DNA from: Deefgea piscis
GTDB lineage: Bacteria > Pseudomonadota > Gammaproteobacteria > Burkholderiales > Chitinibacteraceae
Length of the DNA stretch: 64,000 nucleotides
Reading direction: 5' to 3'
NCBI RefSeq assembly: GCF_013284055.1
Contig: NZ_CP054143.1
Location: 372,001 to 436,000 of the forward strand
Shown here piece by piece: positions 1 to 64,000 of the stretch (its first letter is position 1; every line of letters begins with the position of its first letter). The position numbers and the translations under genes were made by a program. The notes below the pieces were generated by a model that ran no database searches, was not told where the DNA came from, and saw nothing but the letters and a program-made list of their open reading frames with translations.

Positions 1-100
1 AAGCCACTTCCCATGGTTCGCGAACGTCCAATAAATGAGGCGCTGCACGGTTTGAGTCTTGCAGCCAGAGATAAAGATCATTCGGATTAATATGTTGCAT
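1..100 (-). CDS. Rhodanese-domain protein, N-terminal fragment at window edge
   Basis: Only the first 33 codons are inside the window; the gene continues past the left edge. The translation begins MQHINPNDLYLWLQD and reaches LLDVREPWEVA, the first conserved block of the rhodanese (sulfurtransferase) fold, in which DVRE is the typical strand-loop motif. The catalytic Cys lies outside the window, so activity cannot be judged. An AAAGGG-like ribosome site lies about 9 bases before the ATG. Single-domain rhodaneses of this kind (GlpE/PspE type) move sulfane sulfur to a thiol acceptor. The family call rests on this short segment only. Confidence 0.6.
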   Translation of the reverse strand, partial: MQHINPNDLYLWLQDSNRAAPHLLDVREPWEVA

Positions 101-385
101 TTTTACTGCCCTTTGCATGCCACGACAACGCAAAAATACTGCGTTGCGTATTTAAAATCGATTCAGTTTGAGCGCCAGAGATCGCGACTCACCCCCAAGT
201 TGGCTGACCAATCCTTTAGCGTAATAGCGAGTACATCGATGACCAGCAGACCACGATGCAAACCCACTTTGGCGCAACGATTTGGCGCATGGCGCGCAAA
301 TTAAATCAGTTTCCGGCTAGAGGCAATCAATTTAATTGATTACCATGGCCGCTACTCGCTGTCGCTAGCCTTTTTTGGAGTTGTC
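101..385. other. Intergenic region between divergent genes
   Basis: No convincing gene is visible. The reading frame crossing its left part is antisense to the rhodanese start and has no ribosome site. A small hairpin (AACGCA, 7-base loop, TGCGTT) lies near 128-146. The stretch must hold the promoters of the two divergent genes, but I could not pick a clear -35/-10 pair. Confidence 0.4.
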
Positions 386-856
386 ATGACTTATCTTTAT
401 AGCTTATTCGCCCTTAGCATTGGCCTGATTATTCCACTGCAGGCGGCCATTAATAACCAACTCAAATCCGTAATCGGGCACAGTACTTTGCTGGCAGCCT
501 TAGTGTCTTTCTCGGTGGGTACGCTGGCCCTACTTTGCATCAGTCTGGCGACGGGGCAAAAAATCAGCGCACTGGCGCAACTACCGAAAGCCGAGCCGTG
601 GATGCTGCTGGGGGGCTTACTGGGCGCGGTCTTTGTTTTTGGCACGACGTTGATTGCGCCTAAACTCGGCGCAGCGACGATGTTGTCGCTCATTATCACT
701 GGGCAAATTATTGCCTCAATGCTGTTTGATCGATTTGGCTGGTTTGCCATGCCGATGAAAGATTTAAGCTGGCCACGCTTACTCGGCGCAGCCTTGATTA
801 TTATTGGCGTAGTCTTGGTGAACTTTGGCAATGATTGGCTTAATGCCAAGCCTTAA
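386..856 (+). CDS. YdcZ/DUF606-type small membrane transporter
   Basis: A 156-residue, almost entirely hydrophobic protein with four to five predicted membrane helices. It opens MTYLYSLFALSIGLIIPLQAA and carries the N-terminal PLQAAINNQLK segment and a GALIIIGVVLVN-like last helix typical of the DUF606 (YdcZ) branch of the drug/metabolite transporter superfamily. These are half-size (about 150 aa) proteins that probably act as dimers in the inner membrane; substrates are mostly unknown. A TTTTGGAG ribosome site precedes the ATG at good spacing. It stands alone between a divergent rhodanese gene and the chitinase, so context says nothing about substrate. Confidence 0.75.
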   Translation: MTYLYSLFALSIGLIIPLQAAINNQLKSVIGHSTLLAALVSFSVGTLALLCISLATGQKISALAQLPKAEPWMLLGGLLGAVFVFGTTLIAPKLGAATMLSLIITGQIIASMLFDRFGWFAMPMKDLSWPRLLGAALIIIGVVLVNFGNDWLNAKP

Positions 857-1163
857 ACGTAGGCTTGCTAAATCACATTACTTTCCTTTAGTCATACTTT
901 TGAATAACCACGCAAAAACTTTCAATTGTAGAAATATTTCGTATTAAATCAATACATTACTGACACTTTTATCAATTCACTAGTCATTTTCATCCCCAGA
1001 ATATTAATATGTTTTTGCTTACAAAAATCGAGTCAAACAGCAATCGTTTGCTGGCATCGTGAACTTGCCACTGAACGAATGCTGCTCTTCGATGATTTTT
1101 GTAATTTAAAAACAGCACTCGGCGGCGTCACCGATCGAAGTGCAATAAAAGGATGGAGACGGT
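857..1163. other. AT-rich upstream region of the chitinase gene
   Basis: No gene is seen. The sequence is clearly AT-richer than its neighbours, as expected for a long promoter or leader region. The last bases (AAAGGATGGAGACGGT) supply the chitinase ribosome site. No convincing operator palindrome was found, so control by chitin oligosaccharides can only be guessed. Confidence 0.4.
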
Positions 1164-3137
1164 ATGTCAGAAATGAATCGTTGGATGTTGGCGGCAATCC
1201 CCGCCATGATGATCAGTGCTTATGCCCATGCTACACCGGCATGGAGCGAAGGCAGTACTTACAATGCAGGTACCATCGTCAGTTACAAAGGACTTAATTA
1301 CAGCGCCCTCGTTACGCACACCGCTTACGTTGGCGCCGGCTGGACGCCGGATACCACCGCCACGCTATGGAAAGTAGCGGCCAATAGCAGCACCGCACCG
1401 ACGGCCCAACCTAGCCCTAGCCCGACCGCCTCACCGACGGCGACCCAAACACCTGCGCCAACACCAACGCCAAGCATTGCGCCCACGGCAACACCGACCA
1501 CCGCCCCCACGACACCAAGTAATTGCAGCACAACGTGGAATAGCGCCACCGCCTATCAAGGTGGACAGCGCGTGGTATATAACAACATCACTTTTGAAGC
1601 CAAATGGTGGGTACAAGGCACGATCCCATCGACCACCGACCAATGGGGTCCATGGAAAAACTTAGGCAGCTGCAACGGCGCGACGCCGACACCGACGGTA
1701 AAACCAACGGCGACACCAACCGCAACGCCGACTGCAACACCAACTGCAACACCGACTGCAACACCAACTGCAACACCAACTGCAACACCGACAGCAACAC
1801 CGACAGCAACGCCAAGTTCAGTACCAACGGCAACGCCGACCAGCAGCCCAGTGGCCGCCTACAAGCCGCAAATTAGCTATGTTGCCGCACCAGCAGGCTA
1901 TCCAAGCGCAGAACAATTTAGCGCCGCTGAGCGTGCTTTGTACGCCCAAGCCGGATCTGACAGCCAAACCATCGATCGAATTCGCGCAGCGCTACAAGTT
2001 CGCCCCGACAATATTGTGAATGCTGTTAGCCCAGGCGCAGCGAGCAATCCGGACAACGTTAAACGCGTTGAACGGGTATTGAGCTTGGCGAAATTTGATT
2101 ATTTCTTCCCCGTTCGCAATGTGAAATACACCTACGATAGCCTGCTCAAAGGCGTGGCTAAATTCCCAGCCTATTGCGCAACGTATACCGATGGCCGTGA
2201 TTCTGATTTGATTTGTAAAAAACTGCTGGCCACCTCGTTTGCTCACTTTGCACAAGAAACTGGCGCCAACTGGCCTTCACTCACGCCTGCCGTTGCGCGC
2301 GGTTATCCTGAGCAAAATAATGCCGTGTTAGCCACACTCGAGCAAAACGTCGCGATCCCGACCTTCCGCCAAGGTTTATGGTTCTTGCGTGAGCAAGGCA
2401 TGGTCGAAGGCAACGGCACAGGCGGTTATCAAGACTGCTTTAACGGTGCCGGTAGCTCGATTTTCTCGATTTTCTACCCTTGCAGCAAAAATGCCCAAGG
2501 CCAAAACCTGAGCTATTTTGGTCGTGGCTCCAAGCAACTCTCGTGGAATTACAACTACGGCCCATTCAGTAAATCACTGTATGGCGATGTGAATGTTTTA
2601 CTCGATAAACCCGAATTGGTTGCCGATACTTCGCTCAATTTTGCCTCAGCGATTTGGTTTGCGGTGTATCCACAGTCACCAAAACCACCGATGACTTGGG
2701 TGATTGACGGCACTTGGGTGCCCAATCAAGTGGACGCAGCCAACAATATGAAACCGGGCTTTGGTGCCACCACCTACATCATTAACGGTGGCATTGAATG
2801 CGGTAAAGGCAGCGAAGTCTCGCAATCGCTCAATCGGATTGCGGCGTATAAAGAGTTCACCAAAGAACTTGGCATCGACATTACCGGTGAGCAGCTCACG
2901 TGTGGCAATTCAAAAGGCTTTACCGATGGCTCGGCAGCAGCCACCAAAACTTATTTGGATAAAGGCTGGAATTACAACCCGAATAATCCGGGCGGCGTAG
3001 CATGGTCATGCCAATTAGCCACTTACCAAACGCCGTTTAGCCTGGCCAATCCGGGTGATTATCAAGCCTGCGTTGATTACTTCTTCCGTGGCCAAGTGAA
3101 ATTTAATGGCCAAATCGTCATCGACAACAGCAAATAA
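1164..3137 (+). CDS. Secreted modular GH19 chitinase with two CBM5/12 domains
   Basis: A 657-residue endochitinase predicted to hydrolyse beta-1,4-GlcNAc chains outside the cell. Order of parts: signal peptide (about residues 1-23, ending AHA); a first chitin-binding CBM5/12-like domain (about 25-72, PAWSEGSTYNAGTIVSYKG); a Pro/Thr linker; a second CBM5/12 (about 119-170) with the AKWWVQG aromatic patch; a longer PTAT linker; then a GH19 catalytic domain (about 240-600). The catalytic domain shows AHFAQETGANW, carrying the likely acid Glu, and YFGRGSKQLSWNYNYG, the family signature. The ribosome site GGAGACGGT fixes the first ATG. A strong terminator follows, so it is probably monocistronic. 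The function call is secure; extracellular chitin use is inferred from domains. Confidence 0.93.
   Translation: MSEMNRWMLAAIPAMMISAYAHATPAWSEGSTYNAGTIVSYKGLNYSALVTHTAYVGAGWTPDTTATLWKVAANSSTAPTAQPSPSPTASPTATQTPAPTPTPSIAPTATPTTAPTTPSNCSTTWNSATAYQGGQRVVYNNITFEAKWWVQGTIPSTTDQWGPWKNLGSCNGATPTPTVKPTATPTATPTATPTATPTATPTATPTATPTATPTATPSSVPTATPTSSPVAAYKPQISYVAAPAGYPSAEQFSAAERALYAQAGSDSQTIDRIRAALQVRPDNIVNAVSPGAASNPDNVKRVERVLSLAKFDYFFPVRNVKYTYDSLLKGVAKFPAYCATYTDGRDSDLICKKLLATSFAHFAQETGANWPSLTPAVARGYPEQNNAVLATLEQNVAIPTFRQGLWFLREQGMVEGNGTGGYQDCFNGAGSSIFSIFYPCSKNAQGQNLSYFGRGSKQLSWNYNYGPFSKSLYGDVNVLLDKPELVADTSLNFASAIWFAVYPQSPKPPMTWVIDGTWVPNQVDAANNMKPGFGATTYIINGGIECGKGSEVSQSLNRIAAYKEFTKELGIDITGEQLTCGNSKGFTDGSAAATKTYLDKGWNYNPNNPGGVAWSCQLATYQTPFSLANPGDYQACVDYFFRGQVKFNGQIVIDNSK
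1713..1808 (+). repeat. 12-bp tandem repeat coding the PTAT linker
   Basis: Eight near-identical 12-base units (ACACCAACTGCA / ACACCGACTGCA variants) lie head to tail inside the chitinase gene and encode the Pro-Thr-Ala-Thr linker. The unit is a multiple of three, so slippage would change linker length without a frameshift. Reverse-strand frames through it are by-products of the repeat. Confidence 0.9.
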
Positions 3138-3163
3138 GCAATCAGCAACGCAGTAATACCCAC

Positions 3164-3204
3164 AAAAAACGCCGTTCACTGAAATTGTGAACGGCGTTTT
3201 TTTT
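3164..3204 (+). terminator. Rho-independent terminator of the chitinase gene
   Basis: AACGCCGTTCAC and GTGAACGGCGTT form a perfect 12-bp stem around a 7-base loop, followed by a run of eight or more T. It lies about 30 bases after the chitinase stop. Confidence 0.93.
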
Positions 3205-3342
3205 ATCAAGCGAATGACTCGATCAACCTAGACTCAGCGTATACATAGGCATTGCTAATCGCATTGGCACTGCTGCAAGCTGATGTGACAACCGTGCCGC
3301 AGGCATTTCAAACCAGCAACAAGCAATTGAAACTTTATTAAC

Positions 3343-3391
3343 GGGTATACCTGTTTAGACTTTATCAAAAATAAGCCACAGAGAAATACCC
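3343..3391. repeat. 49-bp GGGTAT...ATACCC element, copy 1
   Basis: Exactly 49 bp, starting GGGTAT and ending ATACCC, with TTTAG near position 13 and partial internal pairing. Its last base directly precedes the stop codon of the minus-strand NUDIX gene, so in that transcript it is the first 49 bases of the 3' untranslated region. It belongs to a family of ten in this window. Confidence 0.75.
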
Positions 3392-3940
3392 CTATACCAA
3401 ACCTTTTTGCTGCGCCCAAAATACGCCAGCAATGGTTTTAGCATCGGTAATGCTGCCATCGAGTACGCCAGCGATCAGCTCAGGCATACTCATCGTAATG
3501 CTTTCTAAAAATTCACCATCATCGAGCTGACGCTCTCCGGCGGTTAAGTCTCGCGCCAAATACAATTTAATTTCTTCGTCGGTATACGAAATAATTGGGT
3601 GAATCACCCCCAGATATTCCCAAGACGCGGCGCTATAACCGGTTTCTTCGAATAATTCGCGCTGCGCGCAAGCCAAAGGATCTTCGCCAGCGTCGAGTTT
3701 ACCGGCCGGAAACTCGATAAACACCCGATCTAATGGATAACGAAATTGCCGCTCAAGCAATAATCGGCCATCGGCTAGCTGTGGAATCACCATCACCGCG
3801 CCTGGGTGCTTAATATATTCACGCGTTGCCGTGCTGCCATCGGGCAAACGCACGGTATCGCAAAAAGCGTTGAGCAATTTGCCTTTAAATAAGGGCTGGC
3901 TAGAGAGCGTTTCTTCGATTAAATGGCGATCTACTGACAT
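3392..3940 (-). CDS. NUDIX hydrolase, ADP-ribose pyrophosphatase type
   Basis: A 182-residue protein starting MSVDRHLIEETLSS. The Nudix box is complete (G-x5-E-x7-REL-x-EETGY) at about residues 92-114, preceded by FIEFPAGKLD, as in the ADP-ribose/ADP-glucose pyrophosphatase (NudF-like) subgroup that cleaves ADP-sugars to AMP and sugar phosphate. A longer frame starting about 100 bases upstream is possible, but a terminator hairpin with a T run ends only 14 bases before this ATG, which argues for the shorter start. It follows glgP, so cleavage of ADP-glucose, and thus a brake on glycogen synthesis, is an attractive but unproven role; ADP-ribose is the usual family substrate. Confidence 0.85.
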   Translation of the reverse strand: MSVDRHLIEETLSSQPLFKGKLLNAFCDTVRLPDGSTATREYIKHPGAVMVIPQLADGRLLLERQFRYPLDRVFIEFPAGKLDAGEDPLACAQRELFEETGYSAASWEYLGVIHPIISYTDEEIKLYLARDLTAGERQLDDGEFLESITMSMPELIAGVLDGSITDAKTIAGVFWAQQKGLV

Positions 3941-3953
3941 GATATTGATCCAT

Positions 3954-3977
3954 AAAAAAGGCGACCTTGCGGCCGCC
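3954..3977 (-). terminator. Terminator after the glycogen operon, before the NUDIX gene
   Basis: On the minus strand GGCGGCC, a GCAA tetraloop and GGTCGCC form a 7-bp stem (one G-U pair) followed by six T. It lies between the glgP stop and the preferred NUDIX start, so it probably ends most glg transcripts and makes NUDIX expression depend on read-through or its own promoter. Confidence 0.75.
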
Positions 3978-4060
3978 CAGTTTAACGCGTTTTGTAAGGC
4001 ATAAAGCAAAAGTTGGCTGTCAGCCTTACCTGACTTTGTCATAAAACAGCTTATGAGTGC

Positions 4061-6514
4061 TTAAAGCTTGACCGCCTGCGTATGCCAAATCCGATCGGCG
4101 TATTCTTGAATCGTTCGATCCGATGAGAAATGCCCCATTGCCGCCACATTTAAAATGGCTTTTCGCGCCCAAAGATCGGGTTTCGCAAATAGCGCATCCA
4201 CTTTGGCCTGCATGGCGACATAGGCTTCAAAATCAGCCAATAATTGATAATGATCGCCCCAATTGACCAAGGTATCAAAAATCACCCGATAGCGCTCTGG
4301 CTCGCTCGGGCTAAAAAATCCCGACGCCAACATATTAAGCGTATCGCGTAGCGCTTTATTGTTTTCATAAATACTGCGCGGATTGTAGCCATCACGGCGT
4401 AATGCGCTGACTTCTTCGCTGGTATTGCCAAAAATAAACATATTATCGCCGCCAATCGCCTCTTGCATTTCCACATTGGCACCATCCAATGTACCAATGG
4501 TTAATGCACCATTAAGGGCAAATTTCATATTGCCAGTGCCAGAAGCTTCGGTACCGGCGGTGGAGATTTGCTCAGATAAATCGGCGGCAGGAATAATAAT
4601 TTCGGCCAAACTCACGCTGTAATTGGGTAAAAACACCACCTTTAATCGATCACCAATGCGCTCATCATTATTAATTTTAATCCCAACATCATTAATGAGT
4701 TGAATGATCAATTTGGCCATATGGTAGGCCGACGCTGCTTTACCAGCAAAAATCACCACGCGCGGTTGCCATTTTTTATCTGGCTCAGCCAAGATTTGGT
4801 TATATCGCGTAATCACATGCAATACATTGAGTAATTGCCGCTTGTATTCATGGATTCGTTTTACTTGTACATCAAATAAAGCGTTTGGATTAATCACACC
4901 GCCTAAAGTACGCGCCACATACATGGCTAAACGTTTTTTATTGGCTAATTTAGCCGCGCGAAACTCAGCCACAAACAGAGGAAAATCAGCGTGTGTTTTG
5001 AGCTCAACTAATTCATTTAAATTAGCGCGCCAAGTTTGGCCTATGGCTTTATCGATTAAATGCGATAATTCAGGGTTGGCCAAAGCCAGCCAACGGCGCG
5101 GTGTCACGCCATTGGTCACATTGGTAAATCGATCTGGATACAAGCGCGCAAAATCAGCAAAAATCGATTCAACCATCAGCGCGGAGTGCAATGCCGACAC
5201 ACCATTCACTTGATGGCTGGCAATCACCGCCAAATACGCCATCCTGACTTTTCTCTCGCCATGCTCGTCGATTAACGACACGCGACGTAAAAAGTCAAAA
5301 TCATTCGGGATCATTAAAGCGACTTCTTTTAAAAAAGCCTCATTTAAATCAAAAATAATTTTTAAATGCCGAGGCAATAATCGCCCCAGCATATTCACAT
5401 CCCAAGTCTCTAACGCCTCAGACATTAAAGTGTGATTGGTATAGCTAAATACTTTACCGGTAATCGCCCATGCTTCACGCCATTCATAATGATAATCATC
5501 AATTAATAAGCGCATTAACTCCGGAATCGCCAACACCGGATGAGTATCATTTAAATGAATCGCGACTTTATCAGCTAAATGATCCAAATTTTCATGGGTG
5601 CTTAAATAGCGATGAATAATATCTTGCAAACTCGCCGCAACAAAAAAATACTCTTGCCGTAAACGCAATTCTTTACCGACCAAGGTAGAATCATCGGGAT
5701 ATAACACTCGTGAGACGTTTTCAGAGAGATTTTTTTCTTCCACCGCCGAGAAATAATCGCCCTGATTAAACTTAGATAAATTAATTTCACGCGTAGAGCG
5801 CGCCGTCCACAGCCGCAAAGTATTGGTCGATTTAGTGGCAAACCCCGGAATAATAATATCGTGCGCCACCGCCAAAACATCGTGCTGGCTATCAAGCCAG
5901 CGCACACTGCTACCTTCTTGCTCGAGTCGACCACCAAAACGCACGCGGTAACACACTTCATCACGAGGGAAATCGACAATATTGACCGATCCCAACCAAG
6001 TATCCGGTACTTCAACTTGGCGGCCTTCAATAATGCGCTGCTTAAACATACCAAATTGATAGCGTATGCCGTAGCCCATACCCGGAATACCCAAGGTCGC
6101 CATCGAATCTAAAAAACACGCCGCCAAACGCCCTAAACCACCATTGCCCAACGCCGCATCGGGCTCTAAACCGACTAATTCATCGTAATCAACGCCCATA
6201 TCATCGAGCGCAGTGCGCACCACGTCTTCCATATCCAGCGCCAATAAGGCATTAGATAAGGCGCGACCAATCAAAAACTCCATCGATAAGTAATACACCC
6301 GCTTTAAGTCTTGCGAATATTGCGCTCGGGTCGTTTCCATCCAGCGCTCGACCATTTGATCGCGCACCGCTAAAAACGTTGCCTCCATCCAGTCTTTGGG
6401 CTGCGCGGCACGCGGGTCTTTGCCAATGGAGTACATTAATTTATTGGCAATGGCTTTTTTCATGCTTTCGGCATCATACAAAGCCGTCGAGTCATATTGG
6501 AAAGGCAAACTCAT
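4061..6514 (-). CDS. glgP: Glycogen phosphorylase
   Basis: An 817-residue cytoplasmic enzyme that releases glucose-1-phosphate from glycogen ends using phosphate and PLP. The GT35 signatures are present: [14 protein letters not shown] near the N-terminus, [38 protein letters not shown], and the PLP-lysine segment [20 protein letters not shown] near residue 660. Length fits the family (about 810-830). The start MSLPFQYD is preferred over an ATG ten codons upstream because GGGAG lies seven bases before it. It is the last glg gene of the operon, 71 bases after glgA, so degradation and synthesis enzymes are co-transcribed. Confidence 0.95.
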
Positions 6515-6585
6515 GGTCGAACTCCCAAACGAAAACGATTTCAATATCGCCTTAAGCGCACAAATAATCAGCGATTGCGCGCCAG

Positions 6586-8019
6586 CTAAGCGCCTAAGCT
6601 ACGGTATAAATCATGGTATTGCATGGCTGCACTATGCCAGCCAAAGTCAGTGCGCATTGCTTCTTGCCGCACCGCCTTCCAATCTTTAGGTCTGGCCCAC
6701 AAAGCAAAAATACGCCGAATACCCTGGGTGAGTTCTTCTTTAGAGAAGCCATTAAATACCGCGCCGGTGGCAATACCGTCTTGTAGGTTTTCTAAAGAAC
6801 AATCAATCACCGTGTCGCTCAAGCCACCCACACGGCGCACCAAAGGTAGCGCGCCATATTTCAAGCCGTAGAGCTGCGTTAAACCACAAGGCTCAAAGCG
6901 ACTAGGCACCATCATCACATCACTACCGGCCATGATTTGATGCGAAAACGCTTCGTCGTAGCCGATTTTTACCGCCACTTGCTGGGGATTGTCGGCGGCA
7001 GCAGCGACAAAAGCCGCTTCCATTGCAGCGTCGCCACTACCCAGCAACACAAACTGACCGCCGCGATCGGTGATTTCCTTGAGCGCGGCCAACACCAAGT
7101 GCAAACCTTTTTGCTCGGTTAAACGGCTAACGACGGCAAATAACGGTTTTTCTGTGGCGTGCTCTAAACCCATCAGCGCTTGTAATGCCGCTTTACATTT
7201 GGCTTTGCCGGTTAATTTATCCACGCTATAGTTCGCGGCAATCAAGGCGTCGCTCTCTGGGTGCCACACGGCTTCATCAACGCCATTTAAAATGCCCGAC
7301 AATACGTCTTGCCGCGCACGCAATAAGCCATCTAAGCCACAACCTTGCTCAGGCGTGCTAATTTCTTGGGCATACGTTGGCGATACCGTGGTGATTCGGT
7401 CGGCGTAATAAATCCCCGCTTTCATAAACGAAATTTGTCCATGAAATTCCAGCCCATTTAATGCAAAAAAATGCGCGGGTAATTCAAGCTGCGCAAATTG
7501 ATGAGCCGGAAAAATCCCCTGATAGGCTAAATTATGAATCGTAAATACGCTCGTAGCCGGACGCCCAGCTGCGGCCAAATACGCCGGCACTAAACCGGCG
7601 TGCCAGTCATGCGCGTGCACAATGGCCGGTCGCCAATAGGTATCGATGCCTTCAGCAATACGCGTCGCCACCCAACCCAAGAGCGCAAACCGCAGATGAT
7701 TATCGGCATATGGATGATGGTTGCCATCTTGATATGGATTACCACCGCGCGCGTATAAATGCGGTGCATCGATGACATACACGCCAATATCATCTGGCGT
7801 GCGGCCAAATTTCAAACCGATCTTGCCAGCAAACGTCTCCAATGTGGCGACATCACTCACTGCCGTTAATCCGGCCAATATCGAAGGGAAACCCGGCAAT
7901 AAAACGCGAACATCGCAAGCCAAAGGCGCTAAAGCCAATGGCAATGCCCCCGAGACATCCGCCAAACCACCGGTTTTGAGTAATGGAAACATTTCGGCAC
8001 AGACGTGGAGTACTCGCAT
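6586..8019 (-). CDS. glgA: Glycogen synthase (ADP-glucose)
   Basis: A GT5 glycosyltransferase of 477 residues that adds glucose from ADP-glucose to glycogen. The N-terminus [22 protein letters not shown] has the KTGG ADP-glucose-binding motif at the usual place, and the C-terminal domain has [18 protein letters not shown] with the conserved Glu pair. Two in-frame ATGs lie three codons apart; the second is chosen because it matches the usual family N-terminus and lies nine bases after AAGG. That ribosome site overlaps the glgC stop, so glgC and glgA are probably translationally coupled. Confidence 0.95.
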
Positions 8020-8030
8020 TTCGCTCATCC

Positions 8031-9329
8031 TTATGATTGTTGCGCTGCGGATGATGCCAACTTGACCAGCATATCCCGCGTCACCAAAACAACGCCGGTT
8101 TCGGTGCGATGAAAGCGGCGCTCATCGTCTTCGGCGTTTTCACCAATAATGGTGTTTTCGGGAATTTCGCATGCACGGTCAATAATGCAGCGCCGAATGC
8201 GCGAACCGCGGCCGATCACCACTTGCGGCAAAATCACCGTTGAATCAATGGTGCAAAATGAATGAATTCGCACTTGTGAAAACAGCACCGAATTAATCAC
8301 CAGCGAGCCCGAAACAATACAACCGCCCGAAACCAAAGAATTGAGCGTCATGCCGTGGCTACCATTGCGATCTTGCACAAATTTGGCGGGCGGCAATTGC
8401 TCTTGCAGCGTCCAGATTGGCCAATCGGTGTCATACACATCGAGTTCTGGCGTGACGGAGGCCAAATCTAAATTGGCCGCCCAATACGCATCCACGGTAC
8501 CGACATCGCGCCAGTACGGCTCACCGCTGGACTCGGTCATCACGCACGACAAACTAAACGGATGCGCAAAAGCCTTGCCCTCTAAAACACTTTTGGGAAT
8601 TAAATCTTTGCCAAAATCATGGCTAGAACCAGCCAAAACAATATCTTCTTCAAGTAAGCGCTCTAAATAACGGGTATTAAAGATATACACGCCCATTGAG
8701 GCCAAAGAGACATTGTCATTACCCGGCATGGCGGGTGGCGATTCGGGTTTTTCGATAAAATCGATGATTTTTCGCGACTCATCAACCGCCATCACGCCAA
8801 ACGCACTTGCCTCGGCGCGTGGCACTTCGATACAAGCGACGGTGACTTCAGCGCCAAGCAATACATGGTCGACCAGCATCCGTGAGTAATCCATTTTATA
8901 AATGTGATCACCCGCCAAAATCACCACGTATTCGGAACGATAGGTGCGCAAAATATCTAAGTTTTGATAAATCGCATCAGCCGTTCCACGATACCAATGC
9001 GCTTCGTCCACCCGCTGCTGCGCGGGCAGCACATCAACAAATTCATTCATTTCATTGCGTAAAAAAGACCAGCCGCGCTGTAAATGTCGCATTAAAGAAT
9101 GCGATTTATATTGCGTAATCACGCCAATTCGGCGCACGCCCGAATTAATGCAATTAGATAAAGCAAAATCAATAATGCGAAACTTACCGCCAAAATACAC
9201 CCCGGGCTTGGCGCGATGATCGGTCAATTGCTTAAGCCGAGAACCGCGCCCGCCCGCCAACACCAGCGCCACCGCACGGCTAGGTAATTGACGCGCTAAA
9301 GTGGCTTTATCTATCAATTGCATTTCCAT
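8031..9329 (-). CDS. glgC: Glucose-1-phosphate adenylyltransferase
   Basis: A 432-residue ADP-glucose pyrophosphorylase, the committed step of bacterial glycogen synthesis (glucose-1-P + ATP to ADP-glucose). The N-terminal nucleotidyltransferase domain carries [20 protein letters not shown] and [21 protein letters not shown] is the sugar-phosphate region; the C-terminal third is the left-handed beta-helix with isoleucine-rich hexapeptides ([15 protein letters not shown]). Length is typical. A GGAG eight bases before the ATG supports the start. It is the fourth gene of the glg operon. Family members are usually allosterically regulated by glycolytic intermediates; the effector cannot be read from the sequence. 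Confidence 0.95.
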
Positions 9330-9364
9330 GGGTCTTGCTCCGTGTTATTGAGGCGCTGCGCAGT

Positions 9365-9394
9365 TTCAAGTACCTGCCATTGCAGGCACTTGAA
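9365..9394 (-). other. Intercistronic hairpin between pgm and glgC
   Basis: TTCAAGT-A-CCTGC, a 4-base loop, then GCAGG-C-ACTTGAA form a 12-bp stem with one mismatch. No T run follows, so it is not an intrinsic terminator. It could be a processing or stability element separating pgm from glgC expression (inference). Confidence 0.6.
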
Positions 9395-9419
9395 GCATCA
9401 GTCCGTAAAACGAGTCCGT

Positions 9420-13109
<3,690 letters not shown>

Positions 13110-13116
<7 letters not shown>

Positions 13117-15302
13117 GCGGTTTCACTCCAGCGTAAATATAGCGTTGCTAGTGGGGGTATGGTCATACAAACCGAATTTGCCCTGCCGTGCGCTGAAATA
13201 CCCTCACTCAGTAGCAAGACATTTCCCAGATTACTACCACCATAAAAATAGGAATCGCTATTGAGTATTTCTTGATAAAAGCCCGCTTTGGGCACACCGA
13301 GCCGATAGCCATGTCTAGGCACTGGCGTGAAATTACTCACCACCACCACAAATTCATCGGCCACATCGCCGTGGCGAATAAAGCTAAAAATCGACTGCTC
13401 GCCCTCATCATGCGCAATCCACTCAAAGCCGCGCGGTTCAAAATCGAGCTGATACAAAGCAGCTTGGCTGCGATAAGTGCGGTTTAAATCCTTCACCAAT
13501 TGCTGCACGCCGCGATGATGGCCGTGTTCGGCGTCGAGCAAATGCCAATCCAAACTGGTTTCGTGTTGCCACTCGGCCACTTGCGCCAGCTCGCAACCCA
13601 TAAACAGTAATTTTTTGCCCGGATGGCCCCACATAAAAGCGTAATACGCGCGCAGGTTGGCAAATTTTTGCCTGTCATCCCCGGGCATTTTGCTCAATAG
13701 CGAGCCCTTGCCATGCACCACTTCGTCGTGTGACAAAGGCAAGACAAAGTTTTCCGAAAAGGCGTATACCAAACCAAAAGTCATTTTGTGATGATGATAT
13801 TGGCGGTTAATTGGGTCTTCTTGCATGTACGACAGCGTGTCGTTCATCCAACCCATATTCCATTTGTAATGAAAACCCAAACCGCCCATCGCTGGCGGGC
13901 GCGATACCGCAGGAAATGACGTTGATTCCTCGGCCAAAGTCACGGCAGACGGGCGCTCAACGCCAACGACTTCATTCATCCGGCGGATAAAATCAATCGC
14001 TTCAAGGTTTTCTCGGCCACCAAATTGATTGGGAATCCATTCACCGTCTTTACGCGAATAATCGCGGTACAGCATCGAGGCCACCGCATCCACCCGCAGC
14101 CCATCAATGCCATAGCGTTCCAGCCAATACAGCGCATTACCAATCAAAAAATTGCGTACTTCATTGCGGCCAAAATTGTAAATCAGCGTATTCCAATCCG
14201 GATGAAAGCCCTCCCGCGGATCGCTGTGCTCGTACAACGGCGTGCCATCAAATTGTGCCAAACCATGTGCATCCGCCGGAAAATGCCCCGGCACCCAATC
14301 TAAAATCACCCCAATGCCAGCGGCTTGGAATGTGGCCACCATAAAGCGAAAATCATCAGGGGTACCATATCGGGAGGTTGGCGCATAAAGACCTAGCGGC
14401 TGATACCCCCATGAACCATCAAATGGATGCTCGCTAATCGGCAATAGTTCAATATGGGTAAAGCCCATATCGAGCACATAGGCGAGTAATTCAGTCGCCA
14501 GTTCACGATAAGTGAGCCAGCGATTGTTGTCTTCTGGGCGGCGCCGCCAAGAGCCCAAATGCACTTCATAAATTGAGATCGGGGCATTGAGTGCATTGGC
14601 GGCTTTACGGCTTGCCGTACCTTCAATCCATGCCGGCAATTGCGCCACTCGCGATGCTGTGGCTGGGCGTAATTCCGCAGAAAAAGCATACGGGTCGGCC
14701 TTACACTCAAGCTGATCTTGCTGATCGGTAATTTGATATTTATAAGCTTGCCCTGCGGTGACTTGCGGCAAGAAAATCTCCCAAACGCCGCATTCTTTGC
14801 GTAAGCGCATGGCATGGCGCCGACCATCCCAGCAATTAAAATCGCCTACCACCGCCACCCGCCGCGCATTGGGCGCCCACACCGCAAAACTCACGCCAGC
14901 AACGCCATCTTGCGAACAAAAATGCGTTCCCAATCGCTCGTAAGGACGCAATTGATTGCCTTCGGCCAATAACCACAGATCCATTTCGCCTAAAATCGGC
15001 GCAAAGCGATATGGGTCTTCAATCTCGAGCGGGCCTTCTTGCCATTGCACGCGCAAATGATAAGCAAAGCAATGCACTCGGCGTGGCACCACCACGGCAA
15101 AAAAACCGCGCTCATCGATACAGTCAAAATCGGCCAGCTTTTTACCGGTTTTACTTTCGATTAAACTACAATGCCTCGCCGTTGGTAGCCAAGCTCTCAC
15201 TTGCACCGTACCGTCAACCAGATGCATACCCAAGAAAGAAAATGGATCAGCATCCTGACCAGAACAAACGGCAGCAACGCGGGCTAAATCAACTGAAATC
15301 AT
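13110..15302 (-). CDS. glgB: 1,4-alpha-glucan branching enzyme
   Basis: A 730-residue GH13 enzyme that introduces alpha-1,6 branches. It has an N-terminal GlgB-type domain, then a CBM48 ([24 protein letters not shown]), then a catalytic barrel with [17 protein letters not shown] (nucleophile), LAEEST (acid) and [10 protein letters not shown]. The start MISVDLARV is preferred because GAGG lies five bases upstream; a longer frame would need a TTG start. It is the first gene of the glg operon. The divergent alpha-glucosidase gene shares its upstream region. Confidence 0.95.
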
Positions 15303-15357
15303 CGAAACCTCGATCGGCGGTAGCTTGCGCAATGATTGTTTATAGTCAAACCTAAGA

Positions 15358-15376
15358 CTAACTGCTGAGTTAGCAG
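15358..15376. promoter_or_regulatory. Palindrome in the glgB/alpha-glucosidase divergent region
   Basis: CTAACT-GCTG-AGTTAG is a perfect 6-bp inverted repeat, overlapped by a second one, CTGCT-GAGTT-AGCAG. It lies just downstream of a possible glgB -10 box, so it could be an operator or a leader hairpin. No known regulator motif is recognised. Confidence 0.4.
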
Positions 15377-15385
15377 GGCCTATCG

Positions 15386-15415
15386 ATCTTATGTGTTTGC
15401 TAATAACTTACGCAA
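15386..15415 (-). promoter_or_regulatory. glgB: Possible sigma70 promoter of the glg operon
   Basis: Read on the minus strand: TTGCGT, an 18-base spacer, then TAAGAT, roughly 80 bases before the glgB start. It matches the sigma70 consensus moderately; nothing confirms it. Confidence 0.35.
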
Positions 15416-15472
15416 GACGAAAAGAAACATAGTCCTATATTGCCGACACATTGACCCCAGTAAGGAATACCT

Positions 15473-17104
15473 GTGATGAAAAAATCTGATTGGTGGCGCG
15501 GTGCGGTGATTTATCAAATCTATCCACGTAGCTTTATGGATAGCAATAATGATGGCGTTGGTGATTTACGCGGCATTTTGCAGCGCTTACCGTATTTACA
15601 ATCACTCAATGTCGATGCCTTGTGGATCTCGCCGTTTTTTAAATCGCCAATGGCCGATTTTGGCTACGATGTCAGCGATTATTGCGCGGTTGATCCGCTA
15701 TTTGGCGACTTAGCCGATTTTGATGCGCTGATTAAAGCCGCGCACAAAGCCAAGCTTAAAATCATCATCGACCAAGTGCTATCGCATACCTCTGATCAAC
15801 ATGCTTGGTTTATTGAGAGTCGCAGTTCACGAAACAATGCCAAAGCCGATTGGTATGTTTGGGCTGATCCACAACCGGACGGCACGCCGCCGAATAATTG
15901 GTTGTCGGTGTTTGGTGGCAGCGCTTGGCAATGGGACAGCCGTCGCTGCCAATATTATTTGCACAATTTTTTAAGCAGCCAGCCGGATTTGAATTTTCAT
16001 TGCAAAGCGGTACAAAAAGCACTGCTCGCTGAGCTGGAATTTTGGTTGCTACGCGGCGTAGATGGTTTTCGTTTTGATGCATGTATTTTTCATTTTCATG
16101 ATGCGCAACTACGAAACAACCCGCCGGCGCGGGTTGCCGACACCACCAGCGTTGCGGCGAGCAATCCTTATGGCATGCAGCAGCATTTATACGATAAATC
16201 GCAACCGGAAAATCTGGCTTTTTTAAAAAAAATCCGCAAACGACTCAATCGCTATCGCGCCACCAGCATCGGGGAGATTGGTGACGATGATTCGCCCAAA
16301 CGCATTGCTGAATATACCGAGGGCGGTGACAAATTCCATCAAGCGTATAGCTTTGATTTACTCACCGAAACCTTTAGCGCCGCGCATATTCGCCAGCGCG
16401 TAGAAATCATGGAAAGCCAATTTGCCGCACTGGCCAACCCCGGCTGGACGTGTTGGTCACTGGGCAATCACGATGTACCCCGCGTGGCGACGCGCTGGGG
16501 CAAAGGCCGCGCCGGCGCGCCCTTTTCTAAACTGATGATTGCCTTGCAAGGCAGCTTGCGCGGTTCGGTGTGCTTATATCAAGGCGACGAGCTGGGTCTG
16601 CCCGAGGGCGACATTCCATTTGAATTATTGCAAGATCCATATGGCAAAACATTTTGGCCCGAGTTTAAAGGTCGCGATGGTTGCCGCACCCCAATGCCTT
16701 GGCATATTGACGCGCCATTTGCTGGCTTTAGCGGCACTACGCCGTGGTTGCCAATCTCGCCTGAGCAACAAGCGCTCAGTGTTGATGTGCAGGATAAACC
16801 GCGCGATTCAATTTTAAATTTCACTCGGCGGTTTTTTGCTTGGCGACGGAAAAATCGATTATTAGTACTCGGCGACATCACCTTTTTGCCCGCGCCTGAA
16901 CCGATTTTGCTGTTTGAGCGCAGCGGCAATGGCGAAAAAATGTTAATCGCGTTTAACCTCAGCGCTAACGAACACCGCATCAAACTGCCCAAACAATGGC
17001 AAAACATCGCCACCATGGATGGCCACGGCTTAATGGGCGGCGCCATCGTCAAGCAATACATCGTGCTGCAAGCTTGGGGCGGTTATTTTGGCAAAATTGA
17101 ATAA
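15473..17104 (+). CDS. GH13 alpha-glucosidase (oligo-1,6-glucosidase-like)
   Basis: A 543-residue protein beginning DWWRGAVIYQIYPRSFMDSNNDGVGDL, characteristic of the exo-acting alpha-glucosidase/oligo-1,6-glucosidase branch of GH13. Conserved regions: IIDQVLSHTSDQHAWF, DGFRFDAC (nucleophile Asp), SIGEIGD (acid Glu) and LGNHDVPR (third Asp). There is no signal peptide, so it should act on short malto-oligosaccharides in the cytoplasm. AAGGA lies before adjacent GTG and ATG codons and either could start it. It is divergent from the glg operon, so it probably completes breakdown of the oligosaccharides released by GlgX and GlgP. Trehalose- or sucrose-type activity cannot be excluded. Confidence 0.88.
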   Translation: MMKKSDWWRGAVIYQIYPRSFMDSNNDGVGDLRGILQRLPYLQSLNVDALWISPFFKSPMADFGYDVSDYCAVDPLFGDLADFDALIKAAHKAKLKIIIDQVLSHTSDQHAWFIESRSSRNNAKADWYVWADPQPDGTPPNNWLSVFGGSAWQWDSRRCQYYLHNFLSSQPDLNFHCKAVQKALLAELEFWLLRGVDGFRFDACIFHFHDAQLRNNPPARVADTTSVAASNPYGMQQHLYDKSQPENLAFLKKIRKRLNRYRATSIGEIGDDDSPKRIAEYTEGGDKFHQAYSFDLLTETFSAAHIRQRVEIMESQFAALANPGWTCWSLGNHDVPRVATRWGKGRAGAPFSKLMIALQGSLRGSVCLYQGDELGLPEGDIPFELLQDPYGKTFWPEFKGRDGCRTPMPWHIDAPFAGFSGTTPWLPISPEQQALSVDVQDKPRDSILNFTRRFFAWRRKNRLLVLGDITFLPAPEPILLFERSGNGEKMLIAFNLSANEHRIKLPKQWQNIATMDGHGLMGGAIVKQYIVLQAWGGYFGKIE

Positions 17105-17118
17105 GATGATCGTGCGCC

Positions 17119-17170
17119 GATTTGGTGTTGATGCGGTGCCACTCGCACTTAAAACCATCCACACCGAATC
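17119..17170. repeat. Short form of the GATTTGGTGTTGATG inverted-repeat element
   Basis: The ends (GATTTGGTGTTGATG and CATCCACACCGAATC) pair over 15 bp with two mismatches and enclose GGTGCCACTCGCACTTAAAA. The same ends and inner GTGCC...GCACTTAAAA segment occur at 31580-31631 and at the two ends of the long elements near 59.1 and 63.1 kb. Confidence 0.65.
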
Positions 17171-17213
17171 AGCACCGAAGCAAAGATGTAAATGTATATG
17201 CTGGTAGCTGCCA

Positions 17214-17435
17214 TTAAATAACAGCTAGCGGCATATACCATGATTGGCGGGTGAAATAGAAGCTTCGTTGGTATATTGGGTAGCCCACGACTTGATTGGC
17301 ATTTTTAATACCCGTTGCCCGCGATTCACGTGTTCCGTTGTTGTTATTGTCTAATTTATAAATTGTAACGGCGTGTGCTGTGCTCGAAAAAAAGATGGCG
17401 ATTATCACTGCAGTTTTTAAAGCAGAGGTACGCAT
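17214..17435 (-). CDS. Small exported protein with one HAF-like repeat
   Basis: 73 residues: a clear signal peptide (MRTSALKTAVIIAIFFSSTAHA, cleavage after AHA), then a short mature part containing ATGIKNANQVVGY. That resembles one unit of the HAF extracellular repeat (TGINxxGQVVGY) found in autotransporter-like secreted proteins. The protein stops soon after, so it may be the remnant of a longer repeat protein or a genuine small secreted peptide. I see no continuation in the other frames just downstream. Function unknown. Confidence 0.5.
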   Translation of the reverse strand: MRTSALKTAVIIAIFFSSTAHAVTIYKLDNNNNGTRESRATGIKNANQVVGYPIYQRSFYFTRQSWYMPLAVI

Positions 17436-17490
17436 TTATATAAGATGAGAAGAGCATAATAAAAATTTTTACGTAAAAACATGAAAATAG

Positions 17491-18348
17491 TCATGCACGT
17501 GTATTTATGTTTTGGGCTGTTTGTAAGCTAGCGTCCATTTCGTGAGCTGCTCGCCGATAAAAGACAGATTTTTCTGCTCGATTAAAGTCTGTAGAAGCTT
17601 TGAACGGAATTTGTCCAGCTGCTTGTCCGGCGAATAGTTCCGCTTTTCTAATCAATTCTTTCAATGACAGTTGGGGTGCATTTGGCACGTCATCATGGCT
17701 GCCCTGTATGCCGTTAAGTAGTTCGGTGACACCCTTGAGCAGCTCTTTATTTTCATTCAGCGTTTTTTCAATCACTGCCAATTGTTCTTGGCTCACTGCC
17801 TGCACCATGCCTGAGCCACCCCAGCCACTCGTTCCACCTCCCGAATCACCTTGCGTGACAAAATCGTATTGCCCCTTCGTGACTGATTTGCTAAACGCGT
17901 GAAACTTGCCGTTTTCTACGGTAAAATCCCAAGCCGAGCTAGTCGCAAAATCATAGCCGCGCGCTTCATAACCTTTGTCAACAATGCGCTTGTCGGTTAA
18001 ATAGGTTGTGCCATCTGCGTGCGTTGCAGAATAAAACTCGGGCAGTGGAAGCACGTAGCCACCGTAATGAAACCCCACATCGGTCATTATGTCGGGCCTT
18101 TGTTTACGCATATCGTAATCGACGCGCTCTAAGGCGCGCTTCATCGTTTCTGCTCCGTCATACAGCTGCTGATTGGCTTGCTGCACATCAGCAGGGACGA
18201 TTGGTTCAGGGTTGATTTGGCGAGGGCCAAGGGTGAATTGCCCATTCGCATCTAATAAAGCTAAAATTTCTTTTGATTTTTGTGAGCCATCACCTGTATA
18301 TCTGGGAACCTCAATCGACTCAAATATTACGGCCGTTCTCGAAATCAT
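17491..18348 (-). CDS. Uncharacterised protein, 285 residues
   Basis: Not recognised. No signal peptide or membrane segment; a Gly/Ser-rich flexible patch (DSGGGTSGWGGSG) in the middle is followed by a helical, possibly coiled segment (AVIEKTLNENKELLKGVTELLNG). The N-terminal third has a Pro-rich stretch (RQINPEPIVPADV). Two ATGs lie two codons apart; the inner one is chosen because AAGGA lies about nine bases before it. Codon use looks like the neighbours, and spacing from the small HAF-like gene is too wide for an obvious operon. The architecture would fit an effector-like or structural protein, but there is no direct evidence. Confidence 0.6.
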   Translation of the reverse strand: MISRTAVIFESIEVPRYTGDGSQKSKEILALLDANGQFTLGPRQINPEPIVPADVQQANQQLYDGAETMKRALERVDYDMRKQRPDIMTDVGFHYGGYVLPLPEFYSATHADGTTYLTDKRIVDKGYEARGYDFATSSAWDFTVENGKFHAFSKSVTKGQYDFVTQGDSGGGTSGWGGSGMVQAVSQEQLAVIEKTLNENKELLKGVTELLNGIQGSHDDVPNAPQLSLKELIRKAELFAGQAAGQIPFKASTDFNRAEKSVFYRRAAHEMDASLQTAQNINTRA

Positions 18349-18781
18349 AATCATTATCCTTTTGTGTGCGCGGCACCCAAAGCTGAAAGCTGCCCTACAC
18401 CTTAATTAGCGCCCAAATCATGCCCAATCGGTACAAAAGCTATCGGAAATAATTTCAAAAACTTAATTTATTTTTTCATTAGGTGACAGCAAATATTTAA
18501 TCTGAACGGGGTCTGCTGTATTCAGCATCGAAAATACACAGATTACGGATTCATCCAATTCAAAATCACAAGTCACTCAGCGACTTCATTCAGTGTCGCT
18601 CAATCTTAGCTAACCAAGCTCAAGCCGTGCCGCATTAAAAACTCAATCCCGCGTCCTGCCGTGCCCTACTCCACAAAGCAGCAATCGACAGCGATTGGCA
18701 ATAAGGGCTGTAGAGCACTCGCTGTAGGGTATAAAACCGAGTAAAATAGTCAGCTTTTCAGCTCCCATTGAAATCAATCCC
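18349..18781. other. Intergenic region upstream of cysE
   Basis: No gene is seen. It contains the divergent promoters of cysE and the unknown minus-strand gene. The only notable motif is an IscR-box-like sequence about 30 bases before cysE. The cysE start has no strong ribosome site. Confidence 0.4.
18739..18753 (+). promoter_or_regulatory. IscR-box-like sequence before cysE
   Basis: GAGTAAAATAGTCAG differs at only a few bases from GACTAAAATAGTCGG, the palindromic arm at the iscR promoter. It lies 28 bases before the cysE start, where a repressor could block transcription. This is similarity within the window only; binding is inferred. Confidence 0.4.
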
Positions 18782-19540
18782 ATGCTTGAGCGTTTGCGTG
18801 AAAATATCCGCGTGGTTTTTGACCGCGATCCTGCTGCCCGTTCAACACTCGAAGTGATTACGTGTTACCCGGGATTTCATGCGCTCACTTTGCATTTAAT
18901 CGCCAATAGCTTATGGCGTCGCGATTGGAAACTGCTTGGGCGTATCGTGTCGCACACTTCACGCTTTTTGACGGGTATCGAGATCCATCCGGGCGCAACC
19001 ATTGGTCGTCGGGTCTTTATCGATCACGGCATGGGCACGGTGATTGGCGAGCACGCCATCATTGGCGATGATTGCTCGCTCTACCAAGGGATTACCTTAG
19101 GCGGTTTAGGTTTGGCCTCCAAACCCGGTAAACGCCACCCGACGCTCGGTAAAGGCGTGGTGATTGGCGCCGGCGCCAAAATCATTGGCCCAATTGAAAT
19201 CGGCGACGATGCCAAAATCGGCCCCAATGCCGTGGTGATTAAAGACGTGCCAGCGGGCGCGACGATGGTGGCCAATTTAGCGCGCATGGTCGACAAATCG
19301 CTGGATCAACAACGCGCCGAAAAAGCCGAACAATTGGGGTTTTCAGCTTACGGTGTCGGCAGTGATATGAATGATCCGATGGTCAAAGCGATTCATGCAC
19401 TACTTGATCATTCAGTCACCACCGATCAACGCCTAGAAATGGTGTTACAGCGCTTAGAACAACTCGGCGTAGACTGCAGCCAAGAAAGAGCCAGCGTGGA
19501 TCAATTTGATCCCAAGCATCTGAATCAAATTGTCGATTAA
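18782..19540 (+). CDS. cysE: Serine O-acetyltransferase
   Basis: A 252-residue enzyme making O-acetylserine from serine and acetyl-CoA, the entry to cysteine synthesis. The N-terminal helical region ([13 protein letters not shown]) is followed by left-handed beta-helix hexapeptides with the catalytic segment [11 protein letters not shown] and [18 protein letters not shown]-terminal extension of about 60 residues follows ([14 protein letters not shown]). It lies just upstream of iscR, matching a common arrangement in which cysteine supply and Fe-S assembly are neighbours, since IscS uses cysteine as sulfur donor. The stop is about 110 bases before a hairpin-rich iscR control region. Confidence 0.94.
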
Positions 19541-19640
19541 ATACAGATTAAGTGGCTCGATTTAACGACAAAAACACGGCTAAAGCGTATTTTTCAAGTG
19601 AAATCAAAGACCTGCTAACAGGCAATAAAATGCGCTCGAA

Positions 19641-19707
19641 AGTCAAGTTTAATCCCGACTATTTTAGTCGGGCTTTTACTTGACTAAAATAGTCGGGATT
19701 TGATACC
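19641..19707 (+). promoter_or_regulatory. iscR: iscR control region: IscR-type palindromes and promoter
   Basis: Two copies of a GACTA-(T/A)3-4-TAGTC palindrome lie in inverted orientation. CCCGACTATTTTAGTCGGG (19653-19671), followed by CTTTT, can also act as the cysE terminator. GACTAAAATAGTCGGG (19682-19697) overlaps TTGACT, a good -35 box, with GATACC about 16 bases downstream as a weak -10. IscR family repressors bind such sites to repress the isc operon when holding a [2Fe-2S] cluster. A further inverted pair, AGTCAAGT/ACTTGACT, encloses the first palindrome. Confidence 0.75.
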
Positions 19708-19739
19708 ATCAAAACAAGATAAATCAGCAGAGAAACCTC

Positions 19740-20216
19740 ATGCGCTTGACCACCAAAGGCCGCTTCGCCGTTACCGCGATGCTTGATCTGGCACTACGCC
19801 AAGCCGGTGGTCCTGTTACGCTCGCTGGAATTAGCGAACGGCAACATATCTCACTGTCTTATTTAGAACAATTATTCGGTAAATTACGTCGCCGCGAATT
19901 GGTTGAGAGCGTGCGTGGTCCGGGTGGCGGTTATTGCCTTGCTCGTCCAGCCGCCAAAATCAATGTCGCCGAGATCATTCAAGCCGTTGACGAGCCGATC
20001 GATGCCACACAATGCGGTGGCAAAGAAAACTGTCGCGACGAAGGCCGCTGTATGACCCACGATTTGTGGAGCGATTTAAGCAGCACCATTTACGATTATT
20101 TATCTGGGGTGACCTTGGGTGATTTAATCGAGAAACAAAACGACAAATTAAAGCGCTGCAGTGATAAAACCGGTGTTTTACAAGACAAGCGCGCCAGCAA
20201 TACCGCTAGCCACTGA
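19740..20216 (+). CDS. iscR: Fe-S cluster-sensing repressor IscR
   Basis: A 158-residue Rrf2-family regulator. The winged helix-turn-helix starts [18 protein letters not shown] and includes [29 protein letters not shown]. Cluster ligands are present: three Cys spaced C-x5-C-x5-C in [21 protein letters not shown], plus the nearby His. So it should bind [2Fe-2S] and repress its own operon in the holo form. It is the first gene of the isc operon, with palindromic candidate sites in its promoter. The ribosome site (AGAG) is modest. Confidence 0.95.
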
Positions 20217-20272
20217 GCGGACAAAGACTACACGGGGCCAACCCCATCGATTTTGAAATTGGAGCAAGACCT

Positions 20273-21487
20273 ATGAATCTGTCACATCCGATCTATCTTG
20301 ATTACTCGGCGACAACGCCAGTTGATCCACGCGTTGCGGCAAAGATGATTCCTTATCTGACCGAAATGTTTGGCAACCCAGCAAGTCGCTCGCATCCCTT
20401 TGGCTGGGAAGCTGAAGCCGCCGTCGAAGAAGCGCGGGAACAAGTAGCGGCTTTGGTCAATTGCGATCCCAAAGAAATCGTTTGGACCTCCGGTGCGACA
20501 GAATCGATTAACTTGGCACTTAAAGGTGCAGCGCACTTTTATAAAGCCAAGGGTCAACACATCATCACAGTAAAAACCGAACACAAAGCCACGCTAGACA
20601 CAGTGCGTGAACTTGAGCGCGAAGGTTTTGAAGCGACTTATCTCGACGTACAAGACAACGGTCTACTCGATTTAGACGCGCTCAAAGCTGCGATCCGCCC
20701 AGATACGATTTTGATTTCGGTGATGTCAGTCAATAACGAAATCGGTGTGATTCAAGACATCGCGACCATTGGCGAAATCTGCCGCGAACGCGGTATCGTC
20801 TTTCACGTCGATAGCGCCCAAGCTACCGGTAAAATCGACCTTGATTTATCGACTTTGAAAGTCGATTTGATGAGCTTCTCGGCGCACAAAACCTACGGCC
20901 CGAAAGGCATGGGTGCACTCTACGTTCGCCGTAAACCGCGTATTCGTCTAGAAGCACAAATGCACGGTGGCGGCCATGAACGCGGTTTCCGCTCAGGCAC
21001 CTTGGCAACGCATCAAATCGTTGGCATGGGTGAAGCATTCCGCATTGCGCGGGAAGACATGGCGACAGAAAACCAACGCATCGGCGCACTGCGTGATCGT
21101 TTGTGGAATGGCCTCAAAGAAATTGAAGAAACGCATTTGAATGGCGACATGAATCAACGCGTACCGCATAACTTGAACGTGAGTTTCAATTATGTCGAAG
21201 GCGAATCACTGATTATGGCGCTCAAAGACTTGGCGGTATCATCAGGCTCGGCCTGTACCTCTGCTTCGCTTGAGCCATCGTACGTCTTGCGCGCCTTGGG
21301 CCGCTCGGACGAATTGGCGCACAGCTCGATTCGCTTCACCATTGGCCGCTTCACCACCGAAGCTGAAATCGACTTTGCGATTGAATTGATCAAAGGCAAG
21401 ATCGACAAGCTGCGTGCGTTGTCGCCATTGTGGGATATGTATAAAGAAGGCATCGATATTTCGACCATCGAATGGGCCGCCCACTAA
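20273..21487 (+). CDS. iscS: Cysteine desulfurase
   Basis: A 404-residue PLP enzyme that takes sulfur from cysteine and hands it, as a persulfide, to IscU and other acceptors. It has the N-terminal [15 protein letters not shown] motif, the PLP-lysine in [16 protein letters not shown] and the active-site Cys loop [14 protein letters not shown]. The C-terminal [21 protein letters not shown] is typical of group I IscS and includes the partner-binding tail. TTGGAGCAAGACCT precedes the ATG. Second gene of the isc operon, 56 bases after iscR. Confidence 0.97.
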
Positions 21488-21672
21488 AAATTGACTGCGG
21501 CTCGTTGCGCCAAACTGCGTTGCGCTGCCGCTTGTTTACAGAAGTAAACGGCGCGACATCGCGCCTTGTCTGGCACAACGATCCACGCCAATTTGCACGG
21601 ATAAATTGAGCAGACATAACAACCGATCCGCCCGAAAAAGGTGGTTTGATTCTGGAAATTATTTAAATATTC

Positions 21673-21753
21673 AAAAATTTTCCAGCAAGGCACTTCAGGC
21701 GCAGACAGTACATTGAGTACGGCAAGCCTAAGTAACGCAGCTGGGGAATTTTT
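21673..21753. repeat. Hairpin module with CAAGGC/GTAACGC core between iscS and iscU
   Basis: Arms AAAAATTTTCCAGC and GCTGGGGAATTTTT pair (12 of 14) around a core of about 50 bases that begins CAAGGCAC and ends AAGTAACGCA, with GTACATTGAGTAC in its middle. The core aligns with two modules in the MITE-like element before prmB, where the arms differ but are again self-complementary. It occupies much of the unusually long (289-base) iscS-iscU gap inside the operon. Confidence 0.65.
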
Positions 21754-21776
21754 GATTTAGCAAAGAGGCACATAAA

Positions 21777-22157
21777 ATGGCATACAGCGAACAAGTACTC
21801 GATCATTACGAAAATCCACGCAATGTGGGCGCTTTTGAAAAAGGCGACGACACTGTTGGTACCGGTATGGTCGGCGCGCCAGCGTGTGGCGATGTGATGA
21901 AGTTGCAGATCAAAGTCGGTGCCGATGGCCTGATTGAAGACGCAAAATTCAAAACCTACGGCTGTGGCTCAGCCATTGCATCATCGTCACTGGTGACTGA
22001 ATGGGTTAAAGGCAAAACGCTAGACCAAGCCTTGGCGATCAAAAATACCCAAATCGCTGAAGAGTTGGCTTTGCCTCCAGTTAAAATCCATTGCTCGATC
22101 TTGGCTGAAGACGCAATCAAGGCCGCAGTAGAAGACTACAAGCAAAAACATCTGTGA
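21777..22157 (+). CDS. iscU: Fe-S cluster assembly scaffold IscU
   Basis: 126 residues, starting MAYSEQVLDHYENPRNVGAF. The three scaffold cysteines are seen in APACGDVMK, TYGCGSAIASSS and VKIHCSILAEDAI, and the HscA-recognition LPPVK motif is present. It builds a transient [2Fe-2S]/[4Fe-4S] cluster with sulfur from IscS and releases it with HscBA. AAAGAGGC precedes the ATG. The gap before it is longer than in most isc operons because of an inserted repeat module. Confidence 0.97.
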   Translation: MAYSEQVLDHYENPRNVGAFEKGDDTVGTGMVGAPACGDVMKLQIKVGADGLIEDAKFKTYGCGSAIASSSLVTEWVKGKTLDQALAIKNTQIAEELALPPVKIHCSILAEDAIKAAVEDYKQKHL

Positions 22158-22225
22158 GTCGGGAATTAGATTAGGGCAGTAGCAAGGCCTAATCACCACG
22201 CCCAACTCCCAATATGGAGCAAATC

Positions 22226-22549
22226 ATGGCACTGACATTGAGCGAAGCGGCTGCAAATCACGTCGCAAACTTTATTAAAAAACGCGGTAAAGGCCTTGGG
22301 ATTCGTCTGGCAGTCAAAACCTCGGGCTGTTCAGGCATGGCCTATAAGCTCGAATTTGTTGACGCTGAAAGCGATACGGATTTGGTCTTTGAAAGCCATG
22401 GCGCCAAGATTTACACCGACGCCAAATCACTCGCTTATCTAGACGGTACTGAATTGGATTACACCAAGGAAGGACTGAACGAAGGGTTTAAATTTAATAA
22501 TCCCAACGTTAAAAACGAGTGCGGCTGTGGCGAAAGCTTTGGTGTATAA
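22226..22549 (+). CDS. iscA: A-type Fe-S carrier protein IscA
   Basis: 107 residues, starting [21 protein letters not shown]; an ATG four codons upstream contains the GGAG that serves as ribosome site for this start, so the shorter form is chosen and equals the usual IscA length. The three conserved cysteines are in [12 protein letters not shown] and NECGCGESF. It transfers clusters or iron to client proteins. A 7-bp hairpin (GATTAGG/CCTAATC) lies in the iscU-iscA gap. Confidence 0.96.
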
Positions 22550-22569
22550 GCAAAGAACCAGAGATTGGG

Positions 22570-22684
22570 GACTGGCGAGTGGGGAGTCGTAAACCCCCTC
22601 CCATTCTTATTAACATACTGATCAAGCGTATCCGCAACAAAGTACGTTTTTACCCTTCCCCACTCCCAACTCCCTATATCCCCA
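22570..22684. other. Low-complexity imperfect inverted repeat between iscA and hscB
   Basis: A G-run-rich segment (ATTGGGGACTGGCGAGTGGG) on the left is loosely complementary to a C-run-rich segment on the right (TTCCCCACTCCCAACTCCC ... ATCCCCAAT). It could form a long irregular hairpin in the isc mRNA. The last bases overlap the hscB start, so its ribosome site may be hidden. Confidence 0.5.
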
Positions 22685-23215
22685 ATGATTAACTTCAATC
22701 AATCCCATTTCGCCCTGTTTGATCTGCCCGTTGCCTTTGCAATCGACACCAAACTGCTCGATACCCGTTATCGCGAAGCCGTAGCTCAGTTTCATCCGGA
22801 TCGTTTTGCAACGGCTAGCGATACAGAACGCCGCCAAAGTTTGCAAGCGACCACGCACATCAACGAAGCCTATCAGACCTTGAAATCAGGCCTGGCTCGA
22901 GCGCGCTATTTACTCAAATTGGCCGACATCGATACGCAAGAAGAAACCAATACTGCGATGCCGATGGATTTTCTGATGGCGCAAATGGAATGGCGTGAAA
23001 GCATTGCGGAGGCTAAAGCCAGCCAAAATTTAAGCGCACTGGAAAACCTAGCCAGCGAGATGCGTGCCGAAATGCAAGCCCTTGAAGACAAATTGGCCAT
23101 GCAAATCGATGGGCAAAAAGACTATATCCACGCTGCGCTGAGCGTGAGAAAATTACGCTTTATGGAAAAGCTCGACCAAGAAATTGGCGATGCGATTGAA
23201 GCGATTTTGTATTAA
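22685..23215 (+). CDS. hscB: Fe-S co-chaperone HscB
   Basis: A 176-residue J-type protein. The J domain shows the HPD triad in VAQFHPDRFATASDTERR, followed by the C-terminal three-helix domain that binds IscU (MEWRESIAEAKASQNLSALENLA). It recruits IscU to HscA and stimulates its ATPase. No good ribosome site is visible and the start lies inside a potential hairpin, so its translation may depend on structure or on iscA. Confidence 0.94.
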   Translation: MINFNQSHFALFDLPVAFAIDTKLLDTRYREAVAQFHPDRFATASDTERRQSLQATTHINEAYQTLKSGLARARYLLKLADIDTQEETNTAMPMDFLMAQMEWRESIAEAKASQNLSALENLASEMRAEMQALEDKLAMQIDGQKDYIHAALSVRKLRFMEKLDQEIGDAIEAILY

Positions 23216-23306
23216 TCGCTAGGCGAGCTTGCTGGCATTACCAGCCACACGCTAGCGCTCAATTTATTTTCAGCCAGTTTAGCGGGGTATGACCCGCCCT
23301 ACATCA

Positions 23307-23355
23307 GGGTATATTCCTGAAGCCATTACATATAAATAGCTTCAGGCATATACCT
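23307..23355. repeat. 49-bp GGGTAT...ATACCT element, copy 2
   Basis: The best-paired copy: GGGTATAT pairs with ATATACCT, and CCTGAAGC with GCTTCAGG, giving about 19 bp of stem with few mismatches. It lies in the hscB-hscA gap, inside the isc operon. Confidence 0.85.
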
Positions 23356-23395
23356 TAAAGCATGTTAATCGATTAGATTTTTAGGATTTAAGCCA

Positions 23396-25252
23396 ATGGC
23401 TTTGTTGCAAATCTCCGAACCCGGCCTTTCAGCCGCGCCGCATCAACACCGTCTTGCGGTGGGCATCGACTTGGGTACGACCAATTCATTAGTCGCAACA
23501 GTTAAAAGCGGCAGCGCGGTCTGCCTGCCCGATCATGATGGTCGCACGCTACTACCGTCGGTGGTGCATTACAGCCAATCTGGGCAAATACTGGTTGGCC
23601 ATGCGGCGCAAGCGCAGCAAAATGTCGACCCCAGCAATACGCTGCTGTCGGTAAAACGCTTTATGGGCCGTGGCATCAATGACATCGCCGATTTAGCCAC
23701 GCCGTATCGCTTTGTTGACGAGCCAGGCATGTTGAAAATCGTCACTCGCGCGGGCATTAAAAGCCCGGTGGAAGTGTCGAGTGAAATCCTCAAAAACCTC
23801 AAAGCGCGCGCAACTGAGAGCCTCGGCGGCGAACTCGTCGGCGCAGTAATTACTGTTCCAGCGTATTTTGATGACGCGCAGCGCCAAGCGACCAAAGACG
23901 CCGCGACCCTTGCTGGCATCAATGTTTTGCGGCTCTTAAATGAACCTACCGCCGCGGCAATTGCCTATGGCTTGGACAATGCGTCTGAAGGCACCTATGT
24001 GATTTACGATTTGGGTGGCGGCACATTTGACGTGTCGGTGCTCGAACTCACGCGCGGCGTGTTTGAAGTGCGCGCCACTTCGGGCGATTCGCAACTTGGT
24101 GGCGACGATTTTGACCACCGAATTTATTGCTGGATTTTAGAGCAAGCCGGCATTCACGGCCCCAATCCACACGATACCCGCCTGCTGCTGACGCGCGCCC
24201 GCGAAGCCAAAGAAGCGCTGACTGATCACACCAGCACTCAAATTACCGCCGTTTTATCCGATGGGCAGGTGGTGGATTTAACGCTGAGCGCTGAACTATT
24301 TCATAAAATGACCGCCCACCAAATCAGCAAAACGCTGTTGCCGGTAAAGAAAGCCCTGCGCGACGCCAAGCTCGATTTTGCCAGCGTAAAAGGCGTGGTG
24401 TTAGTCGGCGGCGCAACGCGGATGCCGCATGTACGCAAAGCGGTGCGTGATTTATTTGGCCAAGAGCCACTGACCAATCTGGACCCAGATAAAGTCGTTG
24501 CCATTGGCGCGGCAATTCAAGCCGATGTCTTGGCGGGCAATAAAGGGGATGACGATTGGTTGCTGCTGGATGTGATTCCACTGTCTTTGGGGCTAGAAAC
24601 CATGGGTGGTTTGGTCGAAAAAATCATTCCGCGCAATAGCACCATTCCAACCGCCCGCGCACAAGAATTCACCACCTTTAAAGACGGCCAAACTGCGATG
24701 GCGATTCATGTATTGCAAGGCGAGCGCGAATTGGTGAGCGATTGCCGTAGCTTGGCGCGGTTTGAGCTGCGCGGCATTCCAGCGATGGTTGCCGGTGCGG
24801 CGCGCATTCGCGTGACTTTCCAAGTGGATGCCGATGGTTTGCTGTCGGTGTCTGCGCGTGAGCAATCGAGCGGCATTGAAGCGAGTATCGCAGTCAAACC
24901 TTCTTACGGTCTGACCGACAATGAAATCAGCCGCATGCTCACCGAATCAATGACGCATGCCAATGTGGATTTACAAGCCAGAAAGCTCGCCGAAGCGCGT
25001 GTTGAAGCCAGCAGCATTGTCGCCGCGGTATTGATTGCACTTGAAACTGATGGTCATTTACTCAATTCAAGTGAGCGTGCGCCGATTGATGCAGCACTGG
25101 CCCACTTACAAACGCTGATTGCTGGCGACGATGCCAACGCCTTAATTGCCGGCACCGAGCAACTGAATGCCGCCAGCGATGAGTTTGCCAGCCGCCGCAT
25201 GAATGCGGCAGTGAAACGCGGCTTAAGCGGCCACAAAATTACTGATATTTAA
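23396..25252 (+). CDS. hscA: Fe-S assembly Hsp70 chaperone HscA
   Basis: A 618-residue Hsp70 specialised for IscU. The ATPase domain has [26 protein letters not shown] and [16 protein letters not shown]-type blocks; the substrate domain includes [14 protein letters not shown]. Length and the short N-terminal extension match HscA rather than DnaK. AGGATTTAAGCC precedes the ATG. It works with HscB to drive cluster release from IscU. Confidence 0.96.
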
Positions 25253-25338
25253 CGACACAGCGCGCTGCGCTCAATAATCGTTTTTGCTATTGCCAAAACC
25301 AGCCGCAAGGATTGCGCTGTTTTAATGAAGGATTGACC

Positions 25339-25677
25339 ATGACTCAAATCGTTGTTTTACCCCACCCGACGCTTTGCCCGGAAGGGGCGGTACTCGAAGT
25401 CGAGCCCGGCACCACGATTTGTGATGCACTACTGGCGAACGATATCGAAATCGAACACGCTTGCGAAAAATCCTGCGCCTGTACCACTTGCCACGTGTTA
25501 ATTCGCGAAGGTTTTAATAGCCTGAACGAAGCCGATGAGCTCGAAGAAGACCAACTGGATAAAGCCTGGGGCTTAGAATCTTGCTCACGCTTGTCGTGCC
25601 AAGCCGAAGTAGCAGAGACTGAATTGGTGGTTGAATTGCCTAAATACACCATCAACCATGCGCGTGAGCATCACTAA
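25339..25677 (+). CDS. fdx: Isc-type [2Fe-2S] ferredoxin
   Basis: 112 residues with the adrenodoxin-type ligand pattern EHACEKSCACTTCHVLI plus a distal Cys (ESCSRLSCQAEV). It supplies electrons to cluster assembly on IscU. The start is the ATG with AAGGATTGACC before it; an upstream ATG in frame adds nine residues without family support. Length matches E. coli Fdx (111). Confidence 0.95.
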   Translation: MTQIVVLPHPTLCPEGAVLEVEPGTTICDALLANDIEIEHACEKSCACTTCHVLIREGFNSLNEADELEEDQLDKAWGLESCSRLSCQAEVAETELVVELPKYTINHAREHH

Positions 25678-25684
25678 TCGGCCA

Positions 25685-25733
25685 GGGTATCACCATCTAG
25701 CCATCTAAAATAAAAGCCTAGCCAGCCATACCC
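25685..25733. repeat. 49-bp GGGTAT...ATACCC element, copy 3
   Basis: Begins seven bases after the fdx stop and ends 12 bases before iscX. GGGTAT/ATACCC and CTAG/CTAG arms pair; the flanks are mismatched. It therefore sits between two genes of one operon. Confidence 0.75.
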
Positions 25734-25745
25734 AAGGAGCAAATT

Positions 25746-25940
25746 ATGAAATGGACCGATAGCCGCGAAATCGCAATTCAATTGAGCGAAAAATTCCCTG
25801 ATACCGATCCAAGCACCATTCGTTTCACTGATTTACGCGACTGGGTGCTGGCACTGGATGGCTTTAACGATGATCCGCAGCATTGTGGCGAAAAAATCCT
25901 TGAGGCGATTCAAATGACGTGGATCGACGAAGCAGAGTAA
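25746..25940 (+). CDS. iscX: Fe-S assembly protein IscX
   Basis: 64 residues, starting MKWTDSREIAIQLSEKFPDTDP and including IRFTDLRDWVLALDGF and the acidic C-terminal WIDEAE, all typical of IscX (YfhJ). It binds IscS and iron and modulates cluster assembly rate. AAGGAGCAAATT precedes the ATG. It is the last gene of the isc operon. Confidence 0.95.
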   Translation: MKWTDSREIAIQLSEKFPDTDPSTIRFTDLRDWVLALDGFNDDPQHCGEKILEAIQMTWIDEAE

Positions 25941-26026
25941 ACCACCAACACTTTCATCAAGCTTAAACTATCTTGCAAGAATAGAATCAGCTAAACTAAC
26001 ACCATTGTCCTAATTGATGATGGTGT

Positions 26027-26962
26027 ATGACCTCTGCCTTACTTTCTACCGCGCAGCATATCTTGACTGCACGTCAGCTGCTTGCGCCATGTTTAGCGCA
26101 AACGCCCAATCAAGCGAGTTTTATTGCGCAAATCAACGCAGTGATCACGCATCTATTGGCCGCTTGCGAACAAAATAGCAATGTGGCGTTAGCCATGATA
26201 CAGCTTGATCTGAATGGCCCTTATACCGTGCGCCATCCGATCAATGTTGCCATTGTTGTCAATTTAGCGCTTAAAAACTTGGGGCATAGCGAGACTGAAC
26301 GCTGGCATTTTATCGCCGCAGCGCTGACGATGAATATCGGCATGTATGCACTGCAAAATGAATTATCCCAGCAAAGCAGCGCCCTAACGCCTGAACAGCT
26401 CAGCCAAATCAAACTGCACCCAGCGCAAGGTCGCGAAGCGCTACGCAACTTAGGCGTGGCCGACTCGATGTGGCTCGATTGCGTCTTACAGCACCATGAA
26501 GCGCCTGATGGCTCGGGCTATCCGCAGCAGCTCGCAGGTGATGCGGTGTTATTCGCTGCCCGTTTGATTGGTCTGGCCGATCGCTATTGCGCGCTACTTT
26601 CGAATAGCACCTATCGCACCAGTCAATCGGCCGACGTAGCCTTACAAACCTCGCTCAATAGTGCTGGCGGTAGTCTGGACCAAAAATTGGTGAATTTATT
26701 TAGCCAAACGATCGGTAGCTATCCACCGGGCTCAGTGGTGTTGCTCAACAATGGCGAATGTGGCGTAGTGATTGAGCAAGCGATTGGTGCCGCCGCACCG
26801 CAAATACTGGCGCTGTTTGATCGTGATGATCAGCTCTATCCGCAAGCCATCCGCCGTAATGGTCAACTGGCTGAATTTAGAATTCTAAAAGTCATTGATA
26901 GCCGCATTATCGCTGGCGCCATGCCGCTCAGCCAAATTTGGGGGCCTGACGCGCAAAGTTAA
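26027..26962 (+). CDS. Degenerate HD-GYP-like protein
   Basis: 311 residues. The middle resembles an HD-GYP phosphodiesterase: VRHPINVAIV (first His helix), LTPEQLSQIKLHPAQGREALRNLG, then QHHEAPDGSGYPQQL, retaining HHE and GSGYP. The defining HD pair is replaced (TMNIGMYAL where HDIGK would be expected), so cyclic-di-GMP hydrolysis is doubtful. A C-terminal domain of about 80 residues (SYPPGSVVLLNNGECGVVIEQ) is the beta-rich tail found after many HD-GYP domains. No signal peptide or receiver domain. It may act as a non-catalytic c-di-GMP or protein-binding partner (inference). Confidence 0.7.
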   Translation: MTSALLSTAQHILTARQLLAPCLAQTPNQASFIAQINAVITHLLAACEQNSNVALAMIQLDLNGPYTVRHPINVAIVVNLALKNLGHSETERWHFIAAALTMNIGMYALQNELSQQSSALTPEQLSQIKLHPAQGREALRNLGVADSMWLDCVLQHHEAPDGSGYPQQLAGDAVLFAARLIGLADRYCALLSNSTYRTSQSADVALQTSLNSAGGSLDQKLVNLFSQTIGSYPPGSVVLLNNGECGVVIEQAIGAAAPQILALFDRDDQLYPQAIRRNGQLAEFRILKVIDSRIIAGAMPLSQIWGPDAQS

Positions 26963-26986
26963 CCCGCCGTTTTTTACAAAGCCCAT

Positions 26987-27018
26987 AAAAAAACGCCAAG
27001 CTGAACTTGGCGTTTTTT
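26987..27018. terminator. Bidirectional terminator
   Basis: AACGCCAAG-CTGAA-CTTGGCGTT flanked by an A run on the left and a T run on the right; it can end both the HD-GYP-like gene and the converging EF-hand gene. Confidence 0.9.
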
Positions 27019-27035
27019 GCGCGTGAATGATGCGC

Positions 27036-27356
27036 TTAATGGTGATGCATTGGCATCGAAGCGTGTGCTGGCATCGACGCATGAGCTGGCATCGAGCCAT
27101 GCGCCATTCCGCGGTGACCTTTGTTACTTGAACAATTGGCGCGCATCGCTTCACGTGCGGTACGGCGTTCAGCCACGGTCACGATACCATCTTTATTGGC
27201 ATCCATTTGCTCAAAGCGGGCATCCGACATTTTTTGATGCTCAGCCTTAGTGATATCGCCTTTTGGCATTTGTGGGCAAGTTGGCGTGGCAGCGAAAGCC
27301 ATCGAAGTGGCAAAAACAGTCGCAGCTAATAACAAAGCTTTCATTGAGGTATGCAT
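27036..27356 (-). CDS. Exported EF-hand protein with Met/His-rich tail
   Basis: 106 residues: signal peptide (MHTSMKALLLAATVFATSMAFA), a single EF-hand loop DANKDGIVTVAE with Ca ligands at the expected positions, then a tail of repeated SMPAHA units ending SMPMHHH. The tail looks suited to binding copper, nickel or zinc, although no binding is shown. GGAG lies seven bases before the chosen ATG; a longer frame starts upstream without support. Periplasmic location is likely. It is divergent from the DUF2322 gene. Confidence 0.75.
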   Translation of the reverse strand: MHTSMKALLLAATVFATSMAFAATPTCPQMPKGDITKAEHQKMSDARFEQMDANKDGIVTVAERRTAREAMRANCSSNKGHRGMAHGSMPAHASMPAHASMPMHHH

Positions 27357-27451
27357 TTTATTTCTCCAAACCAGCAAACTGCACTATGCAGCATGTTCTG
27401 TGTGATATAACGTCGCAATCTTCAATTCGGTTGACGACTAGGATAAAAAAA

Positions 27452-27763
27452 ATGACTTTTGCTGAACAACTGGCCTTAATGCCAAGCATTGATCACTTAT
27501 CGGCCATTGAGTTACTCGATGGTGAAACCGTGATCGCCCGCATTGAAAATCGCCCCGGCCAAGCCGGTAGCGTGCGGTTGTACCATGCCTTGTATCAAGA
27601 ATTTGGCGCCATCAGCGATATTGCCGCGCAAAAAGGCCTACGCCTCTATGCCGAACATACCGCCGATGCACAGGCTTTTCCCGGGAAACACCCCAACATC
27701 GATCGTCTATTCCCCATTGCCGAAGGTGGCCAGCCTTTAGCTGTTCGCCTTATTGCCGCTTAA
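27452..27763 (+). CDS. DUF2322 family protein
   Basis: 103 residues starting MTFAEQLALMPSIDHLSAIELLDG, with GKHPNIDRLFPI near the end. Size and sequence fit DUF2322, a small uncharacterised family of Beta- and Gammaproteobacteria. A longer in-frame reading begins 63 codons upstream but runs over the EF-hand promoter and lacks family support. It lies just ahead of a MipA-like gene with almost no gap. Function unknown. Confidence 0.65.
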   Translation: MTFAEQLALMPSIDHLSAIELLDGETVIARIENRPGQAGSVRLYHALYQEFGAISDIAAQKGLRLYAEHTADAQAFPGKHPNIDRLFPIAEGGQPLAVRLIAA

Positions 27764-27791
27764 ACCGAATCACTATCGCCCTGAGTATCTT

Positions 27792-28604
27792 ATGCCCTGT
27801 GCTACATTAAACCGATGTATTGCCCGCTTAGCATTATCAGTAATGGCTTTGAGCGCAATACCTGCTCAAGCTGAAATTGACTTTGGTTCTTTGGATTTTT
27901 TAGCCAGTGACAATCCACAGAGCCCGATTCCCAGCGGACTGATTGTCGGCGGCGTAGTGCTCGGTGGACAAGCACGCTATCAAGCACAAGATGCAGCAGG
28001 GTATGCGATACCAGGGCTGATTTATTTTGGTGAACAGCTCATGTATCTGGGTGATCGAGCCCGCTATTATTTTTATAAAGAAAATAAGCTTGGGCTGTAC
28101 GCCTATGGTCGGGTTCGTTTTGGCAATCTAGACCCAAAAGACAATGCTGCATTCGCTGGCATGCTCAAACGTAAAGGCCAGCTTGAAGCCGGTGTAGGCC
28201 TCAATTACGCCCTGCCCTTTGCGCTACTGAGTATGCGCGTATCGAGCGATATCACTGGCAATAGTAAGGGGCAAGAAGCGCTATTTTGGACAGATTTCCC
28301 AATTGTTCGTGACAATCTACTCATCATGCCCGGTATGGGTGTCATGGTGCGCAGTAGCAAGATGGCCAATTATTATTTTGGTGGCGTTTCGGTGCAAGAA
28401 GCGAGTAGTAGCCGCCCAAGCTGGGATACTGGCAGTACCGTCTCTCCGATGCTGGCCATCATTAGCAGCTACCGATTTAATAAAAGCTGGATCGGCATGG
28501 CCGCAGTCAATTACGAGCTGTACGATAAAAACATCCAAAACAGCCCGATTGTGCAACATCGCGGTGAGTTTTATGCCGGAGTGGGGCTGGGTTATATCTG
28601 GTAA
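27792..28604 (+). CDS. MipA/OmpV family outer membrane protein
   Basis: 270 residues with a signal peptide (RLALSVMALSAIPAQA) followed by alternating amphipathic strands (GLIVGGVVLGGQARYQ, NKLGLYAYGRVRFG, GEFYAGVGLGYIW) ending in an aromatic residue, Trp, as in outer membrane beta-barrels. The order of strands fits MipA/OmpV, a family linked in E. coli to the murein synthesis complex MltA-PBP1B. The start is uncertain: this ATG lies 28 bases after the DUF2322 stop and has a poor ribosome site. It may be co-transcribed with DUF2322. Confidence 0.75.
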   Translation: MPCATLNRCIARLALSVMALSAIPAQAEIDFGSLDFLASDNPQSPIPSGLIVGGVVLGGQARYQAQDAAGYAIPGLIYFGEQLMYLGDRARYYFYKENKLGLYAYGRVRFGNLDPKDNAAFAGMLKRKGQLEAGVGLNYALPFALLSMRVSSDITGNSKGQEALFWTDFPIVRDNLLIMPGMGVMVRSSKMANYYFGGVSVQEASSSRPSWDTGSTVSPMLAIISSYRFNKSWIGMAAVNYELYDKNIQNSPIVQHRGEFYAGVGLGYIW

Positions 28605-28632
28605 GCCAGTGTTAAATCAGCCGATTGCGAGC

Positions 28633-28657
28633 AAAAAAAAGGGCCTTTCGGCCCTTT
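28633..28657 (-). terminator. Terminator of rhlE (and of the converging mipA-like gene)
   Basis: AAAGGGCC-TTTC-GGCCCTTT stem with eight T on the minus strand side. Confidence 0.88.
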
Positions 28658-28673
28658 CGCATTTAATCGGTAA

Positions 28674-30035
28674 TTAACCGTGTTTTTTCGGCAAGAACAA
28701 CGCTGCAACTTGTGGTGCACGCTTGGGTAATTTAGGCAAATTACTCGGGAAAGCGGGCACTTCGCTGGCATCACGCTGCGCGCGCGATGGCATGCGTTGA
28801 TATTCTTTTACGCCCTTATCGGTGGTTGGATCAACATGATGACGGCGCTCTGCCCGCGCTGGACGCTCGTCGATCACTTGAATCGTACCTGGCGAGAAGC
28901 CATGCACTGGAATCAACGGCATTTCGCGATTGAGTAGCTTTTTGATGCCTTCGTAAGCCTTGCCTTCTTCGGGCGCAACCAGTGAAATCGCCACACCAGT
29001 GGCACCAGCACGACCGGTACGGCCAATACGATGCACGTAATCTTCGGCGTTGGTCGGCAATTCGTAATTCACCACATACGGCAAATCAGAAATATCCAAA
29101 CCGCGCGCGGCCACGTCGGTGGCAACGAGCACTTGTGTTTCACCGGCTTTAAATTTAGTCAGCGCTTCAGTGCGCGCGCGTTGATCGCGATCGCCATGAA
29201 TCGCTTCGCAATTAAAGCCAGCGCGTTTCAAATCACGTGCCACTTGATCGGCACCGATTTTGGTACGGCAAAACACAATCACTTGCGTCATTTGATGCAC
29301 ACGAATCAAATGCGCCAACAAAGCACGTTTGCGGCCAGTTTCAACCGGATGCAATTCTTGTTTGACCGATTCATTGGCTGAGTTTTGGCGTGAAATTTCA
29401 ATTTTCACTGGCTCATGCATAAATTGCTTAGACAGCTTGATAATTTCTGGCGCAAAAGTCGCCGAGAACAACAGCGTTTGCTTGCGATTGGTACACAAAT
29501 TGAAAATATTTTGAATATCCAAAATGAAACCCATATCGAGCATGCGATCGGCTTCGTCTAGGACCAAAATTTCAACTTGCGATAAATTAATTGATTTTTG
29601 CTGGATATGATCGAGCAAACGACCGGGCGTGGCGACCAAGACTTCGATCCCTTCACGCAGCGCCGGTTGTTGCGCCTTCACATCCACACCGCCATACACC
29701 ACATGGCTACGCAAACCCGTGCCCTTGCTGTAAGTGGCCACATTGGCGTAGACCTGATCGGCCAACTCACGCGTTGGCGTGAGAATCAAAGCGCGGATCG
29801 GGTGCCGTGCCGGAGAAGCACTGTGATTGGCGTGACGGATAATTCGCGTCAAAATGGGCAAAGTAAACGCGGCCGTTTTACCGGTACCGGTTTGCGCGGC
29901 ACCTAACACGTCTTTACCGGCCAAAATAACCGGGATCGCTTCAGCTTGAATCGCAGTGGGAGTTTCATAGCCTTGTGCAACGACCGCCTTTAATACTTCA
30001 GGCGCCAAGCCTAATGATGCAAATGTGATACTCAT
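28674..30035 (-). CDS. rhlE: DEAD-box RNA helicase, RhlE-like
   Basis: 453 residues. Helicase motifs in order: Q motif (GYETPTAIQ), motif I AQTGTGKTAAF, PTRELADQV, VLDEADRMLDMGF (DEAD), SATF, VATDVAARGLDI and YVHRIGRTGRAG. A basic C-terminal tail follows (RAERRHHVDPTTDK ... LPKRAPQVAALFLPKKHG). TTGGAGTGTA precedes the chosen ATG. RhlE-type helicases act in ribosome assembly and RNA decay, often at low temperature. Stands alone, convergent with the mipA-like gene. Confidence 0.9.
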   Translation of the reverse strand: MSITFASLGLAPEVLKAVVAQGYETPTAIQAEAIPVILAGKDVLGAAQTGTGKTAAFTLPILTRIIRHANHSASPARHPIRALILTPTRELADQVYANVATYSKGTGLRSHVVYGGVDVKAQQPALREGIEVLVATPGRLLDHIQQKSINLSQVEILVLDEADRMLDMGFILDIQNIFNLCTNRKQTLLFSATFAPEIIKLSKQFMHEPVKIEISRQNSANESVKQELHPVETGRKRALLAHLIRVHQMTQVIVFCRTKIGADQVARDLKRAGFNCEAIHGDRDQRARTEALTKFKAGETQVLVATDVAARGLDISDLPYVVNYELPTNAEDYVHRIGRTGRAGATGVAISLVAPEEGKAYEGIKKLLNREMPLIPVHGFSPGTIQVIDERPARAERRHHVDPTTDKGVKEYQRMPSRAQRDASEVPAFPSNLPKLPKRAPQVAALFLPKKHG

Positions 30036-30287
30036 TACACTCCAATACACGCGACAAAACTAAAGGCAGCACTTTACACCAAGCGAGCCCATATGCCTAC
30101 CTTCGTCTGCAGCCAATGGCGCCGATCAGCAATAAAATCCAGCATAAAACCAAGCATTTAACGCTGATTTCCATTCATCGTCGGCCAGCCAAGGCACACC
30201 AATCGCGCACGCGCAATCATTGCGCGAATACGGGCTAGATCAAATTATTCTGTTGAAATGACGGCAAGCTAAGCCAATCACAGTAAA
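30036..30287. other. Intergenic region upstream of rhlE
   Basis: Contains a 17-base palindrome (CGCGCAAT-C-ATTGCGCG, 30210-30226). One plus-strand frame through it reads IAHAQSLREYGLDQIILLK and then stops; this looks protein-like but has no start, so it could be a decayed gene end. The rhlE promoter should lie here. The MITE-like element follows immediately. Confidence 0.4.
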
Positions 30288-30559
30288 CTAGGGTCTGTTG
30301 ACGCTTGGTTTGCCAGCCGCGTTTATGCGGATTTTGGCCTGAGGCAAGGCACGAAGCGCGCAGCGTAGTCATTCTACGCCAGCGCTTTGTAACGCAACAT
30401 CAGGCCAAAATCCGCCAAACCCTGCGGGCTGGGCGCTTTTCGCGGTGACTCTGCGTTGTAGCAAGCTCACATAGAATGACTATGCATCGCTTACTACGCC
30501 TTGATTCGCCGCGAAAATCGCTCCAGCGCGGCGGAAAACCAAATGCCAACAGACCCTAG
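30288..30559. mobile_element. MITE-like element with CTAGGGTCTGTTG terminal inverted repeats
   Basis: A 272-bp non-coding element. CTAGGGTCTGTTG at the left is mirrored by CAACAGACCCTAG at the right, and pairing continues (CTTGGTTT / AAACC-AA) with gaps. Inside are two hairpin modules: 30327-30415 with perfect 16-bp arms (GCGGATTTTGGCCTGA / TCAGGCCAAAATCCGC) and 30433-30521 with different arms (GCGCTTTTCGCGGTGA / TCGCCGCGAAAATCGC). Their cores are inverted copies of each other (CAAGGC..., AGTCATTCTA..., AACGCA). No transposase is present. The right end overlaps a possible longer prmB reading frame. Confidence 0.75.
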
Positions 30560-30593
30560 CACACTGTCACTACCCCACTTTGGAGCCCAACGT

Positions 30594-31502
30594 ATGTACG
30601 ATATCGCCCGTGAACATTTACGCACCGTGCGTGATCTGCACCGCTTTGCCGTCAGCCGTTTTAATACCGCTGAGTTATTTTATGGTCACGGCACCACTGA
30701 AGCGTGGGACGAAGCAGCTTATTTGATTTTAGCCACGCTCAAATTACCGGTTGACCGTCTCGAGCCGGTGTTTGACGCGCATTTATTGCCAGAAGAAATC
30801 GCGCAAGTGCTCGATGTGATTCAAGAACGCGTGGTTACGCGTAAGCCCGCAGCGTATTTAACCAAAGAAGCGTATTTGGGCGAGTTTAAATTTTATGTTG
30901 ATGAACGCGTGATTGTGCCGCGCTCATTTATCGCCGAGATTTTATTTAACGATGGCTTAGAGCCCTATGTCGAGCACCCAGAATTAGTTCACCGCGCGCT
31001 TGATTTGTGCACCGGCTCGGCTTGCTTGGCGATCTTAATGGCGCACGCCTTCCCTGATGCGGCCATTGATGCGATTGATCTCTCGCCTGATGCGCTCGAT
31101 GTCGCTGAAATCAACGTCCTTGAATACGGCTTGGGTGATCGGGTTGATTTGCTCGACTCAAATTTATTCGAAGCGATCCCAGATGAACGCTACGACTTGA
31201 TTATCTCCAATCCACCGTATGTCGACGCGCATAGCGTGGCCGAATTGCCACCAGAATATCTGCACGAGCCAGAAATGGCCTTAGGTAGCGGTGAAGATGG
31301 CCTCGATATCACTCGCGAAATCTTAGCTCAAGCGACCAAGCACTTAAATCCACGCGGTGTATTAGTTGTTGAAATCGGTCATAACCGCGACGAGCTCGAA
31401 GCGCAATTCCCAACGCTGCCATTTGTATGGTTAAGCACCGAATCCGGTGACGGCTTTGTCTTCTTGCTCACGCGGGAAATGTTAGTTGAAGCAGGCTTGT
31501 AA
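30594..31502 (+). CDS. prmB: 50S ribosomal protein L3 glutamine methyltransferase
   Basis: 302 residues, starting MYDIAREHLRTVRDLHRFAVSRF, with FYGHGTTEAWDEA, the SAM loop LDLCTGSACLAILMA and catalytic NPPY (ISNPPYVDAHS). SRF...YGHGT and FYVDERVIVPRS mark the PrmB rather than PrmC branch. It methylates Gln150-type residues of ribosomal protein L3. TTGGAG lies eight bases before this ATG. A longer reading frame extends into the MITE-like element, whose end contains an ATG in frame, but that is likely chance. Confidence 0.94.
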   Translation: MYDIAREHLRTVRDLHRFAVSRFNTAELFYGHGTTEAWDEAAYLILATLKLPVDRLEPVFDAHLLPEEIAQVLDVIQERVVTRKPAAYLTKEAYLGEFKFYVDERVIVPRSFIAEILFNDGLEPYVEHPELVHRALDLCTGSACLAILMAHAFPDAAIDAIDLSPDALDVAEINVLEYGLGDRVDLLDSNLFEAIPDERYDLIISNPPYVDAHSVAELPPEYLHEPEMALGSGEDGLDITREILAQATKHLNPRGVLVVEIGHNRDELEAQFPTLPFVWLSTESGDGFVFLLTREMLVEAGL

Positions 31503-31509
31503 TCAATAA

Positions 31510-31558
31510 GGGTATATCAATCTAGGTCATTATTTATAAAACTTAGGTCGATATACCC
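31510..31558. repeat. 49-bp GGGTAT...ATACCC element, copy 4
   Basis: Begins seven bases after the prmB stop. Nine outer pairs (GGGTATATC/GATATACCC) and an inner CTAGG/CTTAG-type arm make a strong hairpin. It is closely similar to copy 5 about 95 bases downstream. Confidence 0.85.
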
Positions 31559-31579
31559 ATTAATTAAAGGCAATGTACG

Positions 31580-31631
31580 GATTTGGTGTTGATGCTTTGC
31601 CGCAGGCACTTAAAACCATCAATACCCAATC
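31580..31631. repeat. Short form of the GATTTGGTGTTGATG inverted-repeat element
   Basis: Ends GATTTGGTGTTGATG and CATCAATACCCAATC pair with few mismatches around TTTGCCGCAGGCACTTAAAA, itself holding a TGCC-GCA-GGCA hairpin. It lies exactly between 49-bp copies 4 and 5, in the gap between two convergent genes. Confidence 0.65.
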
Positions 31632-31652
31632 TGATCAACAAGTAATCAAACT

Positions 31653-31701
31653 GGGTAGATCGATCTAGGAAATTTTTTATAAAACCTAGATCGACACACC
31701 C
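31653..31701. repeat. 49-bp GGGTAG...ACACCC element, copy 5
   Basis: GATCTAGG and CCTAGATC form perfect inner arms; outer GGGT/ACCC pairs with a few mismatches between. It ends 11 bases from the stop of the minus-strand diguanylate cyclase gene. Confidence 0.82.
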
Positions 31702-31712
31702 ATCAATCAATC

Positions 31713-33014
31713 TCACCCGACTTCAACACGATTACGCCCTGCTGCTTTTGCTCGATATAAAGCCGCATCCGCACGCTCAATCAAAGCACTAAATGCTTCG
31801 CCCTCATTGCGCGTTGCGACACCGCAAGAGCACGTCAGTTGAATGCCATTGGGCCACGCCACTTGCGCAATACTTTGCCTTAATTTATCCGCCAACCGTG
31901 CAGCCGCATCGAGTGGTGTACGTGGGCAAACGATTAAAAATTCTTCGCCACCCCAGCGCACCAATGCGTCGCTTTGCCGAATTTCTTGACGCAGCACTTG
32001 CGTAAATTGCTGCAATACGGCGTCACCCATCGCATGGCCAAAATCATCATTGATGCGTTTAAAGAAATCTAAATCGGCAAATAACAAGCTCATTCCCGCT
32101 TCATTTGGGCTGTCGCCCTGCCATTGCTGCAATAGAAAATCGCGCAAGCCTTCGCGATTGAGTGCGCCTGTCAGCGAATCAAAACGAACTTGATAACTCA
32201 AGGTTTCAGCTTGGATTTCTAATGCACGATTAATGTTTTTTAATTCAGTCATTTGCAAACGTTTGGCATGAATTTGCTGACGATAAATAACCAACTCCAA
32301 AAACAACCATGCCATGCCAAACACCAGCCAAACGATCACAATACCGGCCAATAGCTGGGTTAAATTCAGCCATTTACCGCGAAACTCAATCGCCTTGATC
32401 GCAATTTTATACTCCCCTGTCACCACGGCATTGGGGGTAATAATCTCCAGATGCGAGACATTATTTAATTTCATATCGCTATGCACAAAAGGGATTTTTT
32501 GATCCACCAACCACCATGACGCCACACGGAAATAGCGCAATGGAATGGTTAATTGCCCATTTTCCGGTACATCGACTTCAACCTCATTCACCTTGAGCGA
32601 CAATGGCTCGCTTAAAGTAGAAAATTCAGGCTCGTAATTACGTAAATAAATCCTGATTTTTCGCCCTTTGGGCGAGCTCAGCCCTAAATCAAGATGCATT
32701 TCATCCAGCCCAGATAAATCTATGCCATCTGGCGCAATCGCAATCCGCACGCTGGCCTCACAAAACGGCCAAGCATAGGCTTGAGCATCAAGCGCACAAG
32801 AGAGCAGCATTGCGTCGCCCTGCCGTGTCACGCTAGACACCGTTTTACCGCCAAGCGGACGGTCATCAATCGGGAAAAAAATCCCCGCATCGTTCTCGGC
32901 ATCAAAGCGAATAACGCGCGTCATCCCCCAATGTTGCCACATAAGCAACACCACGCTCAGCAACATTAAAGCCACCATAATGCGGCGTAAAAGACGAACT
33001 AGCCGTTGCGGCAT
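31713..33014 (-). CDS. Membrane-anchored diguanylate cyclase
   Basis: 433 residues: an N-terminal membrane helix (IMVALMLLSVVLLMWQH), a periplasmic domain of about 190 residues, a second helix (LAGIVIVWLVFGMAWLFLELVIY), a short coiled linker, then a GGDEF domain. The active site is VRWGGEEFLIVCPR (GGEEF). An inhibitory I-site RQSD lies five residues upstream, so product feedback is expected. It should make cyclic di-GMP in response to an extracytoplasmic cue. GAGGAGGTAAT makes the chosen ATG clear; upstream codons in the same frame are unsupported. The N-terminal sensor domain was not recognised. Confidence 0.88.
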   Translation of the reverse strand: MPQRLVRLLRRIMVALMLLSVVLLMWQHWGMTRVIRFDAENDAGIFFPIDDRPLGGKTVSSVTRQGDAMLLSCALDAQAYAWPFCEASVRIAIAPDGIDLSGLDEMHLDLGLSSPKGRKIRIYLRNYEPEFSTLSEPLSLKVNEVEVDVPENGQLTIPLRYFRVASWWLVDQKIPFVHSDMKLNNVSHLEIITPNAVVTGEYKIAIKAIEFRGKWLNLTQLLAGIVIVWLVFGMAWLFLELVIYRQQIHAKRLQMTELKNINRALEIQAETLSYQVRFDSLTGALNREGLRDFLLQQWQGDSPNEAGMSLLFADLDFFKRINDDFGHAMGDAVLQQFTQVLRQEIRQSDALVRWGGEEFLIVCPRTPLDAAARLADKLRQSIAQVAWPNGIQLTCSCGVATRNEGEAFSALIERADAALYRAKAAGRNRVEVG

Positions 33015-33169
33015 ATTACCTCCTCGAAGTCTTTTGGACTTTTTATAAGCGATTTGCTTTATGAGCATTTCCTAATAATGTAAATGTTACGCAACTCAGC
33101 CAAAGCAGCCCAGCACTCAGGGGGTAAAAACCATCTATTACGAGAGAAAAGAGTACAATTCACGCCCAT

Positions 33170-34960
33170 ATGCCTAATACTCCGCTGCACATTCTTGAAC
33201 ACACCTTTGGTTATCACGCTTTTCGTGGCCAACAGGGTGAAGTCGTCGACCATATTTGCGCCGGTGGTGATGCGCTCGTCCTCATGCCCACGGGGGGCGG
33301 TAAATCGCTGTGCTATCAAATCCCCGCCTTAGTACGAGACGGTTGCGCGGTGGTGGTCTCGCCGCTGATTGCGCTGATGCAAGACCAAGTCGATGCGCTC
33401 AAAGAATTGGGCGTGGCGGCGGCTTTTTTAAACTCAACACTGGATGCCAATGCGGCACGTGAAGTTGAGCGCGCTTTTGTCGCGGGCGAGCTCAAGCTGC
33501 TGTATGTTGCGCCGGAGCGACTCACGACGATCCGCTTTCAATCTTTGCTGCGCCAAGCGCATATCGCCCTATTTGCGATTGATGAAGCGCATTGCGTTTC
33601 GCAGTGGGGCCATGATTTCCGCCCCGAGTATCTGGCCTTATCGGTGTTGGCCGATGACTTTCCGCAAGTGCCACGCATTGCACTGACGGCTACGGCCGAT
33701 CATGCCACGCGAACCGAGATGGTCATGCGCTTACGCCTTGAAGGCGCGGCGCAATATATTTCCAGCTTTGATCGCCCCAATTTGCGCTATGCCATTGTCG
33801 AGAAAAAAACCGCCCGCGATCAATTGCTGACTTTTTTGCGTCGGGAACACGAGCGAGATTCTGGCATTGTGTATTGTCTATCGCGCAAAAAAGTCGAAGA
33901 CACTGCCGCTTGGCTTCGAGAAAAAGAAATCCGCGCGCTGCCGTATCACGCCGGGCTCGACGCCAGTGTGCGCGCCAAAAATCAACAGATCTTTCTACGT
34001 GAAGAAGGCGTGGTTATGGTGGCTACCATCGCTTTTGGGATGGGGATTAATAAGCCCGATGTGCGCTTTGTCGCGCATTTGGATATGCCTAAAAGCATAG
34101 AAAACTACTACCAAGAAACCGGCCGTGCCGGCCGCGATGGCTTACCCGCCAATACTTGGCTGGCGTATGGCTTAAACGACGTTATTTTGCTAGCGCAAAT
34201 GATAGAGCAAGGCGGTAGCAGCGATGAACAAAAACACATCGAGCGCCGTAAACTCGACGCCATGCTCGGCCTGGTTGAATCCACCGATTGCCGACGGCAA
34301 ACCTTGCTCGCCTATTTTGGCGAAACCATTACCCCATGCGGTAATTGCGATAATTGTTTAAATCCACCTAAATTAGTCGAAATGAGCGCGGCGGCGCAAA
34401 AAGCCCTGTCTTGCGTGTATCGCACTGGCAATCGCTTTGGTGTGGCCCATTTGGTCGATGTATTACGCGGTAAAACCACGCCCAAGGTTAAAGAATTTTT
34501 GCACGATAAACTCAGCACCTTTGGCATTGGCAAAGACGTAGACGAATCGAGCTGGCGCGCTGTGTTTCGCCAACTCATCGTGCGCGGCGCATTACAACTG
34601 GCGCCCGAAGGTCACGGCGGCTTGCAACTGACTGATCTTGCTCGGCCGTATTTAAAAGGCGAAACCGCGCTGTATTTACGCGCCCGCACCGAGAAATTTA
34701 ATTACACCGACAAAGACAGCGACTTTGCCAATCCGCAAGAATTGGCGCTCTGGCAAGCATTGCGCCGACTCAGAAAACAACTCGCCGACGATCAAGACGT
34801 GCCAGCATATGTGGTGTTTGGTGACGCTACGCTCAAAGAAATGATTCGATTACATCCACGCGATCATTACGAGCTATCGCGCATTTCGGGTGTTGGCGAT
34901 CGTAAACTCGACAAATATGGCGATGAATTTTTGGCGGTCTTAAACGCTCCTTATCCATAA
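33170..34960 (+). CDS. recQ: ATP-dependent DNA helicase RecQ
   Basis: 596 residues, a 3'-5' helicase for recombination and repair. Motif 0 and [18 protein letters not shown] and [20 protein letters not shown] box [18 protein letters not shown]; motif [12 protein letters not shown]. The zinc site is intact (STDCRR ... CGNCDNC), followed by a winged-helix domain and a C-terminal HRDC domain ([29 protein letters not shown]). Length matches E. coli RecQ (about 609). No clear ribosome site before the ATG. Confidence 0.95.
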
Positions 34961-35122
34961 GCCAGCCCTGCGGGTTTTATCGCTGTGAGCGGGCATTCTC
35001 TGTACAATGAATCGCATCAAGCAGCGCTGACGCAGTTGGTTTGCTGCACCCGTTTTCTGGCAAAATAAAACGACCATGCCAGCCCTTTTTGCTGGCCCAT
35101 TTAGCATTTTTTGGAGCGCGAT

Positions 35123-35596
35123 ATGTATCAAAAAATTGTGGTTCCCATTGACAATAGCGACACCGCTGCCGCGGCATTTGATCATGCTTTAGCCTTGGCC
35201 CAACTGGCAAAAAGCGAACTAATTTTGCTGCATGTGAGCGATATTTCGCGCGCCACCATTGCCAGCAGCGTGATGCCCGGCCTTGATTTGCCTAGCTATG
35301 ACGAGCAACGCGATCGCGTTGAAGGCGAAATTCAAGCCATGCTCGATCGCCTAAGCCTGCAAGCGCAAAACCAAGGCATTGCGTGTAGCAATCGCCTGAT
35401 TGAGCAACGCGGCGGCAATGCTGCTGATGCGCTACTTAAAGCGGCGGCGCTGGTGCATGCCGATTTGATTGTGATGGGTACGCATGGCTACTCGGGATTT
35501 ATGCATTTAATCTTTGGCAGCATGGCCGAAAGCTTATTACACCGCACGACGATTCCGGTTTTATTGGTGCGTTTAAATGAGGACGATGACGAATAA
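35123..35596 (+). CDS. Universal stress protein, UspA family
   Basis: 157 residues, starting MYQKIVVPIDNSDTAAAAFDHAL and ending with the nucleotide loop GTHGYSGFMHLIFGSMAESLLHRTTIPVLLV. The G-x2-G-x9-GS pattern is complete, so it belongs to the ATP-binding UspFG/MJ0577-type branch. TTGGAGCGCGAT precedes the chosen ATG. Stands alone. Stress role is by family only. Confidence 0.9.
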   Translation: MYQKIVVPIDNSDTAAAAFDHALALAQLAKSELILLHVSDISRATIASSVMPGLDLPSYDEQRDRVEGEIQAMLDRLSLQAQNQGIACSNRLIEQRGGNAADALLKAAALVHADLIVMGTHGYSGFMHLIFGSMAESLLHRTTIPVLLVRLNEDDDE

Positions 35597-35619
35597 ATCG
35601 CAATAATTGCAATGAATTA

Positions 35620-35644
35620 TTAGGGGCTGTTGACGTTTGCTTTC
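35620..35644. repeat. Isolated terminal repeat of the CTAGGGTCTGTTG element
   Basis: TAGGGGCTGTTGACGTTTGC matches the left end of the MITE-like element at 30288 at most positions. No second end is nearby, so it is probably a remnant. Confidence 0.5.
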
Positions 35645-35683
35645 TAAGTAATTAAAAACGATTTTTCGATTTGAAATAAGCAT

Positions 35684-35718
35684 AAAAAAGGCCGGTTCAT
35701 CGTGAACCGGCCTTTTTT
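35684..35718. terminator. Bidirectional terminator between usp and the APH-like gene
   Basis: GGCCGGTTCA-TCG-TGAACCGGCC perfect 10-bp stem flanked by A6 and T6; it serves two convergent genes. Confidence 0.93.
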
Positions 35719-35734
35719 ATTTCAATCCACTCGC

Positions 35735-36649
35735 TCAAACTAAATGCGGAATTTGTGTCATCAAAACGTCGAGTTTATCCACTTTGCGCCATAGCCATTC
35801 TTCATCATCCCAATGCGTTGCTGCGGCATGTTTGATGTCGTCAAATAAACTGAAATACGCCAATCGGGTGCGTAAGCCCGCATCTTGTGGTGATTTGGCG
35901 AGATAGGTTGGCAATAATTTAAAATCCGGCCGCACATCCGACAAGTGAAATAAATCCAATTCTTTATGCGCAAATCGCGCATGACACGGATCGATTACGC
36001 CGCATAAACGGTGGGTTTCCGGATCCACTAAAAAATTAGCCGCATGGCAATCATCGTGAATCAACGTGGGTAAACCGATCGCGGCCGGCGGTAAGGCGTC
36101 AAATTGCTCCGCCAGCGCAATCAGCCTTTCGCGCAAATGCACGCCCAAACGCTGCGCGGCCCAGTTGCTTTTCAGCCAATGAATCCGCTGCTGCAAAAAG
36201 GCTTGATAGCTGCTGGCAAAATCAGCGTACTGATAACCATCTAGACCGCTAAAACCAGTCGGCCGAGTAACTGAATGCCAGCTCAGTAATAAATCAGTGC
36301 ATTCATCGGCAAAGCGATCAATCATCACGGGCGATTCAAGCGCATGACTGGCTGGAATCCCAGAAACATAGGTCATAATCAGTGCTTCACCGATATCACC
36401 CGGGGTATGCAGCGCAATCACCTCTGGAATCTTGATCCCATGGCTATACTGCCGCAAAAAATCCAAGCCGGCGGCTTCTAGCTGCGCCTGCCCCGGCAAA
36501 CGGTAATACTTCAATACGGACCGTACTGACCCTACGGTGACCATATACACATCGGCATAAAAGCCGGTGACTTTTTCAACCTGATGCGGTGTGCCACCCA
36601 GATAAGTTTGGCACAGCCGAACCACGGGTCCTTGATCCAAAATCAGCAT
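35735..36649 (-). CDS. APH-family phosphotransferase (aminoglycoside/choline kinase-like)
   Basis: 304 residues with a protein-kinase-like fold. The catalytic loop is LIHDDCHAANFLVD (HxDxHxxN) and the Mg-binding segment is VIDPCHARFAHKELDL; the N-terminal lobe has VLKYYRLPGQ with a likely ATP-binding Lys. This pattern fits the APH superfamily, which includes choline, fructosamine and antibiotic kinases. Substrate cannot be told and nothing nearby suggests resistance. No strong ribosome site seen. It is convergent with usp. Confidence 0.75.
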   Translation of the reverse strand: MLILDQGPVVRLCQTYLGGTPHQVEKVTGFYADVYMVTVGSVRSVLKYYRLPGQAQLEAAGLDFLRQYSHGIKIPEVIALHTPGDIGEALIMTYVSGIPASHALESPVMIDRFADECTDLLLSWHSVTRPTGFSGLDGYQYADFASSYQAFLQQRIHWLKSNWAAQRLGVHLRERLIALAEQFDALPPAAIGLPTLIHDDCHAANFLVDPETHRLCGVIDPCHARFAHKELDLFHLSDVRPDFKLLPTYLAKSPQDAGLRTRLAYFSLFDDIKHAAATHWDDEEWLWRKVDKLDVLMTQIPHLV

Positions 36650-36738
36650 TACCCCACCTCATTTCAATACCCTATTTCATCACAGCATGCACCACTCAAA
36701 CTTACACGGTTTTGCGTTGGCGCAAACAATGCAGCGGT

Positions 36739-39264
36739 TTAATCTTTAAGTAACATCATCGGTGTGGTTTGCGCAAAAAGGCGCAAGCGTCGCCACACGG
36801 TTAATGCTGCCAAAAGCATGCCCAGTAGTAAGGTATATAACGGCAATAACAGATTAAGCGCCATCGGGATATTCAGTAGTTGCGTGGCCAAACTCCAACC
36901 CAGCACACTGGCGCACACGCCCGCAATCAAGCCGGCCACGGCGCCGAGCAATAGACTTTCCACCCACCACACGGCGGCGAGCCGCTTTGACGTTGCCCCT
37001 AAAGCACGCATAATCGCCGCTTCACGCCGCCGTTCGCTCTCTGTGGTGTCTAAGGCGGCAATCAACACGGTTAAGCCCGCCAACACGCATAAAATCAACA
37101 CCAATCGCAGTACTGAACTGGCTAGGGTAATGACTCTTTGCACTTCATTGAGCACCTGCCCCACATCAATCACGGTGATATTAGGCATGGCACGCACCCA
37201 GTTGGCGATCCATTGCGTTTGATTGGGCGGCAAATAAAAACTACTAATCCAGCTGCCAGTCTGCGCTTGCAGTAAGCTGGCACTGCCCATAACAAAAAAA
37301 TTCACTTGGAACGATTCCCAAGCTACCTGACGTAAATTAGCAACAGGTGCACTAATGGGTATACCGCCAATATCAAAGGTGAGCGTATCGCCGACGGCAA
37401 TACCCAAGGTTTTTGCTAAACCTTCCTCAACTGACCACGCCGGAATATTCGCTTGTAACGGCTGACCAGCCACAATTTTGCCTTGTTCGCGCACCGAGCT
37501 TGGCGCCACGCTTAGATTAAATTCACGCTCGGCCAAACGCTGCGCACGCGCTTCGCTTTAACGCTCAGGCTCTACCGCTTGCTGATTGAGCGCCACCCAA
37601 CGCCCACGGATCATCGGCAATAAAGTCGGCGCAGCTAAACCTTGCTCGGTAAATTGCTGGGCCACGGCGCTGGCTTGTTCAGGCTGAATATTGATCGCAA
37701 AATGGTTTGGCGCATTAGCTGGAATTTGCCGCTGCCAAGCGCTTAATAAATCACTTTGCACCACGGTTAATAGCGCAATCCCCATCAAGCCCAGCGATAA
37801 AGCCCCCAATTGGGCTGCCACCAACACACGTTGGCGCTGCAATTGGCGCAAAGCAATTTTCACCGTTGCGCCTGGCAATATCCGCTGTAAACCACGTAGC
37901 AATAGCAGCCCTAACCCCCCTGCCAAAGCCAGCGCCACGACCACGCCTGCCCCGACCATGAGCGCCAGCTGAATGTCATTGGCAATCCAATACAGTAAGC
38001 CCAGCATCAAACCAGCCGTCACCAGCCATTGCAGACCAACACGGGCACTGGGCTCAATCTCGCGGCGTAATACGCGCAGCGGCGGCGTTTGCGCCAGCGC
38101 CATTAACATCGGCCCAGCACAACCGATCAATAACACCAAACCCAACACACTCGCCAATAACCACGGCAAACTACTGCCTGCGGGCAAAGGCGCGGGTAAA
38201 CTCGACTTTAATAAGGCCACTAAAGCGCTTTGCGACAACCAGCCCAATACGCCGCCCACCAGCGCGGCCATTGCCGCGACTAAAGCCAATTGCACCAATA
38301 AAATCTGCTGCACTTGGCGACGCGTTGCGCCAAAGGTGCGCAGCAAAGCCACCATATCGTAATGGCGTAATGCAAAGCGGCGGGCAGCCAAAATCATCGC
38401 CACCGCCGCCAAACAAGCCGCTAATAACGCGGCTAATTTTAAAAATCGACTGGCTCGATCTAAGGCGTCTTTCAGCTCGGGCCGGGCGTCGCTGACGCTT
38501 TCTAGCTTTTGCCCACGCTCTAATTGGGGCATGGCTTGCAAACGCCACTCAGCCAACGCCGGGGCATCGCCAGCCAGCATTAAGCGGTATTTCACCCGAC
38601 TGCCAAAACCCAATAAACCACTGGCCGCTAAATCGGCGTCATTCATCATCAAGCGTGGTTGTAAACTCGAGAAATCAAATGCCGCATCCGGCTCTTGCCC
38701 CAAGATACCGACCACCCGTAACTGCAGCAAACCCACATCTAATATGGCGCCGACTTCAATACCCAGCATGGACTGTAGACGTTGATCAATCAGCGCCTGC
38801 CCAAGCTGCGGCGCAGTGGTACGCGTGCCATCTTGTAAACGCAAATCGCCACGTAAAGGATATAAATCACTAACGGCCTTCACCGAGGCCAAAGTCAGCG
38901 CTGCCGGCTCGGTTTCGGCCGCAATTGACGATGCGGCGGCATGTTGGTCACCGCTGACAAGCGGCGCGCTGTCCTGCTGATGAACGCCGACCATAGAAGG
39001 AAAGGTAGCGGTCTTGGCCACACGCAAACCCTGAACTTGCGCGGCATTACTCAGTGGCGCGGCAATCTCATGGTCTGAGCGCAACACCAAATCAGCGCCC
39101 AAAGTCTCGTTCGCTTGCCCCAGCAATAAATGCTGCACCCGCTCAGTGATTGATCCCACACTACTTAAAGCGGCGATGGCGATGGTGAGCGCCAATAGCA
39201 AAGTTCGAAACTCGCCAGCGGCTAAACTGCGGCGAAATAAAATCCAATTCATCGACCACTTCAT
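36739..39264 (-). pseudogene. FtsX-like ABC permease (YbbP type) interrupted by an in-frame stop
   Basis: One continuous frame of 842 codons broken by a single TAA (37558-37560). The first 568 codons (MKWSMNWILFRRSLAAGEFRTLLLALTIAI onward) hold the first membrane helix, a periplasmic domain and an FtsX helix bundle. After the stop the frame continues SEARAQRLAEREFNLS and ends with the last FtsX domain (RREAAIMRALGATSKRL). The whole matches the size and order of YbbP-type permeases (about 800-850 aa). No base is lost, so the reading is a nonsense change, a sequencing error, or a split protein restarting at a TTG after the stop. It overlaps the ATPase gene by four bases (ATGA). Confidence 0.8.
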
Positions 39265-39971
39265 GCTGCTAAACCTTCGGCAATGACCACTCGGCCAGCG
39301 GCTAAACGCAGCTGAGATTGGCAGCGCGCGGCCAATGTTTCATCATGCGTCACCAGCACCAGCGTGGTGCCCGCTTCGCGATTGAGCGTAAATAATAAAT
39401 CGGCAATCACCAGCCCCGTGGCCGAATCCAAACTGCCGGTGGGCTCATCGGCAAATAAAATCGCGGGCCCCGGGGCAAAAGCCCGCGCCAGCGCCACACG
39501 CTGCTGCTCGCCACCCGAGAGTTGCCGCGGCGTATGCTGCATACGCTCGCTTAAACCGACTTTAGTCAGCCATTGCTCAGCAACCGAACGCGCATCCGCC
39601 CGATCACTGAGCTCAAGCGGCAACATGACATTTTCTAAGGCGGTTAAATCCGGCAAAAGCTGAAAAGACTGAAACACAAACCCCGCCGTTTTAGCGCGTA
39701 ATAAGGCCCGACCATCTTCACTCAAGCTACTTAAAGCGTTGCCGGCCAAGTAGATTTCCCCTGAACTGGCCACATCTAAACCCGCCAGCAAGCCCAATAA
39801 AGTCGATTTGCCAGAGCCCGAGCTGCCGACAATGGCTAAACTAGCGCCATGAGCGACACTCAAGCTTAAATCGTGCAAAATAGTCAGCGTCGATTTGCCA
39901 CTGGCAACGGTTTTAGTCAATTGCTGTACTTGCAAGATCGCCGATGTATCGACAGGCAAAGGAATCGTCAT
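39261..39971 (-). CDS. ybbA: ABC transporter ATP-binding protein, YbbA-like
   Basis: 236 residues. Walker A GSSGSGKSTL, Q-loop FVFQSFQLLPDLTALENV, signature LSGGEQQRVALARAF, Walker B ILFADEPTGSLD and the H-loop VTHDE are all intact. It is of the LolD/MacB-like class that drives FtsX-type permeases. It partners the permease directly downstream, whose gene is interrupted. Its start codon overlaps that of the divergent esterase gene by two bases. In E. coli the ybbA-ybbP pair is also divergent from tesA. Substrate unknown. Confidence 0.88.
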   Translation of the reverse strand: MTIPLPVDTSAILQVQQLTKTVASGKSTLTILHDLSLSVAHGASLAIVGSSGSGKSTLLGLLAGLDVASSGEIYLAGNALSSLSEDGRALLRAKTAGFVFQSFQLLPDLTALENVMLPLELSDRADARSVAEQWLTKVGLSERMQHTPRQLSGGEQQRVALARAFAPGPAILFADEPTGSLDSATGLVIADLLFTLNREAGTTLVLVTHDETLAARCQSQLRLAAGRVVIAEGLAA

Positions 39972-40677
39972 GAATCTAGTAATCCGTTTGAAATGGTTAA
40001 TCAGTCAAGCATGCGCCATGCTCACAAAGTGCAGTGCCAAATCTTGCAAGGCCAAGCCATACCGCTGGCTACTTGCTGCCTTCTTCATCGCCAGCCCAGG
40101 GGTATTTGCCGCCAAGACGCCAACTATTTTGGTCTTTGGTGATAGTCTTTCTGCCGGATATGGCCTAAAAGCCGAACAAGCTTGGCCACGGTTGCTGCAA
40201 ACCGAATTACAGCGGCGCGGTAAAAGCGTTCAGATTATCAACGCCAGTGTATCAGGAGAAACCACGGCTGGTGGGCTAACGCGCTTTGCTGCGATCCAAA
40301 ATCAATACCCTGCGCAATTACTGATTTTGGCCCTTGGCGCGAACGATGGTTTACGCGGTCTACCCACGCAAACCATGCAAAATAATCTAGCTAAAATCAT
40401 TCGCAGCGCACAAAGCAAGGGCACTGCGGTGCATTTGGTGGGCATGCAAATTCCACCGAATTTTGGCCCACAATATACCAGTGCGTTTACGGCGAGTTAT
40501 CAAAAACTCGCTAAAGAGTTTCAGCTGAGTTTCACGCCTTTTTTATTAGCGCCGATTATTAACAATAATGCGCTATTTCAAGCCGATCAATTACACCCCA
40601 CCGCGCCAGCACAACAGCTGATTATGCAAGGGGTGCTGCAAGATTTACTCAAGCAACAAGCGGCTTTATTTAAATAA
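39970..40677 (+). CDS. tesA: Periplasmic lysophospholipase/arylesterase TesA
   Basis: 235 residues, SGNH/GDSL hydrolase. After an extended N-terminus and signal sequence (WLLAAFFIASPGVFA), the mature part starts with block I ILVFGDSLSAGYG (nucleophile Ser). Block II is SVSGETTAGG, block III is LGANDGLRG and the catalytic pair is DQLHPTAPAQQ (block V). AAAGGAATCGTC before the first ATG supports that start, which gives an unusually long n-region; an ATG 16 codons later is the alternative. It is head-to-head with ybbA, as in E. coli. Confidence 0.9.
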   Translation: MNLVIRLKWLISQACAMLTKCSAKSCKAKPYRWLLAAFFIASPGVFAAKTPTILVFGDSLSAGYGLKAEQAWPRLLQTELQRRGKSVQIINASVSGETTAGGLTRFAAIQNQYPAQLLILALGANDGLRGLPTQTMQNNLAKIIRSAQSKGTAVHLVGMQIPPNFGPQYTSAFTASYQKLAKEFQLSFTPFLLAPIINNNALFQADQLHPTAPAQQLIMQGVLQDLLKQQAALFK

Positions 40678-40688
40678 TTCAAACAAAA

Positions 40689-40712
40689 ACAGCGCTCATG
40701 TGAGCGCTGTTG
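40689..40712. terminator. Hairpin between convergent tesA and dolP
   Basis: AACAGCGCTCA-TG-TGAGCGCTGTT is a perfect 11-bp stem between two gene ends; the following T run is poor (TGATTT), so efficiency is uncertain. Confidence 0.7.
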
Positions 40713-40736
40713 ATTTAAGCAAAACCATCAATCAAT

Positions 40737-41320
40737 TTATGGCGTTGTGCCTAAGCTAGGCTCGATTAATTTCACCACCTGCGCCACCCCTGAAACCGAA
40801 GCGGCAATATTGGCGATTTGGTTGGCAATTTGCGGTGATGCCAAGCCCAATAAATAAACCACTTTGCGTTCTGTGACAATTTGCACATGTACGCTCGCAC
40901 CATCCGGCACTTGCAACATCACAGCACTTTTTACCCTAGCGGTGAGCTGGCTATCATTTAAGCGATCCATCGCGCTCGATGGTGGCGCAACCACGGTTTC
41001 GTTATAGACTTTACGCGTTTTAGGAAAGCTTTTAGCGATCGTCGTGGCTTCTTGCTGCGCCGCGGCACTTGGCAACTCCCCAACGAGCAATACCGCACCA
41101 TTAAAGGTGTCGACATTCACATGCGCGAGCTCTTTCCAGCGATCAATGATTTTGGCACTGATATTAGCCGATAAATCTGCATCGTCTTTAATCATCACCG
41201 TTTTACGCGGGTCTGAGCCAATCCAAGCGCCAACTGCAATCCCACTCACGACGACCAAAGGCACGCATGCCGACAAACCCAAACTAGCGACCAAAATCGC
41301 GGCCGTGATGCGCCCTTTCA

Positions 41321-41321
<1 letters not shown>
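40737..41321 (-). CDS. dolP: Dual BON-domain outer membrane lipoprotein
   Basis: 194 residues. Lipoprotein signal with lipobox LSAC (Cys19), a short helix, then two BON domains (about residues 50-115 and 120-190), each with the ANISAKIIDRWK / LTARVKSAVMLQ helix and a VYLLGLAS-type strand. DolP (YraP) binds phospholipids and helps keep the outer membrane and cell-wall amidases working. The start overlaps the diaA stop (TAATG), so they are coupled. It is the last gene of lpoA-yraN-diaA-dolP. Confidence 0.92.
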
Positions 41322-41980
<659 letters not shown>

Positions 41981-42319
41981 CTAATCCGCTTGGATACAAT
42001 CTTTTAGCCATTGCAAGTGTTCGTTATCAATACAGATGGCATCAAAACGACAGATAGGCAACGATGCCATCGACTGTAAATAGCATTGTGCCGCTCGCAG
42101 TAATTTGCCTTGCTTGGCTGAATTAATACTGCCAGCCGCACCACCAAAACGGGAATTACGTCGCGAGCGAACTTCAATAAAAACCAAGGTTCGCCCGTCT
42201 TGCATAATTAAATCAATCTCTCCGAGTTTACACGACCAATTGCGTGCAATCAGCCGTAAACCCTGCTGCTGTAAATACTCAAGCGCGGTTTGTTCAGCCG
42301 CTTGCCCGAGAGAATTCAT
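41981..42319 (-). CDS. yraN: UPF0102 endonuclease-like protein YraN
   Basis: 112 residues, starting MNSLGQAAEQTALEYLQQQG. It has the restriction-endonuclease-like core NWSCKLGEIDLIMQDGRTLVFIEVRSRR (E-x-D...E-x-K-like pattern). The ATG overlaps the lpoA stop (ATGA), so the longer upstream frame is rejected. Molecular role unknown; the family is widely linked to lpoA and diaA. Confidence 0.93.
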   Translation of the reverse strand: MNSLGQAAEQTALEYLQQQGLRLIARNWSCKLGEIDLIMQDGRTLVFIEVRSRRNSRFGGAAGSINSAKQGKLLRAAQCYLQSMASLPICRFDAICIDNEHLQWLKDCIQAD

Positions 42320-43440
42320 TGTTTTTCTAGCGTCATCGTACGCAACATCATGTCGCGCACCACCACGCGATCGGGGCTCATCGTGAGCTGGCCTGTCACC
42401 CCATCGATATTGAATGTTGGCTGCGTATCTTTGGCTAAAACACTGGCAATACGCCAAGCATCAACGCCAAAAGCAAATAAACGTTCTAAATCATACGCAT
42501 TGGAACGGGTTCGGTTATATAGATCATAGCCTTCACGCTGCGGCATACCCAACCAGGGCATGTCGACGTAACGAATTCCAATCAAGTCTACCAGCGCAGT
42601 ACGTCCTAGGCGACCCGAATCCACTTGGCTGGTGGCATAGATCGCCATATCGTTGCCCAGATAGGGGCGAATATATCGCGCCGACTTGCCATCCATCGCC
42701 AAAAAAATCACATCCGCACCCAGCTGCGAAATTTGCTCACGCAACTGCGCGCCATCATGGCGAGCATCGGCAACGGTAATCAGCTGCACCTCATTGCCAG
42801 TGGCTTTTTTCCATTCTTGGATAAAGCCTTGCGCCATTCTTTGACTTAAGGCGTCTCCCACTTGCAATACCACTGGCCGCATTAATTGATTTTTTTGAAT
42901 CAACTGCGCCACTTGCGCTGCCTCAGCCTCAACCGACAAACTAAAGCTATATAAATTGGGCTGCTGCAACGTCGTTTCATCAAAACTATTAAGCGCCAAT
43001 ACCGGAACGGTGAGCAAAGTGCTATCGGACAAATAATTAATCGCCGATTTGGTTAAAGGACCAATCACCGCTTGTGCGCCATCTTGTTGAGCCTGTAAAT
43101 AAGCCAAAACGACGTTTTCTTCTTTCTCGTCCGTTGGATAAGCACGCACCAAAGGAATCTCTGCGCCGCCATGCACCCGCTCAGCCGCCAACACGCCGGC
43201 ACGAATCGTATCGCTGACCGACTTAAATGGTTTGGCTTTGCTAGGCAAAATCAGCGCAATAAAGCCTGTTGACTGCACCGGCTCGGCAGTAAAATCCGTT
43301 TCTTGTGCTTGGATGGTAGTGGTCGTAAAGGCCAGCGCCCCGTATAGTATGAGCCCTAAGATCGCAGTATCGCGAAACCACGACACAGCCGCCTTTAAAT
43401 GGGCAAGGAGAAATTTGGCGTGCATAACCCTGATATCCAT
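42316..43440 (-). CDS. lpoA: LppC/LpoA-type penicillin-binding protein activator, short form
   Basis: 374 residues: N-terminal signal/anchor (AILGLILYGALAFTTTTIQA) and a periplasmic-binding-protein-like domain (IALILPSKAKPFKSVSDTIRAGVLAAERVHG, AQAVIGPLTKSAINYLS, DVIFLAMDGKSARYIRPYLG). E. coli LpoA is about 680 residues, with an extra N-terminal TPR domain; that part is missing here. No lipobox Cys is obvious after the signal, so lipidation is uncertain. The start overlaps the rsmI start on the other strand. Two ATGs five codons apart are possible. Confidence 0.85.
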   Translation of the reverse strand: MDIRVMHAKFLLAHLKAAVSWFRDTAILGLILYGALAFTTTTIQAQETDFTAEPVQSTGFIALILPSKAKPFKSVSDTIRAGVLAAERVHGGAEIPLVRAYPTDEKEENVVLAYLQAQQDGAQAVIGPLTKSAINYLSDSTLLTVPVLALNSFDETTLQQPNLYSFSLSVEAEAAQVAQLIQKNQLMRPVVLQVGDALSQRMAQGFIQEWKKATGNEVQLITVADARHDGAQLREQISQLGADVIFLAMDGKSARYIRPYLGNDMAIYATSQVDSGRLGRTALVDLIGIRYVDMPWLGMPQREGYDLYNRTRSNAYDLERLFAFGVDAWRIASVLAKDTQPTFNIDGVTGQLTMSPDRVVVRDMMLRTMTLEKQ

Positions 43441-44289
43441 GTCAGTAAGTCTTCATTATATGTGGTTGCCACCCCAATCGGAAACTGGGGTGATATGACA
43501 GCCCGGGCCATCGCGGTTTTAAACGCTGCCGATGTGATTGCAGCCGAAGATACCCGAGTCACGGGTCAACTACTGAAACAATATGGCATTACTACACCGA
43601 TGATTTCGGTGCGTGAACACAATGAGCGGGCCATGGCCGAAAAACTCATTGCGCGCTTGGCTGCCGGTGAAATCGTAGCGCAAGTTTCTGATGCAGGTAC
43701 GCCAGCGGTATCTGACCCTGGCGCGGTATTGGCCGCCAGTGTGCATGCAGCAGGCTTTAAAGTCATCCCTATTCCTGGTGCATCGGCCTTAACCACCGCC
43801 CTATCGGCCAGTGGTTTTAGCTGTGCGCACAGTTTGTTTTATGGCTTTTTACCACCCAAAACCAAACAACGCTGTGATGAATTAACACGGCTGAAAGATT
43901 CACCGTATATCACCGTATTTTATGAAGCCCCGCATCGCATCGCTGAATGTGTCGCCGATATGAGCAGCATCTTCGGTGCTGAGCGCGAGGCCGTATTATG
44001 TCGTGAATTAACCAAAACGTTTGAAACAATTCGTCGCGGGCCACTCGCAGAACTGGCCGAGTGGATAAAAAACGATCCCAATCAGCAAAAAGGAGAATCT
44101 GTCGTCGTCGTGAATGCGGCACCGCCAGCCGAAAAAGACGAAGCCGCAGCGCATGACCAAGTTTTGGTGCCATTGGTTGCAGAATTACCGGTAAAACAAG
44201 CAGTTGCCCTGGCACAAGCCATTACCGGCGCACCAAGAAATGCGCTCTACGAACGCGCTTTAGCACTAAAAAAAGCCGAACAAGAATAA
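43420..44289 (+). CDS. rsmI: 16S rRNA 2'-O-methyltransferase RsmI
   Basis: About 289 residues; SAM-dependent tetrapyrrole-methylase fold. Signatures: LYVVATPIGNWGDMTARAI, AAEDTRVTGQLL, VSDAGTPAVSDPG, IPGASALTTALSASGF, FYEAPHRIAECV and the C-terminal ITGAPRNALYERAL. It methylates C1402 of 16S rRNA. A GTG with AAGGAG ten bases upstream is the preferred start; an ATG seven codons earlier is the alternative. Its 5' end overlaps that of divergent lpoA. Confidence 0.94.
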   Translation: MHNPDIHVSKSSLYVVATPIGNWGDMTARAIAVLNAADVIAAEDTRVTGQLLKQYGITTPMISVREHNERAMAEKLIARLAAGEIVAQVSDAGTPAVSDPGAVLAASVHAAGFKVIPIPGASALTTALSASGFSCAHSLFYGFLPPKTKQRCDELTRLKDSPYITVFYEAPHRIAECVADMSSIFGAEREAVLCRELTKTFETIRRGPLAELAEWIKNDPNQQKGESVVVVNAAPPAEKDEAAAHDQVLVPLVAELPVKQAVALAQAITGAPRNALYERALALKKAEQE

Positions 44290-44305
44290 AAAACCACTAA
44301 AACGC

Positions 44306-44334
44306 TTGCCAAACTTAAAAAGCTTGGCTATTAT
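44306..44334 (+). promoter_or_regulatory. Sigma70 promoter of tRNA-Leu
   Basis: TTGCCA, 17-base spacer, TATTAT, then a GC-rich discriminator (GTCGGC), which is typical of stringently controlled stable-RNA promoters. The start of transcription should be about 15 bases before the tRNA. Confidence 0.8.
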
Positions 44335-44356
44335 GTCGGCTCGTTACCAGACACCT

Positions 44357-44441
44357 GCCCGGGTGGCGGAATTGGTAGACGCAGGGGACTCAAAATCCCC
44401 CGCCGAAAGGTGTGCCGGTTCGAGTCCGGCCCCGGGCACCA
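44357..44441 (+). tRNA. tRNA-Leu (anticodon CAA)
   Basis: Acceptor arms GCCCGGG/CCCGGGC pair fully and the ACCA end is encoded. The anticodon stem GGGGA/TCCCC encloses the loop CTCAAAA, so the anticodon is CAA and reads UUG. The long variable arm (CGCCGAAAGGTGTG) marks a class II tRNA, and the T arm has GGTTCGAGTCC. Own promoter and terminator flank it. Confidence 0.97.
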
Positions 44442-44448
44442 AACACAG

Positions 44449-44478
44449 AACCCACTTCAGCAATGAAGTGGGTTTTTT
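44449..44478 (+). terminator. Terminator of tRNA-Leu
   Basis: AACCCACTTCA-GCAA-TGAAGTGGGTT with six T: a perfect 11-bp stem eight bases after the tRNA. Confidence 0.95.
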
Positions 44479-44567
44479 GTTGCCTTTCGTTTAAAGAAAG
44501 CATCTCCTCATCTAGCCTTCCTATTAAATTTAACTAAACTTGTAGCAAAACAACACTGGGGCACACC

Positions 44568-45005
44568 ATGCTCAAACCGCTACAAGAATGGATTTGTGAC
44601 TGCTGTGGAAAAATCATCCCACACGCGGATGCAGGCTATGTCATCTGGCGCCACGATGCTGATCAGCGAGACTTTGATTTTAAAATCATTCATAAATTTG
44701 TTTGCGAGCCCCCGAACTATCCATCATCAACGCCGCTCACTGAGTTCCTTGGCACCAAGGGCAGTACGTATTTATTGTCTTTTATTAGCCTTGGCAAAAT
44801 CAAAGCACGTGGCCGCTATCGCAATTACTGCCATGTACTGGATTTTGATGAATTTGTTGATTTTTATCGCCGAGTACAAATCCCCTATTACGAAGAAGCG
44901 CGAACAAAATTTAACAACCCGGTTTTATTAGCCGAAATGGAAGACGCCAGCGAATTACACCCCTACCAAGAAGATGTTTTAAAACAAATTATTGAGCGTT
45001 TTTAA
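44568..45005 (+). CDS. Uncharacterised protein with N-terminal Cys motif
   Basis: 145 residues, not recognised. The start WICDCCGKIIPHADAGYVIWRHD has Cys-x-Cys-Cys spacing that suggests a zinc knuckle, with further His and Cys (HKFVCEPP) as possible partners. No signal or membrane segment. The C-terminal half is rich in acidic and aromatic residues. Codon use resembles neighbours. It stands alone between the tRNA and a chemoreceptor. Confidence 0.6.
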   Translation: MLKPLQEWICDCCGKIIPHADAGYVIWRHDADQRDFDFKIIHKFVCEPPNYPSSTPLTEFLGTKGSTYLLSFISLGKIKARGRYRNYCHVLDFDEFVDFYRRVQIPYYEEARTKFNNPVLLAEMEDASELHPYQEDVLKQIIERF

Positions 45006-45065
45006 ACACAATAATATACAGCTTAATTAGAGCCACATTCTGAATACAATTTTTGGAAATATGAC

Positions 45066-46715
45066 ATGATTAAAATGCTAAGTTTACGTAAATTCTTATT
45101 GCTAATTTTATCTTTGTCGCTTTGCATTGTCATTGCATTAAGCATTCAAGCTTATTTATCGCTCAATACCATCGCCAACGACTCAGCAAAAATGGGGCAA
45201 GGGAAAGATCTCATTGCCGATATTTTACCGCCCCCGCTGTATGTCGTTGAAGCACAATTAGCCAGCTATCAACTAGTACAAGCCACCGCCACTGAACGGC
45301 CAGCCATTATTCAATTATTAAATAAACTCAAAGCCGATTACGATGCCAGAAATGAATACTGGCAAAACAGCGATCTCGATGCCGAATTAAAAAATAACTT
45401 ACTCGGCAAAGCCAAATCAAGCGGCGAGCATTTCTGGAATATCATCGAGCAACAATTAATTCCGGCGGCTAAATCCTCAGACAATGCCGCGACGGGGACT
45501 GCATTGCAAGCACTCAAGCCCGCCTACGAAGCACATCGCCAAGCAATTGATTCTGTCGTACTACAAGGCAATGCTTATGCCACGCAAACAGCACAAGCCC
45601 TATTATCTGGCTCTCAACAAGCCACAACGACCGTATTAGCTTTAGGTATGATCGGCCTCATCGTCATGTTTGCAGTGCTCGCTTGGCTGATGCAAGAAAT
45701 GAAAAACCGTATTGGCGGCGAGCCCGGCGCGGCAATGCTACTCACGCAAGCGATGTCTGAGGGGAATTTAAACATCCCACAGCGACAAACTTGGTCCGGT
45801 AAATTAGCGAACAGTGTGCTGGCCAATCTGAATAATTTAGCGGATCGATTAACCGAATTACTGCGTGACATTCAGCACGTCAGCCAAAAAATCACCCAAT
45901 CATCCCAAGAAATCACCACACTGAGCGACAATATTCTGCTCGCCAATCAAACCCGCTCAACGCGAGCGGCAGAAGTCACAGAGGTCACTCAACAACTGAG
46001 CGCAACCTCCATTCAAGTACAAACTTTATCCCGCGACATTTTAGGCCAAGTTGACCAAACCAGTACTTTAGCCACGCAAGGCTTAGCCGCCGTACTCAGT
46101 AGCCAGCAAGAAATGGAGTCTATTACCAACAAAGCCCAAGAAGCCGACAATAAAGTAAGCCAGCTTGGCCAAGCTGGGCAGCAAATTCAAACCATTATTG
46201 GCGTCATTCGCGAGATTTCAGATCAAACCAATTTATTGGCGCTAAATGCTGCGATTGAAGCGGCCAGAGCCGGTGAACAAGGACGCGGATTTGCAGTGGT
46301 CGCTGATGAAGTCAGAAAATTAGCCTATCGCACCAGTGATGCCACAACCGAAATTAGCAGCATCATTCAAAGTCTTGCGGTGTTAATTGACGATAGTAGT
46401 TCAGCGATGATGGGCATCTTAAATAGCTCAAAAACCGGATTAAGCTTAATGCAAACCAGCACCAGCATGATCCAGAATATTTCACATAGCGCCGATCAAA
46501 CCAGCACAGCGACCCATCAAATTACCGAACAAATCAGCCAGCAAATTGAAATGCTCAGCCAACAACAGCAAAATTTGCACAATCTATTCGCCACGCTTGA
46601 AGACAGTATTGACCGCGTTAACGCCAGTAAATCCGTCAGCGAAGATCTGCAGCGGCTCACCCATAAGCTGGGCACATGCCTGAGTAAATTTAAATTTGCC
46701 GCTGCCACTCACTGA
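45066..46715 (+). CDS. Methyl-accepting chemotaxis protein
   Basis: 549 residues. First membrane helix ([22 protein letters not shown]), a periplasmic helical sensor of about 150 residues ([17 protein letters not shown]), second helix ([21 protein letters not shown]), a HAMP-like linker and a long coiled-coil signalling domain with the conserved hairpin tip [40 protein letters not shown]. The sensor looks like a 4-helix bundle. Its ligand is unknown. No che genes nearby. GGAAATATGAC precedes the start. Confidence 0.92.
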
Positions 46716-46805
46716 GACACCCCACGCATAAATTGACAAAATTTCGTTAATTTACTGACAAAAAACACAAACCCCACTTAAGCCAGATACGGCCATGACA
46801 TAATC

Positions 46806-47339
46806 ATGGCCGACCTTGCTCAGCGTGACATTGCCATGCACAACCACCTCATTTATCGCCGCGCAACGCCAGCCGACTTAATCTGCATCTGCCAACTGGG
46901 CAATGAGATTAATCAGCTGCACCATGCGCGCTTCCCACAACTATTTGCCGCCGTGAATGAGCTTGATCGTGATGCCGCGCATTGGCATGCCGCAATTGCC
47001 GAAGGCGCTTGCTTTGTGGCCGAACTCGAGCATGAATCGAGCATTATTGGTTTTATCAGCGCACAAATCGGCCAAGAAACAGCCAGCATGCTGCAACCGC
47101 AATCGTTTTGTCGTATCGCGACAGTCTGTGTCAGCGAAGTCTATCGTGGGCGCGGTATTGGCACGCAATTAATGCATCACGTTGAGCAGTGGGCAACAGC
47201 GCAGCACTGCGCTGAAATTCGTCTGAATGTATTTGAATTCAATCAGCAAGCCATCGCTCTGTATCAAGAGCTGGGCTTTGCTGTTCGCGTGCTGGCAATG
47301 AGTAAAAGCTTAGTCGTCGCGCCTCAAGCTACACTCTAA
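46806..47339 (+). CDS. GNAT-family N-acetyltransferase
   Basis: 177 residues. The acetyl-CoA loop ATVCVSEVYRGRGIGTQLMHHVEQWA (V-x-x-x-x-RGRGIG) and the C-terminal LNVFEFNQQAIALYQELGF are typical of GNAT. Substrate unknown. An inner ATG (MHNHLIYRR) ten codons in would match the usual domain start, so the true N-terminus is uncertain. Confidence 0.85.
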   Translation: MADLAQRDIAMHNHLIYRRATPADLICICQLGNEINQLHHARFPQLFAAVNELDRDAAHWHAAIAEGACFVAELEHESSIIGFISAQIGQETASMLQPQSFCRIATVCVSEVYRGRGIGTQLMHHVEQWATAQHCAEIRLNVFEFNQQAIALYQELGFAVRVLAMSKSLVVAPQATL

Positions 47340-47356
47340 ATACGGTTATATACACA

Positions 47357-47405
47357 GGGTATAGACCGCTTACTCACTACCTTAAAGCCACAAAAGACAA
47401 TACCC
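47357..47405. repeat. 49-bp GGGTAT...ATACCC element, copy 6
   Basis: Begins 17 bases after the GNAT stop. The ends are canonical and the length exact, but internal pairing is weak. Its final ATACCC is also part of the left arm of the following terminator. Confidence 0.6.
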
Positions 47406-47431
47406 CAAGATCGCCTTGGGGTATTGTTTTT
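47398..47431. terminator. Terminator between GNAT gene and phoX
   Basis: CAATACCCCAAG-ATCGC-CTTGGGGTATTG with a T run on the plus side; it lies between two convergent gene ends. Confidence 0.9.
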
Positions 47432-47474
47432 AGCGAGTTTAAGAACTCATGATCAATTGATCAATTCGGCCATG

Positions 47475-49751
47475 TTACGAACCGATGCGACCACCATCGT
47501 CTTTGGTAATCACAATCGTTGCCGAACGTGGGCGTTTACCCGCGCCGTAGCCGGCATTGCTTGGCCATTGACTGGTGTACTTCGTTGGGTCAGCCACATC
47601 GGCCATCTTGGTGCCTTCACCTGGGTGTTGGATATTAATAAAAATCGCCTTGCCATCGGGGGTTTCGCATAAACCAGTGATTTCGCAATCTTTCGGGCCA
47701 ACCAAGAAGCGTTTGAGTTTATCCGCAGCTGGTTTGGCGCCGACTTGCGTGACCACATTCATTACGCTGGTATCAGCCTTGGTGTAGCTCAATGTTTTCG
47801 CTGCGCCATCGCCCACCTTACCGGCAATCGCCGCCAACATCATGCAATTACTCACGTCGGTGTAGGCGCCATCATCGGTTTGAATCCAGCAAATACCGGT
47901 GTTTTGGCTAAATGCCAAACCATCAGGCGATGAAAAGTCTTGGTCATCGGTCAGGTTCGATAAATTCACCATCGCTTTATCGGCATCGGCTTCTGCGCCA
48001 AATAAGTACACATCCCAAACAAAACTACCAACAGCTGCGCCTTCTTTCATACGCAAAATGTGGCCATTTGGATTGCCCTTGCCTTTATTGCCATCGTTAT
48101 CTTCGTAATAACGTGGATTAGCGCTATCAGGGGTCAATTGCGAGCTTGATGCTGGATCGATACGGCGATTGCTATTATTAGTCAGTGTTTGGTAGTACTC
48201 GCCCGTCACCGGGTTAACACCGCCCCACTCAGGTCGATCCATTTTGGTGGCGCCCACGGCATCACCGGCCAAACGGGTATTAACACAAATATCGGCCAAA
48301 TCAGCAAATGAGTACGTCGCAAAGCCGGCGATCGCCGCATTACTCATCGATAGCTCAATCCATTGACCCGAACCATCAGCATTAAATTTGGCCACATACA
48401 AAGTGCCCTCATTCAGGTATTTATCACCGGTCGCCATCCGATCGGCAGGATTGGCATCCGCGGCTACCCACAGTGCTTTGGAGACAAACTTATACATGTA
48501 TTCGTTACGCGAATCGTCACCCAAATACACCGTCAGCGGCTTACCGGCAACTGGCAGGCCAAACGCCGCGCTTTCATGGGCAAAGCGACCTAAAGCGCTG
48601 CGTTTTTTCAGTGGTTTGGTTTTGTCGTACGCGTCCATCTCAATGATGTAGCCTTGACCATTCATCTCATTGCGATAGTCGTCTGAACCATCGGCGGAGC
48701 CGCCGATTTTACTGATATTCCAACGCGCATATTGATCATCGCTACCTGCAGTTTCCCAGCCATGACGTGATGGATCACCCGCTTTACGGCCATACCGTTT
48801 TAATGACGTTACGCTCTTATCATTATTGCGATTGGTATCATCGGCTGCAACACGGAAGAAATAACCTGACCAGTTTTCTTCGCCCGACAAATACGTTCCC
48901 CACGGGGTTTTGCCGGTACCGCAATTATTAATGGTGCCGCGAGTTTTAGTCCCAGTTGTCGAATACTTGGTTTTCAATAAAGCACTGCCGCGCGCAGGGC
49001 CGCTCATTTCAACTTCAGTGAGCGGCGTCACGCGGCGATTAAATGCCGAACTTGGCACTGTCGCCCATTTTTTATTGCTTGCTTTCACTTCAACCACTGA
49101 CAAGCCGTGAATCGCCACTTCTTTATCCACTTCGGCCGCTGGGCGTGGCAAAGCGCCGGTGCCGCCATTGGCATGCAAAAAGAACGACGACCCTTTTTCA
49201 TCGGTGGTGGCTTCATGGTTCATCGCCAACAGGCCGCGCTCAATGCCAGAGCTCGACGGTTTGCCGGCCGCATCTAAACCAAAATACTCCATTCCATCGT
49301 GATGATCACCGGCACGATTTTCATAATCGCTATCGCTACCATCATTTTTATACGCCGGGGTGCTGGCCGTCAGCGGGTCGCCCAAGGCATAAATCACTTG
49401 GTAGCTATACCCCGCTGGAATCACCACTTTATCTAATAAGCTTTTGCCAACGGCGGTAAAGCCCAAGCTGGCCATAATCGGATTGACTGCCACTGGCGGT
49501 GTGGCCGTTGGCGTTGGGCTCGGCACAGGGCTGCCACTTGGGGTTGTGCTAGGCGATACTGGCGGCGGCAAAATTTCACCTGAAGAGCAGCCAACCAAAC
49601 CTAAGCCCATCCCGCCTAAAGCCGCTGCGCCCGATAAGCTCATGCCCAAAAAACGACGGCGATTGATCAATCGCTGTTCAAGCACCGAATCAAATGTTGG
49701 GTTCTCTGACGTATTAGAGTTTTCATCATTAAAATTATTAGACTTAGACAT
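47475..49751 (-). CDS. phoX: Tat-exported PhoX-type alkaline phosphatase
   Basis: 758 residues. The Tat signal RRRFLGMSLSGAAALGGMGLGLVGCSS has twin arginines and a Cys that could be lipidated. A Pro/Thr/Ser linker (about residues 60-75) leads to a DUF839/PhoX beta-propeller with DHHDGMEYFGL, LAMNHEATTD, TPWGTYLSGEENW and HGWETAGSDD, consistent with calcium/iron-dependent phosphomonoesterases. The start MSKSNNFND is preferred: a Pho-box promoter lies just upstream, so the longer frame would begin outside the transcript. It probably scavenges phosphate in the periplasm or on the surface under starvation. Confidence 0.9.
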   Translation of the reverse strand: MSKSNNFNDENSNTSENPTFDSVLEQRLINRRRFLGMSLSGAAALGGMGLGLVGCSSGEILPPPVSPSTTPSGSPVPSPTPTATPPVAVNPIMASLGFTAVGKSLLDKVVIPAGYSYQVIYALGDPLTASTPAYKNDGSDSDYENRAGDHHDGMEYFGLDAAGKPSSSGIERGLLAMNHEATTDEKGSSFFLHANGGTGALPRPAAEVDKEVAIHGLSVVEVKASNKKWATVPSSAFNRRVTPLTEVEMSGPARGSALLKTKYSTTGTKTRGTINNCGTGKTPWGTYLSGEENWSGYFFRVAADDTNRNNDKSVTSLKRYGRKAGDPSRHGWETAGSDDQYARWNISKIGGSADGSDDYRNEMNGQGYIIEMDAYDKTKPLKKRSALGRFAHESAAFGLPVAGKPLTVYLGDDSRNEYMYKFVSKALWVAADANPADRMATGDKYLNEGTLYVAKFNADGSGQWIELSMSNAAIAGFATYSFADLADICVNTRLAGDAVGATKMDRPEWGGVNPVTGEYYQTLTNNSNRRIDPASSSQLTPDSANPRYYEDNDGNKGKGNPNGHILRMKEGAAVGSFVWDVYLFGAEADADKAMVNLSNLTDDQDFSSPDGLAFSQNTGICWIQTDDGAYTDVSNCMMLAAIAGKVGDGAAKTLSYTKADTSVMNVVTQVGAKPAADKLKRFLVGPKDCEITGLCETPDGKAIFINIQHPGEGTKMADVADPTKYTSQWPSNAGYGAGKRPRSATIVITKDDGGRIGS

Positions 49752-49785
49752 TCGCTGCAATCGCCTTAGTGGTAAAAAAAGCGCT

Positions 49786-49830
49786 ACTTTAAAGTCTAAA
49801 TATGACAACATCACGCCAGTTTGATGACGG
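49786..49830 (-). promoter_or_regulatory. phoX: Pho box and promoter of phoX
   Basis: On the minus strand three heptamers, CCGTCAT, CTGGCGT and TTGTCAT, are spaced exactly 11 bp apart by 4-bp AT-rich gaps (CAAA, GATG), matching the PhoB direct-repeat consensus (CTGTCAT-like). Ten bases after the last is TAAAGT, a -10 box, as in PhoB class promoters, which lack a good -35. Predicted transcription start is about 28 bases before the phoX ATG. Phosphate-starvation control is inferred from this. Confidence 0.7.
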
Positions 49831-49862
49831 TTTTATGAAATCAGTAGTCGGCCATCCACACT

Positions 49863-49911
49863 AGGTATATTCAGCTAGGCTATTTTTTATCTACCCTAAA
49901 ACAAAATACCC
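49863..49911. repeat. 49-bp AGGTAT...ATACCC element, copy 7
   Basis: Canonical length, CTAGG at the usual position with CCTA opposite. It sits just upstream of the Pho box, and its ATACCC end overlaps the left arm of the adjacent terminator, exactly as in copy 6. Confidence 0.7.
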
Positions 49912-49937
49912 CAAGGTTTTGCCTTGGGGTATGTTTA
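49905..49937 (-). terminator. Terminator of the cysI operon
   Basis: ATACCCCAAGG-TTTT-GCCTTGGGGTAT stem; on the minus strand it is followed by a T-rich run (TTTTGTTTT). It follows the DUF934 gene. Confidence 0.85.
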
Positions 49938-49963
49938 TATCCGTTTCGATTTACACCAATTTT

Positions 49964-50494
49964 TTAAGCGGCGACAGCTCGGCGGCGAAATAGCGGTAAG
50001 GGTTGCGCCACGCTGGATTGATAAGACTCAGTAAAATCATCCAAACCCTTGGCAGCATCGACAATGTCTTTGTCGCTACGCACGTCAAACGCGGTAAAGC
50101 CACAGCGCGACAAATAATTGATGGTATCTTTAAACACATCACCCACTGCGCGCAATTCTCCGGTAAAGCCATGCCGCTCGCGCAGCAGACGGCCAATCGA
50201 AAAACCACGGCCATCGGTAAACGCCGGAAAATCACACGCAATCATCGCAAAATGATTGGCATCAACTGGCAGGCTTTCTGGCTCGTCATCGGGTGCAAAA
50301 CACACGGCCACCGCATGACCAGCAGCAGCACGCAATGTGAGTTCTTCTTGCTTAGATAGCCAGTATTGGTATGGAAGCAGCACCGCGCCTTCGCTAGGGA
50401 CAGATACCACGCCCTCTTCATTGGCAACAACGCGAACCCAACGATTTGCAACCACTTCACGGTCAATAATGACTTGAGGATTTTGATCAAGCAT
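49964..50494 (-). CDS. DUF934 protein of the sulfite reduction operon
   Basis: 176 residues, starting MLDQNPQVIIDREVVANRW, with FAMIACDFPAFTDGRGFSIGRLLRERHGFTGELRAVGDV, the characteristic DUF934 core. The family is regularly next to cysI in Betaproteobacteria and has no proven function. Its start lies inside the cysI end (8-base overlap) with GGGAG upstream, so it is translated with cysI. The longer frame is rejected. Confidence 0.88.
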   Translation of the reverse strand: MLDQNPQVIIDREVVANRWVRVVANEEGVVSVPSEGAVLLPYQYWLSKQEELTLRAAAGHAVAVCFAPDDEPESLPVDANHFAMIACDFPAFTDGRGFSIGRLLRERHGFTGELRAVGDVFKDTINYLSRCGFTAFDVRSDKDIVDAAKGLDDFTESYQSSVAQPLPLFRRRAVAA

Positions 50495-52169
50495 CTGCTT
50501 TCTCCCGACGATTGGGTTTGCCTTCATACACTTTGGCTTTAAATGGCTCAGCGCCAATGCGATCAAACAAGTCGATAAACGACTCTTCGCCATTGCGATT
50601 GGCGACAAACACATTGATGATTTTTTCGATTACATCCGGCATTTCATCTTGCGCAAACGATGGGCCAAGCACCTTGGCCAAGCTGGCATCCTTGCCTTGA
50701 CGGCCACCAAGCGAAACTTGGTACCATTCCGAACCGTTTTTATCGACGCCCAAAATGCCGATATTGCCGATATGGTGATGACCGCAAGCGTTCATACAGC
50801 CCGACATATTCATGTCGATTTCGCCCAAATCATGCAGATAATCGAGGTTATCAAACCGATCTTGAATCGCTAGCGCAATCGGGATCGACTTGGCGTTCGC
50901 CAATGAACAGAAATCGCCACCCGGGCAGCAAATCACGTCGGTTAACAAACCAATATTTGGCGTGGCAAAACCAATCGCTTTGGCCGCTTCCCACAAGGCA
51001 AACAAATCAGACTGCTTCACATCGGCCAAGATCAAGTTTTGCTGATGCGACACACGCAATTCACCAAAGCTATATTGGTCGGCCAAATCAGCAACGGCAG
51101 CCAGCTGCGCGGAGGTCGCATCCCCTGGCGCTACGCCATTGGGTTTCAAACTCAAGGTCACGGCGGCGTAGCCCGCTTGTTTATGGGCAAACACATTGCG
51201 CTCAACCCAACGGCTAAAGCCTTTGCTGTCGAGTTTTTGCTGGGTGAATGCGGCATCGTCACCACTAAAGGCAATGTATGCTGGCGCAGTAAAGAACTTG
51301 TGATTACGCGCGATTTCGTCCGGCGTTAATGTCATTGGGCCGTTTTTGGTAAATGCCCATTCTTGATCGACTTTGGCGCCAAATGCTTCTGGTGTCATCG
51401 CTTTCACCAAAATCTTAATCCGCGCTTTGTATTTATTATCGCGGCGACCGTAGCGGTTATATACGCGCAAGACGGCATCCAAATACGACAGCAAATGTTC
51501 TGGCTCAAGCCAAGGCTTAATCAAGCTACCGACGATCGGCGTGCGGCCTAAACCACCACCAACGTAGATCTCAAATCCGACCTCGCCAGCGGCGTTTTTC
51601 ACCACATTGATACCCACATCGTGTACCAACACGGCGGCGCGATCTTCGACTGAACCATTGACGGCGATTTTAAATTTACGCGGTAAGTGGGCAAATTCAG
51701 GGTGAAACGTCGACCATTGACGGATGATTTCACACCAAGGGCGTGGGTCAACAATCTCATCATGCGCCACACCGGCAAACTGATCGGTCGTGGTATTTCG
51801 GATACAGTTGCCCGAAGTTTGAATCGCGTGCATTTGCACTGTAGCCAGTTCAGCCAAGATGTCCGGCACGTTTTCCAGCGCAGGCCAGTTGTATTGGATG
51901 TTTTGGCGTGTGGTGAAATGCGCATAATCTTTATCATATTTACGGGCGATTTCTGCCAGCTTGCGAACTTGGCGGCTAGTCACATGACCATAAGGAATGG
52001 CCACGCGTAACATCGGCGCATGCCTTTGAATATAAAGGCCGTTTTGCAAGCGCAATGGGCGAAATTGCTCTTCGGTTAGCTCACCGGCTAAGAAGCGTTG
52101 CGTTTGATCGCGATACTGCGCTACGCGCTGGTCCACAATCTGCTGGTCGTATTCGTCGTAAATATACAT
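50487..52169 (-). CDS. cysI: Sulfite reductase hemoprotein
   Basis: 560 residues. Two siroheme/nitrite-sulfite reductase repeats; siroheme-[4Fe-4S] cysteines are in ICCPGGDFCSLANAKSIP and MSGCMNACGHHHIG. N-terminal HAPMLRVAIPYGHVTSRQ and FTTRQNIQYNWP are typical of the betaproteobacterial ferredoxin-like CysI that works without CysJ. It reduces sulfite to sulfide with six electrons. No cysJ, cysH or cysDN is present here, so the electron donor is outside the window. The start is after a GGA-type site; a longer frame is unsupported. Confidence 0.93.
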   Translation of the reverse strand: MYIYDEYDQQIVDQRVAQYRDQTQRFLAGELTEEQFRPLRLQNGLYIQRHAPMLRVAIPYGHVTSRQVRKLAEIARKYDKDYAHFTTRQNIQYNWPALENVPDILAELATVQMHAIQTSGNCIRNTTTDQFAGVAHDEIVDPRPWCEIIRQWSTFHPEFAHLPRKFKIAVNGSVEDRAAVLVHDVGINVVKNAAGEVGFEIYVGGGLGRTPIVGSLIKPWLEPEHLLSYLDAVLRVYNRYGRRDNKYKARIKILVKAMTPEAFGAKVDQEWAFTKNGPMTLTPDEIARNHKFFTAPAYIAFSGDDAAFTQQKLDSKGFSRWVERNVFAHKQAGYAAVTLSLKPNGVAPGDATSAQLAAVADLADQYSFGELRVSHQQNLILADVKQSDLFALWEAAKAIGFATPNIGLLTDVICCPGGDFCSLANAKSIPIALAIQDRFDNLDYLHDLGEIDMNMSGCMNACGHHHIGNIGILGVDKNGSEWYQVSLGGRQGKDASLAKVLGPSFAQDEMPDVIEKIINVFVANRNGEESFIDLFDRIGAEPFKAKVYEGKPNRREKADA

Positions 52170-52431
52170 CGTGGTGTGATTCCGTAATGACGGCAAAATA
52201 TTTGGTCATAATACCAGTCGGCACTTATAAGCTGAATGACTGTTTTTGTCTAAGATCGAACTTTTTCGGAATATACCTAAGATCAGCAACTTGTCAGCTT
52301 TACCTGACATCGCTTTTGCTACCGACGCCCAATGAGGCGAACTCGCACAACCGCACTATTGCCGATTGTTTGCAGAGCAATCTCGGTTTAAGCTTGCGAC
52401 TTTCTGCCATCCCCAAAAAGAGCCGCCCACT
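52170..52431. other. Divergent region between cysI and pepN
   Basis: Holds both promoters. No clear CysB site or strong -35/-10 pair could be picked by eye. A reading frame joining pepN starts here but lacks support. Confidence 0.35.
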
Positions 52432-55062
52432 ATGAGCAGCCGCCAAGCGATTCGTCGTCTCGACTATACCCCCCCGAGCTATTTAATTGACCGCGTTGAT
52501 TTAACTTTTGAGCTGAGCGATACCCATGCCAAAGTAACATCTCGCCTGATTATTAAACGCAATCAGGGTGTGAGCGCCGATACGCCGCTGGTTTTGGATG
52601 GTGAAGCACTGACACTCGAGAGCATCAAACTCGATGGCGTTCCGCTCACTGCGAGCGATTATCAGCTCGACGATTGCAGCCTCAGCATTCCCCAAATGCC
52701 GGATGATGGCATTTTAGAAATCGTGACGCGTTTGCTACCTAGCGACAACACCAGCCTGATGGGTTTATATCAATCCAACGGTAATTTCTTTACCCAATGC
52801 GAGGCCGAAGGCTTTCGCAAAATCACTTATTACTTAGATCGCCCTGACGTAATGGCGAAATTCACCACCACCATCATTGCCGATAAAACCAAGTTTCCGG
52901 TGTTGCTATCAAACGGTAATCGCGTGGGCAGCGGTGCTTTAGACAAAAATCGCCATTGGGTGAAATGGGTCGATCCATTTAAAAAGCCAGCGTATTTATT
53001 TGCCTTGGTCGCCGGCAAATTGGTGTCGCTGTCGGGCAGCCATACCACGCCGAGTCAGCGCACGATTCAAATCGAAATTTATGTAGAACCGGGCAATTTA
53101 GATAAATGCCACCACGCGCTGGCCGCCGCGCAAAAAGCCATGGCGTGGGATGAAGCGCGCTTTGGGCTGGAATACGATCTCGATACCTATATGATTGTCG
53201 CCGTCAGCGACTTTAATATGGGCGCGATGGAAAACAAGGGCTTGAATATCTTTAATACCAAGTTCGTTTTGGCCAAGCCCGACACCGCCACTGATATTGA
53301 TTTTGACGGTATTGATTCAGTAGTGGCGCATGAATATTTCCACAACTGGACCGGCAATCGCGTGACCTGCCGCGACTGGTTTCAGCTCAGCCTTAAAGAA
53401 GGCCTCACCGTATATCGCGATCAAGAATTCTCTAGCGATATCGGTAGCCGTGCCGTGCAGCGTATTTCCAATGTGCGCGCACTGCGGGAAACGCAATTTG
53501 CTGAAGATGCTGGCCCGCAAGCGCACCCAATTCGCCCCGATGAATACCTAGAAATTAATAATTTTTATACGTGGACGATTTACGAAAAAGGCAGCGAAGT
53601 GGTACGCATGTACGCCACCTTGCTCGGCACGGCCGGATTTCGCCGTGGCATGGATTTGTATTTTAAACGCCATGATGGCCAAGCCGTTACTTGCGACGAT
53701 TTCCGCCGAGCAATGAGCGACGCCAATGGCGTGAACCTTGATCAATTCGAGCGCTGGTATAGCCAAGCCGGAACGCCAATCTTGTCGGTGAACGCCGATT
53801 ACGACGCCGCCGCACAAACCTATACGCTCACCGTAGCGCAGCATTGCCCAGCCACGCCCGGGCAAGAACACAAACTGCCGTTTCATTTGCCGTTGGCCGT
53901 TGGCTTAATTGATCGCCGTGGCCAAGATCTACCGCTGCAATTGCAAGGCGAAGCGGTCGCTGGCAACACCACCCGCGTGTTAGAAATCCGCGAAGCGCTG
54001 CAAAGCTTTACCTTTATCAACGTGCCGTGCCTGCCGGTACCGTCGTTATTGCGCGATTTTTCAGCGCCAGTGCATTTGAATTTTGCCTATAGCGATGACG
54101 ATTTGGTGTTTTTAATGGCCAATGACAGCGATGCCTTTGCGCGCTGGGAAGCGGCCAACACCTTTGCCGTGCAACTACTCAAAGCGCAATACGCTGCCGC
54201 CGGCCAAGGCGAAAAAGTCGCAGCACCAGCGGCCTTTATTGCCGCCTACCAAAAACTACTCACCAGCGATAAACTCGACCCAGCACTGGTGGCCTTAATG
54301 CTGGAATTGCCACGCGAAAACTATTTGTTTGAGCAATTGTCCGACGTTGACCCGGTGCGGTTATACGACGTTTGCCGCAGCATCAAACAACAAATCGCCC
54401 GTGAATTACGCCAAGAACTGCTCGCCGTCTACCAACGGCTGAACGACGCCACGCCTTACGTTTACGAAGGCGAACAAGTCGCAGGGCGCAGCTTAAAAAA
54501 TATCTGCTTGGATTATCTGGCTGAACTCGATGAGCCGATGATTGCGTCGGTACTCGCCCGCCAATACCAGCGCGCCGACAATATGACCGATCGCCTTGCG
54601 GCACTCAAAGCGCTAGTCAATCGCGACGGCGGTGACGCCCAGCTGGCTGACTTTGCCGCACACTGGAGCACCGATGCGCTGGTGATGGACAAATGGTTTA
54701 CGCTACAAGCCACCAGCCGCCGCCCCGGCGCGCTTTCGCGCGTGCAGCAGCTCACTGAGCATCCAGCGTTTTCAATCAAAAACCCGAACAAAGTGCGCTC
54801 ACTCATTACCGCCTTTTGTCTGGCCAACCCACCGCACTTTCACGCTGCGGATGGCTACGGCTACGCCTTTGCTGCCGACCACATTATCCAATTGGACGCC
54901 ATCAACCCACAAATCGCCGCCCGCCTTGCCAGCTGCTTTAATCGCTGGACCAAAGTCGACGCCGGCCGCCGCGAGTTAATGCAGCAAGAGCTAGAACGGA
55001 TTCGCGGAACGCAAGGATTGTCGAGTGATACGTTTGAGATTGTGACGAAGGCGTTGGGGTAA
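52432..55062 (+). CDS. pepN: Aminopeptidase N
   Basis: 876 residues, M1 zinc metallopeptidase removing N-terminal residues in the cytoplasm. Substrate motif GAMENKGLNIFN, zinc motif HEYFHNWTGNRVT (HExxH) with the distant Glu in LKEGLTVYRDQEF, and catalytic Tyr region. Length equals E. coli PepN (870). The start MSSRQAIRRLDYTPP follows a weak GAGCCG site; a longer in-frame start is 22 codons upstream. Confidence 0.95.
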   Translation: MSSRQAIRRLDYTPPSYLIDRVDLTFELSDTHAKVTSRLIIKRNQGVSADTPLVLDGEALTLESIKLDGVPLTASDYQLDDCSLSIPQMPDDGILEIVTRLLPSDNTSLMGLYQSNGNFFTQCEAEGFRKITYYLDRPDVMAKFTTTIIADKTKFPVLLSNGNRVGSGALDKNRHWVKWVDPFKKPAYLFALVAGKLVSLSGSHTTPSQRTIQIEIYVEPGNLDKCHHALAAAQKAMAWDEARFGLEYDLDTYMIVAVSDFNMGAMENKGLNIFNTKFVLAKPDTATDIDFDGIDSVVAHEYFHNWTGNRVTCRDWFQLSLKEGLTVYRDQEFSSDIGSRAVQRISNVRALRETQFAEDAGPQAHPIRPDEYLEINNFYTWTIYEKGSEVVRMYATLLGTAGFRRGMDLYFKRHDGQAVTCDDFRRAMSDANGVNLDQFERWYSQAGTPILSVNADYDAAAQTYTLTVAQHCPATPGQEHKLPFHLPLAVGLIDRRGQDLPLQLQGEAVAGNTTRVLEIREALQSFTFINVPCLPVPSLLRDFSAPVHLNFAYSDDDLVFLMANDSDAFARWEAANTFAVQLLKAQYAAAGQGEKVAAPAAFIAAYQKLLTSDKLDPALVALMLELPRENYLFEQLSDVDPVRLYDVCRSIKQQIARELRQELLAVYQRLNDATPYVYEGEQVAGRSLKNICLDYLAELDEPMIASVLARQYQRADNMTDRLAALKALVNRDGGDAQLADFAAHWSTDALVMDKWFTLQATSRRPGALSRVQQLTEHPAFSIKNPNKVRSLITAFCLANPPHFHAADGYGYAFAADHIIQLDAINPQIAARLASCFNRWTKVDAGRRELMQQELERIRGTQGLSSDTFEIVTKALG

Positions 55063-55086
55063 AGGATGGGTTGAGCCGTATTTTGG

Positions 55087-55118
55087 CGATACCCATCGCT
55101 TTGAATTGATGGGTATCG
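55087..55118. other. Hairpin after pepN
   Basis: CGATACCCATC and GATGGGTATCG form a perfect 11-bp stem with a 10-base loop 25 bases after the stop. It lacks a T run. The arms contain ATACCC/GGGTAT but in the opposite order to the 49-bp family. Confidence 0.65.
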
Positions 55119-55204
55119 CTGTGCTCAAATCTTCCTTCGTGCAGTGATGTTCAAAAGCCTAGGTAGAATATTTCGACACAACCTGCAAATAAAATGGAAG
55201 ATAA

Positions 55205-55933
55205 ATGGGCAAAAAAAGTAGATTAAAAAAAGAGCGTAGATCCCATCCAAATGCGACTGACAATCAAAATCCAATAGATAGGTTAATTTCGCTTGATAAT
55301 TTTAATGGTGCTGTTTACCGTTTTTTTCCAGAAGAATGGCAGGCTGATGAATTATGCAATGGAAACATTTGGATAAGCACTCTTGAAAGCTGTCGTAAAT
55401 ATGAAGATCCATCACAAGGTGACTCACATGAAGCAACTCAAACATACCAATCTGGTCATATAGCTGGCGGCAGCAATGACCTAGCATTTATTGAGATGGC
55501 CTCACGTAGTGGAATATCTATCGGAGAAGGATGCTCAAACATAACAATAAGCAATTGTAACAATACTCAAAAATTATCTGATGCCTACGTTATTTGCACT
55601 ACAAAGTCTTTTCAACCAGAAAATTTATCCGACACATTTGGAAAATATTGCGTAAAAATTTCAAATCCTATGATTTTTTTCAGGTTAGTTTCATTAGAAT
55701 TAAATAAGTATAAATCCATTCGCGAAGGTGCAATTGGACTAATTCAGTACAAAGATAGGCATTACACTGGATTACAACCAGTTCCAGGGCCAATAGGCTT
55801 TATAAAACCACGTGATCCGTATTCAAATCAAAATGAATTCAGATTTCTATGGATTCCTCGAAATAATATTGCCTTGCACCCTTTCTCATTAAAATGTCAA
55901 AGCATTACAAAATTTTGCACCCGCATTAAATAA
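55205..55933 (+). CDS. AT-rich accessory gene, unknown function
   Basis: 242 residues, not securely recognised. The gene is visibly richer in A and T than its neighbours (many AAA, AAT, ATA codons), which suggests recent transfer. A basic start (MGKKSRLKKERR) is followed by VYRFFPEEWQADELCNGNIWISTLESCRKYEDPSQGD, loosely like the opening of DUF2971-type proteins, some of which lie in defence loci. That link is weak. The C-terminal part has FRFLWIPRNN. No signal peptide. It is alone between pepN and repeats. Confidence 0.55.
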   Translation: MGKKSRLKKERRSHPNATDNQNPIDRLISLDNFNGAVYRFFPEEWQADELCNGNIWISTLESCRKYEDPSQGDSHEATQTYQSGHIAGGSNDLAFIEMASRSGISIGEGCSNITISNCNNTQKLSDAYVICTTKSFQPENLSDTFGKYCVKISNPMIFFRLVSLELNKYKSIREGAIGLIQYKDRHYTGLQPVPGPIGFIKPRDPYSNQNEFRFLWIPRNNIALHPFSLKCQSITKFCTRIK

Positions 55934-55980
55934 ACCTCAACCATTGTCGGCATGACAATTAACTCGTAAACCTCACTCCC

Positions 55981-56070
55981 GTAGGGCCCCAATGAGCGCA
56001 GCGAATTACGCCGAAGAAGCCGAAGTCGCCGCAACCACGGTGCGATTCGCTTCGCTCATCAGCCCCCTAC
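55981..56070. repeat. REP-like inverted repeat (GTAGGG...CCCTAC)
   Basis: GTAGGGCCCCAATGAGCGCA near one end and TTCGCTCATCAGCCCCCTAC at the other pair imperfectly, with GCGAAT/ATTCGC arms inside. Similar GTAGGG-ATGAGCG elements are common between genes in Proteobacteria. Confidence 0.6.
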
Positions 56071-56174
56071 GTGCTTCGATGTAGGGTGTGCAAATCCGTA
56101 GGGTTTGCGCACGCGGATACCACATCAATCACCGCGCACCACACCTAAGCATCGCACTGCATAATTAAGACTCA

Positions 56175-56223
56175 GGGTATTTAACTGCAGCGCAATCCCA
56201 AATTGAACTACAGTTAAATACTC
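56175..56223. repeat. 49-bp GGGTAT...ATACTC element, copy 8
   Basis: GGGTATTTAACTG pairs with CAGTTAAATACTC over 13 bp (one G-U), with an inner arm distinct from every other copy. It lies about 85 bases before the next gene. Confidence 0.8.
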
Positions 56224-56308
56224 ACGGCCATTTGCATCACCCAAGGCTACCCTAATGCGATTACGCTATGTTTATTGCACTTACCGAGCGATTTGATTGG
56301 GGGATTTT

Positions 56309-56956
56309 ATGGGTGGTCTTGGTTTATTAATCTTGCTGATTGGCTATATTTGGCTGGCAAAAGTGGCCATTAAATGGGCCTATCATCACTTGCCACGTAT
56401 GGCCGCGCTGGCGCTTCTCCTACTCTTAGTGACTCTGCCATTCATTGATGCGATTGCTGGCCGCATCATTTTGAAAGCAAAGTGCAATCAGCAAGGTGAC
56501 GTGGTGGTCTTGAAGTCCATTGCCGATGTAGAGGGAATCGGTATCGCACGCAGTGTATTGGAAAGCTCCCCGTCTTATTATGGCTATCAGTATGTCGAAG
56601 GCGGCTACGCCTACACTGATGCACCTTGGATGTTTCAGCGCGCAGAAATTGATCCCGTATCCGGTCAGGTGCAAGTGATTGAGAAAATAAGCCCCAAAGC
56701 ACGCTACTTGCTACTCGAAGGCCCAAGGCAGGATTCGGCATATTTTTACCAAACTCGCACCACCATCAGCGATAAATTAACTGGCCAAGTCCTCGCCTCA
56801 ATGGATTGGTTTGCATTTCGTGGCGGCTGGGCAGAGCGAGTCATGATGGCATTCTCCGATGCAGGACCATCCCAAGTTGCGGCTTGCGGGAATTTTGAAG
56901 ACAAAGACAAAAAGATTATTGCCATGTTGCACTCGACATTGCAGCCCAAACCCTAA
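56309..56956 (+). CDS. Membrane-anchored protein of unknown function
   Basis: 215 residues with two N-terminal hydrophobic helices (GGLGLLILLIGYIWLA and MAALALLLLLVTLPFIDAIAG) and a soluble part of about 160 residues, probably periplasmic. GGGGGATTTT is the ribosome site of the chosen ATG. No family recognised. Codon use is like the chromosome. Confidence 0.6.
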   Translation: MGGLGLLILLIGYIWLAKVAIKWAYHHLPRMAALALLLLLVTLPFIDAIAGRIILKAKCNQQGDVVVLKSIADVEGIGIARSVLESSPSYYGYQYVEGGYAYTDAPWMFQRAEIDPVSGQVQVIEKISPKARYLLLEGPRQDSAYFYQTRTTISDKLTGQVLASMDWFAFRGGWAERVMMAFSDAGPSQVAACGNFEDKDKKIIAMLHSTLQPKP

Positions 56957-57100
56957 ATTCTCACCAACAGCCAGGCTTCTGCAAAAACTGATATACCCAT
57001 CGAGAAAACATGATGTTTAATTCACCGTGATACGACTAAGCTGGCATAAAAATAAAACAGCAAGTTGCATTTTTCAAAAACCAAGCCAAGGCGTGTCAGC

Positions 57101-57430
57101 ATGAATGAAGAAACAATTGAAATTGGTGGCATTCATTTTAACAACCGAGAGATCAATAAATACTGGATTGATGCTGAATCAACCCAAGAAAAAGCCATCA
57201 AAAATCACTACCAAGAAAACCACTACCTTGGCGGTTTTTTTGCGGTGCTATTTGCTAGTTTAATTAGCCAATATCTATCGCGAAAAAACAGCAAGCTCAC
57301 ACAGAAAAAATATCTCCATATCCAAACCCATCAAAATACCGCGTATTGTTTTTCAGAGAGTGAAATTGACATCAATGCCGCCCTATTTAAACTAAAAAAC
57401 AATCCCCACCTCAACACACAAGGCAAATAG
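57101..57430 (+). CDS. Small protein of unknown function
   Basis: 109 residues, AT-rich, one hydrophobic stretch (GGFFAVLFASLISQYL) that could cross the membrane, with charged flanks. MNEETIEIGGIHFNNREINKYWID opens it. AAGG nine bases before the ATG favours this start over an upstream one. No family recognised; may be an accessory gene like the AT-rich one 1.2 kb upstream. Confidence 0.5.
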   Translation: MNEETIEIGGIHFNNREINKYWIDAESTQEKAIKNHYQENHYLGGFFAVLFASLISQYLSRKNSKLTQKKYLHIQTHQNTAYCFSESEIDINAALFKLKNNPHLNTQGK

Positions 57431-57541
57431 CGTAACGCCAATTAGCGCCGCGAAATCAAAAGCATCACCGATAATTTCTTTCTCTAGCCAAGCATCAGGG
57501 CGGCGATGCACAATGGCATCTCGACTTTATTCGAGCTGAAA

Positions 57542-58414
57542 ATGAATTTTGCCAACGCCTGCCGTTTGACTTTACTCGCCGCGATTTGGGGTGCGTCTTT
57601 TTTGTTTTTGCGTTTAGCCGTGCCCAGCCTCGGTCCAATTTGGACCATTAGTGCGCGCATTGGCTTGGCCGCGGTGTTTTTAGCCTTGGTAGCGCAAGCA
57701 CTCAAGCAAGGGTTTGCGTGGCAACACTGGCGCGAATATCTGATTTTGGGCATTTTTAATACCGCCTTGCCGTTTTTAGCCTACGGTTTTGCCGCCCGCA
57801 CGCTCAATGCCTCGATGATGTCGATCCTCAATGCCACTGCGCCAATCTGGGGGGCGGTGATCATGGCGTTGATCATCCGAAAAATGCCGACTTTCAAAGT
57901 GTGCTTAGGGCTGTTGATTGGTATTTTGGGCGTGGCCATATTGGTGGGATTTGATCGGGTTGTCAGCCAAACGGGGGCCGCGCTGGGCATTGCAACGTGT
58001 TTATCTGCGACCTTGTGCTACGGCATCGCCAGCGCGTATACCAAACTCAAAGCCAGCCATATTCCTTCGTTTCAAGTGGCCCACGGCAGTATGTGGGGCG
58101 CAAGTTTATTTTTGTTGCCATTGTTTGCCACTAGCCAGCCCATCAGCACGCCCACACCTGTAGTTTGGTTGGCCATCGCCGGGCTGGCGATCTTGTGTAC
58201 CGGTGCGGCGTACTTACTGTATTTTCGCCTCGTACGTGAAATTGGCGCAGCATCAACGCTAACGGTCACCTTTTTAATTCCAGTCTTTGGCATCTTGTGG
58301 GGCACGCTGTTTTTGGGTGAACACATCGGTAGCAACACGCTAATTGGCGCGCTAATCATTTTGCTCGGCACAGCCCTCGTCACTGGATTTAATCCGCTAG
58401 CGAGCCGCAAATGA
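57542..58414 (+). CDS. EamA-family (DMT) transporter
   Basis: 290 residues, about ten membrane helices in two EamA repeats (first LTLLAAIWGASFLFLRLAVPSLGP; second ATCLSATLCYGIASAYTKLK). The C-terminal GTLFLGEHIGSNTLIGALIILLGTALV is the usual end of the repeat. Such proteins export amino acids or metabolites; the substrate here is unknown. The start MNFANACRLT matches the family; the longer frame adds 12 polar residues. Confidence 0.82.
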   Translation: MNFANACRLTLLAAIWGASFLFLRLAVPSLGPIWTISARIGLAAVFLALVAQALKQGFAWQHWREYLILGIFNTALPFLAYGFAARTLNASMMSILNATAPIWGAVIMALIIRKMPTFKVCLGLLIGILGVAILVGFDRVVSQTGAALGIATCLSATLCYGIASAYTKLKASHIPSFQVAHGSMWGASLFLLPLFATSQPISTPTPVVWLAIAGLAILCTGAAYLLYFRLVREIGAASTLTVTFLIPVFGILWGTLFLGEHIGSNTLIGALIILLGTALVTGFNPLASRK

Positions 58415-58491
58415 GAACAACGCAGCATGAACGCGACCTTGGCTTGAAAGCACAGTAAAATGCGCATTCAAACTGAATAAGGAAAATCGTA

Positions 58492-58980
58492 GTGAGCATG
58501 ACCGATGATGAGTTTTACGCCTTTATGGACAGCACCTTTGCCGAGCTCGAGCAAAAGCAAGTGGCATTGAGTGAAAGCTATGGCTTAGGTAATGGCGCTG
58601 GGCGCTGGTGGTTTGATCAGGCAACAGGAAAACTGCAGTTTTTTGACGCGGCTGATCAACTTGAGGCCGAAGCCGACGTGATTAACATTGGCAGTTATTC
58701 CGCCCAAGGCAATTCATGGAAATGGGCGTGGAGTAATGAAACCGTCTTGCCGGCACTGCGTGAGCGCGCCGCCAAACTCAAAGAGCTCGAAGACCTAACG
58801 GGCATTGCGCTGTTTGGTTTGGATCATGTGTTTGAAATTGGCGATGAAGCGATGGCGTGGGAGCTGACTGCGATGGCGGTGCATTTTCTCGGCGCATTGG
58901 GCTGCTACAAAGCGCCCTCTTCCACCGACAATGGCCCTGCAACATTTTTGGCGATTATGTCGATCAAGCCGCTCAGTTAG
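58492..58980 (+). CDS. DUF6882-like protein
   Basis: 162 residues. GRWWFDQATGKLQFFDAADQL, GSYSAQGNSWKWAWSNETVLP and AWELTAMAVHFLGALGCYKAPS follow the order of DUF6882 proteins, a widespread uncharacterised family. No signal or membrane part. AAGGAAAATC precedes adjacent GTG and ATG starts. Function unknown. Confidence 0.65.
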   Translation: MSMTDDEFYAFMDSTFAELEQKQVALSESYGLGNGAGRWWFDQATGKLQFFDAADQLEAEADVINIGSYSAQGNSWKWAWSNETVLPALRERAAKLKELEDLTGIALFGLDHVFEIGDEAMAWELTAMAVHFLGALGCYKAPSSTDNGPATFLAIMSIKPLS

Positions 58981-59089
58981 TCGTGTTTAAACGGGCCTGA
59001 GATGGATTGATCAATGCTTCGATGCGCGGACAATCCATCGCTGATGGCGCGCAAACTCCTACGAGCTTGTGCGCTAAAAAACGGCGATG

Positions 59090-59351
59090 TTCAGATTACG
59101 TGTTGATCGTTTTTTAAGTGCCTGCGGCACCTTGTTTTACAGTCGCAGTCCGCGACGGGGACTCACTTTTCTTGCTTCGCCAAGAAAAGTAAGCAAAAGA
59201 AGGCGACCCGAGCGCGCCCAGCTCCGCTGTGCCCTCGATTGTCGTGAGCCAAACGATAAAACTGTTTGTCTCCCTCCTCACTCGGTGCGCTTAAACGGGA
59301 TTTTAAGCCCCAACTCGACGAGCGCGGCACAGCATCAACACCAAATCTGAA
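59090..59351. repeat. Long intergenic inverted-repeat element, copy A
   Basis: 262 bp, bounded by TTCAGATT..GTGTTGAT and ATCAACAC..AATCTGAA. Near one end is AAGTGCCTGCGGCAC (inverted form of GTGCCGCAGGCACTT), and GCGGCACAGC lies at the other. Inside is a hairpin ACTTTTCTT/AAGAAAAGT and long stretches shared, in inverse orientation, with 63051-63290. A frame across it is not a gene. Confidence 0.75.
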
Positions 59352-59368
59352 TACTGCCTAAAAAACTT

Positions 59369-59417
59369 AGGTATTAGCCTCTGGCTATTTACTGCCAAGG
59401 CTTAGCGGGAAATACCG
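59369..59417. repeat. 49-bp AGGTAT...ATACCG element, copy 9
   Basis: Exact length; GGTATT/AATACC outer arms and a partly wobble-paired inner arm. It ends 22 bases from the stop of the TIGR03790-like gene on the minus strand. Confidence 0.65.
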
Positions 59418-59439
59418 CATAAAATCAGCACAGAATCCA

Positions 59440-60492
59440 TTACTTAAACGGGCTCAAACTCCGATACGGCGCGGCCAGTGGATCGCCAATAAACACCCCT
59501 TGCGCGGGCCATGCAACGCTTTTCCAGTAGGCTTCGACTGCCGTGGCACCGAATAAATAATGTCCCAACAAAACTTGCGGATGCGGGAATTTTTGTGGGT
59601 AGCTATACGGCTCGCTCACCGTGCCGTAGCTGGCTGTTGCCCCGCTTTCTAGCCATTTCATACTACTCATTTGCCCGCTATCGGTCAGCATGCCGCCGTA
59701 GGATGTTAAATGATCGGCCAGCGCGCCGGGAACAAAACGCAGTGTTTCTAAATCTGCCACATTCGCCAAACCCGTTTGGTAAATCAAAATATCGCTTTTA
59801 TCTTTCAGCGTATTGGCCTTGATATTTTCGATTTTAATGGCAGGTTTTTTAATGATTTGACTCGGTGGAAACAAGGCCGCGCGCGAGCTGCGGGCTTGAT
59901 CCGTTGTCGTTAAAAAATACGCCGTCGCTTTAGGCTGATTACCCCAAGCTTGCACCCCACGCTCAATCAATTTTTTAGCACTCGACAAATCGTTTGCCGC
60001 CAGCATCATGCTGGGGCGGATGCCCAAATCGGTAAAAGGTTGCGTGCTGGGATGATTAAAATACGGTGATTCTGGCGTTGGCTTGCCCAGATTACTGCAT
60101 ATGCCTTCAACGTAGCCCAGCGTAATCCCATAGGTCATCCCGATGCAGTTCACACGATACGGCTTGCTCCACGCCAGCGCCAGCGCTTGAATTTTTGGCG
60201 AAAAATAAGCGTCGATTTGCGCTTTAACTTGCTCTAGTTCGCCCTCCGTAATCCACACCCGATCTGTCGGCAGGCTGATTTCGAGAATTTGCTCTGGTGC
60301 TAAATGATGCTGAGTAGCGTAATAGTCGGCAATCTCCAGAGACAGCGGATCGTTTTTATTCACCACCAGACCCAGCTGCTCGGCTCTCAATTGATAAGCT
60401 GGCGCTGCGGACTTAGCCTGCTGCACCGCAGGCGTCGCAGCGAGCGCAGCAGCATTCAATAATGCCAAACCTAAAGCCAGTAAAACTCGCAT
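59440..60492 (-). CDS. TIGR03790-family exported protein
   Basis: 350 residues: signal peptide (MRVLLALGLALLNAAALA), then a domain with LGLVVNKNDPLSLEIADYYATQHHLAPEQIL at the start, GITLGYVEGICSN, and YGTVSEPYSYPQKFPHPQVLLGHYLFGATAVEAYWKSVAWPAQGVFIGDPLAAPY at the end, which is the TIGR03790 signature. The family has no known reaction. Several upstream starts exist; this one gives the cleanest signal peptide, but no start has a strong ribosome site. Confidence 0.75.
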   Translation of the reverse strand: MRVLLALGLALLNAAALAATPAVQQAKSAAPAYQLRAEQLGLVVNKNDPLSLEIADYYATQHHLAPEQILEISLPTDRVWITEGELEQVKAQIDAYFSPKIQALALAWSKPYRVNCIGMTYGITLGYVEGICSNLGKPTPESPYFNHPSTQPFTDLGIRPSMMLAANDLSSAKKLIERGVQAWGNQPKATAYFLTTTDQARSSRAALFPPSQIIKKPAIKIENIKANTLKDKSDILIYQTGLANVADLETLRFVPGALADHLTSYGGMLTDSGQMSSMKWLESGATASYGTVSEPYSYPQKFPHPQVLLGHYLFGATAVEAYWKSVAWPAQGVFIGDPLAAPYRSLSPFK

Positions 60493-60699
60493 CGCTCGCG
60501 CCAAGTTCAATAAAAAATCAATCATAGCGGCAAATGTCACTGTAATAACAAGTAAACCATAAAAAAGCCACACGACAGTGTGGCATTTCCTTGAATGAAG
60601 CGATGTTCAGGCTGGGATTGCCGCTTTTTTGTAAGGCTTAAATCCCCGCCTAACCGCGCCAGTGAGTTGGAACCGCACTTGCATCAGCGCAAATAACGC

Positions 60700-61749
60700 T
60701 CAATGGCACTCGCCAAGCTCGTGCAGCAATTGTTGGGCGCTGTGGCTTAAATCGCCTGATGGGTCAATGGTTAATGTGCGAGCTTGGTCCATTCTGAGGT
60801 AATTATGTTGGCTACTGCGTTTATACGCAGGGTCGTAATGTTTATGAATCAGTTCGCTAGATAGCTCGATGTCTTTCCCTGCGTCGATCAGCGCATTCCA
60901 ATGCGCCAAAACAGCTTTGCCGTGCATTTCGACCAATCGGGCGAGTTTGCTTTTAAAGTTGGCAGGGTCGTTAAACAAATGGCGGTAGTCGTCGCACAAG
61001 AATCGAATTCGATCGTCATCGCTCGCTTCAATCTGAATGCAATCGGCAGCGCGAATCGCCAACATCAAGCTGGCAGGCAAATGGACTAAGCCAATGCGTT
61101 TGCTTTCCGCCTCAACAAACACCGGACGACTCGGATCAAACTGCGCCAGCTGGCGCGTTAATAGGCTATCAAACAATTTTTGTGACGGCTGCGCGCTGCT
61201 TGGGCTCGCGCCGAGCACTGAGCCACGATGCTGAGCCAGCCCTTCCAAATCCAGCGTCTGCGCGCCCGCTTGGGCTAAGGCCGTTAAAAGCCGCGTTTTG
61301 CCGCAACCGGTACGCCCAGCCAAAACGATAAAGCGCGATGCGGCAGGCAGCGCCGCCAGTTTGAGCAACACATCCGTGCGATAGGTTTTATAACCGCCTT
61401 GCAATTGGCCGGCTTTCCAGCCGATTAAATTTAAACACGTCGCCATAGACCCCGAGCGTTTGCCGCCGCGCCAGCAATAAATCAATGGCTTCCAGTTTCT
61501 GGGCTTGTCTTTAAACGTGGTGGCAAGGTGCAGACCAATATTACTGGCGACCAGACCCGCGCCGAGTTTGGTCGCCGCAAATGGGTCTTGCTTATACAGC
61601 GTACCTACAATCACCCGCTCTTCATTACTCAGCACAGGCGCATTAATTGCGCCGGGAATATGGTCGATGGCAAACTCTAGCGGCGTGCGAACGTCGATCA
61701 CTTCGTCAAAATGGTTTAGATCGGCCAAGGTCGATAACATTTTTTTCAC
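60700..61749 (-). CDS. mnmH: tRNA 2-selenouridine synthase
   Basis: 349 residues. An N-terminal rhodanese domain with the catalytic Cys in LIYCWRGGKRSGS and a P-loop domain with LAGRTGCGKTRLL. It replaces sulfur with selenium in 2-thiouridine at the tRNA wobble position through a geranylated intermediate, using selenophosphate. It is divergent from selD, so substrate and user enzymes are side by side. A GTG and an ATG three codons later are both possible starts. Also named selU/ybbB. Confidence 0.94.
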   Translation of the reverse strand: MKKMLSTLADLNHFDEVIDVRTPLEFAIDHIPGAINAPVLSNEERVIVGTLYKQDPFAATKLGAGLVASNIGLHLATTFKDKPRNWKPLIYCWRGGKRSGSMATCLNLIGWKAGQLQGGYKTYRTDVLLKLAALPAASRFIVLAGRTGCGKTRLLTALAQAGAQTLDLEGLAQHRGSVLGASPSSAQPSQKLFDSLLTRQLAQFDPSRPVFVEAESKRIGLVHLPASLMLAIRAADCIQIEASDDDRIRFLCDDYRHLFNDPANFKSKLARLVEMHGKAVLAHWNALIDAGKDIELSSELIHKHYDPAYKRSSQHNYLRMDQARTLTIDPSGDLSHSAQQLLHELGECH

Positions 61750-61887
61750 GTCTTTTCACCTTATCCACTCAATCGGTGGATTATCCCACCTACACGGCAG
61801 CCGTGGCTAAATTCATCCCGATGCCCTCTCGCCAAAGCACGACAGGGCTGCTATCTTGGGCCATTGGTTTCTGATTTAGGGGTGGTA

Positions 61888-62925
61888 ATGAGCACAAAAT
61901 TAACAACTTTATCGCACGGTGGTGGTTGCGGCTGCAAAATTGCGCCGGCGGTATTATCTGAAATGCTGTCAAAACTCCCCACTGCGGCGATGTTTCCCAA
62001 ACTGTTGGTCGGCACCGAAACCGCCGATGATGCCGCAGTGTATTGGCTCAACGACGAGCAAGCATTAGTCGCAACCACGGATTTTTTTATGCCGATTGTG
62101 GATGATGCTTTTGATTTTGGCCGTATCGCCGCCACCAATGCCATCTCGGATATTTATGCCATGGGCGGCACGCCGATTATGGCGTTAGCGATTGTCGGCA
62201 TGCCGGTTAATGTGTTGCCGATTGAAGATATCCAACAAATCTTGGCCGGCGGCGCTGCCGTTTGCGCCGCTGCTGGCATCCCGATTGCTGGCGGACACTC
62301 GATTGATGCGCCAGAGCCGATTTATGGTTTGGTCGCCATGGGCTTGGTACACCCCAAACAGCTGAAAAAAAACAGTGACGCCCAAGCTGGCGATGTGCTG
62401 ATTTTAGGCAAGCCCTTGGGCATCGGTATTTTGGGGACCGCCATGAAAAAAGGGCTGCTCGATGCTGCGGGCTATCAACAGCTGATTGATACCACGACTC
62501 AGCTGAATAAAGTCGGCAGTGATTTAGCCAAACTTGCTGGTGTGCACGCGCTAACCGACGTCACCGGCTTTGGTCTACTCGGCCATGTATTAGAAGTTTG
62601 CCGTGGCGCTCAACTCACCGCGCAAATTTGTGCCGATGATTTACCGCTATTGTCGGCGGCCGTTGGTTTTGCCCAGCAAGGCATCGGCCCTGGCGCCATT
62701 GAGCGCAATTTAGCCAGCTTTGGCCCCGATGCTGAATTTGCCGCCAGCGTTGCCGATTGGCAGCAGCGCATCATGGCCGATGCACAAACCTCCGGTGGCT
62801 TATTAGTGGCCTGCTCCGCCGACGCGGCCGACGCAGTCATGGCTTTATTTCAAGCACAAGGCTTTGCTCAAGCGGCAGTGATTGGCTCCTTGCAAGTGGG
62901 AGCAGCTAAGGTGAGCGTGGTTTAA
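61888..62925 (+). CDS. selD: Selenide, water dikinase
   Basis: 345 residues that make selenophosphate from selenide and ATP. The N-terminal glycine-rich loop SHGGGCGCKI has the catalytic Cys (C14) and Lys (K17); DDAAVYWLNDEQALVATTDFF and TDVTGFGLLGHVLE are further signatures. The Cys position is plain Cys, not selenocysteine. An AGGGG site fixes the start MSTKLTTLS. No selA or selB is in the window, so selenouridine in tRNA is the nearest visible use. Confidence 0.95.
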   Translation: MSTKLTTLSHGGGCGCKIAPAVLSEMLSKLPTAAMFPKLLVGTETADDAAVYWLNDEQALVATTDFFMPIVDDAFDFGRIAATNAISDIYAMGGTPIMALAIVGMPVNVLPIEDIQQILAGGAAVCAAAGIPIAGGHSIDAPEPIYGLVAMGLVHPKQLKKNSDAQAGDVLILGKPLGIGILGTAMKKGLLDAAGYQQLIDTTTQLNKVGSDLAKLAGVHALTDVTGFGLLGHVLEVCRGAQLTAQICADDLPLLSAAVGFAQQGIGPGAIERNLASFGPDAEFAASVADWQQRIMADAQTSGGLLVACSADAADAVMALFQAQGFAQAAVIGSLQVGAAKVSVV

Positions 62926-62949
62926 AAGCCGTACTCTCGCCCCAACAAA

Positions 62950-62983
62950 AAGCCCAAGTGATGCAGCAGCATCGCTTGGGCTT
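62950..62983 (+). terminator. Hairpin terminator after selD
   Basis: AAGCCCAAGTGATGC-AGCA-GCATCGCTTGGGCTT: 15-bp stem with one mismatch about 25 bases after the stop. The T run after it is weak. Confidence 0.75.
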
Positions 62984-63313
62984 ATTCATTGATACGATGG
63001 TAAAACCCGCCATATCGCCAGCCATTTAAACAGCAAAATGCAGGCGTTGTTTTGGTGTTGATGCTGTGCCGCGCTCGTCGGTCTGGGGCTTAAAAACCCG
63101 TTCAAGCGCACCGAGTGAGGAGGGAGACAAACAGTTTTATCGTTTGGCTCACGATCGATCGAGGGCACAGCGGAGCTGGGCGCGCTCGGGTCGCCTTTCT
63201 TTCCCCCTCTTTCTTTGGCGAGTCAAAGAAAGAGGGTCCCCGTCGCGGACTGCGACTGTAAAAAACCGTGCCGCAGGCACTTAAAACCAACCCTACCTAA
63301 CCCAAAAAACCAG
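62984..63313. other. Intergenic region between selD and hslO
   Basis: No gene. Mostly the second long repeat element; the frames across it belong to the repeat. Confidence 0.6.
63051..63290. repeat. Long intergenic inverted-repeat element, copy B
   Basis: Inverse copy of the element at 59090. It starts TTTGGTGTTGATGCTGTGCCGC and ends GTGCCGCAGGCACTTAAAACC. The inner hairpin is CCTCTTTCTTTG/CAAAGAAAGAGG here and ACTTTTCTT/AAGAAAAGT in the other copy: different bases, same pairing. The right inverted end is lost. Confidence 0.75.
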
Positions 63314-63362
63314 TGGTATTCACCGCTAGACCATAATCAACCAAGTTCTGCGAGCAATACCC
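63314..63362. repeat. 49-bp TGGTAT...ATACCC element, copy 10
   Basis: Exact length with CTAG at the usual position. Its last base directly precedes the hslO stop codon (minus strand), the same arrangement as copy 1 at the NUDIX gene. Confidence 0.68.
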
Positions 63363-64000
63363 TTATTGCACGGAGCCGGTAGCTGGGCTATCGGCATAGA
63401 GTGCACCGATATCCACGGCGTCAAACTCGTATTCTTTACCGCAGAAATCACACACGATATGCACATTACCGCGCTCGGCTAAGACTTCATCCACTTCATC
63501 GCGTTCCATCAATTTAATCATGCCGGCAACGCGGTGACGCGAGCAAGAGCAGGCAAAACGAGGCGTAGTGGGTTCAAATACGCGCACGCTGTCTTCATGA
63601 AATAAACGATACAGCACTTCACGCGCCGGTAGTTCCAGCAGCTCTTCTGGCTTAACGGTTTCTGCCAGCGTCACCAAATGTTCATACGATTGGGTTTCGT
63701 CCGCTTCCGCCGGCATTTTTTGCAGCATCATGCCTGCGGCCATTTTGTTGTCGCTTTTGGCATCGCTGCACGCCAACCACAACCGCGTTTCTAGCTGCTC
63801 AGACGCGCTCATATAGTGCTCGATAATTTGCGCCACAGACTGGCCACGCTCCATACCCACCACGCCTTGATACGCCTCGCCCACGGTTGGATCGAGCGTA
63901 ATCATAAAGCGACCCCGTCCGAGTAATTCAGCCAAGGAAGTGCCTGGACCAAAAGTTTGGATTTTGTCAGCGTCCCAGCGTGCAGTAGCACGCATGGTGC
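63363..64000 (-). CDS. hslO: Redox chaperone Hsp33, C-terminal part at window edge
   Basis: The last 212 codons; the frame is open to the right edge, so the N-terminal third is missing. TMRATARWDADKIQTFG is an internal segment. The redox switch is intact, with Cys pairs in FACSCSRHRV and IVCDFCGKEYEFDA (C-x-C and C-x2-C) that bind zinc when reduced. Hsp33 is a holdase activated by oxidation and unfolding. Confidence 0.93.
   Translation of the reverse strand, partial: TMRATARWDADKIQTFGPGTSLAELLGRGRFMITLDPTVGEAYQGVVGMERGQSVAQIIEHYMSASEQLETRLWLACSDAKSDNKMAAGMMLQKMPAEADETQSYEHLVTLAETVKPEELLELPAREVLYRLFHEDSVRVFEPTTPRFACSCSRHRVAGMIKLMERDEVDEVLAERGNVHIVCDFCGKEYEFDAVDIGALYADSPATGSVQ

Follow-up and report, generated by a model that had tools for sequence, protein, structure and literature searches.

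Why would a 49-bp palindrome lie directly against the end of a gene, and what keeps it there? The question arises in a 64,000-nucleotide stretch of the Deefgea piscis genome (the window), in which bases 3343-3391, GGGTATACCTGTTTAGACTTTATCAAAAATAAGCCACAGAGAAATACCC, form a palindrome with the ends GGGTAT and ATACCC (pattern GGGTAT-N37-ATACCC). The element is followed at once by CTA at 3392-3394, the TAG stop of a NUDIX gene on the minus strand, with zero bases between the two. A sequence-only reading of this DNA had reported this contact and a second one at hslO, and both were found as described: the hslO-side copy (63314-63362) directly touches the TTA (i.e., TAA) stop at 63363-63365, and the hslO product is Hsp33 by Pfam (PF01430). 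The same reading counted six more copies within about 25 bases of a stop. Such near-stop copies do exist, but they number five (25685, 31510, 31653, 47357, and 59369, at +7, +7, +11, +17, and +22 bp, respectively), the stop distances of window copies being taken from mechanical ORF ends. In total, the window holds 22 copies of the site, and an Rfam search of the window returned a single tRNA and nothing else.

Table 1. Coordinates, within the window, of 49-bp sites (with matrix scores) and of the other features referred to in the text
Feature	Position	Strand	Score or remark
49-bp site, ends GGGTAT/ATACCC	3343..3391	.	score 34; adjoins NUDIX stop
TAG stop of NUDIX hydrolase gene	3392..3394	-	PF00293, E=1.2e-18
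Site within phosphoglucomutase ORF (9420-11060, minus)	10550..10598	.	score 23; position kept in four Deefgea relatives and Chitinibacter
Site within GlgX-type ORF (11071-13116, minus)	12735..12783	.	score 19; conserved, exact 49-bp span
Site within GlgB-type ORF (13110-15332, minus)	13155..13203	.	score 22; conserved in five of five relatives
Weak site within GlgB-type ORF	14084..14132	.	score 13; cross-relative comparison
Weak site within GlgB-type ORF	14360..14408	.	score 16; cross-relative comparison
Intergenic site, 87 bp past a stop	17192..17240	.	score 28; site in matching gap of all five relatives
Intergenic site, strong dyad	23307..23355	.	score 40; site also at the aligned position of G001, G003, G004, and Chitinibacter G011
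Intergenic site, 7 bp past a stop	25685..25733	.	score 37
Site near end of ORF 27263-27763, may overlap weak ORF	27815..27863	.	score 35
Intergenic site, 7 bp past a stop	31510..31558	.	score 40; top-scoring window copy
Short MITE copy with a 49-bp site on either side, both at 17 bp	31575..31640	+	repeat comparison
Intergenic site, 11 bp from convergent gene's stop	31653..31701	.	score 26
Intergenic site, 17 bp past a stop	47357..47405	.	score 26
Intergenic site, 52 bp from a stop	49863..49911	.	score 34
Intergenic site	56175..56223	.	score 28
Long MITE copy, one end 17 bp from site 59369	59092..59351	-	repeat comparison
Intergenic site, 22 bp from a stop	59369..59417	.	score 34
MITE copy	63037..63300		listed window copy
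49-bp site, TGGTAT...ATACCC	63314..63362	.	score 32; adjoins hslO (Hsp33) stop

The element belongs to a large family of fixed architecture. A pattern search of the 3.43-Mb genome for the exact form gave 158 matches, and the reversed control gave 0; among exact end pairs in 864 kb, a spacer of 37 bp occurred 45 times and one of 38 bp 5 times, with about one pair for each of the other spacers. A symmetric matrix trained on the exact end pairs detected, at scores above 12, 210 copies in the 864 kb and 0 in the reversed sequence, which extrapolates to about 830 copies per Deefgea genome. The half-site reads approximately GGGTAT TTCCC TGTAG GCCTTTT, with GTA boxes recurring at about 10 bp and the outer boxes of the site lying 42 bp, or four helical turns, apart. 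GTAT at positions 3 to 6 and its mirror are nearly invariant (0.91 to 0.99 paired across the dyad), and the weaker positions are G2, T12, A15, G16, and the AT-rich centre. The information summed over the site amounts to about 26 bits, a figure that the score threshold biases upward, against about 12 bits needed for 830 sites. Tandem arrays with a 54-bp period, hinted at by the half-site spacing, were rejected, as full elements are never adjacent.

We then determined how far the family extends. Exact copies number 100 to 188 per genome in Deefgea, 175 to 291 in Chitinibacter, and 144 to 154 in Chitinilyticum, with a site density of 0.24 to 0.36 per kb in these three genera at GC contents of 48 to 61%. 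The family's eight remaining genera essentially lack the element (0 to 2 exact copies per genome), 398 Pseudomonadota had 0 to 4 exact copies, and 340 kb of outgroup sequence contained zero sites. An open-access literature search returned nothing on such repeats in Deefgea or Chitinibacter.

The few exact sites in an otherwise site-free genus (g8, Iodobacter-like by inference; L223, L225, and L226) adjoin HsdS-like type I restriction genes, which suggests transfer from the Deefgea clade. We considered these matches as an ancestral form of the site and rejected this, since they lie in restriction loci of the hsdS type and close to a gene for glutaredoxin; they are probably passengers of transfer. 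A separate comparison gave clearly homologous matched 49-mers in Chitinilyticum (G016, L250-L252, joined coordinate 42627) and in the D. piscis genome (G000:C1:170412), and this pair is likely a coding copy common to Deefgea and Chitinilyticum.

The gene context of the 210 copies was determined in the same 864 kb, about 25% of the genome, with a simple purpose-made ORF caller. Ninety-nine copies lie wholly within ORFs and are weaker than the 97 intergenic ones. The number of copies per kb is about 1.75 in convergent gaps, 0.8 in tandem gaps, and 0.14 in divergent gaps. Relative to uniform placement in identical intergenic gaps, copies are concentrated at stop codons: of 92 intergenic copies, 26 are at most 3 bp from a stop versus 5.4 expected (p<0.0005), and 7 abut it exactly versus 0.8 expected, with TAG over-represented among the abutted stops. 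The 3'-end bias suspected in the sequence-only reading is thereby borne out, and the distances to stops, which that reading had proposed to measure, are not those of copies scattered at random over intergenic space. Since the clustering also occurs in convergent gaps alone (11 stop-proximal copies versus 2.6 expected), promoters cannot explain it. In Chitinibacter, 17 copies lie between -3 and +10 bp of a stop, with 6.4 expected.

Along the Deefgea genome, the copies are spaced more evenly than random. Only 7% of the neighbour distances in Chitinibacter are below 1 kb, versus 26% for random placement; in one small sample of three Deefgea, close pairs were not under-represented. Coding copies keep away from intergenic ones (1% versus 9% at less than 500 bp; 0 versus 13% in Chitinibacter) and thus fill gaps. 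Plasmid contigs (55.6 kb) contain 0 sites versus about 13 expected, the ribosomal-protein operon and an inovirus-like region (L053, G000:C1:240001-260000, an integrated element with a Zot-like gene and its neighbours) contain none, and islands contain few. No gradient of sites from ori to ter was seen in the sampled part of the genome.

To what extent the copies are conserved was determined in syntenic regions of four Deefgea species and one Chitinibacter species. The copies are kept in place: orthologous positions are fixed down to about 75% identity and across genera, and coding copies are conserved without alignment gaps. In five coding copies, the 8-bp core is identical at 40 of 40 positions in G003 and again in G004, with the flanks 77 to 79% identical, and third codon positions within the core are identical in 14 of 14 cases, compared with 0.53 to 0.59 in the flanks. 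At site 12735, the Chitinibacter alignment is gapped locally and the 49-bp span is still exact. In seven genomes, five of Deefgea and two of Chitinibacter, a copy with a rewritten interior lies 0 to +10 bp past the NUDIX stop; in two Deefgea genomes the region downstream of NUDIX has been replaced, and several outgroups have ordinary terminators after this stop. Selection acts on both sequence and spacing.

The 49-bp sites favour gene ends, yet they are neither an mRNA signal nor an inserted element. An mRNA-end function, as proposed in the sequence-only reading, could take the form of a REP-like RNA hairpin at mRNA 3' ends that affects stability, or translation close to the stop, and E. coli REPs located at most 15 nt from a stop have been reported to stall ribosomes (PMC12306157). 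The sites share with REPs and BIMEs a palindromic structure, a high copy number, and enrichment just past stops, and Watson-Crick pairs exceed the expectation from independent columns in Deefgea intergenic copies (z ~5). This excess is limited to those copies, however, and is seen neither in coding nor in Chitinibacter copies; moreover, mismatches in transcript orientation show no preference for G-U over A-C (111 versus 114 in tandem, 26 versus 45 in convergent, and 214 versus 196 in coding copies). REPs are extragenic, variable in length, and maintained as stem-loops in RNA or single-stranded DNA, whereas about half of the 49-bp sites (99 of 210) lie in ORFs, their length is fixed, their primary-sequence core is invariant, and no hairpin constraint is seen. 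Intrinsic terminators, with their GC-rich hairpin and T-run, are as frequent with a copy as without one (0.31 versus 0.32 in tandem and 0.45 versus 0.46 in convergent gaps), so a replacement of terminators by the element was rejected. The absence of a G-U preference and the unchanged terminator frequency place the constraint on double-stranded DNA. An mRNA-end function is thus disfavoured, and the REP-like hairpin, already largely refuted, strikes us as very improbable.

The dispersed occurrence, inverted-repeat ends, and hundreds of copies could equally bring to mind a mobile element or a MITE-like insertion that may target stop codons, as the sequence-only reading suggested. The copies nevertheless have no flanking target duplications and no precise empty sites of the kind left by MITEs and other insertions, their orthologous positions are fixed, and a length of 49 bp is not divisible by three, so that insertion in an ORF would shift the frame. 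Insertion targeting of stops by the element itself was therefore rejected, and a mobile origin is barely credible. A transcription roadblock or global regulatory site, at which a bound protein would stop or modulate RNA polymerase just past the stop, agrees with the maximum between -3 and +10 bp of stops, with the convergent enrichment, and with the position past the NUDIX stop being kept across two genera; it does not agree with intrinsic terminators being equally common with and without a copy or with half of the copies lying in ORFs, and we regard it as distinctly unlikely.

A separate MITE-like repeat, unrelated to the 49-bp site, has terminal inverted repeats of approximately GGCAATGTTCAGATTACGTGTTGATG, a length of 74 or about 275 bp, and about 35 copies in the genome (loci outside the window include L266-L282). 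Most copies have one end 17 bp from a 49-bp site. Of 34 MITE ends in the sample, 12 lie at this distance, 3 at 16 bp, and 1 at 15 bp, where chance would give 1.7% each. Among 17 further stretches, one of which was already in the sample, a MITE end lies at 17 bp in 13, at 16 bp in 1, and at 18 bp in 1. The distance is 17 bp (range, 15 to 18) in about 30 independent cases, in either orientation. The MITE makes 8-bp duplications (a mean of 5.2 of 8 positions matching versus 2.6 after shuffling, five being perfect), and with the 17-bp distance this means that the duplicated target starts about 2 bp from the 49-bp site. Such fixed-distance insertion is the strongest indication that the site is occupied in the cell, as a nucleoid-organising site would be by an abundant protein; alternatively, the MITE or its transposase could itself recognise the motif rather than a bound host protein. 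At attTn7-type targets, the point of transposon insertion lies a short, constant distance away from the site that is recognised. The MITE insertions are alike in this respect, but the 49-bp sites number in the hundreds, most of them without an insertion, and they are present in Chitinilyticum, in the samples of which no recognisable MITE end was found.

The 49-bp sites are probably recognised by a putative DNA-binding protein, and at about even probability we take them to be anchor or boundary sites of such a protein, specific to the clade. A sequence-specific protein of Deefgea, Chitinibacter, and Chitinilyticum would recognise the double-stranded site as two inverted half-sites, with strong GGTAT boxes four turns apart, weaker TGTAG boxes one turn inward, and an AT-rich centre, and could lie along one face of the helix as a dimer or tetramer. 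The chromosome would in this way be marked by about 800 sites, one every 3 to 4 kb, most strongly just past genes and more weakly in ORFs where no gene end is available. Most likely, the sites would serve as anchors or boundaries distributed along the chromosome that help to organise it, e.g., confining supercoils or transcription at gene ends. The rigid spacer, the 210 copies versus 0 in reversed sequence, the clade limits, the core conservation, the even spacing, the enrichment at stops and in convergent gaps, the depletion in divergent gaps, and the MITE at 17 bp all speak for a protein-binding site. Against it count the information content, whose excess over need is atypical of ordinary binding sites and has a precedent in uptake sequences, the lack of an ori-ter gradient in the sampled part, and the slight pairing excess in Deefgea intergenic copies. 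The matS, parS, and Fis sites of nucleoid proteins are likewise double-stranded sites of specific sequence that are distributed along the chromosome; the 49-bp sites differ in being denser than matS and parS, in being longer, in occurring both in ORFs and at gene ends, in being confined to three genera, and in that their binding protein is putative. Wadjet/Mks (DUF3375) was considered as a partner of the sites and rejected, there being no correlation.

The strongest rival is a USS/DUS-like signal for the uptake of self-DNA, new in its architecture: transformation would preferentially import site-bearing DNA, with biased uptake and recombination spreading and maintaining the sites where the core genome permits them; it ranks so because DUS and USS have a matching distribution and excess information, although we judge it rather unlikely. 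Uptake sequences occupy permissive core-genome positions, are commonly intragenic, are not found in recent acquisitions, and stay conserved while their flanks diverge (PMC2397512); they arise by point mutation, are fairly evenly spaced, and consist of a small inner core that does not vary, bordered by degenerate AT-rich sequence (PMC7811141). Their distribution resembles that of the 49-bp sites (PMC2397512, PMC7811141, PMC3630211). Like the DUS of Neisseriaceae and the USS of Pasteurellaceae, the sites occur in hundreds of clade-specific copies, both coding and intergenic, are over-represented at permissive core positions and absent from acquired DNA, are spaced more evenly than random (the small three-Deefgea sample excepted), and combine a small invariant core with excess information. 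ComEC and ComP_DUS-type pilins are encoded in all three site-bearing genera, and a search of the genome for short DUS-like oligomers found none that stands out, which also favours an uptake role of the 49-bp site. The same proteins, however, are equally present in genera without sites. The rigid palindrome of two half-sites, an obligate inverted pair at fixed spacing, is unlike the 10- to 12-bp DUS or the 9-bp USS core, and DUS/USS are short directional motifs, mostly single and non-palindromic. An uptake signal does not predict the precise stop-codon preference, convergent gaps included, and fixed-distance transposon insertion suggests binding inside the cell; we know of no description of such insertion for DUS.

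For the putative DNA-binding protein, we propose, with somewhat less than even confidence, an undescribed chromosome-marking system in the three genera. A dimer or tetramer would occupy about 800 rigid 49-bp palindromes, evenly spaced with one every 3 to 4 kb, placed preferentially at gene ends and embedded in ORFs wherever required, and these would provide boundary or insulator points that transposons use as safe landing sites. To our knowledge, dense, evenly spaced, clade-specific marks on bacterial chromosomes have hardly any known examples other than DNA-uptake sequences. A rigid palindrome that has an uptake-like distribution, is selected even in ORFs, and serves as a landing mark for a transposon points to either a new chromosome-organising protein or a new self-DNA signal; the genera are cultivable, and one family holds genera with and without the sites.

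Three minor observations concern single loci. At L266 (1409-2599), two MITE ends 1.6 kb apart enclose a gene for an IS481-type transposase; we considered this locus as an autonomous partner of the MITE and rejected it, the transposase more likely having inserted inside a MITE copy. At 31510-31701 of the window, the short MITE copy has a 49-bp site on either side; G001, a close relative, has a single site there, as if recombination between sites had deleted the segment. Finally, a 12-bp tandem repeat at 1411-1840 of the window encodes a Thr/Pro-rich linker in a large plus-strand ORF (1164-3137).
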